Below, piece by piece: positions 1-64,000 of a stretch of 64,000 nt of DNA; the stretch's first letter is position 1, and the number at the start of each line of letters is the position of its first letter. This DNA is from Bacillus sp. F19 (GTDB lineage: Bacteria; Bacillota; Bacilli; Bacillales; Bacillaceae). The notes beneath the pieces were generated by a model that ran no database searches, was not told the origin of the DNA, and worked only from the letters and a program-made list of their open reading frames with translations. The translations under genes and the position numbers were made by a program. The stretch lies in NCBI GenBank assembly GCA_023823795.1, contig CP085710.1, positions 770,001-834,000 on the forward strand. Direction: 5' to 3'.

Positions 1-771
1 ATTCCCATCTTAATCGATGTAACTCTTCTTAAGACTTCGCAAATACATACAGCTAAATCAGACTGTCATGCAATCCTCATTGTTAAATATGGGCATGTAA
101 CCATCACTCCAGAAAATCAGCCCCCTATAATTTGTACAGAAGGCTTTGCACTTAATGCAAAGGAAGGCCCATTTCTCATTGAAATTCCGAAAACAAGGTC
201 TGCAGAATATGTATTAATTACCTATCGTCTCTTCCCGGAAAATCAAGAGTGGGCATTAAGTGGTCTTTTGTATTCAATTAGTGAAGAAAAAATTTATTAT
301 ATGCTTGACGAGCTTATTCGAATACGTACCTTAAGTAGTAATAAACAGGACCCTGGGGTACAGTCGTTTAGAGAACGACTTATGCTTGAAAGGATTTTAT
401 TTATTTATTTGTTCGAGTCAGCGATGAAAAAGGAAAAAAATACTACGATGAGCTTAATTGAGGAAACGGTATCATATTTGAACCAACATTATATGCTTGA
501 AATAAAGCTGCCACTGCTGGCTGATAGGGCTGGTTTAAGTGTCGGTCATTACACAGTTGTATTTAAAAAACATACTGGTATGACAGTTAAAGCTTACCTA
601 TTGAAACTTCGAATTGAAAAAGCAAAACAATACTTAGCACAATCAAACTTAACGGCGAAGGAAGTGGGAAAACGAGTTGGATTCTATGATTATTTCCATT
701 TCAGTCGCAGCTTTAAAAAGGCGGTTGGCTGCTCTCCGACGATTTTTCGAGCAAACGTTGAGAAAATCTAA
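1..771 (+). CDS. AraC-family transcriptional regulator (5' end outside window)
   Basis: The reading frame is open from the first base, so the gene starts before the window. About 256 codons are present. The last ~100 residues hold the paired helix-turn-helix of the AraC/XylS family: the first helix pair near LPLLADRAGLSVGHYTVVFKKHTG, the second near KEVGKRVGFYDYFHFSRSFKK. The upstream part resembles a sensory or cupin-like domain but is too incomplete to assign. It lies directly before a Fur-controlled siderophore uptake operon on the same strand. By analogy with Btr, which sits beside feuABC in Bacillus subtilis, it probably activates that operon when the siderophore is present. That role is inference. 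Confidence 0.85.
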   Translation: MPILIDVTLLKTSQIHTAKSDCHAILIVKYGHVTITPENQPPIICTEGFALNAKEGPFLIEIPKTRSAEYVLITYRLFPENQEWALSGLLYSISEEKIYYMLDELIRIRTLSSNKQDPGVQSFRERLMLERILFIYLFESAMKKEKNTTMSLIEETVSYLNQHYMLEIKLPLLADRAGLSVGHYTVVFKKHTGMTVKAYLLKLRIEKAKQYLAQSNLTAKEVGKRVGFYDYFHFSRSFKKAVGCSPTIFRANVEKI

Positions 772-837
772 AAATACGACATGCTAGTTCTTATATTATG
801 ATATGTTCAAGAAAAGCAATAACACATAAAATCTAAT

Positions 838-852
838 TGATAATAATTATCA
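838..852. promoter_or_regulatory. Fur box
   Basis: TGATAATAATTATCA is an exact match to the 7-1-7 Bacillus Fur consensus TGATAATNATTATCA. It lies 24 bp before the start codon of the iron-binding lipoprotein gene, where Fur-Fe(II) would block transcription in iron-replete cells. Confidence 0.93.
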
Positions 853-876
853 AAATCAATTAAGGGGGAGCAAATT

Positions 877-1830
877 ATGCACCAGCGGATGAAACGGTTC
901 CTTGGCTTTGCTATTATGTGTTCATTTATTTTAAGTCTTATTGCTTGTAGCAATTCCGTTAATAATGAATCAAAGAAAGAAGCACCAAAAGAAGCAAAGG
1001 AAGAAGCTATTGAGGTTGAACATGCACTTGGGAAAACAGTGCTAGACAAAAAACCTGAAAAAATTGTTGTATTAGAATTTAGTTATACAGACGCACTTAT
1101 GACACTTGACGTTCAACCTATAGGTATAGCAGACGATGATGATCCAGACCTTTTCATGGATACTGTAAGAGAACAATTAGAGGATTACACATCAATTGGA
1201 TCTCGCTATGAGCCAAATATCGAAATGATTAGTTCATTACAGCCTGATTTAATCATTGCAGATTTAAATCACCATAAGAACATATATGATCAATTAAATG
1301 AAATTGCCCCTACAATTGTTTTAGATGACCATCAAGCAAATTACAATCAAATGCTTGATAACTATTTACTCATTGCTAAAGCGATCGGAAAAGAAGAAGA
1401 AGGTAAAGACCGTTTAGAAGAGCATAATCAAAAAATTGAAGAAGCGAAGCAAAAGCTAGGAGATACTGCTATTACCGTGTTGCCAACTGTAACGAATCCA
1501 GAAGGTTTCTTTGCACACTCCGATCATTCATATACAGGATCTTTCCTGACAAGTATTGGCTTTGATGATCCAGTAAAAAGTGAGGATTCCTATCCGAAGT
1601 TAAGCTTGGAGCAGCTTGTTGAAACGAATCCACAAGCGATTTTCTTACTGCCAGCTACAGAAGAAACAATTGTAGATGAATGGGAAAAAAATCCTTTATG
1701 GCAAGAGATTGACGCTGTGAAAAATAATAAAGTGTTTACAGTTGAAAGAAGAGATTGGGCACTTTCACGCGGATTGATTGGGTCAGAAAAAATGATTGAG
1801 GATATTGTAAAGCATTTAGGAGAGCAGTAA
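877..1830 (+). CDS. Iron-siderophore ABC transporter, substrate-binding lipoprotein
   Basis: This is a FecB/FhuD-type periplasmic-binding-fold protein of 317 aa. It has a basic N-terminus, a hydrophobic stretch and a lipobox (LIAC, Cys at about residue 24), then a charged linker rich in Lys, Glu and Ala. The mature part has the usual features: a KIVVLEF strand, PDLIIAD, and a C-terminal segment containing PLWQEIDAVKNNKVF. It captures a ferric siderophore or ferric citrate outside the membrane. GGGGGA precedes ATG by 7 nt. The Fur box upstream and the two permease genes downstream fix its role. The exact ligand cannot be read from sequence; YfmC-like ferric citrate binding is one candidate. 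Confidence 0.92.
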   Translation: MHQRMKRFLGFAIMCSFILSLIACSNSVNNESKKEAPKEAKEEAIEVEHALGKTVLDKKPEKIVVLEFSYTDALMTLDVQPIGIADDDDPDLFMDTVREQLEDYTSIGSRYEPNIEMISSLQPDLIIADLNHHKNIYDQLNEIAPTIVLDDHQANYNQMLDNYLLIAKAIGKEEEGKDRLEEHNQKIEEAKQKLGDTAITVLPTVTNPEGFFAHSDHSYTGSFLTSIGFDDPVKSEDSYPKLSLEQLVETNPQAIFLLPATEETIVDEWEKNPLWQEIDAVKNNKVFTVERRDWALSRGLIGSEKMIEDIVKHLGEQ

Positions 1831-1831
1831 T

Positions 1832-2851
1832 ATGAGCAAGTTTACAGTAAGAAAGCAGAAACCTAAATTGTTTCTGCTCTTACTTTTTTCAGGGACTTTG
1901 TTTTTCATTGTCACCGGCTTCCTCATTAGCCTTAAGTGGGGACAAGCGACTATTTCATGGCGTACTTTATATGAGGCCATTACATATCAAGGGCAAAATA
2001 AAGAGCATCTTTACATTCAAACATTAAGAATGCCAAGAACAATAATGGCATTTATTATTGGTTTCCATATGGCATTAGCAGGATTACTTACACAGTTGAT
2101 TACGAGAAATCCTATTGCTTCACCTCATGTTTTTGGGATTAATGCAGGAGCTTCCTTATCAGTTGTCATCGGATTAATTATGTTTTCGAACTATACCTTA
2201 ACAGCTTCTATTTATTTTGCTTTTATTGGGGCTGCCCTCGGTGCACTTCTCGTTTTTTCATTAGCCGGAATACAGCAAAAGCAGCATGTTCGACTAGCTT
2301 TAGCCGGAATAGCAGTTCATTTTCTATTATCTTCTTTAACAGAAGGATTAATTATCATGAACCAACATTCTACAGATAGTATGATGTTTTGGCTAGTAGG
2401 AGCTGTTGATCAAGCAGGCTGGCTAGAAATTCAAGCGATTTTACCTTGGTCTGCTATTGGGATTACCACTTTCTTGTTTATGCTGCCTTCTTTTAAGCTT
2501 CTAGTGATTGATGATGACATCGCAGTTGGTCTGGGACAGCGGATCATGTTAGTGAAATTGATTGGTATGCTCATCGTTATCTTGTTGGCTGGATCTGCAG
2601 TAGCGACTTGCGGTCCTATTGGTTTTGTTGGACTTATAGTTCCACATATTGCTCGTTCTATAGTAGGCAACAAGTTAGGTATACTTGTTCCCTTAACTGG
2701 GCTATTAGGAGGCATGCTTCTTATATATGCAGACTTCTTAAGTCGTTTTATTGCATATCCTTATGAATCTCCAGTCGGAATTTTAACTGCAGTTATTGGT
2801 GGACCTTTCTTCATTTATTTAGCCCGTAAGAAAGGAGCATCACAATCATGA
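1832..2851 (+). CDS. Iron-siderophore ABC transporter permease (FecC/BtuC type)
   Basis: A polytopic membrane protein of 339 aa in the FecCD/BtuC family. Diagnostic segments are LRMPRTIMAFIIGFHMALAGLLTQLITRNPIASPHVFGINAGA near residues 65-110 and GPIGFVGLIVPHIAR near 265, which contains the cytoplasmic loop that contacts the ATPase. It begins 1 nt after the stop of the binding-protein gene and overlaps the next permease by 4 nt, so the three are translationally coupled. It forms one half of the heterodimeric channel for the ferric siderophore. Its control by Fur follows from the box upstream of the operon. Confidence 0.93.
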   Translation: MSKFTVRKQKPKLFLLLLFSGTLFFIVTGFLISLKWGQATISWRTLYEAITYQGQNKEHLYIQTLRMPRTIMAFIIGFHMALAGLLTQLITRNPIASPHVFGINAGASLSVVIGLIMFSNYTLTASIYFAFIGAALGALLVFSLAGIQQKQHVRLALAGIAVHFLLSSLTEGLIIMNQHSTDSMMFWLVGAVDQAGWLEIQAILPWSAIGITTFLFMLPSFKLLVIDDDIAVGLGQRIMLVKLIGMLIVILLAGSAVATCGPIGFVGLIVPHIARSIVGNKLGILVPLTGLLGGMLLIYADFLSRFIAYPYESPVGILTAVIGGPFFIYLARKKGASQS

Positions 2852-3828
2852 AAAAAATAATGATATTAATTTTTTCATTTTTATTAATGATGATTTTTTT
2901 CTTTGTATCTTTAAGTGTTGGCGCCGTTTCTATTTCCATACCAGATTTATGGTCAAGCCTTTTGCAAAAGGAGACTCCGTTTACTTTTATTGTTTGGGAA
3001 TACCGTCTGCCTCGAGTAGTGATAAGTATTCTTGCAGGCTTTGGCTTAGCAGTAGCAGGGGTTATATTGCAGAGCCTTGTTCGAAATCCGTTAGCAAGTC
3101 CTGATGTAATTGGTCTTACAAAAGGTGCAGGCTTTTTTGCAGCATTCGTGATATTTCTCTTTCCAGGTTCTCCTGACTATGTATTGCCAGTTGCAGCTTT
3201 AATGGGTGCATTTTTAGTGTTTATCCTACTTTTAATATTAAGTAAGCGTTTGACATTAAACCCTGGTGCTTTTGCATTAGTGGGCATAGCATTAGGGGCT
3301 ATATTTCAATCAGGAATTCAATACTTGATTGTTAAATATCCTACTGATATCAATATGGCATTGTTATGGATGTCTGGAAGCTTATGGGGAAGAGGGTGGA
3401 GCGAAGTGTTATCTCTCCTTCCTTGGATCATGATTCTTCTTCCACTTGCTTGGTGGCAATACCCAAAGCTTAATATTTTTCAGTTGGGAGATGAGTATAG
3501 TCAGACATTAGGTCTTGACCTCATTCGACAACGCTTTTGGTTGTTGCTTCTTTCTGTCTCACTCGCGGGAATATCGGTTGCATCAGTAGGTTCAATCGGG
3601 TTTGTTGGATTAATTGCTCCTCATATCGCTCGCCAGCTTGTCGGAGGTAGACATCAGCTTTTGATTCCGTTAGCAGCGTTAATTGGGGCGAATCTGATGC
3701 TAATTGGTGATAGCATCGGCAGGGTGATCATTATTCCAAGAGAAGTTCCGGTTGGCGTAATGACAGCAATCATCGGTGCTCCTTATTTTGTATATTTATT
3801 AAGGAAAGAATACAAAAGGAAGGTTTAA
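2848..3828 (+). CDS. Iron-siderophore ABC transporter permease (FecD type)
   Basis: Second FecCD-family permease, 326 aa, starting with an ATG that overlaps the stop of the previous gene. It carries the matching signatures YRLPRVVISILAGFGLAVAGVILQSLVRNPLASPDVIGLTKGAG (about residues 50-95) and GSIGFVGLIAPHIARQLVG (about 250). It pairs with the upstream permease. A FecE-like ATPase gene would normally follow; none is present, and an MFS fragment lies in its place. The transporter must therefore use an ATPase encoded elsewhere, as FeuBC uses YusV in B. subtilis, or be non-functional. Confidence 0.93.
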   Translation: MKKIMILIFSFLLMMIFFFVSLSVGAVSISIPDLWSSLLQKETPFTFIVWEYRLPRVVISILAGFGLAVAGVILQSLVRNPLASPDVIGLTKGAGFFAAFVIFLFPGSPDYVLPVAALMGAFLVFILLLILSKRLTLNPGAFALVGIALGAIFQSGIQYLIVKYPTDINMALLWMSGSLWGRGWSEVLSLLPWIMILLPLAWWQYPKLNIFQLGDEYSQTLGLDLIRQRFWLLLLSVSLAGISVASVGSIGFVGLIAPHIARQLVGGRHQLLIPLAALIGANLMLIGDSIGRVIIIPREVPVGVMTAIIGAPYFVYLLRKEYKRKV

Positions 3829-3829
3829 G

Positions 3830-4450
3830 CGGAAGCTTCTAATAATAATCAGCGGCTTTTTTATTACCTTGCTGATTCAAGGAGTGCTGACTTCAACTTT
3901 AACCTTACTCATAGACTATCATTATGGTCAGCAAATCAATTTCTTTGGCTTCATCGTCAGTGTGACTTTTTTATCAGGAATTATCCAGTCTGCAAGATGG
4001 ATGTGGGAGCCGTTCCTTGGCAGAAAAATTGGTTTCTTGTCGGATGGACCCAACGGAAGAATTCCCCTATTTATCTTCTCCTGTATCTTAACAGCGGTTT
4101 TATTTGGAATGATTTCATACAGCCTGCCCATATGGTTATGGACCATTGTGATGCTGGCAGTTCTATTAGGTGCAACAGCTATTTCTACGCTTTCAGATGC
4201 TCTTGCAATTGATGCAGCAAAGAGTGCAAATGTTGTCTCTTTCCTTACACTCTACTCAATTGTTCAGGATGTAGGAGCCGCATTGGGACCATTCCTTAGT
4301 TACATGCTCATTGAGCTTAAGCGCGGATTTATCTATTTGTATTGGGGAGGTGCCTGTCTGTTTACAGCTATAGGGATTCTATGGTTTCTCCTATACCTTG
4401 ATGAAAAGGAAGCAGGATCAATTCGAATAAAAAATAACCTACATAGTTGA
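3830..4450 (+). pseudogene. MFS transporter, C-terminal half only
   Basis: The frame encodes about 200 residues with five or six hydrophobic helices. A motif-A-like loop (GRKIGFLSDGPNGR) is followed by helices typical of the second half of a major facilitator transporter (ALAIDAAKSANVVSFLTLYSIVQDVGAALGPFLSYM). The first six helices are missing. The frame is open upstream to the end of the permease gene, but the only nearby start candidates, such as TTG at 3869, lack a ribosome binding site. I read this as the tail of an efflux gene whose 5' half, and perhaps a FecE-type ATPase gene, was lost in a deletion. An intact half-size transporter is unlikely. Confidence 0.75.
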
Positions 4451-4460
4451 TTGAAATCTT

Positions 4461-4488
4461 AAAGCTTGGAGCTTAAATCCAAGCTTTT
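4461..4488 (+). terminator. Rho-independent terminator
   Basis: AAAGCTTGGA and TCCAAGCTTT flank a short loop and are followed by a T-rich run. It ends the iron uptake operon and MFS remnant. Confidence 0.8.
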
Positions 4489-4605
4489 TCGTTTATTGCC
4501 CTCAAAAAAATATGCTTACACTAATTTACAAAGTTTTTATATATAAGCACTTTATTATATAAGCGAATTATTATATGATATTTTTGACATGGAGGTGTTG
4601 GTAAA

Positions 4606-4953
4606 TTGGAAGTGAGTTCAACGTTTGATATTCAGAAGGTGTCTCAAATCCTTAAATTGCTTGGAGATAAAACACGTCTCACGATGATGAAAATGCTCGA
4701 GACAAATGATTGCTGTGTCTGTGAATTTACAGCGATTTTTAAAACAAGTCAGCCAGCAATCAGTCAGCATTTGCGGAAACTTCGTGATACAGGATTGGTA
4801 AAAGAAACACGCAATGGCCAATGGATTTTTTATTCCACGAATAAAGAAAATGAATACTATCCAATCATTAAAGGATTATTAAATTATTTACCTGCACAGG
4901 ATAACTTATTAAAAGAACTAGAAGCACAAGGATTGCGTATTACCTGTGAATAG
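4606..4953 (+). CDS. arsR: ArsR-family arsenic-responsive repressor
   Basis: A 115-aa winged-helix repressor. The recognition region reads TSQPAISQHLRKLRDTGLVKETR. A Cys-rich metalloid site (C36, C37, C39 in NDCCVCE) lies at the start of helix 3, matching the CxC trivalent-arsenic site of ArsR. The start is TTG, 9 nt after GGAGGT. It is the first gene of an arsR-arsB-arsC operon and presumably represses it until arsenite or antimonite binds. The AT-rich leader at 4530-4580 has two direct repeats of TATATAAGC-like sequence that could be its operator; that is a guess. Confidence 0.92.
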   Translation: MEVSSTFDIQKVSQILKLLGDKTRLTMMKMLETNDCCVCEFTAIFKTSQPAISQHLRKLRDTGLVKETRNGQWIFYSTNKENEYYPIIKGLLNYLPAQDNLLKELEAQGLRITCE

Positions 4954-4968
4954 AGAGGGGAAGAAAGA

Positions 4969-6264
4969 TTGACTTCAGTACTTTTAGCTTCCATCATTTT
5001 TCTTTTAACTCTCATCTTAGTGATTTGGCAGCCTAAAAATCTCTCCATCGGCTGGTCAGCCTGTGGAGGAGCTTTAGTTGCATTATTAGTTGGAGTAGTT
5101 GATTTTGGTGACGTCATTGATGTAACGTCGATTGTCTGGAATGCGACACTTGCATTTATTGCAATTATTATCATCTCTCTGATCTTAGATGAGATTGGTT
5201 TCTTTGAATGGTCTGCCTTGCATATGGCAAGAGCAGCAAGAGGAAACGGCGTTAGAATGTTTGTTTATGTATCGATTTTAGGAGCACTTGTCGCTGCGTT
5301 CTTTGCGAATGACGGTGCCGCTCTCATTTTAACTCCTATTGTTCTTGCAATGGTTCGGAACCTGAATTTTGAAGAGAAAATGGTCTTTCCATTTATCATC
5401 GCAAGTGGATTTATCGCCGATACAACGTCATTGCCGCTTGTAGTCAGTAACTTAGTGAATATCGTTTCTGCTGATTACTTTGATATTGGTTTTATCGAAT
5501 ATGCTTCAAGAATGATTGTTCCTAACTTTTTTTCTTTAGGTGCGAGTATCCTCGTTTTATACTTGTTCTTCCGTAAAAGCATACCGAGAAATTATAACCT
5601 TGGGGATTTGAAGACTCCAAAGGCTGCGATTAAAGACGAAAAGATGTTCCGCCTATCTTGGATCGTACTAGGGGTTCTGCTCATTGGATACTTTATTAGT
5701 GAGTTATTGCATATCCCAGTATCCATTGTTGCTGGTGTCGTCGCCATTTTCTTCTTGGCTATGGCTAGACGCAGCCCAGCTGTTCATACCAAAAAAGTGT
5801 TAAAAGGAGCTCCATGGGCGATTGTTTTCTTCTCTATTGGGATGTATGTCGTCGTGTACGGTCTCAGAAATGCCGGGTTAACGGCTGTTTTAGCTGATGT
5901 GATCCAGGCAGCGGCTGATCAAGGATTATTTGTCGCAACGATTTCAATGGGCTTCATTGCTGCAGTCTTATCTTCGTTCATGAACAACATGCCGACAGTC
6001 ATGATTGATGCATTAGCCATCGCAGGTACAGATACTGCGGGCACGCTAAGAGAAGCATTGATTTATGCAAATGTGATTGGTTCTGATTTAGGACCTAAAA
6101 TTACGCCAATCGGCTCTCTTGCCACCTTACTATGGCTGCATGTATTGAGCTTAAAAGGGGTCAAAATATCTTGGGGCACTTACTTTAAAACAGGTATCAT
6201 TTTAACGATTCCAACCTTGTTTATTACACTTGTTGGACTCTATCTGTGGCTGCTCATTATATAA
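4969..6264 (+). CDS. arsB: Arsenite efflux permease ArsB
   Basis: A 431-aa polytopic membrane protein of the ArsB (not ACR3) family. It has hydrophobic segments throughout and conserved blocks [19 protein letters not shown] near residue 110, [18 protein letters not shown] near 147, and [14 protein letters not shown] near 345. It exports arsenite and antimonite out of the cytoplasm. The start is TTG, shortly after GAGGGGAAGAAAG, 15 nt beyond arsR. It is followed by arsC at 34 nt, so the three genes form one operon induced through ArsR. I see no arsA-type ATPase, so it would act as a proton-coupled pump. Confidence 0.93.
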
Positions 6265-6298
6265 AACATCAAACTCAACTTAAAAGGAGACAGCAACT

Positions 6299-6718
6299 AT
6301 GTCTAAAAAAACAATCTACTTCTTATGTACTGGGAACTCTTGCAGAAGCCAAATGGCAGAAGGCTGGGCAGAAAAACATCTTGGCGAAGAGTGGGATGTG
6401 AAAAGTGCCGGACTTGAAGCACATGGATTAAATCCAAACGCTGTAAAGGCAATGAAAGAAGTTGGAATCGATATTTCAAACCAAACATCGGATGTAATTG
6501 ATCCTGAAATCTTAAACAATGCTGATTTGATTGTCACACTTTGCGGACATGCTGCTGACAATTGCCCTGTAACACCTCCACATATCAAACGCGTACACTG
6601 GGGATTTGATGACCCAGCGAAAGCAGAAGGAACGGAAGAAGAAAAATGGACGTTCTTCCAGCGCGTACGTGATGAAGTTGGCGAAAGAATTGAGCGTTTT
6701 GCCAAGACTGGCGAATAA
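6299..6718 (+). CDS. arsC: Thioredoxin-dependent arsenate reductase
   Basis: A 139-aa low-molecular-weight-phosphatase-fold arsenate reductase. The P-loop is CTGNSCRS with nucleophile C10 and C15. The resolving cysteines are C82 and C89 ([10 protein letters not shown]), the same positions as in B. subtilis and Staphylococcus aureus pI258 ArsC. It reduces arsenate to arsenite in the cytoplasm through a Cys10-Cys82-Cys89 cascade, with thioredoxin as reductant, and feeds ArsB. An AAAGGAGA site lies upstream of ATG. It is the last clear gene of the ars operon; a weak hairpin follows at 6771. Confidence 0.96.
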
Positions 6719-6770
6719 TTAAGCAGAATCGCTGCGTCATCTTATAGAGGTGTTTCCTCTGACATGTTAA

Positions 6771-6793
6771 AGTCTCAGAAATGAGGCTTTTTT
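6771..6793 (+). terminator. Probable terminator after arsC
   Basis: AGTCTCA and TGAGGCT pair (one G-U) around a 4-nt loop, then TTTTTT. The stem is short, so read-through into the acetyltransferase gene is possible. Confidence 0.55.
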
Positions 6794-6860
6794 CTTTTAA
6801 ACAAAAAAGGTGAATTTTATAATAAATTAGAAGGAATCAAGAGGATGGAGGGTGTTTACA

Positions 6861-7349
6861 TTGAACTATCAAATAAAAAAAATGATGGACAGCGATTGGG
6901 AGCAGGTTAAAACTATCTATCTTGAAGGCATTGCAACCGGCAATGCTACATTCGAAACAGATGCTCCTTCATGGGAGAGCTGGGATGAAAGTCATTCTAA
7001 AACATGCCGGCTAGTTGCAAAATCCGGAAATAAGACAATTGGCTGGACGGCTTTAAGTCCAGTTTCAGGAAGATGTGTATACTCAGGTGTAGCAGATGTG
7101 AGCATTTATATCAGCCAATCATATAAGGGTCAGGGAATTGGAACGGCATTGTTGCGTTCCATGATAGAATTAAGCGAAAAAGAAGGATTTTGGACACTTC
7201 AGGCAGGAATTTTTCCTGAAAACACTTCGAGCATAAAATTACATAATAAGGCTGGTTTCAGAGAAGTTGGGATTAGAGAACGCTTAGGCAAAATGAGTGG
7301 AGTTTGGAGAGACGTAATCCTATTAGAAAGACGAAATGGGATTCTTTAA
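6861..7349 (+). CDS. GNAT N-acetyltransferase, phosphinothricin/ArsN1-like
   Basis: A GNAT-fold acetyltransferase of about 162 aa. The acetyl-CoA loop is seen at YKGQGIGTALLRSMIE, with GIATGNATFETDAPSWESWD near the N-terminus and NKAGFREVGIRERLGKMSGVWRDV near the end. That pattern is typical of phosphinothricin acetyltransferases and their ArsN1 relatives. TTG at 6861 lies 8 nt after GGAGGG and is preferred over GTG at 6852, which overlaps that site. ArsN1 enzymes acetylate the arsenical antibiotic arsinothricin and are often encoded beside ars operons, as here. The substrate cannot be decided from sequence; phosphinothricin, methionine sulfoximine or another amine are alternatives. Confidence 0.8.
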   Translation: MNYQIKKMMDSDWEQVKTIYLEGIATGNATFETDAPSWESWDESHSKTCRLVAKSGNKTIGWTALSPVSGRCVYSGVADVSIYISQSYKGQGIGTALLRSMIELSEKEGFWTLQAGIFPENTSSIKLHNKAGFREVGIRERLGKMSGVWRDVILLERRNGIL

Positions 7350-7365
7350 TCTTTCAATGAAAAAT

Positions 7366-7403
7366 AAAAAACGAAGAGTTCATAATCAGTCTCTTCGTTT
7401 TTT
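7366..7403. terminator. Bidirectional terminator
   Basis: AAAAAACGAAGAG pairs with CTCTTCGTTTTTT. It serves the convergent acetyltransferase and M42 peptidase genes. Confidence 0.9.
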
Positions 7404-7413
7404 ACAATAAATA

Positions 7414-8502
7414 TCAATGGATTTTCCCATTCATCTCTGTTATTTGCTTAACCGTTTTTTCATCCAGTCGTTTGATGACTTCATAAAGAAGTTTAACTGA
7501 ATGATCCAGATCGTCTTTGTGAACGATGGAAACATGGCTGTGAATATATCTTGCCGGAACGCTGACGACCAGTGTAGGAACCCCCTGATAACCAAGGTGG
7601 AATTTCCCTCCATCGGTTCCTCCGCCAGGCATGATGTCAACTTGGTACGGGATTGAGAGTTCTTTTGCCACTCCGACGACAAAATCACGGAGCTTTGGAT
7701 GAGGTATCATGCTTGCATCGTAAAAGCCGAGCAATGGCCCGTTCCCTAATACCGTATGTCCTTCTTTTTCTTTCATTCCGGGTGTATCGCCAGCTACTCC
7801 AACATCAAGTGCAAACGATAGATCAGGATTGACTTTATTGACTAAAGTCTGAGCTCCTCTTAGGCCCACTTCTTCTTGTACAGTGGCACCTGCATATAAA
7901 ATATTTGATGCCATTTTATCTGCAGCGACTTTCTCTAATGTTTTCAGGGCTACGTAGCAGCCCGCACGGTTATCCCAATTCCGCGCAAGCAGAAACTTAG
8001 GGTTTGGAAGCACTTCGAATGGGCAGACAGTTGCGATCGGATCGCCGACCTGAACACCAAAACTCTCTGCTTCTTCTTTACTTGATGCACCAATATCAAT
8101 AAACATATTTTCGGGTTCCAGCACATTTTTGCGTTCTTCTATGGATAGAACATGAGGTGCCTTAGAACCGATGACACCTGTCAAATCTCCTTTTTTCGTC
8201 AGCACTTTTACGCGCTGCGCAAGCATGACATGACCCCACCATCCGCCTAACGTCTGAAACCTTAAAAACCCGTCATTCGAAATGGTTTTTACCATAAGGC
8301 CGACTTCATCCATATGACCGGCGATTAAGATTTTCGGGCCTTTTTTTCCTGTAACTCCAACAATACTTCCAAGATGATCTTTTTGTATCTCAGGTGTTAT
8401 TTGACTTATGTTTTCTTCCAGCACCTTATGAATCCGTGCTTCAAAACCTGAAGGTCCTTCGGTTTCGGTTAATTGTTTCAACAGCTGTAAGTCTTTTTCC
8501 AC
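7414..8502 (-). CDS. M42-family metallo-aminopeptidase
   Basis: A 362-aa cytosolic peptidase of the M42 (glutamyl aminopeptidase/TET) family, relatives of which in B. subtilis include YsdC and YtoP. Zinc ligands are visible: H and D in AGHMDEVG (H63, D65), the bridging Asp in NWDNRAG, catalytic and ligand Glu in QEEVGLRGA, an Asp in ALDVG, and a His in the C-terminal HSHVSIVHKDDL. Such enzymes remove N-terminal residues from peptides and often assemble into dodecamers. GTG at 8502 lies 7 nt after GGAGGG, so this start is preferred to an in-frame ATG ten codons earlier. It is transcribed alone. Confidence 0.9.
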   Translation of the reverse strand: MEKDLQLLKQLTETEGPSGFEARIHKVLEENISQITPEIQKDHLGSIVGVTGKKGPKILIAGHMDEVGLMVKTISNDGFLRFQTLGGWWGHVMLAQRVKVLTKKGDLTGVIGSKAPHVLSIEERKNVLEPENMFIDIGASSKEEAESFGVQVGDPIATVCPFEVLPNPKFLLARNWDNRAGCYVALKTLEKVAADKMASNILYAGATVQEEVGLRGAQTLVNKVNPDLSFALDVGVAGDTPGMKEKEGHTVLGNGPLLGFYDASMIPHPKLRDFVVGVAKELSIPYQVDIMPGGGTDGGKFHLGYQGVPTLVVSVPARYIHSHVSIVHKDDLDHSVKLLYEVIKRLDEKTVKQITEMNGKIH

Positions 8503-8568
8503 TATACATCCCTCCATTAGGTAGGATGCCATGGATCAGGAGATTCTACGCTTATTTTTATACGATAT

Positions 8569-8928
8569 TTAAAGTTCGTTCATTCCGAACAATAATCCTA
8601 TAAATGCCAATAATAGCCCGCCAGCATATGAGAAGAGGAGATATTTAATAAGAACAGACTTGTTTTTCTTTTCTCTCAGCTGGATATTCTCCAGTTTGAA
8701 TGTGGAAAACGTTGTAAAAGCTCCCATAAATCCAATGCCGAACATCGCATAAAAGCTTTCAGAAACCCCTTTTCCAGTCATCCACCCGAGCAAGAATGAG
8801 CCGGCTAAATTGACTGTGAGTGTGCCGATCGGAAATCCAGTCTGACTTTTTATATTCATCTGTGAGCTGATGATAAAACGGGCAATTGCCCCTAAAAATC
8901 CCCCTGCAGCAATTAATAATAAGTTCAT
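8569..8928 (-). CDS. crcB: Fluoride channel subunit CrcB/Fluc (second copy)
   Basis: A 119-aa protein with four membrane helices. It has the family signatures GGFLGAIARF near residue 8 and GFMGAFTTFSTFKLE near residue 66, which form the fluoride pore and central sodium site. The start ATG overlaps the stop of the first crcB by 4 nt, so the pair is translationally coupled. Gram-positive bacteria often have two Fluc genes whose products form a heterodimer; the two here differ enough to fit that. Expression depends on the fluoride riboswitch upstream of the pair. Confidence 0.94.
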   Translation of the reverse strand: MNLLLIAAGGFLGAIARFIISSQMNIKSQTGFPIGTLTVNLAGSFLLGWMTGKGVSESFYAMFGIGFMGAFTTFSTFKLENIQLREKKNKSVLIKYLLFSYAGGLLLAFIGLLFGMNEL

Positions 8929-9323
8929 GATGCAGCTTCGCCCCTTTTCTTGAACATGCGGCGTCCCAGGGTGTAACCGTACCACGTCACGAAAAGCCCT
9001 CCTGCAAAACTGAGCAGCACATAGAAAAACGCCATGAGGATTGAACCGCTCCGAAGCAGCAGAACCGTTTCAACGCTAAACGTGGAAAAGGTTGTGAATG
9101 AGCCGACAAGACCTGTTCCGAACCCTGCTAAAATATGAGGATGAAAGAGCTTCAGCCTCACAATACTAGTTGTAAACCATCCAAGAATAAAGCAGCCAAT
9201 TAAATTCGCAAGAAGGGTTCCCAAGGGAAAACCATTGCTGAGCCAAGGGTGAGTAAGCACGCCTAAAGAATACCTCAGTAAACTGCCAATTATTCCACCG
9301 GCACCGATCAATAAATAATTCAT
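8925..9323 (-). CDS. crcB: Fluoride channel subunit CrcB/Fluc (first copy)
   Basis: A 132-aa, four-helix Fluc protein with GGIIGSLLRYSLG at the N-terminus, PLGTLLANLIGCFILG, and GLVGSFTTFSTFSVE near residue 76. It lowers cytoplasmic fluoride by passive export. GGAGGT lies 7 nt before ATG 9323. It is the first gene after a fluoride riboswitch and is co-transcribed with the second crcB. The C-terminal tail (RRMFKKRGEAAS) is basic and cytoplasmic. Confidence 0.94.
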   Translation of the reverse strand: MNYLLIGAGGIIGSLLRYSLGVLTHPWLSNGFPLGTLLANLIGCFILGWFTTSIVRLKLFHPHILAGFGTGLVGSFTTFSTFSVETVLLLRSGSILMAFFYVLLSFAGGLFVTWYGYTLGRRMFKKRGEAAS

Positions 9324-9345
9324 CTTGCAAACCTCCCATTTCAGA

Positions 9346-9428
9346 TAAAAAAATAGACTCCTGCCCACATTGATTATGAGCAGGAGTCATCAGCTCAGAG
9401 GCGGTTATGGCGAACTCCATCGCCTATC
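9346..9428 (-). ncRNA. Fluoride (crcB) riboswitch with intrinsic terminator
   Basis: Read on the minus strand, the core GGCGATGGAGTTCGCC, then ATAA, GCTGATG and ACTCCT matches the crcB-motif aptamer closely. The terminator stem GACTCCTGC / GCAGGAGTC (9356-9388) overlaps the aptamer's 3' pseudoknot strand and is followed by a U run. This is the known ON-switch design: fluoride binding prevents terminator formation and turns on the two crcB genes. Confidence 0.95.
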
Positions 9429-9582
9429 ATCATGTCTTAATAGGCTTATTTTAATAATGAACCCTATTTTTTAAAAGTTTTTGTCATGTGGAAATCTATA
9501 TAAAAACTCATAAAAACTTCACATCATTATTATAAAATAAAGATTATACTTTGGTATAGAACTTTAAAGCGGGGTCTGAATT

Positions 9583-10257
9583 GTGAATACAATAACGGTT
9601 ATGATCATTGATGATGAAGCAGCAATGAGAGCACTGATAAAAACATTTCTAGTCATTGAGGGCTATTCAGTCATTGAAGCTTCTAATGGCATGGAGGCTC
9701 TTGAAATGATAAATCATGAAGCGCCGGATCTTATTGTCGCGGACGTTATGATGCCATATATGGATGGATTTTCATTTGCAGCTGAATTGAAAAAGAACCA
9801 TCACATTCCCCTCATTTTTCTTTCTGCGAAAGGGGAAGAATGGGATAAAATACAGGGCCTGAAGCTTGGCGGAGATGATTATATCGTAAAGCCGTTTCAC
9901 CAGGGAGAGCTTCTGGCAAGGATTGAATCTGTTTTAAGAAGAGTGAGGCAGAGCAGCGTCTTGAGTAATCGTCTAACAGTTGGTCCGCTTGTTCTTGATG
10001 CATCTGGCTATAAAGCGCTGATAAAAAATCAGCCCTTGCCTTTAACTTTAAAAGAATTTGAGATCCTGTCTCTGCTGGCAAGAAATAAAGGGACTGTTTT
10101 TACTAGAGAACAGCTCCTGCAAACAGTTTGGGGAGTAAATTATATTGGCACAGGGCGAACAGTGGATACTCATATCAAAACACTGAGATTAAAATTGAAG
10201 GATCACGCATACCTCATTCAAACAGCATGGGGTGTAGGCTATAAATTTGAGGTGTAA
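9583..10257 (+). CDS. OmpR/PhoB-type response regulator
   Basis: A 224-aa two-domain regulator. The receiver domain spans residues 1-120 with acidic pocket D10/D11, phospho-acceptor D54 (IVADVMMPYMDG) and K103 (IVKPF). The C-terminal winged helix runs from about 128 to 224 (LTLKEFEILSLLARNKGTVFTREQLLQTVWG, TVDTHIKTLRLKL). GTG is the start. The sensor kinase gene begins 3 nt after its stop. No target genes are evident. The upstream region (9480-9540) has AT-rich direct repeats that could be an autoregulatory site. Confidence 0.93.
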   Translation: MNTITVMIIDDEAAMRALIKTFLVIEGYSVIEASNGMEALEMINHEAPDLIVADVMMPYMDGFSFAAELKKNHHIPLIFLSAKGEEWDKIQGLKLGGDDYIVKPFHQGELLARIESVLRRVRQSSVLSNRLTVGPLVLDASGYKALIKNQPLPLTLKEFEILSLLARNKGTVFTREQLLQTVWGVNYIGTGRTVDTHIKTLRLKLKDHAYLIQTAWGVGYKFEV

Positions 10258-10260
10258 TGA

Positions 10261-11655
10261 TTGAAACGTCTGAACTTAAGCCAGAAAGTGCTGATGCTGA
10301 TCGGCATCTGCATCATTTTCAGTATCTTATTCTCGTTCTTTTTTCTTCATTTTTTATATAAAGAATTGTACTTTAACAGCATTAAAGAGTCTGTCATTTA
10401 TCAGGGCGAGCGGACTGCTGCCCACTATCATTACGGTTCACTGAGTGATGAAATTATTGAAAAAATTCACTGGTACAATGTCGTTTCTGAATATGAAGTG
10501 ATTGTACTGGATGATATTGATGATTTAAGCGCATATTTTCCCTATGAAGTGAACTATGAAGCTCTTATAACAGGTGAAGACCGCAAAATCCTTGAAAATG
10601 GAGATTACATTGTAAAGGATGGCTACGTAAAAGAATTGAACCGGGAAATTATAGGCGCCGTCTTCCCGATTATGGGCGAAAAAGGGCTTATAGGTTTCAT
10701 CTATATATATGTTCCATTAGCAGATCTTCAAGAAGTATTCGAAGGCAGTCTGCCAATTCTGCTGCTTGTCGGTTCTCTCTTTTTTATGATACTCTTTTTA
10801 GCCGTTAATCAAATTCGGCGATCCCTTTTTCAGCCGCTGAATGAGTTTCAGGAATTTTCAAGAGAAGTGTCAAAGGGCAATTACTCAAATCGCCTTCTAA
10901 ACAAAAATCATGATGAAATTGGGCAGCTGGCGCACGCCTTCAATTCCATGAGTCAGTCCCTTGAAGAGCAAGAAGCCAGGAAAAAAGAGTTTCTTGCAAA
11001 TGTCGTGCATGAGCTTCGAACGCCTCTAACTTATATTGGAGGGTACAGTCAGGCGCTTAAACACCAAATGTATGCTTCACCTGAAGAAGCGGATCACTAT
11101 TTGATGACGATTGAAAGAGAGACGAATCGCCTGAATAAGCTGATAACCGATTTAATTGACCTTGGTCATCTTCAGGAAAACATGTACACGCTGAATGCTG
11201 AACCTATAGCGATTGTTCAGCTATTTTTAGATACCCTTGCATTATTTGATATTAGAATTAATGAAAAGAAGCTAAAAACAGAACTGGATATTCATGAAGA
11301 TCTAGTCGTTACAGGCGATCCTAAACGGCTGCAGCAAGTATTCTACAATCTCCTGGATAATGCTATAAAGTATTCTTCGGAGGAAAGCTATATTAAAATG
11401 ACCCTTACTGAGGAAAACAAACAGCTATTGTTTCGTTTGAACAATAAGGGAAATGAAATATCAGAAGATGATCTGGCCCAAATAGGAGAACGTTTTTTCC
11501 GTACGGACAAAGCAAGAAGCCGAGTGACAGGCGGAACAGGTCTTGGTATTTCAATAGTAAAAGAAATTGTCAGGCTGCATGAAGGTGAATTTACGATCAG
11601 CAGCGATAAATCAAACGGAACAACTGTAACCGTTATATTGCCAGGATTATTATAA
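10261..11655 (+). CDS. Sensor histidine kinase (HAMP, HisKA, HATPase)
   Basis: A 464-aa membrane kinase. Helix 1 is at about residues 10-33, an extracellular sensory loop at 34-162, helix 2 at 163-185, HAMP at 186-240, the dimerisation helix with H250 (VVHELRTPLTYIGG), and an ATPase domain with an N box (QVFYNLLDNAIKYS) and G boxes (TGGTGLGISIVKEIVRLHEG). The start is TTG. It phosphorylates the adjacent regulator. The extracellular loop is acidic and contains two His and several Tyr residues, but no recognised ligand domain. The stimulus is unknown; the fluoride genes and the repeat array nearby do not identify it. Confidence 0.93.
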   Translation: MKRLNLSQKVLMLIGICIIFSILFSFFFLHFLYKELYFNSIKESVIYQGERTAAHYHYGSLSDEIIEKIHWYNVVSEYEVIVLDDIDDLSAYFPYEVNYEALITGEDRKILENGDYIVKDGYVKELNREIIGAVFPIMGEKGLIGFIYIYVPLADLQEVFEGSLPILLLVGSLFFMILFLAVNQIRRSLFQPLNEFQEFSREVSKGNYSNRLLNKNHDEIGQLAHAFNSMSQSLEEQEARKKEFLANVVHELRTPLTYIGGYSQALKHQMYASPEEADHYLMTIERETNRLNKLITDLIDLGHLQENMYTLNAEPIAIVQLFLDTLALFDIRINEKKLKTELDIHEDLVVTGDPKRLQQVFYNLLDNAIKYSSEESYIKMTLTEENKQLLFRLNNKGNEISEDDLAQIGERFFRTDKARSRVTGGTGLGISIVKEIVRLHEGEFTISSDKSNGTTVTVILPGLL

Positions 11656-11663
11656 TTCAGCTT

Positions 11664-11693
11664 AAACCGTCCCATTTTTTGGGACGGTTTTTT
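11664..11693 (+). terminator. Rho-independent terminator
   Basis: AAACCGTCCC / GGGACGGTTT stem followed by TTTT. It ends the two-component operon and lies before the repeat array. Confidence 0.93.
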
Positions 11694-11775
11694 GCTTATT
11701 GATTAAAAGTGAAGTTTCAGTTCGTAATCATCGATAAGATCAAAGAGTATGAGTTGTATACGCCTGAAATGGAAA

Positions 11776-13335
11776 AAAGTGTAATAATCACCGCATATGA
11801 GTCATATAAAACGCCCAAACAGGAAAAAAGGTGACACAAACACCTCTTATGAGTCATATAAAACGCCCAACCAGGAAAAAAAGTGTCGCAAACACTGCTT
11901 ATGAGTCATATAAAACGCCCAACCAGGGGAAAAAAGTGTCACAAACATCGCTTATGACTCATTTAAACCGCCCAACCAGGAAAAAAAGTGTCACAAACAC
12001 CTCTTATGAGTCATATAAAACGCCCAACCAGGGAAAAAAGTGTCACAAACACCTCTTATGAGTCATATAAACCGCCGAACCAAGGAAAAAAGTGTCATAA
12101 ACATTGCTTTTGAGTCGTATAAAAAGCCCAACCAGGAAAAAAAGTGCCACAAACACCTCTTATGAGTCATATAAACCGCCCAAGCAGGAAAAAAAGTGTC
12201 GCAAACACTGCTTATGAGTCATATAAACCGCCCAAGCAGGAAAAAAAGTGTCGCAAACACTGCTTATGAGTCATATAAACCGCCCGACCAGGAAAAAAAG
12301 TGTCACAAATACTGTTATGAGTCATATAAAACGCCCAAGCAGGAAAAAAAGTGTCACAAACACCGTTATGAGTCATATAAACCGCCCAACCAGGAAAAAA
12401 AGTGCCACAAACACCGCATATGAGTCAAATAAACGCCCAAGCAGGAAAAAAAGTGTCACAAACACCTCTTATGAGTCATATAAACCGCCAAACCAGGAAA
12501 AAAAGTGTCGCAAACACTGCTTATGAGTCATATAAACCGCCAAACCAGGAAAAAAAGTGTCGCAAACACTGCTTATGAGTCATATAAACCGCCCAACCAG
12601 GAATAAAAGTGTCACAAACACCTCTTATGAGTCATATAAACCGCCCAACCAGGGAAAAAAGTGTCACAAACACCTCTTATGAGTCATATAAACCGCCAAA
12701 CCAGGAAAAAAAGTGTCGCAAACACTGCTTATGAGTCATATAAATCGCCCAACCAGGAAAAAATGTGTCACAAATACTGTTATGAGTCATATAAAACGCC
12801 CAAGCAGGAAAAAAAGTGTCACAAACACCGTTATGAGTCATATAAACCGCCCAACCAGGAAAAAAAGTGCCACAAACACCGCATATGAGTCAAATAAACG
12901 CCCAAGCAGGAAAAAAAGTGTCACAAACACCTCTTATGAGTCATATAAACCGCCAAACCAGGAAAAAAAGTGTCGCAAACACTGCTTATGAGTCATATAA
13001 ACCGCCAAACCAGGAAAAAAAGTGTCGCAAACACTGCTTATGAGTCATATAAACCGCCCAACCAGGAATAAAAGTGTCACAAACACCTCTTATGAGTCAT
13101 ATAAACCGCCCAACCAGGGAAAAAAGTGTCACAAACACCTCTTATGAGTCATATAAACCGCCAAACCAGGAAAAAAAGTGTCGCAAACACTGCTTATGAG
13201 TCATATAAATCGCCCAACCAGGAAAAAATGTGACAAACACCTCTTATGAGTCATATATACCGCCCAACCAGGAAAAAAAGTGCCACAAACACCGCATATG
13301 AGTCATATAAAACGCCAACCAGGGGAAAATGTGTC
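11776..13335. repeat. Array of thirty ~52-bp tandem repeats
   Basis: I counted 30 copies of a unit whose parts, in order, are TTATGAGTCATATAAA, CCGCCCAACCAGG, an A6-8 tract, GTGTCACAAACAC and CTCT/TGCT. The mean spacing is about 51.8 bp, close to five helical turns. Each unit holds the 11-bp palindrome TATGAGTCATA and a GTGT...ACAC inverted repeat. Twenty-six copies keep the palindrome exactly; copies near 11956, 12115, 12424 and 12889 vary. The period is usually not a multiple of three and no frame runs the array, so it is non-coding. It fills the space between a kinase terminator and the sco promoter. Base substitutions are concentrated in CCGCCCAAC (AC/CC/CA) and GTGTCA (GTGTCG, GTGCCA). 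The function is unknown. Confidence 0.97.
12301..13230. repeat. Two 465-bp tandem copies within the 52-bp array
   Basis: Bases 12301-12765 and 12766-13230 appear identical by eye, including rare variants such as GAATAAAAG, TCAAATAAACG and AAATCGCCC. Each block holds nine 52-bp units. This shows a recent block duplication inside the older array. Confidence 0.9.
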
Positions 13336-13494
13336 TCCATCCGCTATAAAAGAGGCTTCAATCATACCAGAGTGAATCAGGCGCATTGCTTTTCTTCATT
13401 TTTCTCAAATTCTCTGTTTTTTTCTCACAGTAATTTCACAATCATTATGTACGCTTTAGTTACTAAAAATCTACTACAAAATGGAGGTGGAAAA

Positions 13495-14058
13495 ATGAAA
13501 AAAACGATGTTTCTTTTGCTGATTCTTATCTGTGTTCTTCTAAGCGCATGTCAATTTAATGACGAAAAACCTTATCAAATGAAATCGTTCACTTATACAA
13601 ATCAAGATGGCGAGGCTTTTGGTACCGATGATTTAAAAGGAAAGGTATGGATTGCCGATTTCATTTTCACTAGCTGTGAAACTGTATGTCCGCCAATGAC
13701 AGCAAACATGGCAGCTCTGCAGAAAGATTTGAAAGAAGAAGAACTCACGGTGGAACTTGTTTCGATCAGTGTGGACCCATCCGTCGATACTCCAGAAAAG
13801 CTTCAAGCATTCATGCAAAGGTTTACAGAAGATGAATCCAACTGGAATATGCTTACGGGCTATTCTCAGGAGGAAATTGAGAAATTTGCAAGAGATGAAT
13901 TTCAAACTCTTGTACAAAAACCTTCATCATCTGACCAAGTGATACATGGAACTAATTTTTACTTAATCAACAAGAATGGTGAAATCGTAAACGATTATAG
14001 CTTTACACATGGAAATCATTTCAAAAAAATCATTGCTGATGTGAAGAAACAAATGTAA
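13495..14058 (+). CDS. SCO1/SenC-family copper lipoprotein
   Basis: A 187-aa lipoprotein: signal peptide with lipobox (LLSAC, Cys at about 18), then a thioredoxin-like Sco fold. Copper ligands are the CxxxC motif TSCETVCPP and the distal His in QVIHGTNFYLI. It delivers copper to, or reduces, the CuA site of cytochrome c oxidase on the outer face of the membrane. AATGGAGGTGG precedes ATG 13495. An in-frame opening extends upstream into the repeat array, but it lacks a ribosome binding site and would destroy the signal peptide. It is the first gene of an operon with a PepSY membrane protein and a YtkA-like lipoprotein. Confidence 0.94.
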   Translation: MKKTMFLLLILICVLLSACQFNDEKPYQMKSFTYTNQDGEAFGTDDLKGKVWIADFIFTSCETVCPPMTANMAALQKDLKEEELTVELVSISVDPSVDTPEKLQAFMQRFTEDESNWNMLTGYSQEEIEKFARDEFQTLVQKPSSSDQVIHGTNFYLINKNGEIVNDYSFTHGNHFKKIIADVKKQM

Positions 14059-14071
14059 AAGGAGAACGTGC

Positions 14072-15484
14072 ATGATTACTAGTGAGAGAAACTATCAAGA
14101 GGGAAACGCGGGACAAGCTCCATTAAGGACTTCAAACAGCAAAACAAAAACGTCCATTTATCAAGCTGTTTGGAGGTGGCACTTTTACGCTGGCATCATT
14201 TTTGCGCCATTTCTAATTATTTTAGCCTTTAGCGGAGGAGTATATCTTTTCAAACCACAGATAGAAGATTATCTATATAAAGATATGTACTATGTCGAGG
14301 AAGAAGGATCAAGAACACTTTCTCCATCCGCTCAAGTTTCAAACGTGCAGAATAAATATCCTGATGCAGCCGTAACATCAATCAAATTTTATGAGGATCC
14401 GATGCGGACGACTGAGCTTGGATTGATGCAGAATGAAAAAATGACTTCCATTTACGTAAATCCTTACAACGAGGACATTCAGGGAAGCTTAAAAGCAGAG
14501 GGAAAATTCTCGGAGATTTTTAAAAAGATTCATAGTGAATTGCTTGTCGGCGGTACCGCCGCAAATAGACTTGTGGAGCTTGCAGCCTGCTGGGCGGTGA
14601 TCCTCTTAATCACAGGTTTATATATTTGGTTCCCTAGAAATAAAGCTTCCATCTGGGGAACTATTTTACCGAGGTTTACGAAAAAAGGAAGAACGTTTTG
14701 GCGTGATATGCATGCCGTGCCCGCCTTTTGGTTTTCAGCTGCAATTTTAGTATTGATTGCAACAGGACTTCCTTGGTCAGGGGTAATGGGGGAGCAGATG
14801 AATAAATTAGCCACAGCCACAAATACAGGAGCTCCGCCATTTGCTTATAGCTGGGGGGAAAAGCCAGAGTCTAAAATTAAGACACAGGATGTTGCAGAAG
14901 AGGTGCCGTGGGCAGCTGAAAACCTTCCTGTTCCATCATCGTCCAGCGCAAAGTATGTTCCGATTTCACTTGAGGATGTTCAATACATTTCTGAAAATGA
15001 AAAAGTGGCAAAACCATATACGATCTCCTTCCCGCAAGGTGAGAAGGGTGTTTATACGATTTCATCATCGAATCCAAATCCAAGTGATGATGCGACATTA
15101 CACATTGATCAGTACAGCGGGACAGTTTTAACTGACGTTAGGTTCAGTGATTACGGAATCATGGCAAAAGTGATATCCCTGGGCATTTCCCTGCATGAGG
15201 GTACATTATTTGGTCTTGCCAATCAGATTATAGGATTAATTGTTTGTTTGGGATTGATCGGATTGGCTGTAAGCTCCTTTATTATGTGGAGAAAGAGAAA
15301 ACATGAAGGGAAATCAGGCGCACCAGCTCAATCGAAAAACATAAAGGCTGTCAGAGGAGTTTTATTTATTATGCTGATACTTGGACTGATCATGCCGTTA
15401 GTCGGAATTTCAATCATAGCAGTCTATTTATTGGATCGATTTCTTTTTGTGAAAATCAAACCTCTTAAAGCATGGATAGGATGA
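14072..15484 (+). CDS. PepSY-associated transmembrane protein
   Basis: A 470-aa membrane protein of the PepSY_TM family. The first helix (FYAGIIFAPFLIILAFSGGVYLF) is preceded by VWRWHF. An extracellular region follows, then helices near residues 170-188 (WAVILLITGLYIWFPR), 215-235, 385-405 (QIIGLIVCLGLIGLAVSSFIMW) and 425-455. Conserved His residues (WRWHFYAG, IHSELLVG, MHAVPAFW, LHEGTLFG) could bind metal or heme. Relatives occur with iron or copper acquisition genes and act in metal reduction or transport. AAAGGAG precedes ATG, 13 nt after sco. The position in a Sco/YtkA operon suggests a role in copper handling for oxidase assembly. Confidence 0.85.
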   Translation: MITSERNYQEGNAGQAPLRTSNSKTKTSIYQAVWRWHFYAGIIFAPFLIILAFSGGVYLFKPQIEDYLYKDMYYVEEEGSRTLSPSAQVSNVQNKYPDAAVTSIKFYEDPMRTTELGLMQNEKMTSIYVNPYNEDIQGSLKAEGKFSEIFKKIHSELLVGGTAANRLVELAACWAVILLITGLYIWFPRNKASIWGTILPRFTKKGRTFWRDMHAVPAFWFSAAILVLIATGLPWSGVMGEQMNKLATATNTGAPPFAYSWGEKPESKIKTQDVAEEVPWAAENLPVPSSSSAKYVPISLEDVQYISENEKVAKPYTISFPQGEKGVYTISSSNPNPSDDATLHIDQYSGTVLTDVRFSDYGIMAKVISLGISLHEGTLFGLANQIIGLIVCLGLIGLAVSSFIMWRKRKHEGKSGAPAQSKNIKAVRGVLFIMLILGLIMPLVGISIIAVYLLDRFLFVKIKPLKAWIG

Positions 15485-15491
15485 TGAAAAG

Positions 15492-15968
15492 ATGAAAAGA
15501 AAAATACCATATTTTTTGATGTTAATTCTTATCCTTTTTTTAACTGGATGTGCGGCAAATACAGATCAATTTATCGAAAAAGAAACACCGAAAATAGTGG
15601 AAGTGGACATCCAATTGCCCGAAACAATCACATCTAACCATGACAATACCTTTAAAGCAGTTATTACTCAAAGCAGTATACCTGTTGAAGATGCAGATGA
15701 AGTCATGTTTGAAATATGGAAAGCAAATGAGAAAGAAAAGGCTGTCATGATTGAAGCCTCATATGATAAGAATGGTATCTACAAAGCAAAGAGCAGCTTT
15801 GAAGATGACGGCGTGTATTTTATCCAAACACATGTCACAGCCCGGGATATGCATGTCATGCCAAAGCAGCAATTTGCCGTCGGAAATGTAACGGAAGAAG
15901 AGCTGAAAACTGTTCAGGAAGCCTCTACTCAAGAAAAGTCAAATGGCACTTCAGGAAAACATCATTAA
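15492..15968 (+). CDS. YtkA-like/FixH-fold lipoprotein
   Basis: A 158-aa lipoprotein with lipobox LTGC and a single immunoglobulin-like YtkA domain. The diagnostic block is VYFIQTHVTARDMHVMPK, where His and Met residues (HxxxxxMHxM) look like a copper site. It is followed by a charged tail ending in HH. It begins 7 nt after the PepSY gene and is the third member of the Sco operon. It probably holds or passes copper on the outer membrane face. A paralogue lies at 41988-42428 and shares the same HVTARDMHVMPK block. Confidence 0.85.
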   Translation: MKRKIPYFLMLILILFLTGCAANTDQFIEKETPKIVEVDIQLPETITSNHDNTFKAVITQSSIPVEDADEVMFEIWKANEKEKAVMIEASYDKNGIYKAKSSFEDDGVYFIQTHVTARDMHVMPKQQFAVGNVTEEELKTVQEASTQEKSNGTSGKHH

Positions 15969-16077
15969 GGGAAAATGAATCAATAGGCCGTAAGCTAAAA
16001 GGAAAAGTTTCATTTAATAAAATGGGGGGAAGATAACCTTTAATTAAAATAATAAAGAGAGAAAGAAGGAAAATGCG

Positions 16078-16230
16078 ATGTTATGGACGATAATTGGACT
16101 TTTACTTTTATTTTGGGTGCTCGGTCTTGTATTTAATGTAGTAGGCGGAATCATTCACGTTCTACTTGTTCTTGCAGTGATTGTATTTCTATATAACTTT
16201 TTTGTAAAAAGAGGCAAAACGAGGGTTTAA
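16078..16230 (+). CDS. Small membrane protein, lmo0937 family
   Basis: A 50-aa protein of two hydrophobic segments, starting MLWTIIGLLLLFWVLGLVFN, with a GG turn and a short basic C-terminus (KRGKTRV). The composition and length match the lmo0937-type small membrane proteins common in Bacillaceae, often stress-induced. AGAAGGA lies about 7 nt before ATG. A terminator follows at once. The function is unknown. Confidence 0.8.
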   Translation: MLWTIIGLLLLFWVLGLVFNVVGGIIHVLLVLAVIVFLYNFFVKRGKTRV

Positions 16231-16240
16231 GTCAAAAAGA

Positions 16241-16286
16241 AGACTGAGGTGAAGGCACAATGCGTGCTTTTGTCTCAGTCTTTTTT
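16241..16286 (+). terminator. Rho-independent terminator
   Basis: AGACTGAG pairs with CTCAGTCT across a 25-nt loop with inner pairing (GAAGGCACAA / TGCGTGCTTT). TTTTTT follows. Confidence 0.8.
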
Positions 16287-16399
16287 CTTACCGTTTTATT
16301 AATGCCTTTCTCAGGCAGAAGGTGTGATACAATTAAATAATAGCTGTAAAAATAATGACTCGGAAAAAGAAAGTGATCAACAGTGCTAGGAGACTAAAC

Positions 16400-18052
16400 A
16401 TGACAGTAGAGAAAAATGTAAAGATTATTCCGCTTGGCGGAATGGGTGAAATCGGGAAAAATATGTACCTCGTCGAATATAAAGATGAGATTGTGATTGT
16501 TGATTCAGGAGTGAAATTCCCTGACGAAGAATTAAGAGGCGTTGATTATATCATCCCTGATTATACATACTTGGTGAAAAATGCCCCTAAAGTAAAAGGG
16601 CTTTTTATCACTCATGGACATGAGGATCATATTGGAGGCGTGCCTTTCTTATTGAAAAAGCTGAATGTTCCCGTATTTGCAGGAAGACTTGCTATGGGCT
16701 TTATCAGAAGCAAGCTTGAGGAGCACAACCTGCTCAGAGATGCAGAACTTCATGAAATTACAGAAGAAAGCACGATTAATCTGGAAAGTCTGAAGGTCAC
16801 CTTCTTCCGGACAACTCACAGTATTCCGGATTCGTTTGGCGTGGTCATCCATTCGCCAATAGGGAATATTGTTCACACTGGTGATTTTAAATTCGACCTG
16901 ACACCGACAGGACCAGAGCAGGATTTATCAAGGGTTGCCAAGGTTGGGCAAGAAGGTGTCCTTTGTTTGTTATCCGACAGTACTAACAGCGAAGTACCCG
17001 GCTTTTCAGTATCTGAAAAAAAGATCGGTCAAAATATTTTAGATTTGGTCAGAAGACAGTCAGGGCGGATTATTGTTGCCTTATTTGCATCTAATGTCTT
17101 TCGCCTTCAGCAGGTGATTAAAGCATCTGTTGCCTGCGGCAGGAAGGTAGCCTATACAGGAAGAAGCATGGAAAGAGCGATATCAATTGGCCTTGAGCTT
17201 GGCTACATTGAAGCGCCAAGCGGAACGTTCATCGATCCGGATGAGATCAGTTCCTATAAAAACAATGAACTGACTATCCTGTGCACAGGCAGCCAGGGGG
17301 AACCTTTTGCAGCTCTTTCAAGAATTGCAGAGGGAAAACATCGTCATATCCATATTGAAGAAGACGATACGATCATCTTTTCATCTTCCCCAATTCCGGG
17401 AAATGTCTTGAGTGTAAACAGAATTATAAACAAACTGATGAAAGCCGGAGCAGATGTTATTGATAATAAGCTCTATGACATTCATACGTCAGGACATGGC
17501 GGTCAAGAGGAGCTGAAGCTTATGCTGAAGCTGCTGAATCCAAAATTCCTGGTGCCGATTCACGGTGAATACCGCATGCAGAAAATGCATCAGACTCTTG
17601 CAATGGAATGCTTTATTCCTGAAGAAGACATCTTTATTTTAGACAACGGACATGTATTGAATGTTTTCAGTGATAAGGCGCATCAGGCGGGAAAAGTGCC
17701 GGCCCGCTCTGTCTATGTAGATGGAAACGGAATTGGCGATGTCGGAACATCCTTGCTTGGCGAGCGCAAGCAGCTTGCTGACAGCGGAATCATTTCCATT
17801 CTGATCTTTAAAAATGGGGAAGAATTCATCCGTAAACCGCAGATTATTTCAAGGGGTTTTGTTTACTTGAGAGAATCCAATGACTTTATTGTCGAAATAG
17901 AAGCATTGGCTGCTGCTGTCATCAGGGAAGACAAAATCGACGGGGATATCGAAAAACATTTAAATTCAGTGATTTCCGATTTTATTTATAAAAGACTCAA
18001 GAGATCTCCCATTGTGGTAGTTAAAGTAATTGATGTGAAAAAAGAGAAGTAA
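16400..18052 (+). CDS. RNase J-family ribonuclease (paralogue)
   Basis: A 550-aa metallo-beta-lactamase/beta-CASP ribonuclease. The metal site is complete: HGHEDH at residues 72-77, further His in TTHSIPDS and HTGDFKFD, and D in LLSDSTN. The beta-CASP part has TGRSMERA, TGSQGEP, SGHGGQEELKLM and VPIHGEYRMQK. The C-terminal domain (residues ~450-550) diverges and ends in VVVKVIDVKKEK, unlike the usual ending of J1 and J2. ATG 16400 follows AGGAG by 7 nt. The intact HGHEDH sets it apart from RNase J2 (HGHDEN). The distinct C-terminus and isolated location suggest an extra J-type enzyme rather than rnjA, which should be checked in the genome. Confidence 0.85.
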   Translation: MTVEKNVKIIPLGGMGEIGKNMYLVEYKDEIVIVDSGVKFPDEELRGVDYIIPDYTYLVKNAPKVKGLFITHGHEDHIGGVPFLLKKLNVPVFAGRLAMGFIRSKLEEHNLLRDAELHEITEESTINLESLKVTFFRTTHSIPDSFGVVIHSPIGNIVHTGDFKFDLTPTGPEQDLSRVAKVGQEGVLCLLSDSTNSEVPGFSVSEKKIGQNILDLVRRQSGRIIVALFASNVFRLQQVIKASVACGRKVAYTGRSMERAISIGLELGYIEAPSGTFIDPDEISSYKNNELTILCTGSQGEPFAALSRIAEGKHRHIHIEEDDTIIFSSSPIPGNVLSVNRIINKLMKAGADVIDNKLYDIHTSGHGGQEELKLMLKLLNPKFLVPIHGEYRMQKMHQTLAMECFIPEEDIFILDNGHVLNVFSDKAHQAGKVPARSVYVDGNGIGDVGTSLLGERKQLADSGIISILIFKNGEEFIRKPQIISRGFVYLRESNDFIVEIEALAAAVIREDKIDGDIEKHLNSVISDFIYKRLKRSPIVVVKVIDVKKEK

Positions 18053-18064
18053 GCCGCACTCAGG

Positions 18065-18093
18065 AAAGCTCTGTACATGTACAGAGCTTTTTA
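18065..18093 (+). terminator. Rho-independent terminator
   Basis: A perfect palindromic stem, AAAGCTCTGTA / TACAGAGCTTT, followed by TTATT. It ends the RNase J gene. Confidence 0.92.
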
Positions 18094-18125
18094 TTGTTTT
18101 TCAATCGGAATTTGTTCAATTTTGC

Positions 18126-18332
18126 CTAAAACCACATTCCTGGTCTTCCGCCTACAAATGAAATCACAACTGCAATACAGAAGGATGCGTATAATCCGAC
18201 CATCGGATCAACACCAGCAATAATGGAGAAAGCAGTCGCTTCTGGAATAAGGGCTAAAGCAACGACGATACCAGATAAAATATCTCCCCGGATATTACTA
18301 AACCACTCTTGTTTAATTGTCTGTACGTTCAA
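18126..18332 (-). pseudogene. SulP-family anion permease, N-terminal fragment
   Basis: 68 codons encode the start of a SulP transporter: a TTG start after [48 protein letters not shown] and then VGGRPGM. Intact members run on for more than 400 residues; here the frame stops two codons later. A different frame just beyond it gives [14 protein letters not shown] and a stop, which could be the original C-terminus. That would mean an internal deletion removed most of the gene. The deletion reading is inference. Confidence 0.8.
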
Positions 18333-18682
18333 CCAATAAACACCTCTATCTTATTTTGTTGTGACTTTCAACTCTCATGAAAGCCGTGGCCGTAGATAAC
18401 CTGGAAATTATACCACCCTTTATGTAATAGATGTAGTTTGAAGTAAGCGAGTACCTCTTCTTTCGGCCATTTAGGCTCGCAAATACAAATGCAGCTTCAT
18501 CTTTATGTAAAAAATGTAAACTCTAAGCTAGTAAACTTTCGATTTTCATATACCATTTGGCATTTGTCCAAAATCAACAAATAAAGCGCTTTATTATTGT
18601 ATTTTTAGAACGTTGTGAAAATTGTCGAAAAAAAGTAAGATTATCTTGTGATTACAACTTCTACAGGAGGTGTGTGTTAACA
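18333..18682 (+). promoter_or_regulatory. Leader of the proline catabolic operon
   Basis: About 350 bp with no credible gene. It holds a spaced inverted repeat GCGAG...GCTCGC near 18449-18481. It would also hold the promoter and the binding sites for the PutR-type activator encoded at 22967. I could not place these sites with confidence. Confidence 0.4.
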
Positions 18683-19600
18683 ATGGAAGCGATTACAAGG
18701 GATTTTTTCTTATTCTTATCCAAAAATAACTTACTTAATAATATTGCAAAGAAGCGCGGCGGCAGTTTTGCTGCTGGAAAAATTATTGGGGGAACAGATT
18801 TTCAAAGTTCCATCAAGTTCATTAAACAGCTGAATGAGAGCGGTTTGCTGGTAACTGTCGATCATCTTGGAGAATTCGTAGATTCAGAGGAAGTAACAAG
18901 AGAAAGAACAGCGGAATGCATCGAAACAATTGAAATGATCAGCAGGGAAAAGCTTGATTCACAAGTATCTTTAAAGATGACATCCCTCGGTCTTGATATT
19001 GATCATAAGCTGGTCATTGAAAATATGACGAAAATCCTTGATACGGCGGAAAAACACAATGTCATGGTTACAATTGACATGGAGGATGAAGTCCGCTGTC
19101 AGGCTACTCTTGATATTTTCACGCAGTTCAAAGCAAAATACAGCTGCATCAGTACAGTCTTACAGGCTTATTTATATCGTACAGAGAAGGATTTAAGCGA
19201 TCTCGCGCAGTATAAGCCATTCCTGCGTCTCGTAAAGGGAGCATACAAAGAGTCTCCTGAGGTGGCCTTTCCTGAAAAGAAAGATGTTGATGAAAATTAT
19301 AAAAAGCTGATTGAGCAAAGTCTGCTTAATGGCAACTATACAGCCATCGCGTCTCATGATGACCAGATCATCGAATACACAAAAATGCTCGCCAAAAAGC
19401 ATAACATTCCAAAATCAATGTTTGAATTTCAAATGCTTTACGGAATGAGAAGCAAAACGCAATTGGAGCTTGTCAAACAAGGCTACAAAATGCGGGTCTA
19501 TGTACCGTATGGCCTTGATTGGTACGGATACTTCATGAGAAGACTTGCTGAAAGACCTTCGAATATTGCATTTGCATTCAAGGGCATGGTGAAAAGTTAA
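18683..19600 (+). CDS. putB: Proline dehydrogenase
   Basis: A 305-aa FAD-dependent proline dehydrogenase that oxidises L-proline to pyrroline-5-carboxylate. Seen are MTSLGLDID, VTIDMEDE, the substrate-binding segment RLVKGAYKE, IASHDDQIIEY, and FEFQMLYGMRSKTQLELV...VYVPYG, all typical of the monofunctional Gram-positive enzyme. AGGAGGTG precedes ATG 18683, so the in-frame extension upstream is not used. It is first in putB-putC-putP with the activator gene downstream, the same order as in B. subtilis. It would be induced by proline. Confidence 0.95.
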   Translation: MEAITRDFFLFLSKNNLLNNIAKKRGGSFAAGKIIGGTDFQSSIKFIKQLNESGLLVTVDHLGEFVDSEEVTRERTAECIETIEMISREKLDSQVSLKMTSLGLDIDHKLVIENMTKILDTAEKHNVMVTIDMEDEVRCQATLDIFTQFKAKYSCISTVLQAYLYRTEKDLSDLAQYKPFLRLVKGAYKESPEVAFPEKKDVDENYKKLIEQSLLNGNYTAIASHDDQIIEYTKMLAKKHNIPKSMFEFQMLYGMRSKTQLELVKQGYKMRVYVPYGLDWYGYFMRRLAERPSNIAFAFKGMVKS

Positions 19601-19638
19601 GTTTAAAATAATAAATTATTTTTAAGGAGCGATTTCTA

Positions 19639-21180
19639 ATGATTCCATACAAACACGAACCATTTACTGATTTTACAAACGAAGAAAATAAGAAAGCCTA
19701 CCAGGAAGCTCTTCAAAAGGTAGAAGGCTATTTAGGACAGGACTATCCTCTATATATCGGTGCAGAAAAAGTAACGACAGATGATAAAATTGTGTCTTAT
19801 AACCCTGCTGATAAAGAAGAAGTGATCGGCCGTGTATCAAAAGCAAGCCGTGACCATGCAGAAAAAGCGATGCAGGAGGCTTCTGCTGCGTTTGAAAGCT
19901 GGAAAAAAGTAAAGCCTGAAATCCGTGCTGATGTACTGTTCAAAGCAGCTGCCATCATCCGCCGCCGCAAACATGAATTTTCAGCCCTTTTAACTAAAGA
20001 AGCAGGAAAGCCATGGAACGAGGCTGATGCTGATACAGCAGAAGCAATTGACTTCCTTGAGTTTTATGCACGTCAAATGCTGAAGCTAAAAGATGGAGTT
20101 CCTGTTGAAAGCCGCCCGGGCGAATATAATCGCTATGACTATATTCCATTAGGCGTCGGCATCATCATTTCACCTTGGAACTTCCCGTTTGCTATTATGG
20201 CAGGTACTGCTGTTGCTGCAATCGTAACAGGCAACACGATCCTATTAAAGCCGGCTTCAACTACACCTATCGTAGCTGCTAAGTTTGTAGAAGTCATGAT
20301 GGAAGCGGGTCTTCCTTCAGGCGTTCTGAACTTTGTTCCTGGAAGCGGAGCGGAAGTGGGAGACTACCTTGTTGACCATCCAAAAACTCGTTTTATCTCC
20401 TTCACAGGCTCACGCGATGTAGGCCTTCGCATTTTTAACCGTGCATCACAGCTGAATGACGGTCAAATCTGGCTGAAGCGTGTGATCGCTGAAATGGGCG
20501 GTAAAGATACGATTGTAGTAGATAAAGAGGCAGATCTTGAGCTTGCAGCTCAATCGATTGTAAAATCAGCATTCGGCTTCTCAGGACAAAAATGCTCGGC
20601 TTGTTCCCGCGCAGTTATCGTAGAAGATGTCTATGATCAAGTATTAAACCGTGCTGTAGAATTAACAAAACAATTAACAGTCGGCAATCCAACAGAAAAT
20701 CATTTCATGGGACCTGTTATCGACCAGGCAGCTTTTGACAAAATCATGAGCTATGTTGAAATCGGGAAAGAAGAAGGACGCATACTTGCAGGCGGAGAAG
20801 GAGACAGCTCTAAAGGCTACTTCGTGCAGCCGACAATTGTTGCTGATGTTGATCCAAAAGCACGTTTAATGCAGGAAGAAATCTTTGGACCGGTTGTTGC
20901 TTTTGCAAAAGCAAAAGATTTTGACGAAGCACTTGAAATTGCCAATAATACAGAGTATGGTTTAACAGGTGCTGTCCTAACAACAAACCGCTCTAACATG
21001 GAAAAAGCACGTGAAGACTTCCATGTCGGAAATCTGTACTTCAATCGCGGATGTACTGGCGCAATCGTAGGCTATCAGCCATTCGGCGGCTTCAACATGT
21101 CAGGAACTGATTCTAAAGCAGGCGGACCTGATTACCTTCAGCTTCATATGCAGGCTAAAACAACATCTGAAACATTTTAA
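19639..21180 (+). CDS. putC: 1-pyrroline-5-carboxylate dehydrogenase (proline operon copy)
   Basis: A 513-aa aldehyde dehydrogenase that oxidises glutamate-semialdehyde/P5C to glutamate with NAD+. Catalytic features are [11 protein letters not shown] (general base Glu) and [14 protein letters not shown] (nucleophile Cys). NAD-binding segments are [17 protein letters not shown] and [16 protein letters not shown] precedes ATG, 38 nt after proline dehydrogenase. It is very similar to the second copy at 30868-32415. The operon places this copy in proline use; the other belongs to arginine/ornithine use. Confidence 0.95.
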
Positions 21181-21264
21181 TAGATAAAGAATCAGAGATT
21201 CAAAGATATGCGATTCATATGCATTCTTATATTATTCATGTAAGACAACTCCAGATTCAATCCT

Positions 21265-21300
21265 GAGGAAGTGACAAAAAAGGTTGCTTCCTCTTTTTAA
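21265..21300 (+). terminator. Terminator or attenuator between putC and putP
   Basis: GAGGAAG pairs with CTTCCTC, with inner TGAC/GTTG pairing, followed by TTTTT. It would lower putP expression relative to putBC unless read through. Confidence 0.75.
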
Positions 21301-21340
21301 AAAAAGTATAAATATTTTTGGTTCTGAAAGGGGTTCCTCT

Positions 21341-22810
21341 ATGATTGATTACGCATTGGTTTTATCTATAAGCATTTATATGGCGGGCATGCTGATTATC
21401 GGATATTTTGCCTATAAAAGAACATCCAACCTAAATGATTACATGCTTGGAGACCGCGGTCTCGGACCTGCTGTTACGGCTTTAAGTGCTGGTGCAGCAG
21501 ATATGAGCGGATGGCTGCTGATGGGACTGCCGGGCGCTATGTTTGCAACTGGACTCAGCTCCATTTGGATCGTCATCGGTTTAACGCTTGGCGCTTATGC
21601 CAACTGGCTTTATGTTGCACCTAGATTAAGAACATATACGGAAGTGGCGAATAACTCGATTACCATTCCGGCTTTCCTTGAAAATCGATTTGCTGATGGT
21701 TCACGAATCCTGAGACTTATTTCGGCTTTAGTTATCTTAATATTCTTTACTTTTTATGTCTCATCAGGAATGGTCTCAGGCGGTGTTTTATTCCAAAGTA
21801 CATTTGGCCTTGATTATCATACTGGATTATGGATTTTAACTGGTGTTGTGGTGGCCTATACATTATTCGGCGGTTTTCTGGCAGTAAGCTGGACCGATTT
21901 TGTTCAGGGGATCATCATGTTTATTGCATTGATTCTTGTACCTATTGTTACGCTTATCCATGTTGGAGGTTTTGGACCTTCCATTGACACAGCGCGCTCA
22001 ATTGACCCTGCACTTTTAAATATTTTTACTGGAACGAGTCTTTTAGGAGTTATTTCATTATTTGCCTGGGGACTTGGCTATTTTGGCCAGCCGCATATCA
22101 TTGTCCGCTTTATGGCGATTAATTCAGTAAAAGAAATCAAAAAAGCCCGTAACATCGGGATGGGCTGGATGATTTTCTCAAGTATCGGTGCGATGCTGAC
22201 AGGATTCATCGGCATCACTTATTTTTCTCAAAATGACATGAAGTTAGACGATCCGGAAACGGTTTTCATCGTTTTGGGAGAAGTACTGTTCCACCCATTT
22301 ATTACAGGATTTTTGATTTCAGCTATTCTCGCAGCGATTATGAGCACGATTTCTTCCCAGCTGCTTGTAACAGCGAGCTCCTTAACAGAGGATATTTATA
22401 AAACGTTCTTCAGACGCTCTGCTTCAGATAAAGAGCTTGTCTTTTTAGGCAGATTGTCCGTTCTGCTTATCTCGGTCATTGCCCTTATTCTTTCTTGGGA
22501 GAAAAACGACACGATCCTTGAACTTGTCGGCTATGCATGGGCTGGATTTGGTTCATCTTTTGGACCGCTGATTCTGCTCAGTCTCTTCTGGAAACGGATG
22601 ACGAAATGGGGAGCATTGGCAGGGATGATCGTAGGTGCCGCAACGGTTATCTTCTGGTCGATGGCAGGCCTGTCAGAAACTCTTTATGAAATGATCCCTG
22701 GTTTTGCAGCAAGCTTACTTGCTATTATTGTGGTCAGTCTGCTTACTGCTCAGCCTTCAAGAGAAGTAGAAGCTCAATTTGAAGAGTTTGAAAAAATTGT
22801 AAAAGAATAA
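21341..22810 (+). CDS. putP: Sodium/proline symporter
   Basis: A 489-aa member of the SSS (sodium:solute symporter) family with about 13 helices. Conserved blocks include LGDRGLGPAVTALSAGAADMSGWLLMGLPG (residues ~35-65), the GYFGQPHIIVRFMAI segment near 250 and a C-terminal WAGFGSSFGPLILLSLFW block, as in PutP/OpuE. It imports proline with Na+ to feed the dehydrogenases upstream. GAAAGGGG precedes ATG 21341, so an in-frame extension from 21284 is not used. The close similarity to OpuE means osmoprotective uptake is an alternative role, but operon context favours catabolism. Confidence 0.93.
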   Translation: MIDYALVLSISIYMAGMLIIGYFAYKRTSNLNDYMLGDRGLGPAVTALSAGAADMSGWLLMGLPGAMFATGLSSIWIVIGLTLGAYANWLYVAPRLRTYTEVANNSITIPAFLENRFADGSRILRLISALVILIFFTFYVSSGMVSGGVLFQSTFGLDYHTGLWILTGVVVAYTLFGGFLAVSWTDFVQGIIMFIALILVPIVTLIHVGGFGPSIDTARSIDPALLNIFTGTSLLGVISLFAWGLGYFGQPHIIVRFMAINSVKEIKKARNIGMGWMIFSSIGAMLTGFIGITYFSQNDMKLDDPETVFIVLGEVLFHPFITGFLISAILAAIMSTISSQLLVTASSLTEDIYKTFFRRSASDKELVFLGRLSVLLISVIALILSWEKNDTILELVGYAWAGFGSSFGPLILLSLFWKRMTKWGALAGMIVGAATVIFWSMAGLSETLYEMIPGFAASLLAIIVVSLLTAQPSREVEAQFEEFEKIVKE

Positions 22811-22814
22811 GACT

Positions 22815-22846
22815 TGAAGGGCCGGGATTTTCCCGGTCCTTTTTTA
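22815..22846 (+). terminator. Rho-independent terminator
   Basis: AGGGCCGGGA and TCCCGGTCCT form the stem, followed by TTTTTT. It ends the put operon. Confidence 0.92.
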
Positions 22847-22966
22847 TGTGCTGACAAATCCTGAATGATTTATTTTTGATCTCAAATGGAGCCGCTATTC
22901 CCTTCCTGCTGATAAAAGTATTATAATTAGGTTCATCATTTATATCTGAAGCAGGAGGGGCCATAT

Positions 22967-24187
22967 ATGTTGCTTGAAAAAATACTGACACTGACAAACA
23001 TTAACGATATTACAGATATGGTCAGCACTTATTTAAAAAAACCAGTCGTCATTGAAAATGATCAATTCTCTTTGCTGTCCTACAGCTCTTATTATATAGA
23101 CCATTTCGATCAAGCCAATCAGCAGACCATTTTTACGAAGCATTGGCCAATTCCCATTCTTGAGAAATTCATGGATGAAGGCATTGTCGATCAGCTAAAA
23201 ACGATACCCCATCCGTTTCGGGTGAAACAGATAAAAGAAATCGGCTTAAATCAGCGGGTTGTTGTAAGCGCAATCTACAGGGAACAGGTTTTTGGCTATA
23301 TATGGGTTCAGGAAACGGAAACAATGACAGATTCAGATCTGAAATTCCTGCATGAAGTTTCGCGTCATATCGGCAAACTGCTTTATCAGAAAAATCAGAT
23401 CAGCCTTAGAGAGAATGAAGAAAAAAATGAGTTTTATAAAAAAATCATCGGTGAGGCGTTCCAGACGGAAAATCAAATCAAGTGGGAAGCAGCTAATCAC
23501 AGTATCCTGATTCCCGAAACGTTTCTTGTTAATATTTTTACCATTTCTCAAAATGATGAAGAACTGTTTGAAGAAGTAACAGAAACGGTTCGGTTATTTG
23601 CAAATGCCTTAAATCATTTGTCCCAGGTTTTTACGGAACAGCTGAAGATTGTCGTTATAATCGGGAGCAATGCAAAAGGCTTAAGCCAGCTTTCAGAAAG
23701 CGCAGAGGAATTAACGAATACGGTTCTCTCCCAATTTAATGGCCGAAAGGTGTATGCCGGTATTGGAAATGAGTATTCGTCCATCCTTCAATTGAAGAAA
23801 TCTTATCTTGAAGCGCTTGAAGTAATCAATGCAGCCAAATTTATCGGAACACCTGATAAACTTCCTTTCATATACAGCAAGCTCGGAATTTTCCGTTATC
23901 TCGAAACGATCTCAAAGCATCATGGGATAACAGGCTACATCAATAAAAATCTGCAAATTCTGCAAAAAAAGGATCAGGAAAGCCAGACAAAATTACTTCA
24001 AACGCTAGAAATCTATCTTCTTAACAACTGCCGCATCAAACCGACAGCCGAACAGCTGTTTATACACACAAACACGTTAAAATACAGAATCAATCAAATT
24101 TCTGATCTTACCTCGATTGATTTCGATGATTTTCATGCACGAATCCAGCTTTATATTGATTTACAGCTCATTAAGCAGGAAAGATAA
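22967..24187 (+). CDS. putR: Proline-responsive activator, PutR/CdaR-like
   Basis: A 406-aa regulator: an N-terminal sensory region (about 1-150), a GGDEF-like middle part, and a C-terminal PucR-type helix-turn-helix (LEIYLLNNCRIKPTAEQLFIHTNTLKYRINQISDL). That architecture and the position right after putP match PutR of B. subtilis, which activates putBCP in response to proline. GGAGGGG precedes ATG. It has its own promoter region after the put terminator and its own terminator. Confidence 0.9.
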   Translation: MLLEKILTLTNINDITDMVSTYLKKPVVIENDQFSLLSYSSYYIDHFDQANQQTIFTKHWPIPILEKFMDEGIVDQLKTIPHPFRVKQIKEIGLNQRVVVSAIYREQVFGYIWVQETETMTDSDLKFLHEVSRHIGKLLYQKNQISLRENEEKNEFYKKIIGEAFQTENQIKWEAANHSILIPETFLVNIFTISQNDEELFEEVTETVRLFANALNHLSQVFTEQLKIVVIIGSNAKGLSQLSESAEELTNTVLSQFNGRKVYAGIGNEYSSILQLKKSYLEALEVINAAKFIGTPDKLPFIYSKLGIFRYLETISKHHGITGYINKNLQILQKKDQESQTKLLQTLEIYLLNNCRIKPTAEQLFIHTNTLKYRINQISDLTSIDFDDFHARIQLYIDLQLIKQER

Positions 24188-24199
24188 TTCGTCTGAAAG

Positions 24200-24226
24200 A
24201 GCAGGGCGGAATCCTTCCTGCTTTTT
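24200..24226 (+). terminator. Rho-independent terminator
   Basis: AGCAGG(GCGG) pairs with (TT)CCTGCT, followed by TTTT. It follows putR. Confidence 0.75.
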
Positions 24227-24249
24227 CAGGTGTATAAAGGGGTGGCAAA

Positions 24250-24576
24250 ATGTTTTACACAATCTGTTTATTCTTGCTGGCAGGTCTTGCTGAAATTGGA
24301 GGAGGATATTTAATTTGGCTCTGGCTTCGGGAAGGAAAACCTCTTTATTGGGGAGTTTTTGGAGGTTTATCTTTAGCTCTTTATGGAGTCATTGCTGCCA
24401 TGCAGACTTTCCCTTCTTTTGGAAGGGTGTACGCGGCATATGGAGGTATTTTTATTGTGCTTTCGGTTCTATGGGGATGGGGAGTTGACCGGAAAACACC
24501 TGATTTCTATGATATATTTGGTGCATTCATTTGTCTTGCCGGAGTGTCAGTTATGCTATTTGGACCAAGAAATTAA
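24250..24576 (+). CDS. ynfA: UPF0060 small membrane protein YnfA
   Basis: A 108-aa protein of four helices with the family pattern [20 protein letters not shown] at the N-terminus, [29 protein letters not shown] in the middle and [24 protein letters not shown] at the end. This family is distantly related to small multidrug transporters; its substrate is not established. GGGGTGG precedes ATG. It is monocistronic, ending in a symmetrical terminator. Confidence 0.93.
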
Positions 24577-24598
24577 GCACCTCAAGAGGTGCTTAATT
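24571..24598. terminator. Bidirectional terminator
   Basis: AATTAAGCACCTC / GAGGTGCTTAATT, a perfect 13-bp stem with a 2-base loop. It lies between the convergent ynfA and YkvA-domain genes. Confidence 0.9.
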
Positions 24599-24608
24599 GC
24601 AATTTTCA

Positions 24609-25022
24609 TTAGATTTTTGAATCAATGTCTGATGTATCAACCTGATCGCCAAACCATTCAACAAGCTTTTGTTTAGCCTGATCTTTTATATCCTGATCAA
24701 TGTACATCGCCACTTGCAAGAGAGCGAGGCCAAGTGCTCCAAGGTCATCGGTGTAGCCGACGCCTATAGCTAAGTCGGGAATGAGATCAAGCGGCAAAAT
24801 GAAATAGCCGAGTGCGCCGATAATAATCGCTTTTGTTTTTGCCGGAACTTCCGGTTTTTGAAGCGTGAAATATAAAAGCATCCCGGCATACACAACAGAG
24901 GATCCTGCCTTTTTTCCATACTTCTTTAATTTGCTCCAGAATTTCGTCTCTGAAAAGTGTTTTTCTGATTCCTTCAATTGCTCGAGTGTTTCCTGTTCCT
25001 GCTTAGATGGCATGTATTTCAC
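24609..25022 (-). CDS. YkvA-domain (DUF1232) membrane protein
   Basis: A 137-aa protein. After a charged N-terminal helix, the membrane domain has the DUF1232 signature YFILPLDLIPDLAIGVGYTDDLGALGLALLQVAMYI (about residues 72-110), including the PxDxIPD core. The C-terminal tail has WFGDQVDTSDIDSKI. Members are widespread and of unknown function, some in stress responses. The gene is alone, followed upstream by a cluster of dispersed repeats. Confidence 0.88.
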   Translation of the reverse strand: MKYMPSKQEQETLEQLKESEKHFSETKFWSKLKKYGKKAGSSVVYAGMLLYFTLQKPEVPAKTKAIIIGALGYFILPLDLIPDLAIGVGYTDDLGALGLALLQVAMYIDQDIKDQAKQKLVEWFGDQVDTSDIDSKI

Positions 25023-25082
25023 CTGCTTTTCTTAAGGTTTAAGTAAATTATTGCATTGATGGCAAACGGAAGCGCCTTGATT

Positions 25083-25403
25083 CTCAGTCAGCACGGCTAG
25101 GGCAAAAAAGTCAGATCCTTATCTGCCCGTCGGAGCGGACATTGGCGATTCCGCTAAGTTACCTAGCTCCACCTCCTAACTCCTCGGCCAGAACAAATTC
25201 CCCGAAAAAGGCAAAATCGGCCTTTTCCGGTGAATTCTTATCTGTCTGTCGGAGCTGAACAGTCGGTTCCGCTTTTCTAAGTTGTCTAGCTCCACCTCCT
25301 AACTCCTCGGCCAGAACAAATTCCCCGAAAAAGGCAAAATCGGCCTTTTCCGGTGAATTCTTATCTGTCTGTCGGAGCTGAACAGTCGGTTCCGCTTTTC
25401 TAA
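25083..25403. repeat. Dispersed hairpin repeat: one partial and two tandem 123-bp copies
   Basis: A 3' half-copy (25101-25156) is followed by two nearly identical units starting at 25165 and 25288. Each reads AGCTCCACCTCCTAACTCC, CGGCCAGAACAAATTCCCC, a short GGCAAAATCGGCC hairpin, GGTGAATTCTTATCTGTCTG and TCGGAGCTGAACAGTCGG. Each can fold into a long imperfect hairpin. Related copies are at 38126, 44711 and 57318. The run between the YkvA and YugP genes holds no gene. Confidence 0.92.
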
Positions 25404-25619
25404 TGAACTGTACCATTATTTTACTACAATCTCTGCCCTTCATGTTAAGACTTCGATGTTTATTATAAGCTGATAAAAAAATGGTTAAGAATGCCTGCAA
25501 ATCGCACATTGTTCACAAAAAAATCCACACTGTCCGGTTTGGCTGGATAGTTTTACAGGGGATATGATAAAAGGAAGGGGAAAACTAAGAAAAACCGGAA
25601 CGCAGGAGGGGATCTCAAA

Positions 25620-26303
25620 ATGTTTTTTCATCCTATGGATATTTTAGTTTTTGCGGCATTTGGACTGGCGCTTTGGGCGCAGTTTAAAGTGAAAAGTAAT
25701 TTTAATACATGGTCAAAGGTTCAGGCTTCTTCAGGAATGACAGGAATGGAAGTTGCACGCAGAATTTTGGACCACAACGGGCTTCATCATGTTCCGGTAG
25801 AACCTGTTAGAGGAAAGCTGTCTGATCACTATGATCCTTTAAAAAAAGCTGTGCGGTTATCTGAACAGGTTTATTACGGAAGATCCATTGCATCAATCTC
25901 AGTAGCTTCGCATGAAGTGGGTCACGCCATTCAGCACAAAGAATCCTATGGGGCTTTAACCTTAAGGCACAAAATGTTCCCGGTCGTGAATATTTCCTCA
26001 GGTATCGCTCCCTTTTTGCTTATAGGAGGCTTTTTATTAGGGTCCTTCAATCTAATCGGGCTTGGAATTATCTTTTTTTCAGCGGCAGTTGCCTTTCAAT
26101 TAGTCACATTGCCTGTTGAATTCAACGCCAGCAGAAGAGCCAAGGATTTTATTCTTGCAGAAGGCATCATCCGCAATGAAGAAGAGCGCGGCGTAAACAA
26201 AGTACTTGGGGCAGCTGCGCTGACATATGTAGCGGCAGCTCTCATTTCCCTGTTTGAATTGCTGAAGTTTATTATGATTTTCAGCCGGGGGCGGGAAGAG
26301 TAG
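25620..26303 (+). CDS. YugP-like zinc metallopeptidase
   Basis: A 227-aa membrane protein with an N-terminal helix (MDILVFAAFGLALWAQFKV), the active-site motif SHEVGHAIQH (HExxH type) near residue 97, then helices near 125-165 and 195-220. Families of this kind are inner-membrane zinc proteases of unknown substrate. The downstream Glu ligand may be the E in LPVEFNASRRAKDF. GGAGGGG precedes ATG. It is monocistronic with a terminator behind it. Confidence 0.9.
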   Translation: MFFHPMDILVFAAFGLALWAQFKVKSNFNTWSKVQASSGMTGMEVARRILDHNGLHHVPVEPVRGKLSDHYDPLKKAVRLSEQVYYGRSIASISVASHEVGHAIQHKESYGALTLRHKMFPVVNISSGIAPFLLIGGFLLGSFNLIGLGIIFFSAAVAFQLVTLPVEFNASRRAKDFILAEGIIRNEEERGVNKVLGAAALTYVAAALISLFELLKFIMIFSRGREE

Positions 26304-26308
26304 AAAAA

Positions 26309-26346
26309 GACAGCGGACTCATAATTTTGAGCCAGCTGTCTTTTTT
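26309..26346 (+). terminator. Rho-independent terminator
   Basis: GACAGC(GG) pairs with (CC)GCTGTC-type sequence, with inner CTCA/TGAG pairing, followed by TTTTTT. It follows the YugP gene. Confidence 0.85.
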
Positions 26347-26586
26347 GCTGAAATATAGAAGTTGGAAAGAGGCATTTACAGAACATGACTCTAAAAAATG
26401 CAAACCAGCTTTTGGTGTTTAACAGCAACTGGTACAATAAATTTATTAATTACGATACTCGCAGGAAGACTCGAAACCCGGGAAAAGCTTTTTTTTCCGG
26501 CAATGATGCTGTTTTTTGCAATTTAATGAACTGCGGACCATTATAAAAAGGATATAGAAAATCTTGGAGAAACAGGAGGGGGAAAA

Positions 26587-27762
26587 TTGCTTACTTTAAT
26601 TAAAAACACAGAAGTATATGCACCCCATTATTTAGGCCGCAAGGATGTTCTGCTTGCGGCAAATAAAATAGGCTATATCAAGGATACGATTAAAATGGAT
26701 TCCTCATCTATTGATGTAAAAATAATTGATGGAACAGGGAAGCTCCTTGTGCCGGGATTTATTGATGCTCATGTACATTTAATCGGCGGAGGAGGGGAAG
26801 GGGGCTTTAAAACCAGAACACCTGAACTGAATTTAACAGATGCTGCAACGGCGGGGATCACAACGGTAGTTGGAGTGCTCGGAACCGACGGAACAACAAG
26901 ACGGATTGAAAGTCTGCTTGCTAAGGCCCACGCTTTGGATGAAGAGGGAATCACGGCTTACATCCACTCGGGATCGTATCAGATTCCGGTGAAAACCTTA
27001 ACAGGGAAGATTGAAGAGGATTTGATTTTTATTGAGAAAATACTTGGTGTAGGCGAGATTGCCATATCCGATCATCGTTCTTCTGAACCGGCTTTTGAAG
27101 AACTGGTGAAAATCGCAGCTGCAGCCCGCAATGGCGGTTTAATTACCGGAAAAGCAGGACTTTTGGAAATACATGTAGGCGATAGTGACCGAAAACTTGA
27201 TCTTTTGTTTGAGATTGCAGAAAAGACGGACATCCCCATACATCATTTTCACCCGACCCACATTAACCGAAACACAGAATTATTTGAAGAGGGCATCAGG
27301 TACACGGAAATAGGCGGATATGTGGACTTAACAACAAGCACGATTCCTCAATTTCTTGAGGAAGGAGAAGTGAAGTGCAGCAGAGGCTTGCGGCTGATGC
27401 TTGAGAGAGGCGTTTCAATCAATCAGATTACGTTCTCATCAGATGGACAGGCAAGTCTCCCATATTTTAATGAAGATGGCGATTTTGCGGGTCTTCAAGT
27501 CGGAAGAGTGTCATCTCTTTTTAAGGAAGTCCGTTCATCTGTATTGGATGAAGGAGTTCCGCTTGAATCAGCACTTCAGGTCATCACCTCTAACCCGGCA
27601 CGAATTTTAAAGCTTAAAAACAAAGGTGAAATCAGAGAAGAGAAGGATGCTGATCTCGTTTTGCTGGATAAAGAGACGCTGACGATTGATACCGTTATTG
27701 CAAAAGGGAAAGTGATGGTCGAAGGAGGAGTCCCGATCATTAAGGGGACATTTGAAAACTAA
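26587..27762 (+). CDS. iadA: Isoaspartyl dipeptidase (beta-aspartyl peptidase)
   Basis: A 391-aa amidohydrolase that hydrolyses isoaspartyl dipeptides from damaged proteins. Metal-binding features are IDAHVHLIGG (H62, H64), EIHVGD (H196), a His in HHFHPTH and the catalytic Asp in FSSDGQ; the substrate loop GGEGGFKTRTPEL is present. The position where Escherichia coli IadA has the carbamylated Lys (before AISDHRS) appears to be Glu157 here. TTG follows AGGAGGGGGA. The gene precedes a purine-type riboswitch that controls the next gene, so it is probably transcribed alone. Confidence 0.9.
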   Translation: MLTLIKNTEVYAPHYLGRKDVLLAANKIGYIKDTIKMDSSSIDVKIIDGTGKLLVPGFIDAHVHLIGGGGEGGFKTRTPELNLTDAATAGITTVVGVLGTDGTTRRIESLLAKAHALDEEGITAYIHSGSYQIPVKTLTGKIEEDLIFIEKILGVGEIAISDHRSSEPAFEELVKIAAAARNGGLITGKAGLLEIHVGDSDRKLDLLFEIAEKTDIPIHHFHPTHINRNTELFEEGIRYTEIGGYVDLTTSTIPQFLEEGEVKCSRGLRLMLERGVSINQITFSSDGQASLPYFNEDGDFAGLQVGRVSSLFKEVRSSVLDEGVPLESALQVITSNPARILKLKNKGEIREEKDADLVLLDKETLTIDTVIAKGKVMVEGGVPIIKGTFEN

Positions 27763-27884
27763 ATAACAAGGAGCTATGCTTGAACTGAAGTCAAACAGAA
27801 ATTAATTATTCTGAACCTTTTAATATCCATTGTTCAATTGAACCAATTCCTATATACTTCTAACTATTACTTATAATTTTTATA

Positions 27885-27957
27885 TTCTTGTATAATTTCA
27901 GTTAAGATGGTCTGATCGTTTCTACCTGGCAGCCGCTAAAATGCCAGACTACAAGAA
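27885..27957 (+). ncRNA. Purine-class riboswitch aptamer (guanine-like variant)
   Basis: The P1 arms TTCTTGTA and TACAAGAA pair perfectly. Inside are TATAAT at the P1/P2 junction, a P2 hairpin (TCAG/CTGA) with ATGG in the loop, the core GTTTCTACC, a P3 stem TGGCA/TGCCA with loop GCCGCTAAAA, and GACTAC leading into P1. The loop GG and CC needed for the L2-L3 kissing contact are present. The pyrimidine that sets specificity (position 74) reads C, as in guanine-type aptamers. The P2 stem is short and its loop longer than usual, so ligand assignment is uncertain. Nothing else is seen in the 430-bp gap apart from the expression platform. Confidence 0.85.
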
Positions 27958-28074
27958 GGTATGAGCAACAAAAATGAGAAGATGTGAATGGTATGATATG
28001 CTAATCATCGATTATCCTGTTTGCTTATGAGGATTATCTTTGTATTTCGTATTGAAAAACGATTCCGTGTGCAC

Positions 28075-28135
28075 GCTCTTATTTTTTCGTACTTTCTGTC
28101 TTGCGGCTGAAGGTGTGAAAGAATAAGGGCTTTTT
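28075..28135 (+). terminator. Expression-platform terminator of the purine-class riboswitch
   Basis: GCTCTTATT pairs with AATAAGGGC, then TTTTT. The 5' arm can instead pair with 27955-27966 (GAAGGTATGAGC), which includes the 3' strand of P1. Ligand binding would therefore favour termination: an OFF switch. It lies about 55 bp before the membrane protein gene. Confidence 0.8.
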
Positions 28136-28191
28136 GGATATTGTAAAAGAATGAATGCCAAAAATTCTTAACAGCCAGAGGAGAGAGACAG

Positions 28192-29229
28192 ATGGAATTG
28201 GTAAAAGGAACGGCGCTATTATTAATGGTACTTGGGTTATTTTCTTTATTCAGCTATAAAGCTCCAAAGGGTATGAAGGCGATGGGAGCTCTCGCCAATG
28301 CAGCAGTTGCAGCTTTTCTTGTTGAAGCCTTTCAGAGGTATGTTGGAGGAGATCTTCTGAAGATTGAATTTCTTGGAGAAGTCGGGGATGCTGCGGGCAG
28401 CATGGGTGGCGTAGCAGCAGCTGCTCTTGTGGCGCTTGCACTTGGTGTGTCCCCGGTTTATGCTCTGATGCTCGGCGTGTCATGTGCCGGACTTGGTTTG
28501 CTTCCGGGCTTTTTTGCAGGGTATCTGGTTGCATTCCTGGTAAAGGTGATCGAGAAAAAAACGCCGGCAGGTCTTGATTTGCTGGTCACCATTATTGTGG
28601 CAGCCCCGCTTGTCAGATTAATTGGAAACACCCTTACTCCGGTAGTCGATGCAACGCTTCTGAACATTGGCGGCATTATTACTGAAACAGCTAACAGCAA
28701 CCCGATTATAATGGGAATTATCCTTGGCGGAGTGATTACCGTTGTAGCAACGGCTCCTTTAAGTTCTATGGCTCTGACAGCCATGCTCGGATTAACTGGA
28801 CTGCCTATGGCGATTGGTGCATTGGCCGTATTTGGTTCATCCTTCATGAACTATGTTCTTTTCAGCCGATTGAAATTTGGTGACAGAAGAACGACAATTG
28901 CTGTAGCCATTGAGCCTCTCACTCAGGCGGATATTATTACAGCTAACCCTGTCCCCGTTTATATAACGAACTTCTTCGGAGGCGCTGCAGCCGGAGTAGT
29001 CGTCTCCCTATTCGGACTTGTAAACAACGCAACTGGAACGGCAACTCCGATAGCGGGTCTTGCTGTCATGTACGGGTTTAATGACCCATTAACCGTTACT
29101 ATTACAGCCGCGCTTTGTGCTCTTGCCGGAGGGATCTCTGGATTCCTTGGATCGCTTGTGTTTAAAAATTATAAAATCAAAACGGTTTCTGATATTAGAG
29201 AAAGCAGCGATTTTAAGGAAGCTGCATAA
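28192..29229 (+). CDS. PTS EIIC-like membrane protein (PTS_EIIC_2 family)
   Basis: A 345-aa hydrophobic protein with about nine helices, Gly- and Ala-rich. Characteristic stretches are GLDLLVTIIVAAPLVRLIGNTLTPVVDATL near residue 125, and NPIIMGIILGGVITVVATAPLSSMALTAMLGLTGLPMAIGALA near 170, as in the PTS_EIIC_2 family. No phosphorylation domain (EIIA/EIIB) is in the protein or next to it, so PTS-type sugar transport is doubtful. CAGAGGAGAGA precedes ATG. A purine-class riboswitch with a terminator controls it, which suggests a purine- or nucleoside-related substrate. That is inference. Confidence 0.82.
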   Translation: MELVKGTALLLMVLGLFSLFSYKAPKGMKAMGALANAAVAAFLVEAFQRYVGGDLLKIEFLGEVGDAAGSMGGVAAAALVALALGVSPVYALMLGVSCAGLGLLPGFFAGYLVAFLVKVIEKKTPAGLDLLVTIIVAAPLVRLIGNTLTPVVDATLLNIGGIITETANSNPIIMGIILGGVITVVATAPLSSMALTAMLGLTGLPMAIGALAVFGSSFMNYVLFSRLKFGDRRTTIAVAIEPLTQADIITANPVPVYITNFFGGAAAGVVVSLFGLVNNATGTATPIAGLAVMYGFNDPLTVTITAALCALAGGISGFLGSLVFKNYKIKTVSDIRESSDFKEAA

Positions 29230-29231
29230 CG

Positions 29232-29273
29232 AAAAAAAGCTTCTGGAGAAATTCTTTCCTCAGAAGCTTTTTT
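29232..29273. terminator. Bidirectional terminator
   Basis: AAAAAAAGCTTCTG pairs with CAGAAGCTTTTTTC. It separates the convergent EIIC-like gene and rocR. Confidence 0.92.
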
Positions 29274-30666
29274 CTTTTCTTGCTTCGATATTCAGCTTTT
29301 TCATTCTGTATTGCAGACTCTGGCGGCTTAGGCCCGCTTCTTCTGCGGTTTTTGAAATGTTGTACCCGTTCTTTTTCAGCATGACTTTTATATAGTGAGC
29401 TTCCGAACGGTCCATGTGTTCTTTTAGCTTGAATGATTCGATTGTTTCTTCATACAGCTGTTCTTGGGCAGAAGAAGCCGTTTGCACTTTTGACTTTGAG
29501 CGGAAATGCATGGGCAGATGGTTAAAGCGGATCGTTTCCTCATCTGCCATTAAATTCATTGCTCCCTCAATCATGTGCTGAAGCTCTCGCACATTGCCCG
29601 GCCATTCGTAAGTATGAAGAGTTTCCAGGACCTCCTGATCAACACGCTGAACATCCATTTGGAAAAGCTCATTGTATTTGCTGATAAATCGCTCGATAAG
29701 AAGGGGGATATCTTCGGTTCTGTCTCTTAGCGGAGGGACAAAAATAGTCACTACACTCAGACGATAGTATAGATCCTTCCTCATCCGTTCTTTCGTGATG
29801 GCTTCAATAGGATCCTCATTTATTGTCGCTATGATTCTTACATCGATTGGCGTATCTTTCGTATCGCCAATCCGCCTGATCGTTCTCTCCTGCAAAGCCC
29901 TCAGCAGCTTTGACTGCAAATGGGGATTCAATGAGTTAATTTCATCAAGCAGCAGCGTACCTCCTTCTGCCTGTTCAAATAAACCCGGATGATCAATCGC
30001 CCCTGAAAAAGCTCCTTTTTTGGTACCGAATAATAAACTCTCAATCAGACTGTCGGGCAGTGCAGCACAGTTCTGAGAAATAAAAGGAGCCGCAGATCGG
30101 CTGCTTCCGTTATGGATGCTCTGGGCAAAAAGCTCCTTTCCTGTGCCGGTCTCCCCGACAATCAAGACGGATGACGCTGTACGGGTCGCCCGCTTTGCAC
30201 TTTCAATAACTTCTTTTATCGCGGGACCTTCTCCAATAATGCTTTCAAACGTATACCTTGTTCCTCCTTTTCTTTTAATAGTGTCCTTCATCAGCCTTTC
30301 TATCTTTGTAATATCTTTTGCAATCTCAACAGCACCGACAATCTCTTCTCCATCCCTGATAGGGAAAGTATTGTTGACGGTTGTGATTTCTTTTCCTTTG
30401 TTGTTGAAATAGGTCTGTTTGATATTCTTTGTTTCTGTACCGTTCTGAAGAGCCTGCACAAGCGTGCTGTCCCCGTCTTTAGAAAACATGAACACATCGA
30501 GAAGGTTCTTATTCATGACATCCCGGCTGTCCATTGACTCAATCTGCATCATTTTTTTATTGTAGAGGATGGTGTGTCCTTTTTTATTAATCACGTGAAG
30601 TCCTACATCGATTTCATCAATGATGGCTTCCATAAAAAGATGCAGATCTTCTTTTTTCAGATCCAT
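29260..30666 (-). CDS. rocR: Sigma-54-dependent activator RocR
   Basis: A 468-aa enhancer-binding protein. A PAS sensory domain spans residues ~8-125, the AAA+ domain ~142-375 with Walker A GETGTGKE (171-178), the sigma-54 contact loop GAFSGA (218-223) and Walker B LLLDEI (238-243), and a Fis-type helix-turn-helix is at the C-terminus (ISKTAEEAGLSRQSLQYRMKKL). The GAFTGA loop has Ser for Thr. It is divergent from rocA, with matching binding sites and a -24/-12 promoter between them. It activates arginine and ornithine catabolism in response to ornithine or citrulline, as known in B. subtilis. Confidence 0.94.
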   Translation of the reverse strand: MDLKKEDLHLFMEAIIDEIDVGLHVINKKGHTILYNKKMMQIESMDSRDVMNKNLLDVFMFSKDGDSTLVQALQNGTETKNIKQTYFNNKGKEITTVNNTFPIRDGEEIVGAVEIAKDITKIERLMKDTIKRKGGTRYTFESIIGEGPAIKEVIESAKRATRTASSVLIVGETGTGKELFAQSIHNGSSRSAAPFISQNCAALPDSLIESLLFGTKKGAFSGAIDHPGLFEQAEGGTLLLDEINSLNPHLQSKLLRALQERTIRRIGDTKDTPIDVRIIATINEDPIEAITKERMRKDLYYRLSVVTIFVPPLRDRTEDIPLLIERFISKYNELFQMDVQRVDQEVLETLHTYEWPGNVRELQHMIEGAMNLMADEETIRFNHLPMHFRSKSKVQTASSAQEQLYEETIESFKLKEHMDRSEAHYIKVMLKKNGYNISKTAEEAGLSRQSLQYRMKKLNIEARKEKSF

Positions 30667-30723
30667 AGTCAGCCCCCCGTTTTGACTCTTTTATTCTATT
30701 TTATCCTGTCAGCCGTATTGAAG

Positions 30724-30780
30724 GCAAAAAAAATTTGCGTCAAGGGTGCAAAGAAATTATACATAGCAAAATAATTTTGC
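30724..30780. promoter_or_regulatory. Two RocR upstream activating sequences
   Basis: GCAAAATAATTTTGC (30766-30780) is a perfect palindrome and the core of the B. subtilis RocR site. GCAAAAAAAATTTGC (30724-30738) is an imperfect second site, 42 bp (four helical turns) upstream, so two dimers would sit on one DNA face. They lie 34 bp or more upstream of the -24 element. Confidence 0.9.
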
Positions 30781-30813
30781 AGACGGAGGCCTTTTACTGA
30801 AGTGATTACATGT

Positions 30814-30829
30814 TGGCACGGAACTTGCA
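30814..30829 (+). promoter_or_regulatory. Sigma-54 (SigL) -24/-12 promoter of rocA
   Basis: TGGCAC, five bases, TTGCA is an exact match to the sigma-54 consensus with correct spacing. It lies 39 bp before the rocA start codon and downstream of two RocR sites. Confidence 0.95.
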
Positions 30830-30867
30830 TTCTATATATCTGAAGAATCAAATTAGGAGGAATTGCC

Positions 30868-32415
30868 ATGACCGTTCCATACAAACATGAGCCGTTTACT
30901 GACTTTGCAATAAAAGAGAATCATCAGGCCCTTCAAGAAGCACTTGCATACGTTAATACCCAGCTAAATAAAGAATATCCGCTGATCGTCGGCGAAGAGC
31001 GAATTACGACAGCTGAAAAAATAACATCGGTTAATCCAGCCAATAAAACAGAAGTAGTCGGAGTTGTATCCAAGGCTACAAAAGAATTGGCAGAAAAAGC
31101 AATGGAGAAGGCTGCAGAAGCCTTTGAAAAGTGGAAAAAACAGAAGCCTGAAGCGCGTGCATCCATTCTGATCCGTGCGGCAGCCATGCTCCGCCGCAGG
31201 AAGCATGAGTTTTCAGCCTATCTGATTAAGGAGGCAGGCAAGCCATGGAATGAGGCAGATGCCGATACAGCAGAAGCTATCGACTTTCTTGAGTATTACG
31301 CACGCCAGATGCTGAAGCTGAAGGACGGCGTTCCTGTACAGAGCAGAGAGGGAGAGCAGAATACGTTCAGCTATATCCCGCTTGGAGTAGGCATAGTCAT
31401 TTCCCCGTTCAACTTTCCGCTTGCCATTATGGCGGGAACGGCAGCCGCCGCAATTGTTGCAGGAAATACCATCCTTTTAAAGCCTGCAAATTCAACACCT
31501 GTTGTTGCAGCCAAATTTGCAGAGCTGCTTGAGGAAGCGGGACTTCCTGCCGGTGTCCTGAATTACATTCCGGGAAGCGGTGCTGAAGTAGGAGATTATT
31601 TGGTAGATCACCCGAAAACTAGATTTATTTCCTTTACTGGTTCGCGTGAGGTGGGGTGCAGAATCTATGAACGCGCTGCAAAAGTCCACAGCGGACAGAT
31701 TTGGCTGAAACGGGTCATCGCTGAGATGGGCGGCAAAGACACTGTAGCCGTTGATAAGGATGCAGACCTTGATTTGGCCGCTTCTGCAATCGTTGCTTCT
31801 GCTTTTGGTTTTTCGGGACAGAAATGCTCTGCAGGATCACGTGCAGTTGTTCATCAGGATGTTTATGATGAAGTCCTTGAAAAAGCAGTGGAGCTAACAA
31901 GAAAACTTATTGTGGGGAACCCGGAAGAAGCAGGTACTTATATGGGACCTGTCATCGACCAGAATTCCTACAGCAAGATTATGAGTTATATAGAAATTGG
32001 CAAGGAAGAAGGCAGGCTCATGACGGGCGGAGAAGGGGACGAATCAAAAGGATTCTTCATCCAGCCTACTATTTTTGCTGATATAGATGAAAAAGGCCGT
32101 CTCATGCAGGAAGAAATCTTTGGCCCAGTCGTTGCTTTCTGCAAAGCAGATGATTTTAACCATATCCTTGAGATTGCCAATAACACAGATTATGGACTGA
32201 CAGGTGCTCTCATCTCGAATAACCGTGAACATATTGAGAGAGCGAAAGAAGAGTTTCATGTCGGTAATTTATATTTTAATAGAGGCTGCACAGGCGCAAT
32301 CGTCGGGTATCAGCCGTTTGGCGGATTTAATATGTCAGGAACAGATTCTAAAGCCGGCGGTCCAGATTACTTGCTGCTTCACATGCAGGCGAAAACTACT
32401 TCAGAGACATTTTAA
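30868..32415 (+). CDS. rocA: 1-pyrroline-5-carboxylate dehydrogenase (arginine/ornithine copy)
   Basis: A 515-aa aldehyde dehydrogenase, nearly the same throughout as the putC product at 19639-21180. Catalytic segments are [11 protein letters not shown] and [14 protein letters not shown] (Cys nucleophile; Gly replaces the second Cys seen in the put copy). It oxidises glutamate-semialdehyde, made by RocD, to glutamate. AGGAGGAA precedes ATG. It is the first gene of a SigL/RocR-driven operon and is followed 12 nt later by rocD. Confidence 0.96.
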
Positions 32416-32427
32416 GGAGGAATAAAA

Positions 32428-33630
32428 ATGACAACATTGACAAAATCCCAAGAATTAATACAGCAGACATCCCAATACGGAGCAAACAATTATCATCCGC
32501 TTCCAATTGTTATTTCAGAAGCAGAAGGCGTTTGGGTAAGAGACCCGGAAGGCAATCAATACATGGATATGCTGAGTGCATATTCTGCTGTAAACCAGGG
32601 ACACAGACATCCTAAGATCATTCAGGCGCTTAAAGACCAGGCAGATAAAATTACGCTCACATCCCGCGCGTTTCATAACGATCAGCTTGGTTCATTCTAT
32701 GAGGCTGTTGCAGCATTGACTGAAAAAGAAATGGTCCTTCCGATGAATACAGGTGCAGAAGCAGTAGAGACGGCGATTAAAGCTGCACGAAGATGGGCTT
32801 ATGATGTTAAAGGAGTTGCAGAAGATCAAGCTGAAATCATCGCCTGCATCGGAAATTTCCACGGACGCACGATGTCTGCAGTTTCCCTGTCTTCAGAAGA
32901 AGAATACAAGAGAGGTTTCGGGCCAATGCTGCCTGGAATTAAGCTGATTCCATATGGAGATATAGAGGCATTAAAATCTGCCATCACAGCTAATACAGCG
33001 GCTTTCTTGATTGAGCCTATCCAGGGTGAAGCAGGTATCGTAATTCCTCCGCAAGGATTTTTAAAACAGGCAGCAGAGATGTGCAGAGAGAACAATGTTA
33101 TTTTCATTGCAGATGAGATTCAATCAGGACTCGGCAGATCCGGTAAGACATTCGCGTGTGACTGGGAAGATGTGAAGCCTGATATGTACATTCTCGGCAA
33201 GGCCCTTGGAGGAGGCGTATTCCCGATTTCCTGTGTGGCAGCAGGCAAAGACATTCTCGGTGTGTTTAATCCGGGCTCTCACGGTTCAACATTTGGAGGC
33301 AATCCGCTTGCATGTGCCGTTTCTGTTGCAGCCCTGCAGGTTCTCGAGGAGGAAAAACTGGCAGAGCGATCTCTTAAGCTTGGAGCTTATTTTAAAGAGA
33401 AGCTCTCTGAAATAAAAAATCCGCTTATTAAGGAAGTGCGGGGAAGAGGCTTGTTTATAGGAGTTGAACTCACAGTGCCTGCACGCCCGTACTGTGAAAA
33501 ATTAAAAGAAGAAGGACTGCTGTGCAAAGAAACGCATGAAACGGTCATCCGTTTTGCCCCGCCGCTTGTCATCTCTGAAGAAGATCTGGATTGGGCGATT
33601 GCTAAGATCACACGCGTTCTATCAAACTGA
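32428..33630 (+). CDS. rocD: Ornithine aminotransferase
   Basis: A 400-aa class-III PLP aminotransferase converting ornithine and 2-oxoglutarate to glutamate-semialdehyde and glutamate. Signatures are [73 protein letters not shown] (PLP Lys in LGKALGGG), and [26 protein letters not shown] precedes ATG. It is directly downstream of rocA. In B. subtilis rocA and rocD head separate operons; here they are joined. Confidence 0.96.
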
Positions 33631-33779
33631 TAAAGCTGGCACAGGGGTTTAATCTCTCTCAAAAAGAATTCGGTCACTTTTCAAATTAATTCGCGCTTTC
33701 AATCAACTTTACAGTTGAACAAGTAAAACTCACAAGTTAAAGTAAAACAGTTTATTATTCATATCAATGGGGTGGAATC

Positions 33780-35057
33780 ATGGGGATTGTAAAGGACATA
33801 CAGGCAGATAAAGAAAAAGAAAGCTTAAATTTATTTAAGTCCACGCAGACGATTATTAAAGAAGCACTGAACAAATTAGGCTATTCAGATGAATTTTTTG
33901 AGCTTTTAAGAGAACCGATCAGAATGCTCACTGTCCGGATACCGATTCAAATGGATGATGGTTCGGTAAAAGTATTCACAGGCTACCGCTCCCAGCATAA
34001 TGATGCAGTTGGACCGACAAAAGGCGGCGTCCGCTTTCATCCGGAAGTAAATGAAGACGAAGTGAAGGCTCTGTCAATTTGGATGAGCTTAAAATGCGGA
34101 ATTGTAAATTTGCCATATGGAGGCGGAAAAGGCGGAATTATTTGCGATCCGAGAGAAATGTCGCTGAATGAATTAGAACGGCTGAGCCGCGGTTACGTCC
34201 GCGCAGTCAGCCAAATCGTAGGTCCTACAAAAGATATCCCTGCCCCGGATGTGTTTACGAATTCTCAAATTATGGCGTGGATGATGGATGAATACAGCAG
34301 ACTGCGTGAATTTGACTCCCCTGGTTTCATCACCGGAAAACCGCTTGTCCTTGGCGGATCACACGGAAGAGAAACAGCTACAGCCCGCGGCGTTACCATT
34401 TGCATAGAGGAAGCTGCCAAGAAAAAAGGAATTACCCTTGCAGGAGCTAGGGTTGTGATACAGGGTTTTGGCAATGCAGGAAGCTTTCTGGCTAAATTTA
34501 TGCATGACGCAGGTGCAAAAGTCATCGGCATTTCAGATGCATATGGCGCACTACATGATGCAGACGGTCTTGATATTGATTACCTGCTTGATCAGCGTGA
34601 CAGCTTCGGCACGGTCACAACGCTCTTTAAATCAACGATTACAAATAAAGAATTATTAGAGCTGGATTGTGACATTCTGGTGCCCGCTGCGATCTCGAAC
34701 CAAATAATAGCTGAAAATGCACATCAAATTAAAGCGTCTATAGTGGTCGAGGCTGCAAATGGACCAACGACCATTGAAGCCACTAAAATCTTAACGGAGC
34801 GGGGCGTTCTGCTTGTACCGGATGTGCTGGCAAGTGCTGGCGGTGTTACCGTATCATACTTCGAATGGGTCCAAAACAATCAGGGGTATTATTGGTCAGA
34901 GGAAGAAGTCGCAGAAAGACTTCAAAAAGTGATGGTTGATTCTTTCGAGAATACGTTTCAAACGGCACTTATCCATAATGTAGATATGAGACTCGCAGCA
35001 TACATGATCGGAAGCCGGAAAATGGCGGAAGCTTCACGTTTTAGAGGCTGGATTTAA
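33780..35057 (+). CDS. rocG: NAD-specific glutamate dehydrogenase
   Basis: A 425-aa hexameric-type dehydrogenase that deaminates glutamate to 2-oxoglutarate. Catalytic segments are GGVRFHPEVNEDEVKALSIWMSLKCGIVNLPYGGGKGGI (substrate and catalytic Lys), PAPDVFTNSQIMAWM, and the NAD fold VVIQGFGNAGSFLA. GGGGTGG precedes ATG. It follows rocD after 150 bp, where I see no -24/-12 element. It may therefore be read from the rocA promoter or have its own SigA promoter. It completes the route from ornithine and proline to the TCA cycle. Confidence 0.94.
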   Translation: MGIVKDIQADKEKESLNLFKSTQTIIKEALNKLGYSDEFFELLREPIRMLTVRIPIQMDDGSVKVFTGYRSQHNDAVGPTKGGVRFHPEVNEDEVKALSIWMSLKCGIVNLPYGGGKGGIICDPREMSLNELERLSRGYVRAVSQIVGPTKDIPAPDVFTNSQIMAWMMDEYSRLREFDSPGFITGKPLVLGGSHGRETATARGVTICIEEAAKKKGITLAGARVVIQGFGNAGSFLAKFMHDAGAKVIGISDAYGALHDADGLDIDYLLDQRDSFGTVTTLFKSTITNKELLELDCDILVPAAISNQIIAENAHQIKASIVVEAANGPTTIEATKILTERGVLLVPDVLASAGGVTVSYFEWVQNNQGYYWSEEEVAERLQKVMVDSFENTFQTALIHNVDMRLAAYMIGSRKMAEASRFRGWI

Positions 35058-35124
35058 GAGGCGGCCGTAATCTTGTATTACTCTGCTCCTCATACTGGGA
35101 TCACAATTGTACGGAATTATTTTG

Positions 35125-35216
35125 GAAAGTCTCGGAATAAATTCCAAAAGTCTTGGAATAATGTCTGAAAGTCTCGGAATAAATTCCAAAAGTCTTGGAA
35201 TAAAGTCTGAAAGTCT
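35125..35216. repeat. 21-bp minisatellite, four and a half units
   Basis: Two 21-bp types alternate: GAAAGTCTCGGAATAAATTC(C) and AAAAGTCTTGGAATAATGTC(T). Units start at 35125, 35146, 35167, 35188 and 35209 (partial). The flanking region to 35320 holds no gene. Confidence 0.93.
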
Positions 35217-35323
35217 GGCTGCCTCTATTTGCTAGGCATGTTTGAGGGCCATCCCGCTGAAAATAGCCCGCAATCTAGCCGGCATTCGTAATTGTACAAT
35301 TAATGCCAGATATCCAATACGAA

Positions 35324-35352
35324 AAGAGCCTGGAGAACTTCTCCGGGCTCTT
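35324..35352. terminator. Bidirectional terminator
   Basis: AAGAGCCTGGAGAA pairs with TTCTCCGGGCTCTT. It lies between rocG and the convergent PAP2 gene. Confidence 0.9.
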
Positions 35353-36003
35353 CTATATTTTAGCTTTAAACTTCAGGGCCACAATACAAATGACAAGCCA
35401 CGCGCCTCCCGCAGCAAACCCCGCAATCACATCGCTTGGGTAATGCACGCCAAGGTAGATTCTGCTGAAGCCAATTAAAAAAACGATGAAAAAGAACAAG
35501 GCCATAATAAGTACTTTAAGGCTCTTCTTTTTGACCATTAGAGTTAATAAGTATGCAAGAATACCAATGAACGAAAAGGAAACCATAGAATGTCCGCTAG
35601 GAAAACTATAGCCGCTTTCTGTAATAAGGGGATTAAAAGTGGGGCGGTCTCTTTTAAACACCCATTTCAAATAATAATTCAAAAGAGATGAACCGGTTAC
35701 TGCCACAATTAAAAACAGTCCTTCCCACCATTTTCGGTTGATGAACAGCAGAATGAGAGCGATGGACATTCCAATCATGATGCCGGTTACTGAACCAAGG
35801 GAAGTGATGCCAGACATGATTTGGTCAAGCAGAGGGGTGCGCAATTCGTGTATATATTGCATGATGGGGGTATCAAATGAGCGCAGCTCCATTTCGATGA
35901 CTTCGTCTGCAAATTCAATAATGATAAAGCTGAACGCCCCGATCATCAGGATGGAATACATGATAAAAGCCTTTGACATCTTTTCTTGTGAATCTTTCTT
36001 CAT
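35353..36003 (-). CDS. PAP2-family membrane phosphatase
   Basis: A 216-aa protein with about six helices and the full phosphatase signature: KWVFKRDRP, FPSGHS and SRIYLGVHYPSD. The family dephosphorylates lipid pyrophosphates such as undecaprenyl pyrophosphate or phosphatidic and phosphatidylglycerol phosphates at the outer membrane face. AAGGAG lies 7 nt before ATG 36003; an in-frame extension upstream has no ribosome binding site. It is transcribed alone. The substrate is not decided by sequence. Confidence 0.93.
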   Translation of the reverse strand: MKKDSQEKMSKAFIMYSILMIGAFSFIIIEFADEVIEMELRSFDTPIMQYIHELRTPLLDQIMSGITSLGSVTGIMIGMSIALILLFINRKWWEGLFLIVAVTGSSLLNYYLKWVFKRDRPTFNPLITESGYSFPSGHSMVSFSFIGILAYLLTLMVKKKSLKVLIMALFFFIVFLIGFSRIYLGVHYPSDVIAGFAAGGAWLVICIVALKFKAKI

Positions 36004-36132
36004 TGCAAAACTCCTTACCGTAATTAATAAAGAAAATACCACTTTTGATTATACAGCAAACATTATCGATCATTTCAGGTTTTAAGAAGAAGATTTAAGG
36101 AAAAAGAATACTACAATTGGAGGTGTCGCAGA

Positions 36133-36945
36133 TTGATTAAAGAACTTATTAAACGAATACAGCTGCATGAAACAGGAGATCAGGCAGCTGTGCTGTCCCA
36201 CTTCTTTTTACTTTCCTTATTTCCGCTTCTTATTTTCTTGGTCGCATTGCTTCCTTACTTTAATATTGAAACGAGCAGTATGGTTGATATTATAAACCAA
36301 TATGCGCCACCAGAAGCAGGAGGAATGCTTTCTGAGCATTTAGAAGGGTTAATAAACGAACCTAACGGAGGCTTGCTGTCATTTGGTATTTTGGCTACTA
36401 TTTGGTCAGCTTCTAAGGCAACAAATGCCCTTATCCGGTCGTTAAACAAAGCGTTTATTGTGGAAGAATCCCGTCCTTTCTGGAAAATTCGTATTCACGC
36501 AGTTATTATGACAATCGGTCTTGTCATTACGTTTGCTCTTACACTTGTATTGCCTGTGTTTGGAAGTGCCATTATCGGATTTGTTGGAAATTATTTTACG
36601 TTTGTAAGTGACAATGAAATTATTTTAAATGTAATGAGGTTTTTAATATCTTTTCTAATGATGTGTGCTGTGCTGATGGTTTTGTATTATTTGGCTCCTA
36701 ATGAAGAAATGACTTTAAAAGGTGTCTACTTCGGGGCAATCATCGCAACTATCCTTTGGCAGCTTGTATCGCTTGGGTTTGCATTCTATGTTTCTCAGTT
36801 TGGAAATTTTAATGCTACATACGGCAGTCTTGGCGGTGTCATCGTTCTCATAACCTGGCTTTATTTATCGGGATTTGCGATTTTGATTGGCGGAGAAATC
36901 AATGCCATCAAGGTTTGTGAGAGGAACGGAAAGAAATGTATATAA
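36133..36945 (+). CDS. YihY/BrkB-family membrane protein
   Basis: A 270-aa protein with six helices. Conserved segments are AAVLSHFFLLSLFPLLIFLVALLP near the N-terminus, IWSASKATNALIRSLNKAF near 100, and GSLGGVIVLITWLYLSGFAILIGGEINA near the end. The family was once annotated as ribonuclease BN. TTG start with GGAGGTG upstream. No partner gene is evident, and the biological role is unsettled. Confidence 0.9.
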   Translation: MIKELIKRIQLHETGDQAAVLSHFFLLSLFPLLIFLVALLPYFNIETSSMVDIINQYAPPEAGGMLSEHLEGLINEPNGGLLSFGILATIWSASKATNALIRSLNKAFIVEESRPFWKIRIHAVIMTIGLVITFALTLVLPVFGSAIIGFVGNYFTFVSDNEIILNVMRFLISFLMMCAVLMVLYYLAPNEEMTLKGVYFGAIIATILWQLVSLGFAFYVSQFGNFNATYGSLGGVIVLITWLYLSGFAILIGGEINAIKVCERNGKKCI

Positions 36946-37088
36946 GACTTGATGGAAGCCCGACAGCTTTATAAATAAAAAACGAAAAAACTATTGACAT
37001 AAATTAATAAATGATGTTAAAATTAAAAATTTGATACATTCACCTTTGTGTGGTATACTGTAAATAGATACCATATGGAGGTGTTTTT

Positions 37089-37568
37089 TTGTTCAAAATA
37101 GGCGACAAAATTATGTACCCAATGCACGGAGCAGGAATTATAGAATCTGTAAAAGAGATGGAGATACAAGGCAAGAAACAGGAGTACTTTGTTATTCAGC
37201 TGTCCATCGGGAATTTGCAGATTATGATCCCTCTGCAAAAATTGAAAAAGCTCGGCATTCGTCCTGTTGAAAATCAAGGAAAGCTGGAAGAAGTATTGGT
37301 TGTTTTTCATGACGGAGAATCAGATGAGCTGCTGCCTTGGAAAGAACGATATAAAACCAATATGGATAAAATAAAATCAGGGGAAATCCAGCAGGGGGCT
37401 GAAGTAGTAAGAGACCTCATGCGGAAAAGTCTCGATAAAGCCTTAAACACAAGTGAAAAACAAATGCTGAACAACGCCAGGAATATCTTTGTCAGCGAAC
37501 TTATCTTAATCAAAGGCTGCACGGAAAATCAGGCTAATGAAATGCTGATGACCAGAAAAATATCATAA
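37089..37568 (+). CDS. CarD/CdnL-family RNA polymerase-binding regulator
   Basis: A 159-aa protein. The N-terminal Tudor-like domain (FKIGDKIMYPMHGAGIIESVKEMEIQGKKQEYFVIQLSIGNLQIMIPLQKLKKLGIRPV) binds the RNA polymerase beta subunit in this family. The C-terminal helical domain (about 80-155) contacts promoter DNA near -10. Such proteins stabilise open complexes, in some species at rRNA promoters. TTG start, with GGAGGTG 5 nt upstream. It is monocistronic. Its target promoters are unknown. Confidence 0.93.
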   Translation: MFKIGDKIMYPMHGAGIIESVKEMEIQGKKQEYFVIQLSIGNLQIMIPLQKLKKLGIRPVENQGKLEEVLVVFHDGESDELLPWKERYKTNMDKIKSGEIQQGAEVVRDLMRKSLDKALNTSEKQMLNNARNIFVSELILIKGCTENQANEMLMTRKIS

Positions 37569-37625
37569 ACTGTGCCCAAAATAGTGAGAGCTATTTTTTT
37601 TTTGCCTAAAATCAGAAAAAACATT

Positions 37626-37652
37626 AAAAAAGTGATCTCTCAGTATCACTTT
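37626..37652 (-). terminator. Rho-independent terminator
   Basis: AAAAAGTGAT pairs with ATCACTTTT. On the minus strand it overlaps the end of the orphan ArsR gene and finishes in a U run. Confidence 0.85.
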
Positions 37653-37963
37653 TCCTCTCGGCAGCTTGATTTGAAAAGGCTGCATAATTCTTTTGAAAGA
37701 AGCTGATTCACTTCTCTTTTATTAAAAGAATAATAACTCCAGGTGCCTTTTGACTCTTTTAAAATCAACTCTCCGTCCAATAAAATTTTAAGATGATAGG
37801 ATAATTTAGATTGGGGCATGTTTATCATTTCACTCAAATCGCAAACGCACACGGACTGGTGCTGACAAATGAGATGAAGAATTTCCAGGCGTTTTTGGTC
37901 AGCAAGTGCTTTGAATTTTTTTTCATAGAGTGCGAATGTTTCGTTATTTAGAGCTTGTTCCAT
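37646..37963 (-). CDS. ArsR-family metalloregulator (orphan)
   Basis: A 105-aa winged-helix repressor. The recognition helix region is MPQSKLSYHLKILLDGELILKESKG. A likely metal site is SVCVCDLSEM (C39, C41), the CVC type used by ArsR/AseR for As(III)/Sb(III). ATG 37963 follows AAAGGTG by 6 nt. The start region and leader contain a 20-bp direct repeat (ATCA-CTTTCATCAAG twice, 37967-38006), so the operator may be duplicated. No efflux gene is adjacent: the flanks are CarD and a dispersed repeat. Confidence 0.9.
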   Translation of the reverse strand: MEQALNNETFALYEKKFKALADQKRLEILHLICQHQSVCVCDLSEMINMPQSKLSYHLKILLDGELILKESKGTWSYYSFNKREVNQLLSKELCSLFKSSCREEK

Positions 37964-38125
37964 ATTTATCACCTTTCATCAAGATCGATCATCTTTCATC
38001 AAGGATTAAAGTATAGTCGGTATGAAACGATTTGACAATATTTTAACAATAAAAATTGATTAATTGCTCGGTTGAAACGGAAATAGGACAAAAAACGTTT
38101 ATCAAAGCAGAAAATGTTAGATAAT

Positions 38126-38264
38126 GACTGCGATAACCCGCAGGTTCCGCATTTCTTATTGTTCAGTTCCACCTTTGATCAGAACAAATTCCCCCAAAAA
38201 GTCAAACCCGGACTCATCGGGGGGATTTTTATCTGCCTGTAGGAGCAAACCAGCCGGTTCCGCA
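38126..38264. repeat. Dispersed hairpin repeat copy
   Basis: This copy reads CAGTTCCACC, GATCAGAACAAATTCCCCC, AAAAAGTCAAACCCGGACT, TTTTTATCTGCCTGTAGGAG and CCGGTTCCGCATG, flanked by a second GGTTCCGCAT at its left end. It ends 6 bp before the stop codon of the convergent permease gene. It matches the family at 25165, 44711 and 57318. Confidence 0.88.
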
Positions 38265-38269
38265 TGTAT

Positions 38270-39541
38270 TTATTCCCATTTCACAAAAGCCTCAAGCAAA
38301 ATTGACAGCAGAATTCCCATCATCAGACCGTTAGATAATAGCGGGGAAATATAGACAGATAAATCCTGAAAGACAGCGGGATCTGTGTTCATGATGCTCA
38401 CCCCGAGCAATAAAGGAGCTGCGATCCGGAAAATGGTTTTTGAGTCAAAGTTTGTTCCTTGAATGCTTTTAAGTGCTGTGCCGAAAAGCTGCAGATAAGC
38501 AACGAAGAGGACAGCGTTTCCGACTGTAATCGGAAGCGTGGCAAGAATGGCTACGAGCGGCGGGAAAATGCCCAAAAGGGTAATGAGAGCCCCGCCAATG
38601 AGAAAAGGCTTGCGCCTGAAAATTTGAGTGCTTTCTAGAAATCCGATTGTTGAAGTAAAAGGTGCATATGAAACAAGGCCAAGCAGGGAAGCACCTGCAG
38701 AATAGGAACCTGTTAAAAAAAACGATCTCCTGTAAGAAGCAGCATCAGGATGATCTTTGTAAAGCTTTGCAGCAGCCTGTATCGATGCAATCGTATTACT
38801 GAGGTTCATCATGCCTCCAAGAAAGGCAATCAGGATAATCCCCCATTCGAGATTTGGTTTTCCAAGCGGGAAGAAGATGGAGCCCTCCCCGTTAACTGCT
38901 TGCATGGACCCTTCCGAAGGAAATAAAAGCAAATACAGAATCCACCCGACGACAATTCCAAGGAGGATAGAAAAATTGCCCAGAAAAGTATTCCCCTTTA
39001 TTTTTAACAAGCTGACGAAAAAAACAAGGGCAATGGAAAATAAACTTACAGCAGCATTTATTGTTCCATCCGGTTCTATTTTCAGCATTCCTTTGAAAAA
39101 GGTCAAAATTAATTGAAAAGCAAGCAGGAAAAGATACACACTGGCAACCATCGGTGTGAAAATCTTCTGCACGGCGGAAGTTAAGTTTAAAGCAGCAAGA
39201 ACAATCGTTACTATTCCTGCAAGAAGTATTCCTGTAGCAATTCCTCCGCCAATTTGCGAAAAGCTCATGCCGAGTGAAGAGGCTGACATGCCGAGATTTA
39301 AAATCAGACCCCAAATAATCCCGGAATGTCCCTCCATTATAGGGTATCTGTGGCCAATCCACCCTTGAAGAAAGCATGCGAGACCTGTAAAAATCAGAGA
39401 GCTTCTGAGGGTTATGGCAATTTGATCTGGTGTAAGTTCAAATGCAGCGCCTACTGAAATAGGAACGACAATCGTATTTGCAAAGATAAAAAACAGCCAC
39501 TGTATCGAGGCAAGCGGTGTTGTTAATCGGGATAATTTCAT
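38270..39541 (-). CDS. Nucleobase permease, YwdJ-like (NCS2 family)
   Basis: A 423-aa permease with 12 or so helices. NCS2 features include GHRYPIMEGHSGIIWGLIL near residue 70, a QxxxxxTG-like region and GGMMNLSNTIASIQAAAKLYKD (about 245-265), where the usual family motif would be. It resembles the YwdJ purine/pyrimidine permease branch; the substrate could be uracil, xanthine or another base. The start codon is 398 bp from a divergent LysR gene that may control it. No riboswitch is visible in front. Confidence 0.82.
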   Translation of the reverse strand: MKLSRLTTPLASIQWLFFIFANTIVVPISVGAAFELTPDQIAITLRSSLIFTGLACFLQGWIGHRYPIMEGHSGIIWGLILNLGMSASSLGMSFSQIGGGIATGILLAGIVTIVLAALNLTSAVQKIFTPMVASVYLFLLAFQLILTFFKGMLKIEPDGTINAAVSLFSIALVFFVSLLKIKGNTFLGNFSILLGIVVGWILYLLLFPSEGSMQAVNGEGSIFFPLGKPNLEWGIILIAFLGGMMNLSNTIASIQAAAKLYKDHPDAASYRRSFFLTGSYSAGASLLGLVSYAPFTSTIGFLESTQIFRRKPFLIGGALITLLGIFPPLVAILATLPITVGNAVLFVAYLQLFGTALKSIQGTNFDSKTIFRIAAPLLLGVSIMNTDPAVFQDLSVYISPLLSNGLMMGILLSILLEAFVKWE

Positions 39542-39678
39542 TATTTTTCACCTATTTCGATTATGCCTTAGAACAAAATGATAAGAAGAATATATTCTTA
39601 AAGGCTATATTTGGAAGACATGTGTAATATTTATGATCATAATAAACGATTCTGAATCAATCAATCCTTCTCATGATT

Positions 39679-39818
39679 TTAACAGACTAATTTCCCGTCT
39701 TCTTCTAGGTAGGTGAGTCGCCTATTGTTCACCTTGAGCTCCTCCCCATAAAGGCCAAAAACCACAAAAAGCATGATGATAAAAAAGATAACGGCAAATA
39801 AGAGTGTTTATGCAGCAT
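39679..39818 (-). pseudogene. Possible frameshifted small membrane protein
   Basis: ATG at 39818 follows GGAGAG by 6 nt and begins MLHKHS. A second frame then gives a hydrophobic helix (LLFAVIFFIIMLFVVFGLYG) and a charged tail (EELKVNNRRLTYLEEDGKLV) to a stop at 39679. The two parts differ by one frame, so the gene needs one indel to be intact. It is either a recent frameshift or a chance arrangement. Nothing else is evident in the 398-bp gap. Confidence 0.35.
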
Positions 39819-39938
39819 GGTTTTCTCTCCATTTTTTTTTTCGTTTCCTATTATGCTATCATACGATTAAGTATATGGAAAATATTTATATAATGAACAA
39901 ACTATACGAATTTAGTATACGAAAAAGGCAGGTTACAT

Positions 39939-40811
39939 ATGGATATCAGACAAATGAAGTATTTTATCGCCATTGCTGAAGAAGGCCAAATAACGGCGGC
40001 GGCCAATCGTTTGAGAATGGCACAGCCTCCTCTCAGTCAGCAGCTGAAAGCGATGGAAACAGAGCTTGGTTTACTCTTAGCGGAAAGAAAGGGGAAATCC
40101 CTTGAGCTTACTGATGCAGGACATAAGCTGTATCAGCATGCTCTTAAAATAACAGATGCCATGGAAGAAGCCGTGCTCGAAGTGAAAGAAACAGGATCAG
40201 GTAAAAAAGGAAAGCTTTCAATTGGAGTGAATACGTTATCGAATTATGACTTGCCGAAATTTTTAAAAACATTTCAAATAAGGTATCCAGGTGTATCTTA
40301 TAAAATTCAGCAAAATGAATCCGCGCAGCTGTGCAAGCTTCTTAAAGAAAGAGTAATTGATCTCGCAATAGTGAGATTGCCGCTTGAACTTGATGAATTT
40401 GACGTGATTTCACTTAAACCGGAGCCTTTTTATTTCGTAACTGCTGAGTCATTTCATTCGATGTCATCTTCTGTTACGTTTGAGGAGCTTAGTGATGTTC
40501 CGCTCATTATCCCAAGTACAGAGGGGCTTGGTTTGTATAACAAACTTTCTTCTGCATTTACAAGCAGAGGGTTAAGTCCTGATATTATGTGCGAATGCTC
40601 TGATGTATCCATTCTTTTTGATTTGGTTTCCTCCAAATTCGGATCAACCATTGTCCCCGAAACAGTCGTGAAACTAAACTCGCTGAAAGATTTACATGTT
40701 TATCTTGTAAAAAACACAGAAGAGCTAGGGGAATCAGGTGTGATTTTCCTTAAAAATCACTACTTGCCAAAAACAGCTCAAAACTTCATTGAACTTGTAC
40801 AAGGAGGGTAA
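39939..40811 (+). CDS. LysR-family transcriptional regulator
   Basis: A 290-aa regulator with the standard N-terminal helix-turn-helix (MDIRQMKYFIAIAEEGQITAAANRLRMAQPPLSQQLKAMETELG) and an effector domain at ~90-290 (GKLSIGVNTLSNYDLPKFLKTFQIRYPGVSY). AGGCAGG lies upstream of ATG. It is divergent from the nucleobase permease gene across a 398-bp region, the usual arrangement for a LysR protein and its target; the effector is unknown. Confidence 0.92.
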   Translation: MDIRQMKYFIAIAEEGQITAAANRLRMAQPPLSQQLKAMETELGLLLAERKGKSLELTDAGHKLYQHALKITDAMEEAVLEVKETGSGKKGKLSIGVNTLSNYDLPKFLKTFQIRYPGVSYKIQQNESAQLCKLLKERVIDLAIVRLPLELDEFDVISLKPEPFYFVTAESFHSMSSSVTFEELSDVPLIIPSTEGLGLYNKLSSAFTSRGLSPDIMCECSDVSILFDLVSSKFGSTIVPETVVKLNSLKDLHVYLVKNTEELGESGVIFLKNHYLPKTAQNFIELVQGG

Positions 40812-41015
40812 TAAGGCTAAACAAGAAACTAGGGGTTAAAAATGTTGTTTTAATAAAGATGTCTTTTAATTGCTAGTCAAGTTATTCCATTAAAGGCCAG
40901 ATTGTTGAGGAATGTTTTCAATGTAATTGGAAATTTATGTTCTAATACAGAACAGAAATTGTGAAGATTTAAAATCGTAAGTTGACTATAGGTTCAAACA
41001 AAGGGGAGTCGGAGA

Positions 41016-41540
41016 ATGTTTCCTATATTAGAAACAGAACGGTTAGTTTTGAGAGAGCTTATTGAATATGACGCATTAGATATATTTAATTGTTTCTCTA
41101 ATGCAGATGTATTACGTTATTATGGACAAAATCCTTTAACAAGTCTTGATCAGGTGAAACAAATTGTCAGGAATTTTTCGAAGAATTACGATGAAAAACG
41201 TGGTATTAAATGGGGAATTGAAATGAAAGGTAAGGCTGGGATTATCGGGACAATTGGGTTTCAAGAGTGGTCTCCTGAACATAAGAGAGCAGAAATAAGC
41301 TATGCACTTTTTCCTGAACATTGGGGCAATGGATTTGCAACTGAAGCTGTTAGTAAAGTGATTTCCTATGGTTTTAAAGAGCTTGGTTTAATGCGTATTG
41401 GAGCAGTTGTTTTCGTTGAAAATAGAGCATCTAATAAGTTGTTAACAAAATTAGGCTTTATAAAAGAAGGAATTTTGAGAAATTATATGTATCAAAATGA
41501 TATTCCGTTTGATACGAATATTTATTCTTTGTTAAAGTGA
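41016..41540 (+). CDS. RimJ/RimL-type GNAT acetyltransferase
   Basis: A 174-aa acetyltransferase with LETERLVLRELIEYDALDIFN at the N-terminus, the acetyl-CoA loop ALFPEHWGNGFATEAVSKVISYGF, and VENRASNKLLTKLGFIKEG. Homologues acetylate ribosomal protein N-termini, antibiotics or small amines. GGGGAG lies 8 nt before ATG. It is monocistronic, and no partner gives a substrate. Confidence 0.9.
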   Translation: MFPILETERLVLRELIEYDALDIFNCFSNADVLRYYGQNPLTSLDQVKQIVRNFSKNYDEKRGIKWGIEMKGKAGIIGTIGFQEWSPEHKRAEISYALFPEHWGNGFATEAVSKVISYGFKELGLMRIGAVVFVENRASNKLLTKLGFIKEGILRNYMYQNDIPFDTNIYSLLK

Positions 41541-41987
41541 AAACCATTGTGAAATATCAAATTGTAAATCGAACAAGCGGGTGCGGTGCTTGAACAATGC
41601 ATCGCCTTTTTTTATTTGATTAACGAAGTAGATTGTGAAGTAATGTATAGTATTTGAAGCCTATCAAAACATATTTTCTTAGCTCTGAGCAAAGATAACT
41701 TTATAACATAAAAGAAAAGGAACGGCACTCATTGCAAGAGACATCTATACTTGCAAAAAAGAAGGGGCAAAGCTGATGATAAAGCATAATTGGATGGAAG
41801 AACCACCTCAGAGTTAACAAAAAGCCGCTGGAATGCGGCTTTTATTATTGGAGTTTATTCTAAGCGAATCCTAAAAGGGTGCATTCTTCGTTCTGACATT
41901 GGAAAGAAGCTTTTTGACTGTTATTGGATAAAGCGGTTACAATAGTATCGTATATATACTGCTTCTTAATAGGAGAGGAAATATGAA
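41541..41987 (+). other. Intergenic region with two terminators
   Basis: No credible gene. Terminators are at 41583-41613 (GCGGTGC/GCATCGC then TTTTTTT) and 41821-41844 (AAAGCCGC/GCGGCTTT then TATT). The short frame near 41743-41818 has several stops and looks like debris. The right end holds the promoter of the lipoprotein gene. Confidence 0.7.
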
Positions 41988-42428
41988 ATGAATCGAATAC
42001 TAGCAGCTTTATTTTTATTAGCCAGTGTAATGCTTGCCTCGGCCTGCACGATGGACTCCGGTGATAACTCAGCTGAAGGTTCTTTAATGGTTAACGCTGA
42101 TATAAGACTGCCTTCTGAAATCAGCAAAAATAAAGAAGAAACGCTCTCTGTCGCTGTAACACAAGGAGAAGATGCAGTAGATGATGCTTCCGGCGTGGAA
42201 TTCGAAATATGGAAAGCTGAAAGTAAAGAAGATAGCGAAATGATCAAAGCGGTACATAAAGGCAAAGGCATCTATGAAATCAAGAAAACGTTCAGCGAAG
42301 ATGGCATATATTTTGTTCAAACACATGTGACCGCCCGTGACATGCACGTTATGCCTAAAAAAGAATTCACAGTAGGGGAAGTTTCTGAAGAAAAAGCTGA
42401 AAAAGCGAAAGAACCTGAAAAAAGATGA
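41988..42428 (+). CDS. YtkA-like lipoprotein (second copy)
   Basis: A 146-aa lipoprotein with lipobox ASAC (Cys at about 20), a linker, then a YtkA domain ending in IYFVQTHVTARDMHVMPKKEF, the same His/Met block as at 15492. The tail is Lys/Glu rich. GGAGAGGAAA precedes ATG. Unlike its paralogue it is not next to sco or PepSY genes. It may serve copper handling on the membrane surface. Confidence 0.82.
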   Translation: MNRILAALFLLASVMLASACTMDSGDNSAEGSLMVNADIRLPSEISKNKEETLSVAVTQGEDAVDDASGVEFEIWKAESKEDSEMIKAVHKGKGIYEIKKTFSEDGIYFVQTHVTARDMHVMPKKEFTVGEVSEEKAEKAKEPEKR

Positions 42429-42562
42429 TCATAGTCATCACTAGGAGGCCAGGGCTGATGCTCTGGTCTCTTTTGTATTCTTAAAAAAGTTAAAAAGAGG
42501 CTTTTCGAGGTTAACCTTTTTATCATTCAACCATTACATAGAATTAATAATTATTTGCTACA

Positions 42563-42592
42563 ATATTGCTAAGCAATATCGAAATCCGATAT
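42563..42592. promoter_or_regulatory. Two overlapping palindromes before padR-chrA (possible operator)
   Basis: ATATTGCTAAGCAATAT (42563-42579) is a perfect 8-1-8 palindrome. ATATCGAAATCCGATAT (42576-42592) is a second, 6-5-6, overlapping it by 4 bases. Together they cover the likely promoter and ribosome binding site region, a plausible autoregulatory site for the PadR protein. Confidence 0.65.
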
Positions 42593-42612
42593 TAAGGAGG
42601 CGCATCTTATAA

Positions 42613-42915
42613 TTGCGTGAATTCATTCTTGGAGCCATTAAAATTCACATTCTGTATCATGCGAAAATCGAGCCGATTTACGGTTCATTCATGATTGAGG
42701 AATTGCGCAGACACGGCTATGAAATTGGACCGGGCACTCTATACCCGTATCTGCACAACCTTGAGAAAGCAGGATTCCTTACTAGGGAAGATAAAAAAGA
42801 AAATGGGCGGATCCGCAAGTATTACAGCATAACAAAAGAAGGGGAGGAAGCATTGGAAAAATCAAAAGCGATGCTGAGAGAGCTTGCCAGAGAAGTCTTA
42901 AAGGAGGAATGGTGA
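42613..42915 (+). CDS. PadR-family transcriptional regulator
   Basis: A 100-aa PadR protein. The winged helix is GAIKIHILYHAKIEPIYGSFMIEELRRHGYEIGPGTLYPYLHNLEKAGFLTRE, then RKYYSITKEGEEAL and a dimerisation helix. TTG start with AAGGAGG 12 nt upstream. The chromate transporter gene begins 4 nt after its stop. PadR-ChrA pairs are common in Firmicutes, and the regulator is taken to repress the transporter. Confidence 0.92.
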   Translation: MREFILGAIKIHILYHAKIEPIYGSFMIEELRRHGYEIGPGTLYPYLHNLEKAGFLTREDKKENGRIRKYYSITKEGEEALEKSKAMLRELAREVLKEEW

Positions 42916-42919
42916 AAAA

Positions 42920-44083
42920 ATGTTTAAAACGTGGCTTGAAATCCTGCTTGTTTCTACTAAGCTTGGGCTGACGTCATTTGGCGGTCCTGTTGCACATTTA
43001 GGTTATTTCAGAGATGAATATGTAAAGAAGAGGAAGTGGCTTGACGAACGGGGCTATGCTGATTTAGTGGCCTTGTGCCAGTTCCTTCCGGGTCCGGCGA
43101 GCAGTCAGGTCGGAATCTCAATTGGTATAGTCCGGGGCGGCATGGTAGGAGGATTTTTATCATGGTTTGGATTTACGATTCCTTCTGTCATTGCCCTCAT
43201 CTTATTTGCTTATTTTGTAACAGGCTTTCAGGCGGAAGATGCAGGATGGATCGATGGTCTGAAGATTGTTGCCGTGGCAGTTGTTGCGCAGGCCATTTTG
43301 GGCATGGGGAAAAATCTGACTCCGGACAGGCCAAGAATTACAATGGCCATTATTGCTGCTGTTTGTGCCCTTTTCTTTCCAACCGCACTTGGGCAAATCG
43401 CTATTATATTAATTGCAGGTGCTGCTGGATATATGATGTACAAAAATAAAGAGGTTTCAAAGGCAGAAAAGTTGAATCTATCCATAAGCAGAAAAACAGG
43501 TATCATAGCCTGGGTTTTATTTTTTGGGCTGCTGATTCTTCTTCCTGTGATCAGGCAAGTGTTCCCCTCTATATGGACGGCTATCTTTGATACCTTTTAC
43601 CGTGTTGGTTCAATCGTATTTGGCGGGGGACATGTCGTGCTCCCGATGATTGAACGGGAAGTCGTGCCACAAGGATGGATAAGCGAAGAGATCTTCCTTG
43701 CCGGTTATGGAGCTGCACAGGCAGTACCGGGACCGCTGTTTACTTTTGCAAGTTATCTGGGTGCATCGATCAATGGTGTATCAGGTGCAATCGCTGCAAC
43801 AGCAGCAATGTTTTTACCGTCGTTTCTGCTGGTCGTTGCCATGCTCCCGTTTTGGAATACGCTAAGAGAAAAAAGCAGCGTACAAGCCGCATTAATGGGA
43901 GTGAATGCTGCTGTTGTCGGTATTCTGCTTGCAGCGCTTTACAATCCGGTATGGACAAGTGCAATCAAAACGACCGGCGACTTTGCCCTCGCTTTAATAG
44001 CATTTGCGCTTCTTGTCTACTGGAAACTCCCGCCTTGGCTCGTGGTTCTTACAGGGGCTGCCGGGGGAGTTCTCATTCAATAA
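42920..44083 (+). CDS. chrA: Chromate transporter, long-chain ChrA
   Basis: A 387-aa protein with two homologous CHR domains and about ten helices. The first has LGLTSFGGPVAHLGYFRDEYVKKRKWLDERGYADLVALCQFLPGPASSQVGISIG. The second has VGSIVFGGGHVVLPMIEREVVPQGWISEEIFLAGYGAAQAVPGPLFTFASYLG. The SFGG and GGGHV motifs and the GP motifs are intact. It exports chromate from the cytoplasm. AAGGAGGAATG overlaps the end of padR. It may be induced by chromate or sulfate stress. Confidence 0.94.
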   Translation: MFKTWLEILLVSTKLGLTSFGGPVAHLGYFRDEYVKKRKWLDERGYADLVALCQFLPGPASSQVGISIGIVRGGMVGGFLSWFGFTIPSVIALILFAYFVTGFQAEDAGWIDGLKIVAVAVVAQAILGMGKNLTPDRPRITMAIIAAVCALFFPTALGQIAIILIAGAAGYMMYKNKEVSKAEKLNLSISRKTGIIAWVLFFGLLILLPVIRQVFPSIWTAIFDTFYRVGSIVFGGGHVVLPMIEREVVPQGWISEEIFLAGYGAAQAVPGPLFTFASYLGASINGVSGAIAATAAMFLPSFLLVVAMLPFWNTLREKSSVQAALMGVNAAVVGILLAALYNPVWTSAIKTTGDFALALIAFALLVYWKLPPWLVVLTGAAGGVLIQ

Positions 44084-44129
44084 CCTGGATAATAAATAGA
44101 AGAGAGAATAGTAGGAGAGGGATGATAAT

Positions 44130-44657
44130 ATGCAAGATTTAAAGTATCCTATTGGTCTTTTTTATGCACCTGAAAAAATAGAAACAATCCATTTGAAAGG
44201 CTGGCTCGATGAACTGGCTGCAGCGCCCTCAAGATTAAAAACAGCCGTTTTGGATTTATCAGATTCACAGCTGGATACGCCTTATCGCGAAGGAGGGTGG
44301 AGCGTGTGCCAGGTAGTTCATCATTTGGCAGACAGTCATATGAATGCTTATATAAGAATAAAACTTGCTTTAACAGAAGAGAACCCGGTTATTCGTCCAT
44401 ATGAGGAAAAGGCATGGGCAGAATTGGACGATTCAAAGCATGGGGAAATTGAGGTGTCGCTCGTATTGCTTGAGCATTTGCATAAACGCTTGGTCATGCT
44501 TGCATCGTCTCTCTCTGAATCTGATTTAAACAGGACATTTTATCACCCTGCGAATAAAACCTCCGCTACACTGGCTGAAACACTGGGTGTTTATGCGTGG
44601 CATGGGAATCATCATATTGCTCATATTGAGAGCCTTAGAAAAAGAATGGGCTGGTAA
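44130..44657 (+). CDS. DinB/YfiT-family metal-dependent protein
   Basis: A 175-aa four-helix-bundle protein of the YfiT/DinB superfamily. A His triad is suggested by VCQVVHHLADSHMN (His near 67-68) and the C-terminal AWHGNHHIAHIESL. In B. subtilis YfiT acts as a bacillithiol S-transferase (BstA), so conjugating thiols to toxic electrophiles is a plausible role. GGAGAGGG precedes ATG. It is monocistronic with a strong terminator. Confidence 0.88.
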   Translation: MQDLKYPIGLFYAPEKIETIHLKGWLDELAAAPSRLKTAVLDLSDSQLDTPYREGGWSVCQVVHHLADSHMNAYIRIKLALTEENPVIRPYEEKAWAELDDSKHGEIEVSLVLLEHLHKRLVMLASSLSESDLNRTFYHPANKTSATLAETLGVYAWHGNHHIAHIESLRKRMGW

Positions 44658-44660
44658 GTA

Positions 44661-44693
44661 AACAGGAGATCTTCACTGAGAGATCTCCTGTTT
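44661..44693 (+). terminator. Rho-independent terminator
   Basis: AACAGGAGATCT pairs with AGATCTCCTGTTT around a short loop. Confidence 0.9.
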
Positions 44694-44710
44694 CATTAAT
44701 AATGTAGATA

Positions 44711-44861
44711 TGGGCTAAACGGGCGGTTCCGCATTTCTCATTGTCCAGCTCCACCGCCCAACCCCTCGGTCAGAACAGATTCCCCCAAAAAGTCAAACCC
44801 CGACTTTTCGGGTGAATCCTTATCTGCCTGTCGGGGCTAAACGGGCGGTTCCGCTTTTCTA
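44711..44861. repeat. Dispersed hairpin repeat copy, full length
   Basis: This copy has long complementary arms: CCACCGCCCAACCCC on the left and GGGGCTAAACGGGCGG on the right, around an inner AAAAAGTC/GACTTTT hairpin. An extra GGGCTAAACGGGCGGTTCCG precedes it. Its last three bases supply the stop codon of the minus-strand lipoprotein gene. Confidence 0.9.
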
Positions 44862-45716
44862 GGCAGCAGGATCAACCTCAACTGCCTCATTTAACACTTC
44901 TTCAGGAATAGAGAAGTTCTCAAGCTCATTCATTTCTGAGAATTCAGATGTGATCGTTTGCTGCATTTCGATCTTCTGTTCATTTTCAGTAATGAACATT
45001 TTAATGTCCATTTTTAATGATTTGGGGAAATAGGTTTCTTTGTCAAGCGTGTACGTATAATCAATTTGCTCAATGTCCATTTGCTCCAATGCTGCCTTCA
45101 TAGCAGGATCAGAGCCCATCATATTCCCTGTAAGACTCATCAGTTTTTCACCATTGCCTTTAACATTAAATATATATTCACTTTCGGTTTCTTCCATCTG
45201 GATATCATCTGCCATTTGTTCCAGCTGTTTGATTTGCTCAGCAGGAGTCATCGTTTTCTGCTGATTCATCATTTTACCCATGCCTGGTCCAGCCTGCTTC
45301 ATTTTAACCCATCCGCCTGACTGCACATCTTTTATGTAAATGAATTCCTTATCCATATACATATCAATTGTATTCGTTTGTCCTTCAGCTTCCATTTGCA
45401 TCGTTTGCTGCATGACAAGAGGCTCTACAATTGTTTTTGTCTGCATATCTGCATTTGTCTCCATCGTTCCTTCTTCAGATGTCATAATCATATTCAGTGT
45501 GCCGTCCATAGCGAAATTTTTAAGCTCAGCAGATTTTTCACTTGCAGCTGCCAATACTTCCTGAGATGTTGCATTTTTGTCAGTTTCACTTGTTTCTTTG
45601 GTTTCAGCAGTCTCTGAAGCTTTATTATCTTCTTTTTCTGTAGTAGCGGTGCTTTGACCGCATCCAGCTAAAAGCAATGCAAACAATAAACTGATAATCC
45701 ATCCTGATTTTTTCAA
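44859..45716 (-). CDS. DUF6612-type lipoprotein
   Basis: A 285-aa lipoprotein: signal sequence, lipobox LLAGC, a Thr/Glu-rich linker, then an all-beta LolA/LppX-like domain (about residues 60-280) with repeated MEAEGQTNTIDMYMDKEFIYIKD-type strands, Met-rich in places. TTG at 45716 is preferred, about 10 nt after GAGGAG; an earlier in-frame TTG at 45737 overlaps that site. The stop codon comes from the adjacent dispersed repeat, so the C-terminus (EVDPAA) may be altered. Function unknown; possibly a lipid-binding surface protein. Confidence 0.8.
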   Translation of the reverse strand: MKKSGWIISLLFALLLAGCGQSTATTEKEDNKASETAETKETSETDKNATSQEVLAAASEKSAELKNFAMDGTLNMIMTSEEGTMETNADMQTKTIVEPLVMQQTMQMEAEGQTNTIDMYMDKEFIYIKDVQSGGWVKMKQAGPGMGKMMNQQKTMTPAEQIKQLEQMADDIQMEETESEYIFNVKGNGEKLMSLTGNMMGSDPAMKAALEQMDIEQIDYTYTLDKETYFPKSLKMDIKMFITENEQKIEMQQTITSEFSEMNELENFSIPEEVLNEAVEVDPAA

Positions 45717-45867
45717 AATTAACGAGCTCCTCTCCAATTTGATGAATCAAGGTGTACACTTTCTTAAACGATTAAAACTAAATAAAGTTTCACTTTTTTT
45801 CCATAACCCCTTATTTGTATTTGGGAAACATTTGAACTATTCCCTTTAGTATCCAATTTGAAACACT

Positions 45868-46044
45868 TTAAAAAAAATGACAAACAAAAAAGACCATTTT
45901 AAAATGGTCCTCTTTCTCTAAGCTTTTATTCAGATTCCCGCTTATAAAAGCAGCGATTCCTTTAATAAGCGTTAATGCCGTATTCCCGAGAGCTGCAATG
46001 CCTGAAGATTTATTTCCCTTTTTAAGAAGCTGAAAAAACGTCAT
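45868..46044 (-). pseudogene. Cation diffusion facilitator, N-terminal fragment
   Basis: The first ~38 residues (MTFFQLLKKGNKSSGIAALGNTALTLIKGIAAFISGN) match the first membrane helix of CDF metal transporters, where Asp-bearing helices should follow. The frame instead runs on as NLNKSLEKEDHFKMVFFVCHFF through a terminator-like hairpin and stops. About 240 residues are missing. It is a decayed gene. Confidence 0.7.
45886..45912 (-). terminator. Hairpin and U run after the CDF fragment
   Basis: GGACCATTTT pairs with AAAATGGTCT (minus strand), followed by TTTTTG. Confidence 0.8.
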
Positions 46045-46105
46045 ATGCCCACCTGCCAAATCATGATTATTTTTCGGCTGTTACTATCCTTCAAACCTGC
46101 TGAAA

Positions 46106-47230
46106 TTACTCAATTTCAATGTCAATATTCGTGTTTCGGATTGGATCGAGCCGCTCTTTCCGGAGAAGGTAAAGTCTGTAAGAATGGCTGCAGATGACCT
46201 TCAATATGGCGTAGGTCGGAACGGCAATAAGCATTCCAAGCAATCCGCCCATGCTTCCTGCAACAATCAGGAGCAAGATGATAGTTAAAGGGTGAATATC
46301 AAGTCTTTTGCCCATGATCAGCGGAGAAGAAATATTGCCGTCGATTTGCTGAATAATAATGACGACTATGAGTACTTGTACAACCATAATCGGTGAATCT
46401 AGGAAGCCTACAATTACAGCAGGGATTACTGCAATAAACGGTCCAAGGAATGGAATGACGTTTGTCAGCATCGCAAACATCGCAAGCAGAATGGAATAAT
46501 CAAGTCCAATGATTAAGTAACCTATGTACATCATTACACCAACGATTAGACTGACAAGAGCCTGTCCCTGAATGTACGAGCTAAGGGCATGATCCATATC
46601 TTTTAAAATGAGCTTCGCTTCGTTTGCCTTTGAATAAGGCAAAAAGCGCAAAACTTGTTTTGGTGCATATTCACCATCTTTCAGCAAATAAAAAACAATA
46701 AACGGCACCGTTACAAAGATTGTTGCAATGCTTGTCAGAATGTCGATGAAATTAGAAACACGGCTGCCGATATTGCTTACATTCGACTGGAAATAATCTG
46801 TAACAGAAGCTGTCATCTTTTCAAATGTCAAAATATCATTCTGTTCAAACCGGGCAAACCATTTATTTTCTCTAAGAGCGAGAAGATTATCCTGCAGGGT
46901 TTGCACAATCTGAGGAAAGTTATTGATCAGCTCTTGAAATTGTTTCTGAATAACCGGTCCGATCAAGAATACGACCAATGTTCCAAGGCCAATAACGAGC
47001 AGATAAATAATGATGATTGAGATGGTATTCGGAACGCCTTTTCTTCCTAAAAATCGTACGATCGGACGAAGTAAATAAAAGATGATCCCTGAAACCAGAA
47101 ACGGGAAAAATAGGGTCGTGAATATGATTTCAAGCGGTCTGAAAATGAAATCTACTTTAGTCGACAGGAGAATAATCGTTAAAAAGATAATGATTCCATA
47201 ACCAATTTTAAAAATGCGGTCCTTCGGCAA
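46106..47230 (-). CDS. AI-2E-family (TqsA/PerM-like) transporter
   Basis: A 374-aa protein. Helices are near residues 10-60, a soluble coiled stretch at 95-145 (QFQELINNFPQIVQTLQDNLLALREN), and helices to the end containing LTNVIPFLGPFIAVIPAVIVGFLDSP and GSMGGLLGMLIAVPTYAILK. Members export small molecules or ions; TqsA affects autoinducer-2 and others are Na+/H+ antiporters. TTG at 47230 follows AAAGGTGG by 9 nt and is preferred to the earlier in-frame start. The substrate is unknown. Confidence 0.88.
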   Translation of the reverse strand: MPKDRIFKIGYGIIIFLTIILLSTKVDFIFRPLEIIFTTLFFPFLVSGIIFYLLRPIVRFLGRKGVPNTISIIIIYLLVIGLGTLVVFLIGPVIQKQFQELINNFPQIVQTLQDNLLALRENKWFARFEQNDILTFEKMTASVTDYFQSNVSNIGSRVSNFIDILTSIATIFVTVPFIVFYLLKDGEYAPKQVLRFLPYSKANEAKLILKDMDHALSSYIQGQALVSLIVGVMMYIGYLIIGLDYSILLAMFAMLTNVIPFLGPFIAVIPAVIVGFLDSPIMVVQVLIVVIIIQQIDGNISSPLIMGKRLDIHPLTIILLLIVAGSMGGLLGMLIAVPTYAILKVICSHSYRLYLLRKERLDPIRNTNIDIEIE

Positions 47231-47417
47231 ATGACATGCACCACCTTTTGATGTATTTCTCACTTACATGAGTTTGCGGAGATTTGCCATATGTAGCTTT
47301 TCCCATAAGGGAAAAAAGTGAAACAAAGTGTTTTCATTATATCATGCCATAGCCCTGTCTCACTTACTCGTTACGATTACGCAGCAGGCTTCGCCATGAC
47401 ATTCCAGTATGAATCTG

Positions 47418-47789
47418 TTATTCCCAAAGTTTGTAATGTTTTTCAAGCTCATTAAGAGATAGTAAGTTTTTTTGCAGGGCTGCGGGACAAGAACGATTAT
47501 ATTTCATAATTTCTTCATTAATTTGCTCAGCTTCTGTTATACGTTTATCATCATCAGTGAGTTTCATCAATTTTTCTATGCGCTGCTTAATTTCTTTCTG
47601 CATTTTAATCCATGCAGGGAGGTAGTTTGCGTTTTTGACAATTTTCGTGAAAATATCCCCCTCCAGAGCGCTTTTTGGAAGTGGCTTACCCATGCCCGGC
47701 AATTTTTCAGCACCGCCTTTTTTTTCATAATCCTTATAAATAGAACTCATTAAATCTCTGTTAGATAAATCCTCATTGCTTTTCTTCAA
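47418..47789 (-). CDS. DUF1992 (DnaJ-C28 conserved domain) protein
   Basis: A 123-aa soluble protein. The DUF1992 core is seen as YEKKGGAEKLPGMGKPLPKSALEGDIFTKIVKNANYLPAWIKMQKEI, followed by a helical tail (NEEIMKYNRSCPAALQKNLLSLNELEKHY). TTG start preceded by AATAGGGGGAC. Members are often near stress or membrane genes and have no defined role. It is monocistronic. Confidence 0.88.
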   Translation of the reverse strand: MKKSNEDLSNRDLMSSIYKDYEKKGGAEKLPGMGKPLPKSALEGDIFTKIVKNANYLPAWIKMQKEIKQRIEKLMKLTDDDKRITEAEQINEEIMKYNRSCPAALQKNLLSLNELEKHYKLWE

Positions 47790-48147
47790 AAAAAGTCCCC
47801 CTATTGTTCATTTATAAAGATAACTTCTTGATGAATTTGGAAAGTCCTGTAAGGGTTTTAGTCAAATTTATGAAAAAGAAAAACCTATCATAATAGATAG
47901 GCTTCAAGGGCGGTATTCAAGCTTTGAACATAGGTGACATCAGTTTATATTATTGTCTCACATTCATTCTAACATAAGTAAACCATTATATAGGAAGAAG
48001 AAACATCCATGGATATTCATTCCGAAAATCTTTTTCCTCAGGCCAATTCCTAGACGATAGGCTGAATACTGCGATAAAATAGACCTATTCCTCTATTTGG
48101 TCTCTTCAAAGCGTTGTGTCAAAATGAAACTATGAGGTGATGCAGTA
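47790..48147 (+). other. Intergenic region, no gene seen
   Basis: About 358 bp between divergent genes. A hairpin CCTATCATAATAGATAGG is at 47883-47900. The rest must hold both promoters. I see no open frame with a ribosome binding site. Confidence 0.7.
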
Positions 48148-49617
48148 TTGGCGTTTTCTGTTGATCATATCATTTTAATTTTAGCTGTTCTTCTAACAAT
48201 CGGTGTTATGACTGCAAAGTTTTCCTCTCGGCTTGGTTTGCCTTCCCTAGTTTTTTTTATTGTTGTCGGTATGGTGCTCAACAATTATATTTATTTTGAT
48301 AATGCAAAGCTTGCCCAGTTATTTGGAATTATTGCCCTCGTGATTATTATTTTTGACGGGGGATTACAGACAAAATGGGTGGATGTCAAAAAAATTCTTG
48401 TGCCATCATCCATGCTTGCTACAATCGGCGTTTTTATTACGATGATCATAATCGGCGTATTTGCAAAATTCATTCTCGATTTAACCTGGCTTGAGGGGTT
48501 ATTGTTTGGAGCAATCGTTGGATCAACTGATGCAGCAGCAGTGTTTGCTGTTCTCGGCAACAAAAACATCAGAAAGAAGTTGACGTCTACTCTGGAGGCT
48601 GAATCTGGTACGAATGATCCAATGGCCGTATTTCTGACAGTAACGATCATTCATCTGATTGGGCAGCCAGATACGAGTTTTATTGGACTTGTCTTAAGAT
48701 TCTTCTGGGAGATGGGCTTTGGTCTTGCAGCAGGTTTACTCTTCGGAAAGCTTGCAGTGTGGACCATTAACAAAATAAATTTGGATTCATCCGGACTATA
48801 TCCGGTTTTATCGCTTGCCTTTGCCATTTTAACTTACAGCTTAACCACGTTCGCACATGCAAGCGGACTCCTTGCTGTTTATGTCATGGCTGTCATAGTC
48901 GGAAATTCAGATTTAACCTACCGCCATTCCATCATTCGTTTTAATGAAGGCTTTGCATGGATGATGCAGATTTTAATGTTTATATTACTTGGTTTGCTTG
49001 TGTTCCCGAATCAGCTTTTGGACATCGTTTGGGAAGGTTTGCTTCTGTCAGTGATCTTAATGATAGTGGCGCGTCCAATAGGAGTCTTCATCAGCATGTT
49101 TGCATCTAAGTTTTCTGTAAAGGAAAAACTGTTTATTTCCTGGGCGGGATTAAGAGGAGCGGTTCCGATCGTTCTGGCTACTTATCCGATGCTTTCAGGA
49201 CTTGAGAACAGTCAGCTGATCTTTAATGTCGTTTTCTTCGTTGTCCTGACTTCGGCGCTGCTTCAGGGTGCGACGCTTACCCCTCTTGCCAATAAGCTGA
49301 ACCTGTCAGAAAGCAAGAAAAATTCAGTGCCTCATACCCTTGAATTAATCTCGATCGGCAAAACTAATAATGAGATGATTGAGCTTGAGGTTGGGGAAGG
49401 CGCCACTGTTTCAGGAAAAGAATTAAAAGACATTGAGCTGCCGAATGATGCTTTAATAACGGCTGTTATAAGAGATGAAAAACTTCACACTCCGAGAGGA
49501 GATACAAATATTTTTTCAGGTGATACCTTATATATTCTCGTCTCCAAGAAAAACCGGGAAAAGATTAAAACGATTTTTCAGGGAGAAAACGTGGAGAGTG
49601 CCAGTAATTTTGAATGA
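48148..49617 (+). CDS. Potassium/proton antiporter, NhaP2/CvrA type
   Basis: A 489-aa antiporter of the CPA1/NhaP2 group. About 12 helices (residues 1-385) carry IIIFDGGLQTKW near 67 and the key ion-binding region GSTDAAAVFAVLGNKN near 127 and EAESGTNDPMAVFL near 152. A cytoplasmic TrkA_C domain follows (about 405-475; EVGEGATVSGKELKDIELPNDALITAVIRDEKLHTPRGDT). It exchanges K+ or Na+ for H+, and the TrkA_C domain would gate it by nucleotide. TTG start, about 6 nt after GAGGTGATG. It is monocistronic with a strong terminator. Confidence 0.9.
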   Translation: MAFSVDHIILILAVLLTIGVMTAKFSSRLGLPSLVFFIVVGMVLNNYIYFDNAKLAQLFGIIALVIIIFDGGLQTKWVDVKKILVPSSMLATIGVFITMIIIGVFAKFILDLTWLEGLLFGAIVGSTDAAAVFAVLGNKNIRKKLTSTLEAESGTNDPMAVFLTVTIIHLIGQPDTSFIGLVLRFFWEMGFGLAAGLLFGKLAVWTINKINLDSSGLYPVLSLAFAILTYSLTTFAHASGLLAVYVMAVIVGNSDLTYRHSIIRFNEGFAWMMQILMFILLGLLVFPNQLLDIVWEGLLLSVILMIVARPIGVFISMFASKFSVKEKLFISWAGLRGAVPIVLATYPMLSGLENSQLIFNVVFFVVLTSALLQGATLTPLANKLNLSESKKNSVPHTLELISIGKTNNEMIELEVGEGATVSGKELKDIELPNDALITAVIRDEKLHTPRGDTNIFSGDTLYILVSKKNREKIKTIFQGENVESASNFE

Positions 49618-49633
49618 ATATAGATGTAGAAAG

Positions 49634-49664
49634 CGATGCAGCACAAGCTGCATCGTTTTTTTTA
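49634..49664 (+). terminator. Rho-independent terminator
   Basis: CGATGCAGC pairs with GCTGCATCG, followed by TTTTTTTT. Confidence 0.95.
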
Positions 49665-49766
49665 TTGGGTCATTTAAATTCATATCAAAACATTATTCTT
49701 GGTCATTTTACAAAATTCGAGCTTTTTTACTATATATTGTCAGGATTGATATATAATAACAGTTAG

Positions 49767-49877
49767 ACAACCAGCAAAGCTGCTGAAAATGGCGTGACTG
49801 TGGAATGTACATGGGTTTTAGTTGAGCTCGGCGGAAAAAAGGTCTTGGTGGATCCGCTGAAAGTTGTCGGACCATAA
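49767..49877 (+). pseudogene. Remnant of a small protein gene
   Basis: A 36-codon frame directly after a TAG reads GVTVECTWVLVELGGKKVLV then DPLKVVGP and a stop. It has no start codon with a ribosome binding site. Regular alternation of hydrophobic residues suggests the last strands of a real protein. I do not recognise the family. Confidence 0.3.
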
Positions 49878-49925
49878 ACAGAGAACAAGGTTCCGCAATC
49901 CTTTTCTAATTTGGAGGGCTGTTAT

Positions 49926-50828
49926 ATGGAAGGGCTGCATATTTTTAAAAAGGGCAGTTACATCAATACGGTAAAACAGGAGTCGGCAGAATTAAGTCTG
50001 CTGCATAAAAATGAAGGAACAGAAATTCTCTTTCAAAGCATAGTGAAGGATCGCATGTTCTACATTTATCCAGGAGAAAAGAGAGACTCCTTTGAATTTT
50101 ATTACATCATTAAAGGGGAAGTTCTCTTTGAGGAGAATAACGAAAGCAAAGTACTGAAGGAGAAAGATTATTTCTATGTTCAGGACTTGAAAAAACCAAT
50201 CTTTTTTAAAGCTTTAACCGATTTAGAACTGCTTTGGTTTATTACAGAACCGGCATTTGATGATTTAAGCGACGAAATAGAGACATGGACAAGTATGGTA
50301 CAAAAAGTAGAACAAAAGGATCGCTACACATATAATCACAGTATGCGGGTTCAGGAGTATTCCATTAAGATTGCCAAAGAGATGGGACTTGATAAGAAGA
50401 GGCTTGAGAATCTCTATGTTGCATCGCTTCTTCATGATATCGGGAAAATTAACGTAAGGGCTGAGATCTTAAATAAACCTGACAAACTGACTGATGAGGA
50501 ATTTTCTATTATAAAGAAGCATCCCGCAGACGGAGCTGATATTTTAAAACATCAGAATGGTGTAAGTGATATCATTCTTCAGCATCATGAGAAATTAGAT
50601 GGTTCAGGCTATCCTTTTGGACTGAAATCGGAAGAAATCCTGCTGGAATCAAAAATCGTGACAGTAAGTGATACATATGATGCAATGACACAGGATCGTG
50701 TTTACCGGAGTGCGCTTAGTAAAGCCGAAGCGGTACGGGAACTGAAGAAATGGAGCGGAATTCATTTTGATCAAGAGATCGTTAATACGTTCATTTCAAT
50801 ATTGAAAAAAGAAGGTAAAATTGACTAA
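49926..50828 (+). CDS. HD-GYP phosphodiesterase with N-terminal cupin-like domain
   Basis: A 300-aa protein. Residues ~25-115 form a cupin-like sensor (YIIKGEVLFEENNESKVLKEKDYFYVQ). Residues ~125-300 form an HD-GYP domain with HNHSMR-type first His (YNHSMRVQEYSIKIAKEMG), LLHDIGKINV and HHEKLDGSGYPFG. The metal-ligand and GYP motifs are intact, so cyclic-di-GMP or a related dinucleotide hydrolysis is likely. ATG 49926 follows GGAGGGC. The combination of cupin and HD-GYP suggests that a small ligand controls the phosphodiesterase. Confidence 0.9.
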   Translation: MEGLHIFKKGSYINTVKQESAELSLLHKNEGTEILFQSIVKDRMFYIYPGEKRDSFEFYYIIKGEVLFEENNESKVLKEKDYFYVQDLKKPIFFKALTDLELLWFITEPAFDDLSDEIETWTSMVQKVEQKDRYTYNHSMRVQEYSIKIAKEMGLDKKRLENLYVASLLHDIGKINVRAEILNKPDKLTDEEFSIIKKHPADGADILKHQNGVSDIILQHHEKLDGSGYPFGLKSEEILLESKIVTVSDTYDAMTQDRVYRSALSKAEAVRELKKWSGIHFDQEIVNTFISILKKEGKID

Positions 50829-50899
50829 GGCATCTTTCTATTTTAACGCTTATTATCTTAGTATAATGGAACATACTTAAAGATGAAGGCAGTGAGAAA

Positions 50900-51505
50900 A
50901 TGGAGATTTCGGAAATACTTGTTTTTATAGAGGAGTATGGCTATCTTGCCCTGTTTGTAATGCTTTCTGCCGGAACCTTTTTTATTCCTCTTCCGAATGA
51001 AGTGATTGTTATGATGGGCGGATTTGCTTCATCTCATGGGATTCTGCACCCTGTACCTGCCTTTTTTTCATCCTATTTAGGGATCATGACGGCACTTACC
51101 TTCTGGTTTTTAGTTGGGAAAAGCTTTGGGGAACTGGCTCTGTCTTTTTTAATCAGAAGAAAAAGAGCGCAGCGCAGGTTTATCAAATTTCAGCAATTAT
51201 TTGCAAGACATGGCGAGTATACATTAGGCATGACCTATTTTTTCCCACTGCTGCGGCATCTTGGTCCAGTCCTCGCAGGCATGAATAAATTAAAGTTCTG
51301 GAAATTTGCTCTGCTGGCATATGGTTCATCCTTTTTGTGGGCCATTCTCTTTTTTTGTATGGGCAATAAATTCGGCTCTTCCATTGTAGCAGTAAATGGG
51401 TATCTTACTAAATTTGGACCATTTTTTATCGGGGTTGGATGTATTCTTTTTTTGTCGATTATCTTTATTAGATATTACAGAAGAAAGAAATTGAGATCAC
51501 ACTAA
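50900..51505 (+). CDS. DedA-family membrane protein
   Basis: A 201-aa protein with the DedA pattern: FIEEYGYLALFVMLSAGTFFIPLPNEVIVMMGG at the N-terminus, SSYLGIMTALTFWFLVGKSFG, and the functional motif MTYFFPLLRHLGPVLAGMNKLKFWKF. The family includes undecaprenyl-phosphate and lipid flippases, some proton-driven. The start ATG at 50900 has a weak upstream AGGCAGTGAG site. It is monocistronic. Confidence 0.92.
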   Translation: MEISEILVFIEEYGYLALFVMLSAGTFFIPLPNEVIVMMGGFASSHGILHPVPAFFSSYLGIMTALTFWFLVGKSFGELALSFLIRRKRAQRRFIKFQQLFARHGEYTLGMTYFFPLLRHLGPVLAGMNKLKFWKFALLAYGSSFLWAILFFCMGNKFGSSIVAVNGYLTKFGPFFIGVGCILFLSIIFIRYYRRKKLRSH

Positions 51506-51608
51506 AATGTATACATTGAAAAAGTCATTCAGGCAAGCAATCAAAGAAAGACAAAGACAATCAGCTTTTAAAATAACGATATTAAACAATTGCAGATAAC
51601 TGCTGAAA

Positions 51609-51639
51609 AACTCGGGTCATTTTATTCCCGGGTTTTTTT
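51609..51639 (+). terminator. Rho-independent terminator
   Basis: AACTCGGG pairs with CCCGGGTT across a 12-nt loop, followed by TTTTTATT. Confidence 0.85.
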
Positions 51640-51796
51640 ATTAGAATTGAACATCCAAACAAAAGAATATACCGTTAGCTTTTTAAACAAACCTTTAAAA
51701 GACAGTGTTTAGAAAACTGTCGAATTTCGGCGAAGGGGAAGCTGACGGATCATGTTAAGATGAAATTAGAATGTAACGATAGAAAGGAATAATGAT

Positions 51797-52363
51797 ATGA
51801 AAAAGATGCTCTCTCTATTAGGAATGCTCGTTTTACTTATTTTGCCGAATACAGCTTTTGCTCATACACATATGACTTCTTCAACGCCTGAAGAAGGATC
51901 AACAGTAACGGAACCAATGAAAGAAATTGAGTTAACCTTTGATACAGCGATTGAGTCACTAAGTACGATTTCATTAACTAGAGATGGTGCTGAGGTTCCT
52001 CTGGACGTGAAGGCTGAAGGAGAAACACTTAAAGGTATTACATCAAGTGAACTCGAAAATGGATCATACACAGCTGACTGGAAAATTATTGGAGAAGATG
52101 GACATGAGATGGAAGGCACTCTCGCCTTTACGGTTCAGCAAGAGGTCAAGGAAGAAGAGCCTCAATCATCAAAAGAAGACGAATCTGCTGTAAATAAGGA
52201 TAATCAGAAAGCTGATAATGAAAAGGCTGCAAAAACAGATGAAGAAACAGAAAATGCGGAATCAGAGCAGGCTAAGAACAGCCCGGTCATGACGATTATT
52301 CTTGTTGCTATTGGTGTCATTGCCGTTATTGGTATTGTTTTCTTAATGAAAAAGAAAGGCTGA
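51797..52363 (+). CDS. copC: CopC-family copper-binding protein, membrane-anchored
   Basis: A 188-aa protein. The signal peptide ends at AFA, leaving an N-terminal His (HTHMTSSTPEEGS), which is the Cu(II) ligand in CopC. The beta-barrel domain (about 25-118) contains LTFDTAIE and EDGHEMEGTLAF, where the second His is. Then come an acidic linker (EEEPQSSKEDESA) and a C-terminal helix (MTIILVAIGVIAVIGIVFLM). AAAGGA precedes ATG. Its CopD partner starts 5 nt downstream; in B. subtilis the two are fused in YcnJ. It probably scavenges copper for CopD. Confidence 0.9.
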   Translation: MKKMLSLLGMLVLLILPNTAFAHTHMTSSTPEEGSTVTEPMKEIELTFDTAIESLSTISLTRDGAEVPLDVKAEGETLKGITSSELENGSYTADWKIIGEDGHEMEGTLAFTVQQEVKEEEPQSSKEDESAVNKDNQKADNEKAAKTDEETENAESEQAKNSPVMTIILVAIGVIAVIGIVFLMKKKG

Positions 52364-52368
52364 TCAGC

Positions 52369-53442
52369 ATGGCTTATCTCATACCGATTGGAGAAGGGAT
52401 CACGTATGTTCTCTTCTCTTTCTTAATTGGGCATGTTGTCCTGCAGTTTGTCAAAAAAGACAAGAAACCTGATATTCGAATTCCTAAACCATTTTTGCTT
52501 CTAACTGTTTTGCTGATCGTTGTTTTTTCATTTCTGCCGGTATTAAAAATTATCCTGAGTTTTTATCATATGGCCGGTCTCAGTCAAACGATACAATCGG
52601 TATTGGCTGATTTTCAGGCAGGTCAATCGTGGTTAATGACGGCAGCCGCCGCAGCATGTCTATGGATTGCCATTTATTTGGATGGTTCTAAATATTTTCA
52701 GGGTGGACTTTTACTTTTCATGATTGTAGCTTTGGGATATGCAAGCCATGCAGCATCATTATCCTTCTGGCCGGGGATCGCATCTCACAGCATTCATTTT
52801 CTTTCCGTCACATTGTGGACGGGAGTATTGCTTCATACAGCTTGGTTTTCAAAAAAAACAGTGAATTGGCAGGCTTTCCTAAGCTGGTTTACGCCGTTTG
52901 CGCTCGTATGTATGACAGTTTTGACTGCAAGCGGGCTGATCGTCATGACATTTGTCGTCGATCTGAATGATTACGTCCAATCATGGAGCTTATCTTATGG
53001 ACAAGTGATTCTATTAAAACATATCAGTATAGTCCCGCTGCTGGTGTTTGCTTTTTTGAATGGCTTTGTAGGCAAAAGAGCCGGTCATATCCAGACTCTT
53101 GTCTGGGTAAGAGCTGAGAGCATTGTCGTCATGATCGTTTTCTTCTTAACAGGAGTATTAGGAACACAGGCTCCGCCGCATGATGTCAACACAACACTTC
53201 GTTCAGACGGTGCTTCGCCTTTATTTGAATTCATTAAAGGCTTAAAGATCGAGGCGCCAATTGAAATCGGATTTGCTTACTCACTGAATGGAATGCTGCT
53301 TTTTGTTTTTGAAGCCCTTTTTCTTGGCATGATCGTGATCAGTTTCATTAAAAAAAGAAATGCATATGCTGCTTGTGCATGTGCGGTATTATTCATTGTT
53401 TCAGCTTATCTTGCTTTCATGGCGATTGTTGCTGTGAGTTAA
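52369..53442 (+). CDS. copD: CopD-family copper import membrane protein
   Basis: A 357-aa protein with eight to nine helices. CopD features are ASHAASLSFWPGIASHSIHFLSVTLWTGVLLHTAWFSKK (residues ~124-162, three or more His) and GLIVMTFVVDLNDYVQSWSLSYGQVILLKHISIVPLLVF near 200. The last region has APPHDVNTTLRSDGASPLF, an extracellular loop with His. It starts 5 nt after copC. Together with CopC it would import copper for oxidase assembly, fitting the sco operon at 13.5 kb. Confidence 0.9.
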   Translation: MAYLIPIGEGITYVLFSFLIGHVVLQFVKKDKKPDIRIPKPFLLLTVLLIVVFSFLPVLKIILSFYHMAGLSQTIQSVLADFQAGQSWLMTAAAAACLWIAIYLDGSKYFQGGLLLFMIVALGYASHAASLSFWPGIASHSIHFLSVTLWTGVLLHTAWFSKKTVNWQAFLSWFTPFALVCMTVLTASGLIVMTFVVDLNDYVQSWSLSYGQVILLKHISIVPLLVFAFLNGFVGKRAGHIQTLVWVRAESIVVMIVFFLTGVLGTQAPPHDVNTTLRSDGASPLFEFIKGLKIEAPIEIGFAYSLNGMLLFVFEALFLGMIVISFIKKRNAYAACACAVLFIVSAYLAFMAIVAVS

Positions 53443-53508
53443 TTAAGCGTGCCGAACATAAGACAACAGTCTAACGAGGATATATACTAAAGTAAAGGAG
53501 GGATTCTC

Positions 53509-53967
53509 ATGCCGGAACATTCTTTTCATTTAAAAGCACATTGGCCGGGCCTAAGAAACGGCGTCGGGGAAATCGAAAGCGGGAATTTAAAGACACAGGT
53601 GTCGATTCCGCCGGAGATGGAAGGTCCTGGTGTAGGAACAAACCCTGACGAAATGCTCCTTGGAGCTGCTGCAACCTGCTATATCATCACACTTGCAGCT
53701 ATGATGGAGCGCAGCCGATTGGAAAAAGAAGACCTTACCATGACATCAGAGGGAATCGTCGATGTCACAAAAGGTGTGATTACGTATAAAAAAATCATAC
53801 ATAGGCCTGTCATTGTGTTAAAAAGCACAGCAACTGTCAATGATGAAGAGCTTGCAAGAAAGCTTGCAGAGCGGGCAGAGAGCTCCTGTATGATCAGCCG
53901 TGCGATTAAAGGCAACGTTGAAATGGGTCTTGAAGTGAGCATTATTAAAAAAGCAGTCACCTCCTAG
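53509..53967 (+). CDS. OsmC/Ohr-family thiol peroxidase-like protein
   Basis: A 152-aa protein of the OsmC fold. Two Cys are at the expected places: ATCYIITLA (about 63) and SSCMISRAIKGN (about 127), which would form the peroxidatic/resolving pair. GTNPDEMLLGAAATC is the family signature. It reduces organic hydroperoxides with dithiol cofactors in related proteins. GGAGGG precedes ATG. Its stop codon lies inside the terminator hairpin. Confidence 0.92.
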   Translation: MPEHSFHLKAHWPGLRNGVGEIESGNLKTQVSIPPEMEGPGVGTNPDEMLLGAAATCYIITLAAMMERSRLEKEDLTMTSEGIVDVTKGVITYKKIIHRPVIVLKSTATVNDEELARKLAERAESSCMISRAIKGNVEMGLEVSIIKKAVTS

Positions 53968-53985
53968 AGGCAACTGCTTTTTTTA
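53949..53985 (+). terminator. Terminator overlapping the end of the OsmC gene
   Basis: AAGCAGT(CACCTC) pairs with (GAGG)ACTGCTT-type sequence, then TTTTT. The stop codon is in the loop region. Confidence 0.85.
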
Positions 53986-54046
53986 GGGTTGAACACAAGA
54001 TTCAAGTGTTGAAGTCAGATTTGTATCTTATATGCAGTTTTTCTGA

Positions 54047-54616
54047 TTAAACGTGTAATTTCTTCTTCTTAAGCGTGGTAATAATGCTGTATGAAACTTC
54101 TTTCCACAGAGATTCGTCTTCTTTATACGATGCTGTTAAAGTCTGGATTATTTCTGCTTGCTTTACTTTGAAATCCGGGTGCTCTTTATCCGGCAGCGGT
54201 TTTTTTAAACGTTCAACGAGCTGCTGGATTTTTGGAGCCCGGGGTCCCCAGACAGCTTTTTCGTTTCCATCTTGATCGAAGAAGATAAAGATGGGGATCG
54301 CACGTGATGTACCGTTTGTTAAATATTGATCCATGAGCTCAAGGTTTGAGTCGCGCAGCAAAAAGCGGACGTCCATTCCTGCTTCTTCTGCAATTTTTAA
54401 TAGAATAGGATTGTTCAGCATGGCATCTCCGCACCAGTCCTCAGTCAGGACAATGACGCGAAGGGATTGATTGCGGATGCTCTCAAGAATGGATACATCG
54501 TCTTCATCCAATGAAAACTTCTGATAGATAGTGTTCATTTCTTCTTTATTTACATTCATTTTTTCGATATATTCCTGTGCAGTTAATCCTTTAGCGAACC
54601 ACGTATTTAGTGACAT
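54047..54616 (-). CDS. Thioredoxin-family protein
   Basis: A 189-aa protein. After an N-terminal helical part, a thioredoxin-like fold begins at about residue 45 (RVIVLTEDWCGDAMLNNPILLKIAEEAG). The active-site position has WCGDA, with only one Cys, so the usual CxxC disulfide cannot form. The fold continues with AIPIFIFFDQDGNEKAVWGPR. This monothiol pattern is shared by a Bacillus family that is probably active with bacillithiol. No partner gene is adjacent. Confidence 0.85.
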   Translation of the reverse strand: MSLNTWFAKGLTAQEYIEKMNVNKEEMNTIYQKFSLDEDDVSILESIRNQSLRVIVLTEDWCGDAMLNNPILLKIAEEAGMDVRFLLRDSNLELMDQYLTNGTSRAIPIFIFFDQDGNEKAVWGPRAPKIQQLVERLKKPLPDKEHPDFKVKQAEIIQTLTASYKEDESLWKEVSYSIITTLKKKKLHV

Positions 54617-54703
54617 ATTTAAGACCTCTCCCAGGGTTGATTTAATGATAACGGTATCAGAATCTCCTGTAAAAATCCAGAAAGTTGAACTCAGAATGTA
54701 AAT

Positions 54704-54850
54704 TTACATGTTGTCTTTATAATGGAGCTCAGATTCATGTACAAGAATGACGCGTGAATAGCCTCTTGTTTTTAAAATCTCACAATATCCGCTTTCATAT
54801 TTATGAACAATAGTATAGGTTTCATTTTGGTAAATAACGAGGTCATGCAT
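54704..54850 (-). CDS. Small uncharacterised protein, 48 aa
   Basis: ATG at 54850 lies about 6 nt after AGGGCGGC. The protein begins MHDLVIYQNETYTIVHKYES and continues GYCEILKTRGYSRVILVHES. It is mostly beta-type with one Cys and looks like a single small folded domain. It shares Bacillus codon use with its neighbours. I do not recognise a family; it is transcribed between a thioredoxin-like gene and an mscS gene on the other strand. Confidence 0.7.
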   Translation of the reverse strand: MHDLVIYQNETYTIVHKYESGYCEILKTRGYSRVILVHESELHYKDNM

Positions 54851-55019
54851 TTTTCTGCCGCCCTTCAATTTGTTTTGTTACAGGAAAGACGAAGGAAATA
54901 TCATCTAAGTTACCAGTTTTTATAAAATAATAGGGACCAAAAGACGTGAGGTTTTCGAATAGTTTAGTATAATAGTATTTTGTAATTACATAAGATATAC
55001 AGAGTAAGGAGAGAAGTCC

Positions 55020-56108
55020 ATGATTGAAAAATATATGACAACTGAAAGTTTAATTGAAATTGCTGTAAGCATAGGAATTTTCGTGCTGTTTATGGTCCTT
55101 CGAAAACTTTTTACGAAATACGTATTCAAAATGATTTTGAAGTTCAGCAACAAAACACCGACTGATATTTTCAGGAATGTCCTGGTTGCCTATGAAAAAC
55201 CGCTGCGCATGTTTTTTATCCTGATCGGTTTATATTTGGCCATTCTGTATTCGCCTTTTTTAGATAACCAAAGGGACGTTCTTAGTCAATTTTATCGTTC
55301 TTCCATTGTGCTGACGCTTGCATGGGGTCTTTACAATCTAACGGCATCTTCCTCGCTCTTATTTGACAAAGTGAATCGCCGTTTTGAACTTGAGATGGAT
55401 GACATTCTTGGCCCCTTTTTATCCAAGGTTATGCGCTTTCTTATCCTTGCCCTGACATTCAGCATCATTGCTCAGGAATTTCATTATGATGTAAATGGTT
55501 TTGTGGCAGGGCTCGGACTTGGAGGTCTTGCATTTGCCCTGGCAGCGAAAGAAACGATCGGAAACTTTTTTGGCGGAATTATTATCATTACAGAAAAGCC
55601 GTTTACGCTCGGCGACTGGATTAAGACGCCAAGCGTTGAAGGGGTTGTAGAGGATATCTCATTCAGAAGCACGAGAATCCGGACATTCCCTCAGGCGCTT
55701 GTAACCGTGCCAAACTCCACTCTTGCCAATGAACCCATTACAAACTGGACGAAAATGGGGAAAAGGCAAATCCAATTTACTATTGGAGTGACATATGACA
55801 CAACAGAATCTCAGCTTAAAACATGTGTGAAGAGAATAGAACATATGCTGTCTGAGCACGATGGGATTCATGATGACACAATCAATGTCATCTTTAATGC
55901 TTTTGGTGACAGCAGCCTTGATATTTTCTTAAACTTCTTCACGAAAACAACGGCCTATGCTGATCATTTAAGTGTGAAGCAGGATATTAATTATAAGATC
56001 ATGGCGATCCTTGAAGAAGAGGGCGTAGGTTTTGCATTCCCAAGCCGCACCATTTATGTGGAAGGCGCTAAGCAGGATGCATTTGAAAAAACAAAGCAGT
56101 ACAGCTAG
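55020..56108 (+). CDS. Small-conductance mechanosensitive channel (MscS family)
   Basis: A 362-aa channel with about four N-terminal helices. The pore helix TM3 is FHYDVNGFVAGLGLGGLAFALAAKETIGNFFGGIIII (Gly/Ala-rich packing). The MscS beta domain follows (PFTLGDWIKTPSVEGVVEDISFRSTRIRTFPQALVTVPNSTLANEPITNWT), then the C-terminal vestibule domain. It releases solutes on hypo-osmotic shock. GGAGAG precedes ATG. It is separated from proI by a terminator. Confidence 0.93.
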   Translation: MIEKYMTTESLIEIAVSIGIFVLFMVLRKLFTKYVFKMILKFSNKTPTDIFRNVLVAYEKPLRMFFILIGLYLAILYSPFLDNQRDVLSQFYRSSIVLTLAWGLYNLTASSSLLFDKVNRRFELEMDDILGPFLSKVMRFLILALTFSIIAQEFHYDVNGFVAGLGLGGLAFALAAKETIGNFFGGIIIITEKPFTLGDWIKTPSVEGVVEDISFRSTRIRTFPQALVTVPNSTLANEPITNWTKMGKRQIQFTIGVTYDTTESQLKTCVKRIEHMLSEHDGIHDDTINVIFNAFGDSSLDIFLNFFTKTTAYADHLSVKQDINYKIMAILEEEGVGFAFPSRTIYVEGAKQDAFEKTKQYS

Positions 56109-56110
56109 GA

Positions 56111-56137
56111 GCCGGTGTTAAGACACCGGTTTTTTTG
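56111..56137 (+). terminator. Rho-independent terminator
   Basis: GCCGGTGT pairs with ACACCGG(T), followed by TTTTTTT. Confidence 0.93.
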
Positions 56138-56190
56138 TGCTCTCAAGTTTGATAAAATAACGATAGAAGATAAAGAGAGGAAGAAGTTTT

Positions 56191-56994
56191 TTGAAAAAAA
56201 GCACGATTTTATTTATTGGGGCAGGCCGAATGGCGGAATCCATCTTATCTGGACTTGTACAATCTCCAAACGTAAAAGACATTTATGTTTCGAATCATAG
56301 GAATAAGGAGAAGCTGATTTACCTTCAGAAAAAGTATCAGGTAATCCCTTCTTTAAATTGGAGGGAAGATATTGAAAAAGCGGATATGGTTGTTCTTGCA
56401 ATGCCGCCAGAAGTTCATTTGAGTTTATTGCAGGATATGAATCCGTTCATTCATAATCATTTCGTTGTCACAATAGCTGCTGGGATAGGGCCTTCTTTCC
56501 TGGAAGAGCATCTGCCTGATAATACGCCGGCTGCATGGGTAATGCCTAATACTGCATCAGAAGTTGGCCAATCCATGTCACTTGTTTCATATGGAAAGGC
56601 TGTTCTTGATAATCATAAAAGCATGCTGAAGCAAGTGCTTGATGCCATTGGAGAAGCTGAGGAGTGTACAGAAGAACAGGTTCATCAATTAACAGCGATA
56701 ACCGGAAGCGCCCCAGCCTTTCTATATGCATTTTCTGAGAGTCTGATTGAGCAGGCTGAGTCCTACGGCATCTCGCATGAAACGGCTGTCAGGCTTGTCT
56801 CGCAGATGATGGCCGGCTCATCTTCTATGCTGAAAGCAAAGCTTGCGCCAAAAGAACTTAGAGAGCAAGTGACAACACCGGGAGGAGCCACAGCTGAGGG
56901 AATGAAAGTCCTTCGAGAAGGCGGATTTGACGACTTAATAAAAAAAGCAGTCATTGCAACTAATAAAAAAGCAATAAGCAAATGGCAGGAATAA
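56191..56994 (+). CDS. Pyrroline-5-carboxylate reductase
   Basis: A 267-aa enzyme that makes proline from P5C with NADPH. The N-terminal Rossmann motif is LFIGAGRMAESILSGLVQ. The C-terminal dimer region has the family signature LREQVTTPGGATAEGMKVL, and ITGSAPAFLYAFSESLIEQA is the substrate pocket. TTG start after AGAGGAAG. It belongs to the ProC/ProI/ProG group; which B. subtilis paralogue it corresponds to is not decided. It is monocistronic. Confidence 0.94.
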   Translation: MKKSTILFIGAGRMAESILSGLVQSPNVKDIYVSNHRNKEKLIYLQKKYQVIPSLNWREDIEKADMVVLAMPPEVHLSLLQDMNPFIHNHFVVTIAAGIGPSFLEEHLPDNTPAAWVMPNTASEVGQSMSLVSYGKAVLDNHKSMLKQVLDAIGEAEECTEEQVHQLTAITGSAPAFLYAFSESLIEQAESYGISHETAVRLVSQMMAGSSSMLKAKLAPKELREQVTTPGGATAEGMKVLREGGFDDLIKKAVIATNKKAISKWQE

Positions 56995-57012
56995 AGGAAA
57001 AAAAGGGAACGG

Positions 57013-57153
57013 TCAGGCGCGTTTCGAATTCTTAATGGTTGTTTCGCGCTTTCCCGTCCCGTTGCAGGCTGGGCATGCTTTTTTGAAAAATGGAAGCTTT
57101 GACCTGATCTTTCCTTTTCCGCTGCATTTTACACAAATATTAATCATTTTCAT
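57013..57153 (-). CDS. Small CxxC zinc-finger protein, YuiA-like
   Basis: A 46-aa protein with two Cys pairs, CVKCSGKGK and CPACNGTGK, the CxxCxGxG half-repeats of the DnaJ zinc centre, separated by 14 residues, and a basic C-terminus. This resembles small zinc-ribbon proteins common in Bacillus (YuiA type). ATG 57153 follows GGTGAT. The role is unknown, perhaps binding nucleic acid or protein. The Cys spacing makes chance unlikely. Confidence 0.75.
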   Translation of the reverse strand: MKMINICVKCSGKGKIRSKLPFFKKACPACNGTGKRETTIKNSKRA

Positions 57154-57222
57154 TCACATCACCGTCTGAATTTTCTTGCTATTTATTTTATCACAGAATA
57201 TCAGCTTAGAGTTAGTGTCAAT

Positions 57223-57248
57223 CACCCTGAATTAGGGTGTTTTTTTTG
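57223..57248 (+). terminator. Terminator-like hairpin
   Basis: CACCCTGA/TTAGGGTG stem then TTTTTTT. The transcript it ends is not clear, as the nearest plus-strand gene ends at 56994. Confidence 0.7.
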
Positions 57249-57317
57249 TAATCAGTCATTTCAGCGATAGTCTGCACCTATATTTAGTTATAGGAAAGGA
57301 AAAAATTGAGCATTGAT

Positions 57318-57437
57318 GTCCAGCTCCAGCGCCTAATTCCCCGGTCAGATCGGCTCACCCAAAAAAGTTAAACCCGGACTTTTTCGGCCGGATCCTTATC
57401 TGTCTGTCGGAGCTTTCCAAGGCGCTAGAGCTTTTCT
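57318..57437. repeat. Dispersed hairpin repeat copy
   Basis: This copy reads GTCCAGCTCCAGCGCC, CCCCGGTCAGATCGG, AAAGTTAAACCCGGACTTTT, GGATCCTTATCTGTCTGTCG and GAGCTTTCCAAGGCGCTAGAGC. The outer arms AGCTCCAGCGCC and GGCGCTAGAGCT pair. It lies 50 bp before the yitT-like gene. Confidence 0.88.
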
Positions 57438-57486
57438 TATAGTATATAAACTAAATGAAAAAGAGTGACTAAAAGGAGGAGGATAA

Positions 57487-58374
57487 ATGGAGCCCCATCA
57501 AATGTCCGTCATCAAACAGCACAAAAAGCTGCCAAAGGCTGAAATTGGCAAACGCATGGTGCTGATTTGTTTCGGTGCAGTATTGATGGCAATAGGTCTG
57601 GAAATTTTCCTCGTTCCTAATCGTGTGATAGATGGCGGGATAGTGGGAATTTCCATTATCCTTTCTCATCTGACGAAAGTTAAGCTTGGTATTTACTTGT
57701 TTTTTCTGAATGTGCCCTTTTTCTTCATTGGGTATAACCAGATTGGAAAGACGTTTGCTCTTTCCACTTTGTTAGGTGTAGGAGTTATGTCTTTTACGAC
57801 GGCTTTGCTTCATCCTGTTCCTGTTTTGACGGAGGATCTCTTGCTTGCATCTGTGTTTGGCGGAATTATACTTGGCATCGGAGTCGGTCTGGTCATCAGG
57901 TACGGAGGATCACTTGACGGCACAGAAGTTCTGGCGATTTTATTTAATAAGCAATCTCCTTTTTCCGTCGGGGAGATTATCATGTTTTTTAACCTGTTTA
58001 TTTTAGGAAGTGCCGGTTTTGTATTTGGCTGGGACCGGGCGATGTATTCTCTTATTGCTTATTTCATTGCTTATAAAACGATTGACGTGGTCGTACAGGG
58101 ACTTGATGAATCGAAATCGGCATGGATTATAAGCGAGAATCCGGATGAGGTGGGTCAGGCAATCTTAGCCCGCCTCGGCCGCGGAGTTACGTACTTGAAC
58201 GGCGAAGGAGCGTATACTGGCGATAATAAAAAGGTCATTTTTTGTGTGATTACAAGACTGGAAGAAGCGAAGTTAAAATCCATTGTTGAGGAATTAGATC
58301 CATCTGCTTTTTTAGCTGTTGCCAATATTACGGAAGTAAGAGGCGGCCGCTTTAAAAAGAAGAGTATCCATTAA
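57487..58374 (+). CDS. YitT-family membrane protein (DUF2179)
   Basis: A 295-aa protein with five to six helices in the YitT_membrane domain (residues ~20-205; GLEIFLVPNRVIDGGIVGISIILSHLTKVKLGIYLFFLNVPFFFIGY) and a C-terminal DUF2179 domain (~215-285; ILARLGRGVTYLNGEGAYTGDNKKVIFCVI). AAGGAGGAGG precedes ATG. It is one of several such paralogues usual in Bacillus; the substrate is unknown. Confidence 0.94.
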   Translation: MEPHQMSVIKQHKKLPKAEIGKRMVLICFGAVLMAIGLEIFLVPNRVIDGGIVGISIILSHLTKVKLGIYLFFLNVPFFFIGYNQIGKTFALSTLLGVGVMSFTTALLHPVPVLTEDLLLASVFGGIILGIGVGLVIRYGGSLDGTEVLAILFNKQSPFSVGEIIMFFNLFILGSAGFVFGWDRAMYSLIAYFIAYKTIDVVVQGLDESKSAWIISENPDEVGQAILARLGRGVTYLNGEGAYTGDNKKVIFCVITRLEEAKLKSIVEELDPSAFLAVANITEVRGGRFKKKSIH

Positions 58375-58635
58375 AGACATATTTTTTAAAAATACTGCAG
58401 GATAACAAAAAAATTTACACTGGCAGCTAAGTAAAAAGACCCAAATTCTCTGTAAATTGTTAAATCGTGTCGCGCTGGACTCTTTCCATTACGAGAGTCG
58501 AAAATCTCCCTTAAAAGAACGATGTATTTTGCCCTTAACCTAGCTGGGATTCAAAAAAAAGTCAAATAAATAGGGATAAATCATTATTTACTAAATTTTC
58601 AGATTAATTATGATATCAATAAAGGAGGAGATAAA

Positions 58636-58746
58636 ATGGGTAAAGGAAGAATTCGTGTGGAAGAAAGTATTAAAGTGCAGACAGATGAAGAAATGTACGA
58701 AGCAACTTTAATTGAAAAAGCGGAAGAGGAAGAAGTTAAACAGTAA
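58636..58746 (+). CDS. Small uncharacterised protein, 36 aa
   Basis: ATG lies 6 nt after AAAGGAGGAG, a strong ribosome binding site. The product starts MGKGRIRVEESIKVQTDEEM and is highly charged, ending in EEEEVKQ. It is too short for domain assignment. The strong site and clean start-stop favour a real gene, of the kind typical for small Bacillus stress or spore proteins. Function unknown. Confidence 0.65.
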   Translation: MGKGRIRVEESIKVQTDEEMYEATLIEKAEEEEVKQ

Positions 58747-59059
58747 CCAGCCGTTTTAAGACACCGTGTGAATCCTTGATAATTTTGTCTCTAGTGAAAA
58801 AAGTATGGTTTTCTGGTGCTGGCCCTGATTGATGGATCAGAGATTTAAGAACGAAGCGAAGAAGAAAGTGAAATGTTTATTACTCTGATCCTAAAGCTGC
58901 AGCAATAAAAGCAGAACAGCAGACTCATCATTCAATCGGGATATGAACAACTTTCATGGACAATAAATGGGGAGACTATCTTAGCGGGCAGTCTCTTTTT
59001 TAATTAGAGAAAGTAAGTTCAAAATATACTGTTTGGGCAAATGAAAACGAGGGTACGAT
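58747..59059 (+). other. Intergenic region with terminator
   Basis: No credible gene. A strong terminator GAGACT(ATCTTAGCGGGC)AGTCTC then TTTTTT is at 58972-59001. A short frame reading DPKAAAIKAEQQTHHSIGI (about 58881-58942) may be the tail of a lost gene. Confidence 0.6.
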
Positions 59060-59226
59060 TCACCGTACCCTTCCTTTGACGGTGCCGAGCGGAATCTGAT
59101 ATTCTTCTGAAATTTTCTGCTGTGTGAAGCCTTTAAAATAAAAGAGCTCAATCATTTGCTGCTGTTCGCTTTTCAGCTTGGAAACAGCTTCTCTTAATAT
59201 CTTACCCTGCTCAAGCCACTCTACTT
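59060..59226 (-). pseudogene. ECF-type sigma factor, region 4 fragment
   Basis: The frame encodes EWLEQGKILREAVSKLKSEQQQMIELFYFKGFTQQKISEEYQIPLGTVKGRVR and stops. This is the sigma region 4 helix-turn-helix that binds the -35 element. Region 2 is absent and an in-frame stop lies just before the fragment. The stop after GRVR removes the final helix. The gene is a remnant of an ECF sigma factor. Confidence 0.8.
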
Positions 59227-59240
59227 CATATATTTACAGC

Positions 59241-59274
59241 AAAAAATAAACCGCCTGCAATAGACGGTTCATTG
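59241..59274 (-). terminator. Rho-independent terminator of nrdAB
   Basis: On the minus strand ACCGTC(TATTGCA)GGCGGT then TTATTTTTT follows the nrdB stop. Confidence 0.85.
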
Positions 59275-59287
59275 GTTTTGTTATATG

Positions 59288-60331
59288 TTACAGGTCATCA
59301 AATCCGTTGTCGATGGAGTTGACTTTCGTATACTGCCGTGATTTTTGCTCAAAGAAATCAGACTTTCCGAGATCTACTTCTTCATAAGCTTTAATCCACT
59401 TCAGCGGATTGGTCCGGTTTTCCTCAAATGGACGTTCAAAGCCCAGCTGATTGCACCTGACATTTGCATAAAATTTTATATAATCCTCAACGTCCTTCAT
59501 ATGAATTCCGTCTATTTTATTGCCTATGATAAAGCGTCCCCACTCAATTTCAAGAGCAGCAGCTTCCATAAAGGTTTCTTTGACAAAAGCTGCGAGTTCC
59601 TCTGTATGATATTCCGGGTACTCGCGCAGCACTTCTTTGAAGATTTTCACAAACAAATCTACGTGTATTTGTTCATCACGGTTAATGTAGTTAATCATCG
59701 TGCTTGTAGCGACCATTTTTTGATTGCGGGCAAGGTTGTAGAAATAAGCAAAACCTGAGTAAAAAAACAGACCTTCAAGAATGACATCATACACAATGGA
59801 TTTAAGAAGATTGCTGACATTGGGCTCCTCGGCAAAGTCCTGATACCCATTCGTGACAAACTCGTTCCGCTTTCTTAAAATAGGTTCGCTTCTCCAATAT
59901 TCAAATACTTCATCCTGCACGTGCTTCGGAACAATGCTTGACAGAACATAAGAGTATGAATGATTATGGATGACTTCCTGCTGTGCAAGCATAATCATCA
60001 ATGCGTTAATGCTTGAATCTGTTATATATTCTGAGACCTTCCCCGCATAATCGGTCTGGATGCTGTCAAGCAGTGCCAGCAGACCGATGATTTTCAGAAA
60101 AGCATCCTGCTCTTCTTGTGATAATTGGGGGAACTGCTTAATATCGCCGGACATATTAATTTCAAATGGTGTCCAGAAGTTTGCCAGCATTTTTTTATAT
60201 TTTGCGTAAGCCCAGGGATAGGAAACGTCGTCCCAATTCAATACATTGGAGCTGCTGCCGTTAATAATGGCTGTGGACCGGTTTGGTGCCCCGGCATCCA
60301 TAATTGACCTTGCTTTCAATGAATGTGTCAT
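59288..60331 (-). CDS. nrdB: Class I ribonucleotide reductase, beta (radical) subunit
   Basis: A 347-aa ferritin-fold protein. Metal ligands are D89, E119, H122, E186, E220 and H223 (LLDSIQTD, QEVIHNHS, ILEGLFFYS, RDEQIHVDLF). The tyrosyl radical residue Y126 is conserved, so it is a classical tyrosyl type. It supplies the radical to NrdA. AAAGGAGAG precedes ATG. No nrdI gene is adjacent, which argues for class Ia-type rather than Ib. It is downstream of nrdA with a 15-nt gap and shares its riboswitch. Confidence 0.95.
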   Translation of the reverse strand: MTHSLKARSIMDAGAPNRSTAIINGSSSNVLNWDDVSYPWAYAKYKKMLANFWTPFEINMSGDIKQFPQLSQEEQDAFLKIIGLLALLDSIQTDYAGKVSEYITDSSINALMIMLAQQEVIHNHSYSYVLSSIVPKHVQDEVFEYWRSEPILRKRNEFVTNGYQDFAEEPNVSNLLKSIVYDVILEGLFFYSGFAYFYNLARNQKMVATSTMINYINRDEQIHVDLFVKIFKEVLREYPEYHTEELAAFVKETFMEAAALEIEWGRFIIGNKIDGIHMKDVEDYIKFYANVRCNQLGFERPFEENRTNPLKWIKAYEEVDLGKSDFFEQKSRQYTKVNSIDNGFDDL

Positions 60332-60346
60332 GATTTTTCTCTCCTT

Positions 60347-62623
60347 TTAGCTCGCGCAAGACTCACAGTCTTCTATGGCACTTGAAGTAGACCGGACATA
60401 ATAGGTGGTCTTTAAACCTGCCTTCCAGGCTGATAGGTGCAAGTTCAGCAATTCTTTTGCTTTTATCGTGTTCTGTACATAAAAATTAAACGAAACCGAT
60501 TGATCAATATGCTTTTGTCTTGCGGCATTTTGCCTGATGCTCCACATTTGATCAATAAAATAAGCTGACTTGTAGTACCATGTGGTTTCGGCATTTAAAT
60601 CTGGAGCAGTAACAGGTATTTTATAATCCTTTTTCTCTTCAGAGTACATTTTTTGGAAAATTGGATCGATGCTCGCTGTACTGCCTGCAAGAATGGAGGT
60701 TGAAGCATTTGGCGCCACCGCCATTAAGTAGCCGTTGCGAAGCCCTTTTTCCATTACCTGCTGTTTTAATTCATCCCATGGCATATTTTCAGATGTGTAA
60801 TCTCTGCTTTCGAAATACTCTCCGGTATGCCATTTTGATCCCTCAAAAACTGGATAGGCTCCTTTTTCAGCAGCAAGCTTCATACTTGCCTGGATCGTGT
60901 AAAAGGCAATCTCTTCATATAATTTGTCAGCATACTGTACGGCTTCTTCGTCTTCCCATTTCAGACGTTTTAAAGCAAGCAGGTGATGCCATCCGAATGT
61001 TCCAAGGCCCACTGCGCGGTATTTCTGATTGGTGAGTTTAGCCTGCATCACAGGTATGTCATTCAGATCAATCACGTTATCGAGCATTCTGACCTGGATG
61101 GTAATAAGGCGCTCCAGCACTTCATCATCGGCAGCTCTTGCCAGATTAATAGATGACAGATTGCAGACAACAAAGTCTCCCGGCGTTTTAACGGTGATGA
61201 TTTTGCCGTCTTCTGTGAATTGCTCATCCATAGTCGTTGCACTCTGATTCTGAGTGATTTCTGTACATAGATTGCTGCAATAGACCATGCCTTTATGTGA
61301 ATTCGGATTGCTGCGGTTCACTTCATCACGATAAAACATGAATGGGGTGCCTGATTCAAGCTGGCCTTTCATGATGCCTTTCATAATTTCAATAGCAGGT
61401 ACGGTTTGTTTAGATAGATAAGGATGATTGACGCATTCCCAATACTTATCGCGGAACGAGCCGAAGCCTTTTCCTTCATCGTAGAAATCTTCTAAGGAAT
61501 ACCCCATTACTTTACGGACTTCATGCGGATCAAATAAATGCCAGTCGCCGCGGTTTTCCGCCTGCTCCATGAAAAGATCCGGCAAGCAGACACCTGTAAA
61601 TAAATCGTGAGTTCTTAAACGTTCGTCGCCATTATTCAGCTTTGAATCAAGGAATGAAAAGATATCTTTATGCCACACATCCAAATAGACAGCGATGGCT
61701 CCTTTTCTTTGACCGAGCTGATCTACGCTTACTGCCGTATTATTCAGCTGCTTCATCCATGGGATTACACCGGATGAGACCCCTTTAAAGCCTTTGATGT
61801 CACTTCCGCGGCTGCGGATTTTTCCTAAATAAACTCCGATGCCTCCGCCTGATTTTGAAAGATTTGCAATATCTGTATTGCTGTCAAAGATTCCTTGCAG
61901 ACTATCATCTACTGTATCTATAAAACAGCTCGACAGCTGGCCAACAGGCTTGCCTGCATTTGAAAGCGTCGGTGTAGCAACGGTCATGTACAAATTGCTG
62001 AGTGCCCAGTATGCTTCTTTGACAAGCTGCAGACGATGCTCTGTCTTTTCATTGGCCATTAGTGTCATGGCAATGACCAGATAACGTTCCTGAGGCAGTT
62101 CAAATACTTTTTTATCAAAATCTCTTGCTAAATAGCGGTCAGACAGAGTGCGAAGTCCAATATATGTAAACAGCTTGTCTTTTTCCGGCTGAATGATGGA
62201 AGAGAGGCTTTCTATTTCTTCATGTGAATAAGCGTTAAGCAAATGCGGACTGTATATGCCCTTATCAGTGAGTGTTTTGATCAGGTTCAGAAACGAATCA
62301 TATCCATTATGCTGATTGCGGTTGAATGCAGCTTCCTTATAAAGCTTTCTTAGATAAATGCGAGCACAAAAGTAAGTCCATTGAGGCTCAAGCTCACTAA
62401 TATTGGAGAGGCCTTCGAGAATAAGGAGATTGGAGATTTGGGATGTTGTGTAATCATTTCGGCCTTCGATGCTTTGGATGATTCTTGTGCTGTAATCATC
62501 CAGGTCAAGCTCTTTGAAGTCGTGTCCGATTTCATCTATGAAGTTCTTAATCCGTTTTTCTGAAAATGGGGATTTTTCAAGTGTCAGTTCATTAAAAATA
62601 ATAGTTGCCATTGTGGTTGCCAT
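60347..62623 (-). CDS. nrdA: Class I ribonucleotide reductase, alpha (catalytic) subunit
   Basis: A 758-aa catalytic subunit that reduces ribonucleoside diphosphates. The first ~95 residues look like a degenerate ATP-cone. The active site has SSCF (redox Cys), SNLCTE (radical Asn, Cys, Glu) and VVCNLSSIN (second redox Cys), and the C-terminus ends in ESCAS with a CxxC-like shuttle. AGGAGG lies 7 nt before ATG 62623, so the in-frame extension is not used. Transcription is controlled by a cobalamin riboswitch and NrdR boxes, so it is probably repressed when vitamin B12 is available to a class II enzyme elsewhere. Confidence 0.95.
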   Translation of the reverse strand: MATTMATIIFNELTLEKSPFSEKRIKNFIDEIGHDFKELDLDDYSTRIIQSIEGRNDYTTSQISNLLILEGLSNISELEPQWTYFCARIYLRKLYKEAAFNRNQHNGYDSFLNLIKTLTDKGIYSPHLLNAYSHEEIESLSSIIQPEKDKLFTYIGLRTLSDRYLARDFDKKVFELPQERYLVIAMTLMANEKTEHRLQLVKEAYWALSNLYMTVATPTLSNAGKPVGQLSSCFIDTVDDSLQGIFDSNTDIANLSKSGGGIGVYLGKIRSRGSDIKGFKGVSSGVIPWMKQLNNTAVSVDQLGQRKGAIAVYLDVWHKDIFSFLDSKLNNGDERLRTHDLFTGVCLPDLFMEQAENRGDWHLFDPHEVRKVMGYSLEDFYDEGKGFGSFRDKYWECVNHPYLSKQTVPAIEIMKGIMKGQLESGTPFMFYRDEVNRSNPNSHKGMVYCSNLCTEITQNQSATTMDEQFTEDGKIITVKTPGDFVVCNLSSINLARAADDEVLERLITIQVRMLDNVIDLNDIPVMQAKLTNQKYRAVGLGTFGWHHLLALKRLKWEDEEAVQYADKLYEEIAFYTIQASMKLAAEKGAYPVFEGSKWHTGEYFESRDYTSENMPWDELKQQVMEKGLRNGYLMAVAPNASTSILAGSTASIDPIFQKMYSEEKKDYKIPVTAPDLNAETTWYYKSAYFIDQMWSIRQNAARQKHIDQSVSFNFYVQNTIKAKELLNLHLSAWKAGLKTTYYVRSTSSAIEDCESCAS

Positions 62624-62709
62624 TTGACATCCTCCTAAAAAAATAATAAAAAAGCGCAAGCGCCCTTGTCAGCTCCTGGTTCTGAACGGGGAGCTGAATT
62701 TTTATGCCT

Positions 62710-62741
62710 AAAAAAATCCGCTCATGGGATCATGAGCGGAT
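62710..62741 (-). terminator. Intrinsic terminator between cobalamin riboswitch and nrdA
   Basis: On the minus strand ATCCGCTCATG and CATGAGCGGAT form a perfect stem, followed by TTTTTT. It lies between aptamer and nrdA, so B12 binding could promote termination. A second short hairpin (AAGGGCGCTTGCGCTTTTTT) lies next to the nrdA leader and may back it up. Confidence 0.88.
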
Positions 62742-62827
62742 CAAACGATAGAATAAAAGGGTGCAAGCAGTCCTATTATTAACCATCGTTCCATCTCCTC
62801 AGTCCCCGAAGAATTCGAAACTATAAG

Positions 62828-62995
62828 CAATCAAATGGCAGGTCTCCTGACTTGTGATCATTCTGCGCTGAGTCCTTCCCATACTTAATCTTGTACAGTG
62901 GTAATCTCAGTTCGTCACACTTACAGTTGCGGGGACAGTTCCGGATTTGCACCGAATTCCCTTTTAAGCCAATAAATTGGCACCTTTGCTCGCTG
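62828..62995 (-). ncRNA. Cobalamin (B12) riboswitch
   Basis: Read on the minus strand, the hallmark segments appear in order: GGTGCC near the 5' end, GGGAATTCGGTGCAAATCCG, AACTGTCCCCGCAACTGTAA, GAAGGACTCAGCG and the B12 box AAGTCAGGAGACCTGCC (62837-62853). This is a full-length AdoCbl-type aptamer, directly upstream of a terminator and nrdA. Confidence 0.95.
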
Positions 62996-63000
62996 TTGTT

Positions 63001-63048
63001 TTTCAATATGTAGTATTGTATTTTTCATTAAATATCAATATGTTGTGT
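63001..63048. promoter_or_regulatory. Two NrdR boxes upstream of the nrdAB leader
   Basis: TATCAATATGTTGTGT (63033-63048) matches the NrdR consensus ACACAATATATTGTGT well. TTTCAATATGTAGTAT (63001-63016) is a weaker match. Their centres are 32 bp apart, three helical turns, the usual spacing for paired NrdR boxes. NrdR with ATP/dATP would repress from here. Confidence 0.85.
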
Positions 63049-63249
63049 TTTTGGCTAATTTCATCATAATGGACAGGAAAAGAAATTTCAACTGAAATCT
63101 GCTAAAAATTCAAATAAAAATGTAAAACCATTTTACAGACCAGCGTGTTTCATCATAACATAGGGAGAGGAAGTTTTTCATTCAATCTCATTTATTTGAT
63201 CCGATTTATTTTTGAAAACAGCCTTCAATCTAAACAAAGGAGCCTTCAT

Positions 63250-64000
63250 ATGTACATACTTTTAAACGGTGAATTTAAACAGAAAAACGAAGTATCCATT
63301 GATTTTGAGGATAGAGGATATCAATTCGGGGATGGTGTGTACGAGGTTATCAGAATATATAATGGCTCATTTTTTGCGATGAAAGAGCACATGGAACGAT
63401 TTGTAAGAAGTGCAAAAGAGATTAAAATTGTCCTGCAGAATACAGCAGAGGAATTAACGGCGATGCTGAATGAGCTGCTTAGCAAAAATCAAGTGCAGGA
63501 TGGTGCGGTCTATATGCAAATCACACGGGGCGTAACAGGGAGGAAGCACCTTTTTCCAGGGCAAGACGTTAAGCCTCAAATTGTGGCCTATCCAATTCCC
63601 TGTTCAAAACCTGCAGCAGAGCAGGAAAAAGGAATTAAATTGCATTTGATGGAGGATGTCCGCTGGCTCCGATGTGACATTAAAAGTTTGAATTTGCTTG
63701 GGAATGTCCTTGCCAAGCAGGAAGCTTTTGAAAATGGGGCATATGAGGCTCTGCTGCACAGGGGCGAGCATATAACAGAAGGCTCTTCGTCAAATTTTTA
63801 CGGAATAAGGAACGGTGTGATTTATACTCATCCTGCTAATAACTTGATTTTAAATGGCATCACACGAATGAAGGTTGTTGAGCTGTGTGAAAAAAACGGT
63901 TTAACGCTAATCGAAGAAATGATCAAAGCAGATGATCTTGTAAACCTTGATGAAGCGTTTATTACATCAACAACCAGTGAAGTCATTCCAGTTATTGAGA
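63250..64000 (+). CDS. dat: D-amino-acid aminotransferase (3' end outside window)
   Basis: 250 codons of an expected ~285 are present. It is a class-IV PLP aminotransferase that interconverts D-alanine and D-glutamate for cell-wall peptidoglycan. Seen are FGDGVYEVIRIYNG (active-site Tyr), QITRGVTGRKHLFP (Arg and His that bind the substrate carboxylate), DIKSLNLLGNVLAKQ (PLP Lys), and ITEGSSSNFYGI (conserved Glu and Ser). AAAGGAG precedes ATG 63250. It is divergent from nrdA and shares the intergenic region with the NrdR boxes. Confidence 0.94.
   Translation, partial: MYILLNGEFKQKNEVSIDFEDRGYQFGDGVYEVIRIYNGSFFAMKEHMERFVRSAKEIKIVLQNTAEELTAMLNELLSKNQVQDGAVYMQITRGVTGRKHLFPGQDVKPQIVAYPIPCSKPAAEQEKGIKLHLMEDVRWLRCDIKSLNLLGNVLAKQEAFENGAYEALLHRGEHITEGSSSNFYGIRNGVIYTHPANNLILNGITRMKVVELCEKNGLTLIEEMIKADDLVNLDEAFITSTTSEVIPVIE

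Follow-up and report, generated by a model that had tools for sequence, protein, structure and literature searches.

Tandem repeats with units of 51–53 nt are abundant in Bacillus, where they account for 1886 of the 4029 tandem repeats in 176 genomes and occur in about 30% of the species (PMC8161180). The 52 nt class described by Subirana & Messeguer (IJMS 2021, PMC8161180) is non-coding and consists of multiple differing families, of near-constant length and variable sequence, with short species-specific words that often occur along with their reverse; the sequences are specific to a species, apart from some overlap among close relatives, and the function was given as unknown. Most arrays have 4–10 units, though a few are longer. 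The length of 52 is near-constant and not absolute, because Table 1 of the same paper also gives families coded 50, 51, 53 and 54 nt, and the authors urge caution with this code. The Bacillus repeats of 20–21 nt described there likewise have a near-constant size close to whole helical turns, but with a two-turn unit and a sequence other than that of the 52-bp arrays (PMC8161180). A further report describes 52-nt arrays as transcribed in B. coagulans (PMC8625621). No literature on the class was found beyond Subirana & Messeguer, and the main text of PMC8161180 does not contain the terms ‘synten’, ‘orthologous’, ‘convergent’, ‘single copy’, ‘intergenic’ or ‘ancestral’.

Two further systems invite comparison with the array described below, which lies between a sensor kinase gene and sco in Bacillus sp. 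F19. CRISPR arrays are also made of regular repeats, but the present array has no unique spacers and its unit repeats over the full length, so CRISPR was discarded. The MIRU-VNTR of mycobacteria include, at the senX3-regX3 locus, an intergenic minisatellite of about 50 bp adjoining a two-component system; they form one dispersed family, whereas the unit considered here is found at one locus. To the published class, the present comparison adds a single-copy precursor and sites that can be paired across collinear congeners. The preliminary description of the window (the whole stretch of 64,000 nt that was analysed) knew of no described system with this unit, which holds for the sequence of the unit and not for the class, already in print (PMC8161180).

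The array between the kinase gene and sco

TRF reports the array with a period of 52, 30.2 copies and a score of 2382, together with a second, higher-order period of 465 bp (Table 1). When it is cut, 30 units are obtained, 20 of them of exactly 52 bp, eight of 51 bp and one each of 53 and 50 bp; 29 of the 30 thus lie within the length range of the published class, which was taken as 51–53 nt, at least four copies and at least 60% of copies at one length within 1 nt. The array is as dense and regular as first described, with about thirty copies at some five helical turns per unit, and it does lie between the kinase gene and sco, preceded by a terminator-like hairpin. It was also correctly said to encode no protein, since the period is not a multiple of three and only short chance ORFs occur within it: of those of at least 60 aa, five are internal (75–92 aa) and one starts in the last units and enters sco. 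The mechanically called sco ORF begins at 13246, inside the array, and the start given in Table 1 was taken instead. A ‘sco promoter’ downstream of the array could not be substantiated, there being 0 sigma-70-like sites in 11500–13600, where shuffles have a mean of 4.5.

Table 1. Positions of the array and of its neighbours in the window.
Feature	Position	Strand	Basis
OmpR-type response regulator	9583..10257	+	Pfam Response_reg, Trans_reg_C
Sensor histidine kinase	10261..11655	+	Pfam HAMP, HisKA, HATPase_c
Terminator-like hairpin 3' of kinase gene	11664..11690	+	Alignable in G002 and G005
Possible degenerate unit directly upstream of array	11748..11772		By eye
52-bp satellite array, 30 units	11773..13335		TRF; units cut and aligned
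Nine-unit higher-order block, copy 1	12293..12757		465 bp; differs from copy 2 at one base
Nine-unit higher-order block, copy 2	12758..13222		465 bp, pairs with copy 1
Direct repeat TCTCACA-N4-TTTCACA, putative response-regulator site	13423..13440	+	Function inferred
sco (SCO1/SenC)	13495..14058	+	Pfam PF02630; start chosen by analyst
PepSY membrane protein	14072..15484	+	Pfam PF03929

Other elements of the window include a 21-bp tandem array of 4.3 copies (35125–35216), which belongs to the other constant-size class of Bacillus, a 123-bp element present twice (25154–25403) and three riboswitches found with Rfam: fluoride (9374–9433, minus strand), purine (27868–27971, plus strand) and cobalamin (62820–63001, minus strand). 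Two small ORFs at 8569–9368, preceded by the fluoride riboswitch, are presumably CrcB/FluC.

The units of the array are far from independent of one another, because the two nine-unit blocks differ by one mismatch in 465 bases. Among pairs of units nine apart, 8 of 21 are identical, against none at any other lag from 1 to 15, and 22 of the 30 units are distinct. Since the copies are not independent, selection was assessed by counting variable columns in the alignment of the units. It had been stated that every unit keeps the palindrome TATGAGTCATA, an A tract and a GTGT–ACAC inverted repeat, and the retention of the palindrome had been read as a sign of purifying selection. The count of 26 exact palindromes in 30 units is right, but none of the three motifs is universal, AAAAAA being present in 28 units and GTGT-N5-ACAC in 19. 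Purifying selection is not supported, as there is no excess of conservation: the palindrome has 5 variable columns among its 11 and the rest of the unit 24 among 41 (Fisher p = 0.51), 15 of the 52 circular 11-column windows are as invariant by column count, and 5 of 52, the palindrome included, are as quiet by number of deviating copies. The precursor found in two congeners (see below) has TGAGTCCTCT and lacks the palindrome. Recent copying explains the quietness of this stretch as well.

Arrays of 52 bp elsewhere in the genome

The census of tandem repeats covered 96 pieces of 20 kb (86 on contig C1 and 10 on C2) and the window, which amounts to 1,984,000 of 5,592,769 bases (a 35% sample; 11,688 bases masked). 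TRF gave 104 loci in all and 49 at the cut-off score of at least 100. Arrays of the present step number 22 in these 1.98 Mb, 21 of period 52 and one of period 53, two of them cut by the edge of a sampled piece; by extrapolation, the whole genome would hold about 60. The next-largest groups of periods are 120–124 bp (10 loci) and 21 bp (4 loci), and between 43 and 59 bp the only other locus at this score has a period of 48 bp and 2.0 copies. A special link between array and sco, as the preliminary description implied, finds no support in these numbers, because the genome has only two sco homologues. At L170:8092-10217 there is a 41-copy 52-bp array of other sequence that exceeds the window array in length. 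The repeats of 120–124 bp are mostly alike by eye, and three arrays of 122–125 bp occur in 400 kb of the congener G002. All 22 arrays of 52/53 bp are on the main contig (1.78 Mb sampled); contig C2 (507,307 bp; L198–L207), which partly matches Priestia, Peribacillus and Metabacillus plasmids, has no 52-bp array in the 0.2 Mb sampled and instead has arrays of 60 and 79 bp.

Loose single-linkage clustering places the units of these arrays in groups of 13 and 9, in keeping with the several families of the published class. The only links between the window unit and the group of nine are L186 and L170:18357 (scores 23 and 17, where the maximum of 150 shuffled pairs is 13). Searched with nhmmer, a dimer of the window unit matches the window array 24 times and L163 in a single stretch of its array (E 0.0069). 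Dispersed monomers are a weak candidate for the source of the arrays: each of 31 array-consensus dimers has 0–3 matches outside arrays in the sample and G002 (E ≤0.01), some of which are perhaps short arrays below the TRF cut-off.

A word shared by several families is TATGAGT, which is half of TATGAGTCATA. Of all 7-mers, ACTCATA/TATGAGT recurs in the largest number of arrays in this genome, 8 of 22 with the window array included, and is missing from the other 14 consensus units; when the window unit is shuffled, a 7-mer is shared as widely in 25 of 3000 cases (6-mers, 160; 8-mers, 67). This agrees in part with the short words and reverses common to arrays of one species in the published class. 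The 21 arrays other than that of the window contain TATGAGT at 5.50 per kb, sequence outside arrays at 0.103 per kb, and the G002 arrays once in 2526 bp. Its excess inside any one family follows from copying; the informative part is that it is common to the window unit and to seven arrays of the 13-array group.

Placement relative to genes was examined for 29 arrays of this genome and G002, two at piece edges being dropped from 31. Twelve of the 29 lie between convergent genes, as do 15.4% of the gaps without tandem repeats (crude ORF caller; p = 0.0007 by count and 0.0033 by gap length). Under tighter limits on ORF length the number is 11 (p = 0.0022 and 0.0076, respectively) or 10 (p = 0.0097 and 0.026), and with another ORF filter 13. 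The lean towards convergent gaps is suggestive only, and the window array itself lies between tandem genes.

Judged by its length, its non-coding sequence, the multiple families, the shared words and the species-specificity described below, the window array belongs to the published 52 nt class; it is longer, at 30 units, than most arrays of the class, and nothing excludes membership (PMC8161180). Its unit was compared with one published consensus alone, family 7_52_18 of B. indicus, and does not match. The same consensus matches two of nine G002 arrays (scores 38 and 51; 0 of 1000 shuffles each) and finds no match in the one array of a second congener, G005, or in the 22 arrays of this genome (best scores 6 and 10).

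Precursor and turnover in related genomes

A pattern of 20–21 bases from the window unit has no match with up to two mismatches in seven congeners. In 27 of 80 other family genomes, one or two scattered matches each were found with three mismatches (21-base pattern), and a reversed control is scattered too. By pattern, the window unit is therefore arrayed only here among eight genus and 81 family genomes, the own genome included. Another family is less restricted: probing with a piece of L142 gives 106 matches in the own genome, 134 in G001, 43 in G006 and 3 in G002, or four of the eight genus genomes, so that it is common to three of seven congeners, weakly in one. A scan of genome contigs with the paired ATGAGTCATA pattern, from which the own genome may be left out, returned 41 stretches, by title none of them from Bacillaceae and two from Paenibacillus and Cohnella. 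TRF finds arrays of period 51–54, with other units, in three of the 41. Two, L071:5577-5851 and L088:1-253, have periods of 53 and 54 and similar units, and belong to one assembly (Lachnospiraceae MAG RGIG7929); the third, L090:2282-3061 of Paenibacillus sp. SY21-1, is a 15-copy array of period 51. The units of all three contain ATGAGTCAT or GTGACTCAT.

By the 21-base pattern the 80 other family genomes thus lack the array, but the same gap of G002 and G005 holds a single degenerate copy of the unit. Both genomes are collinear with the own genome where compared, and their kinase–sco gap is about 205 bp, with 61 or 65 bp between conserved anchors. The degenerate unit scores 13 in G002 and 17 in G005, and 0 of 3000 dinucleotide shuffles reach either value; real windows reach the precursor score in 79 of 9983 cases in the 400 kb of G002 and in 0 of 1483 in G005. 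The two congeners do not provide independent observations, because they look like close relatives (anchors 95–97% identical). At seven loci of another genus (L045–L051), the distance from kinase to sco is about 10–40 bp as judged from alignment ends; it is longer at L052 and L053 (about 180 and 85 bp), and at L044 (G004) there is no kinase match within 1.5 kb upstream of sco. Absence of the array looks ancestral given the shorter gaps in outgroups. The single degenerate unit in the same gap of two congeners means that the array most likely grew in place in this lineage, and local expansion appears likelier than shrinkage in an ancestor common to the two congeners; this direction is read from outgroups whose gaps are shorter, and not from a close outgroup whose gap is the same.

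The site comparison set nine stretches of the own genome (280 kb) against G002:C1:1-400000, in which there are nine arrays, eight of period 52 and one of period 51; 60 kb of G005 contain one array of this class. Anchors in G002 exist for four own arrays, which TRF lists as five rows. One of these sites is empty in the congeners (13 bp in G002, 37 bp in G005); that of the window array has the single degenerate unit; that of L175 has one or two precursor units by eye (score 30, shuffle maximum 15); and that of L119 has 265 bp with 52-bp self-similarity (24, reached by 0 of 72 other lags), which the L119 unit itself fits no better than shuffles do (13, maximum 13). Conversely, two of the nine G002 arrays are without anchors, six face own sequence with neither the unit nor a 52-bp signal, and one corresponds to a degenerate 52-bp stretch that has some likeness to the unit (21, against a maximum of 15; lag score 20, reached by 0 of 72 others). 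At window position 7407 there is no array, whereas G002 has 3.3 copies (G002:C1:123144-123312) and G005 (L228–L230) has 19.1 copies of a closely similar 52-bp unit. The G002 array at this site is flanked by ATAAAGGCT/AGCCTTTAT (by eye). Arrays therefore differ between congeners while the 52-bp step stays, and at one site no recognisable unit is shared.

Explanations of the 52-bp step

Lengths of 52 and 21 bp correspond to about five and two turns of the DNA helix. In the three genomes, 32 arrays have periods of 51–53, and 30 of these are exactly 52 (one is 51 and one 53); restricting the range to 51–53 hides little, as periods of 43–59 in the own genome add only the 48-bp locus. When the 31 own and G002 arrays are aligned to their consensus, 101 indel openings are counted against 1299 substitutions (0.078 per substitution), the indels being nearly balanced between +1 (47 of 101) and −1 (43 of 101). 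At one substitution per site, about four indels per unit are expected, so free drift would spread the period, and no such spread is observed in the own and congener genomes. The fixed period supports constraint or repeated birth at 52, on the assumption that the families are old or related.

On balance we think it probable that the window array, one of the 52-nt satellites of the bacilli, is what a genome-wide process of fixed step has produced at this site, and that it is not a regulator specific to sco. One intergenic stretch lying between the kinase gene and sco would have been duplicated in tandem in this lineage; unequal exchange or slippage would then have extended the array, with a recent duplication of nine units (465 bp) among the events. 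Across the genome, the same process would create arrays, lose them and build them anew at a 52-bp step. The five-turn step might be set by a DNA-bound protein that favours TATGAGT/ACTCATA in several families of this genome and would either coat arrays on one face of the helix or guide their duplication. A neutral minisatellite is the main competitor, if a less likely one: random duplication and slippage in a tolerant gap, with 52 either inherited or accidental, would account for a palindrome conserved no more than chance, for the near-identical nine-unit block, which slippage or exchange is expected to leave, for the gain and loss of arrays between close relatives, and for the preference for convergent gaps away from promoters (12 of 29, or 10 of 29 with stricter gene calling). 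It accounts less readily for the clustering of periods, which at scores of at least 100 between 43 and 59 bp are 52 (21 arrays), 53 (one) and 48 (one) in the own genome and 52 (eight) and 51 (one) in G002, for an indel rate that should shift a freely drifting period by some bases, and for the predominance of the same length across Bacillus (PMC8161180).

The remaining readings give the array a function of its own, and both seem to us highly improbable. As a decoy or operator for the adjacent response regulator, it would tune sco; its position between the kinase gene and sco fits, and TTTCACA with one mismatch occurs 13 times within it. The putative operator TCTCACA-N4-TTTCACA, however, lies downstream of the array, aligns in the two array-free congeners and is found by eye upstream of the G004 sco, whereas the window array contains no exact half-site and no paired repeat of this kind with up to three mismatches; in addition, the genome has just two sco homologues and many 52-bp arrays. 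With the paired half-sites absent from the array, and the downstream pair itself putative, the decoy is without support. Alternatively, the array might be transcribed and act as RNA, or provide successive weak terminators on the minus strand, where many units have by eye a hairpin (AGTGT-loop-ACACT) and a T run. Two minus-strand terminator-like sites within the array and the transcription of 52-nt arrays reported for B. coagulans (PMC8625621) are consistent with this. However, shuffles give 2.5 terminator-like sites on average, against three found; two dimers, folded for both strands, do not clearly outdo shuffles (z −1.54, −0.13, −0.95 and −0.95); none of three predicted pairs is changed on both sides when 22 units are aligned; the array follows a terminator-like hairpin; and it contains no Rfam family at gathering score. 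A conserved RNA structure is thus unsupported by the z-scores and the pair changes. From the options that the preliminary description listed, the neutral minisatellite and the chromosome-organising element survive.

The main puzzle is the fixed length of 52, and not this single array; why some bacilli have many intergenic 52-bp arrays without shared sequence was left open in print (PMC8161180). Sites that are matched between congeners and are empty, or hold one precursor, a short array, a long array or a 52-bp period with replaced sequence, allow birth, turnover and length constraint to be tested. Tentatively, and with somewhat more doubt than confidence, we suggest that the heritable trait is length and not sequence, so that arrays would be born from local sequence and become unrecognisable in sequence within a genus while keeping the 52-bp step at the site. 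If so, either duplication would follow an inbuilt ruler of 52 bp or strong selection would keep a DNA-coating protein spaced along one face of the helix, and the chromosome would be structured by a system so far undescribed. Should a protein or an enzyme set the step, the arrays of Bacillus sp. F19 and its congeners would point to a new chromosome-structuring or repeat-making system.
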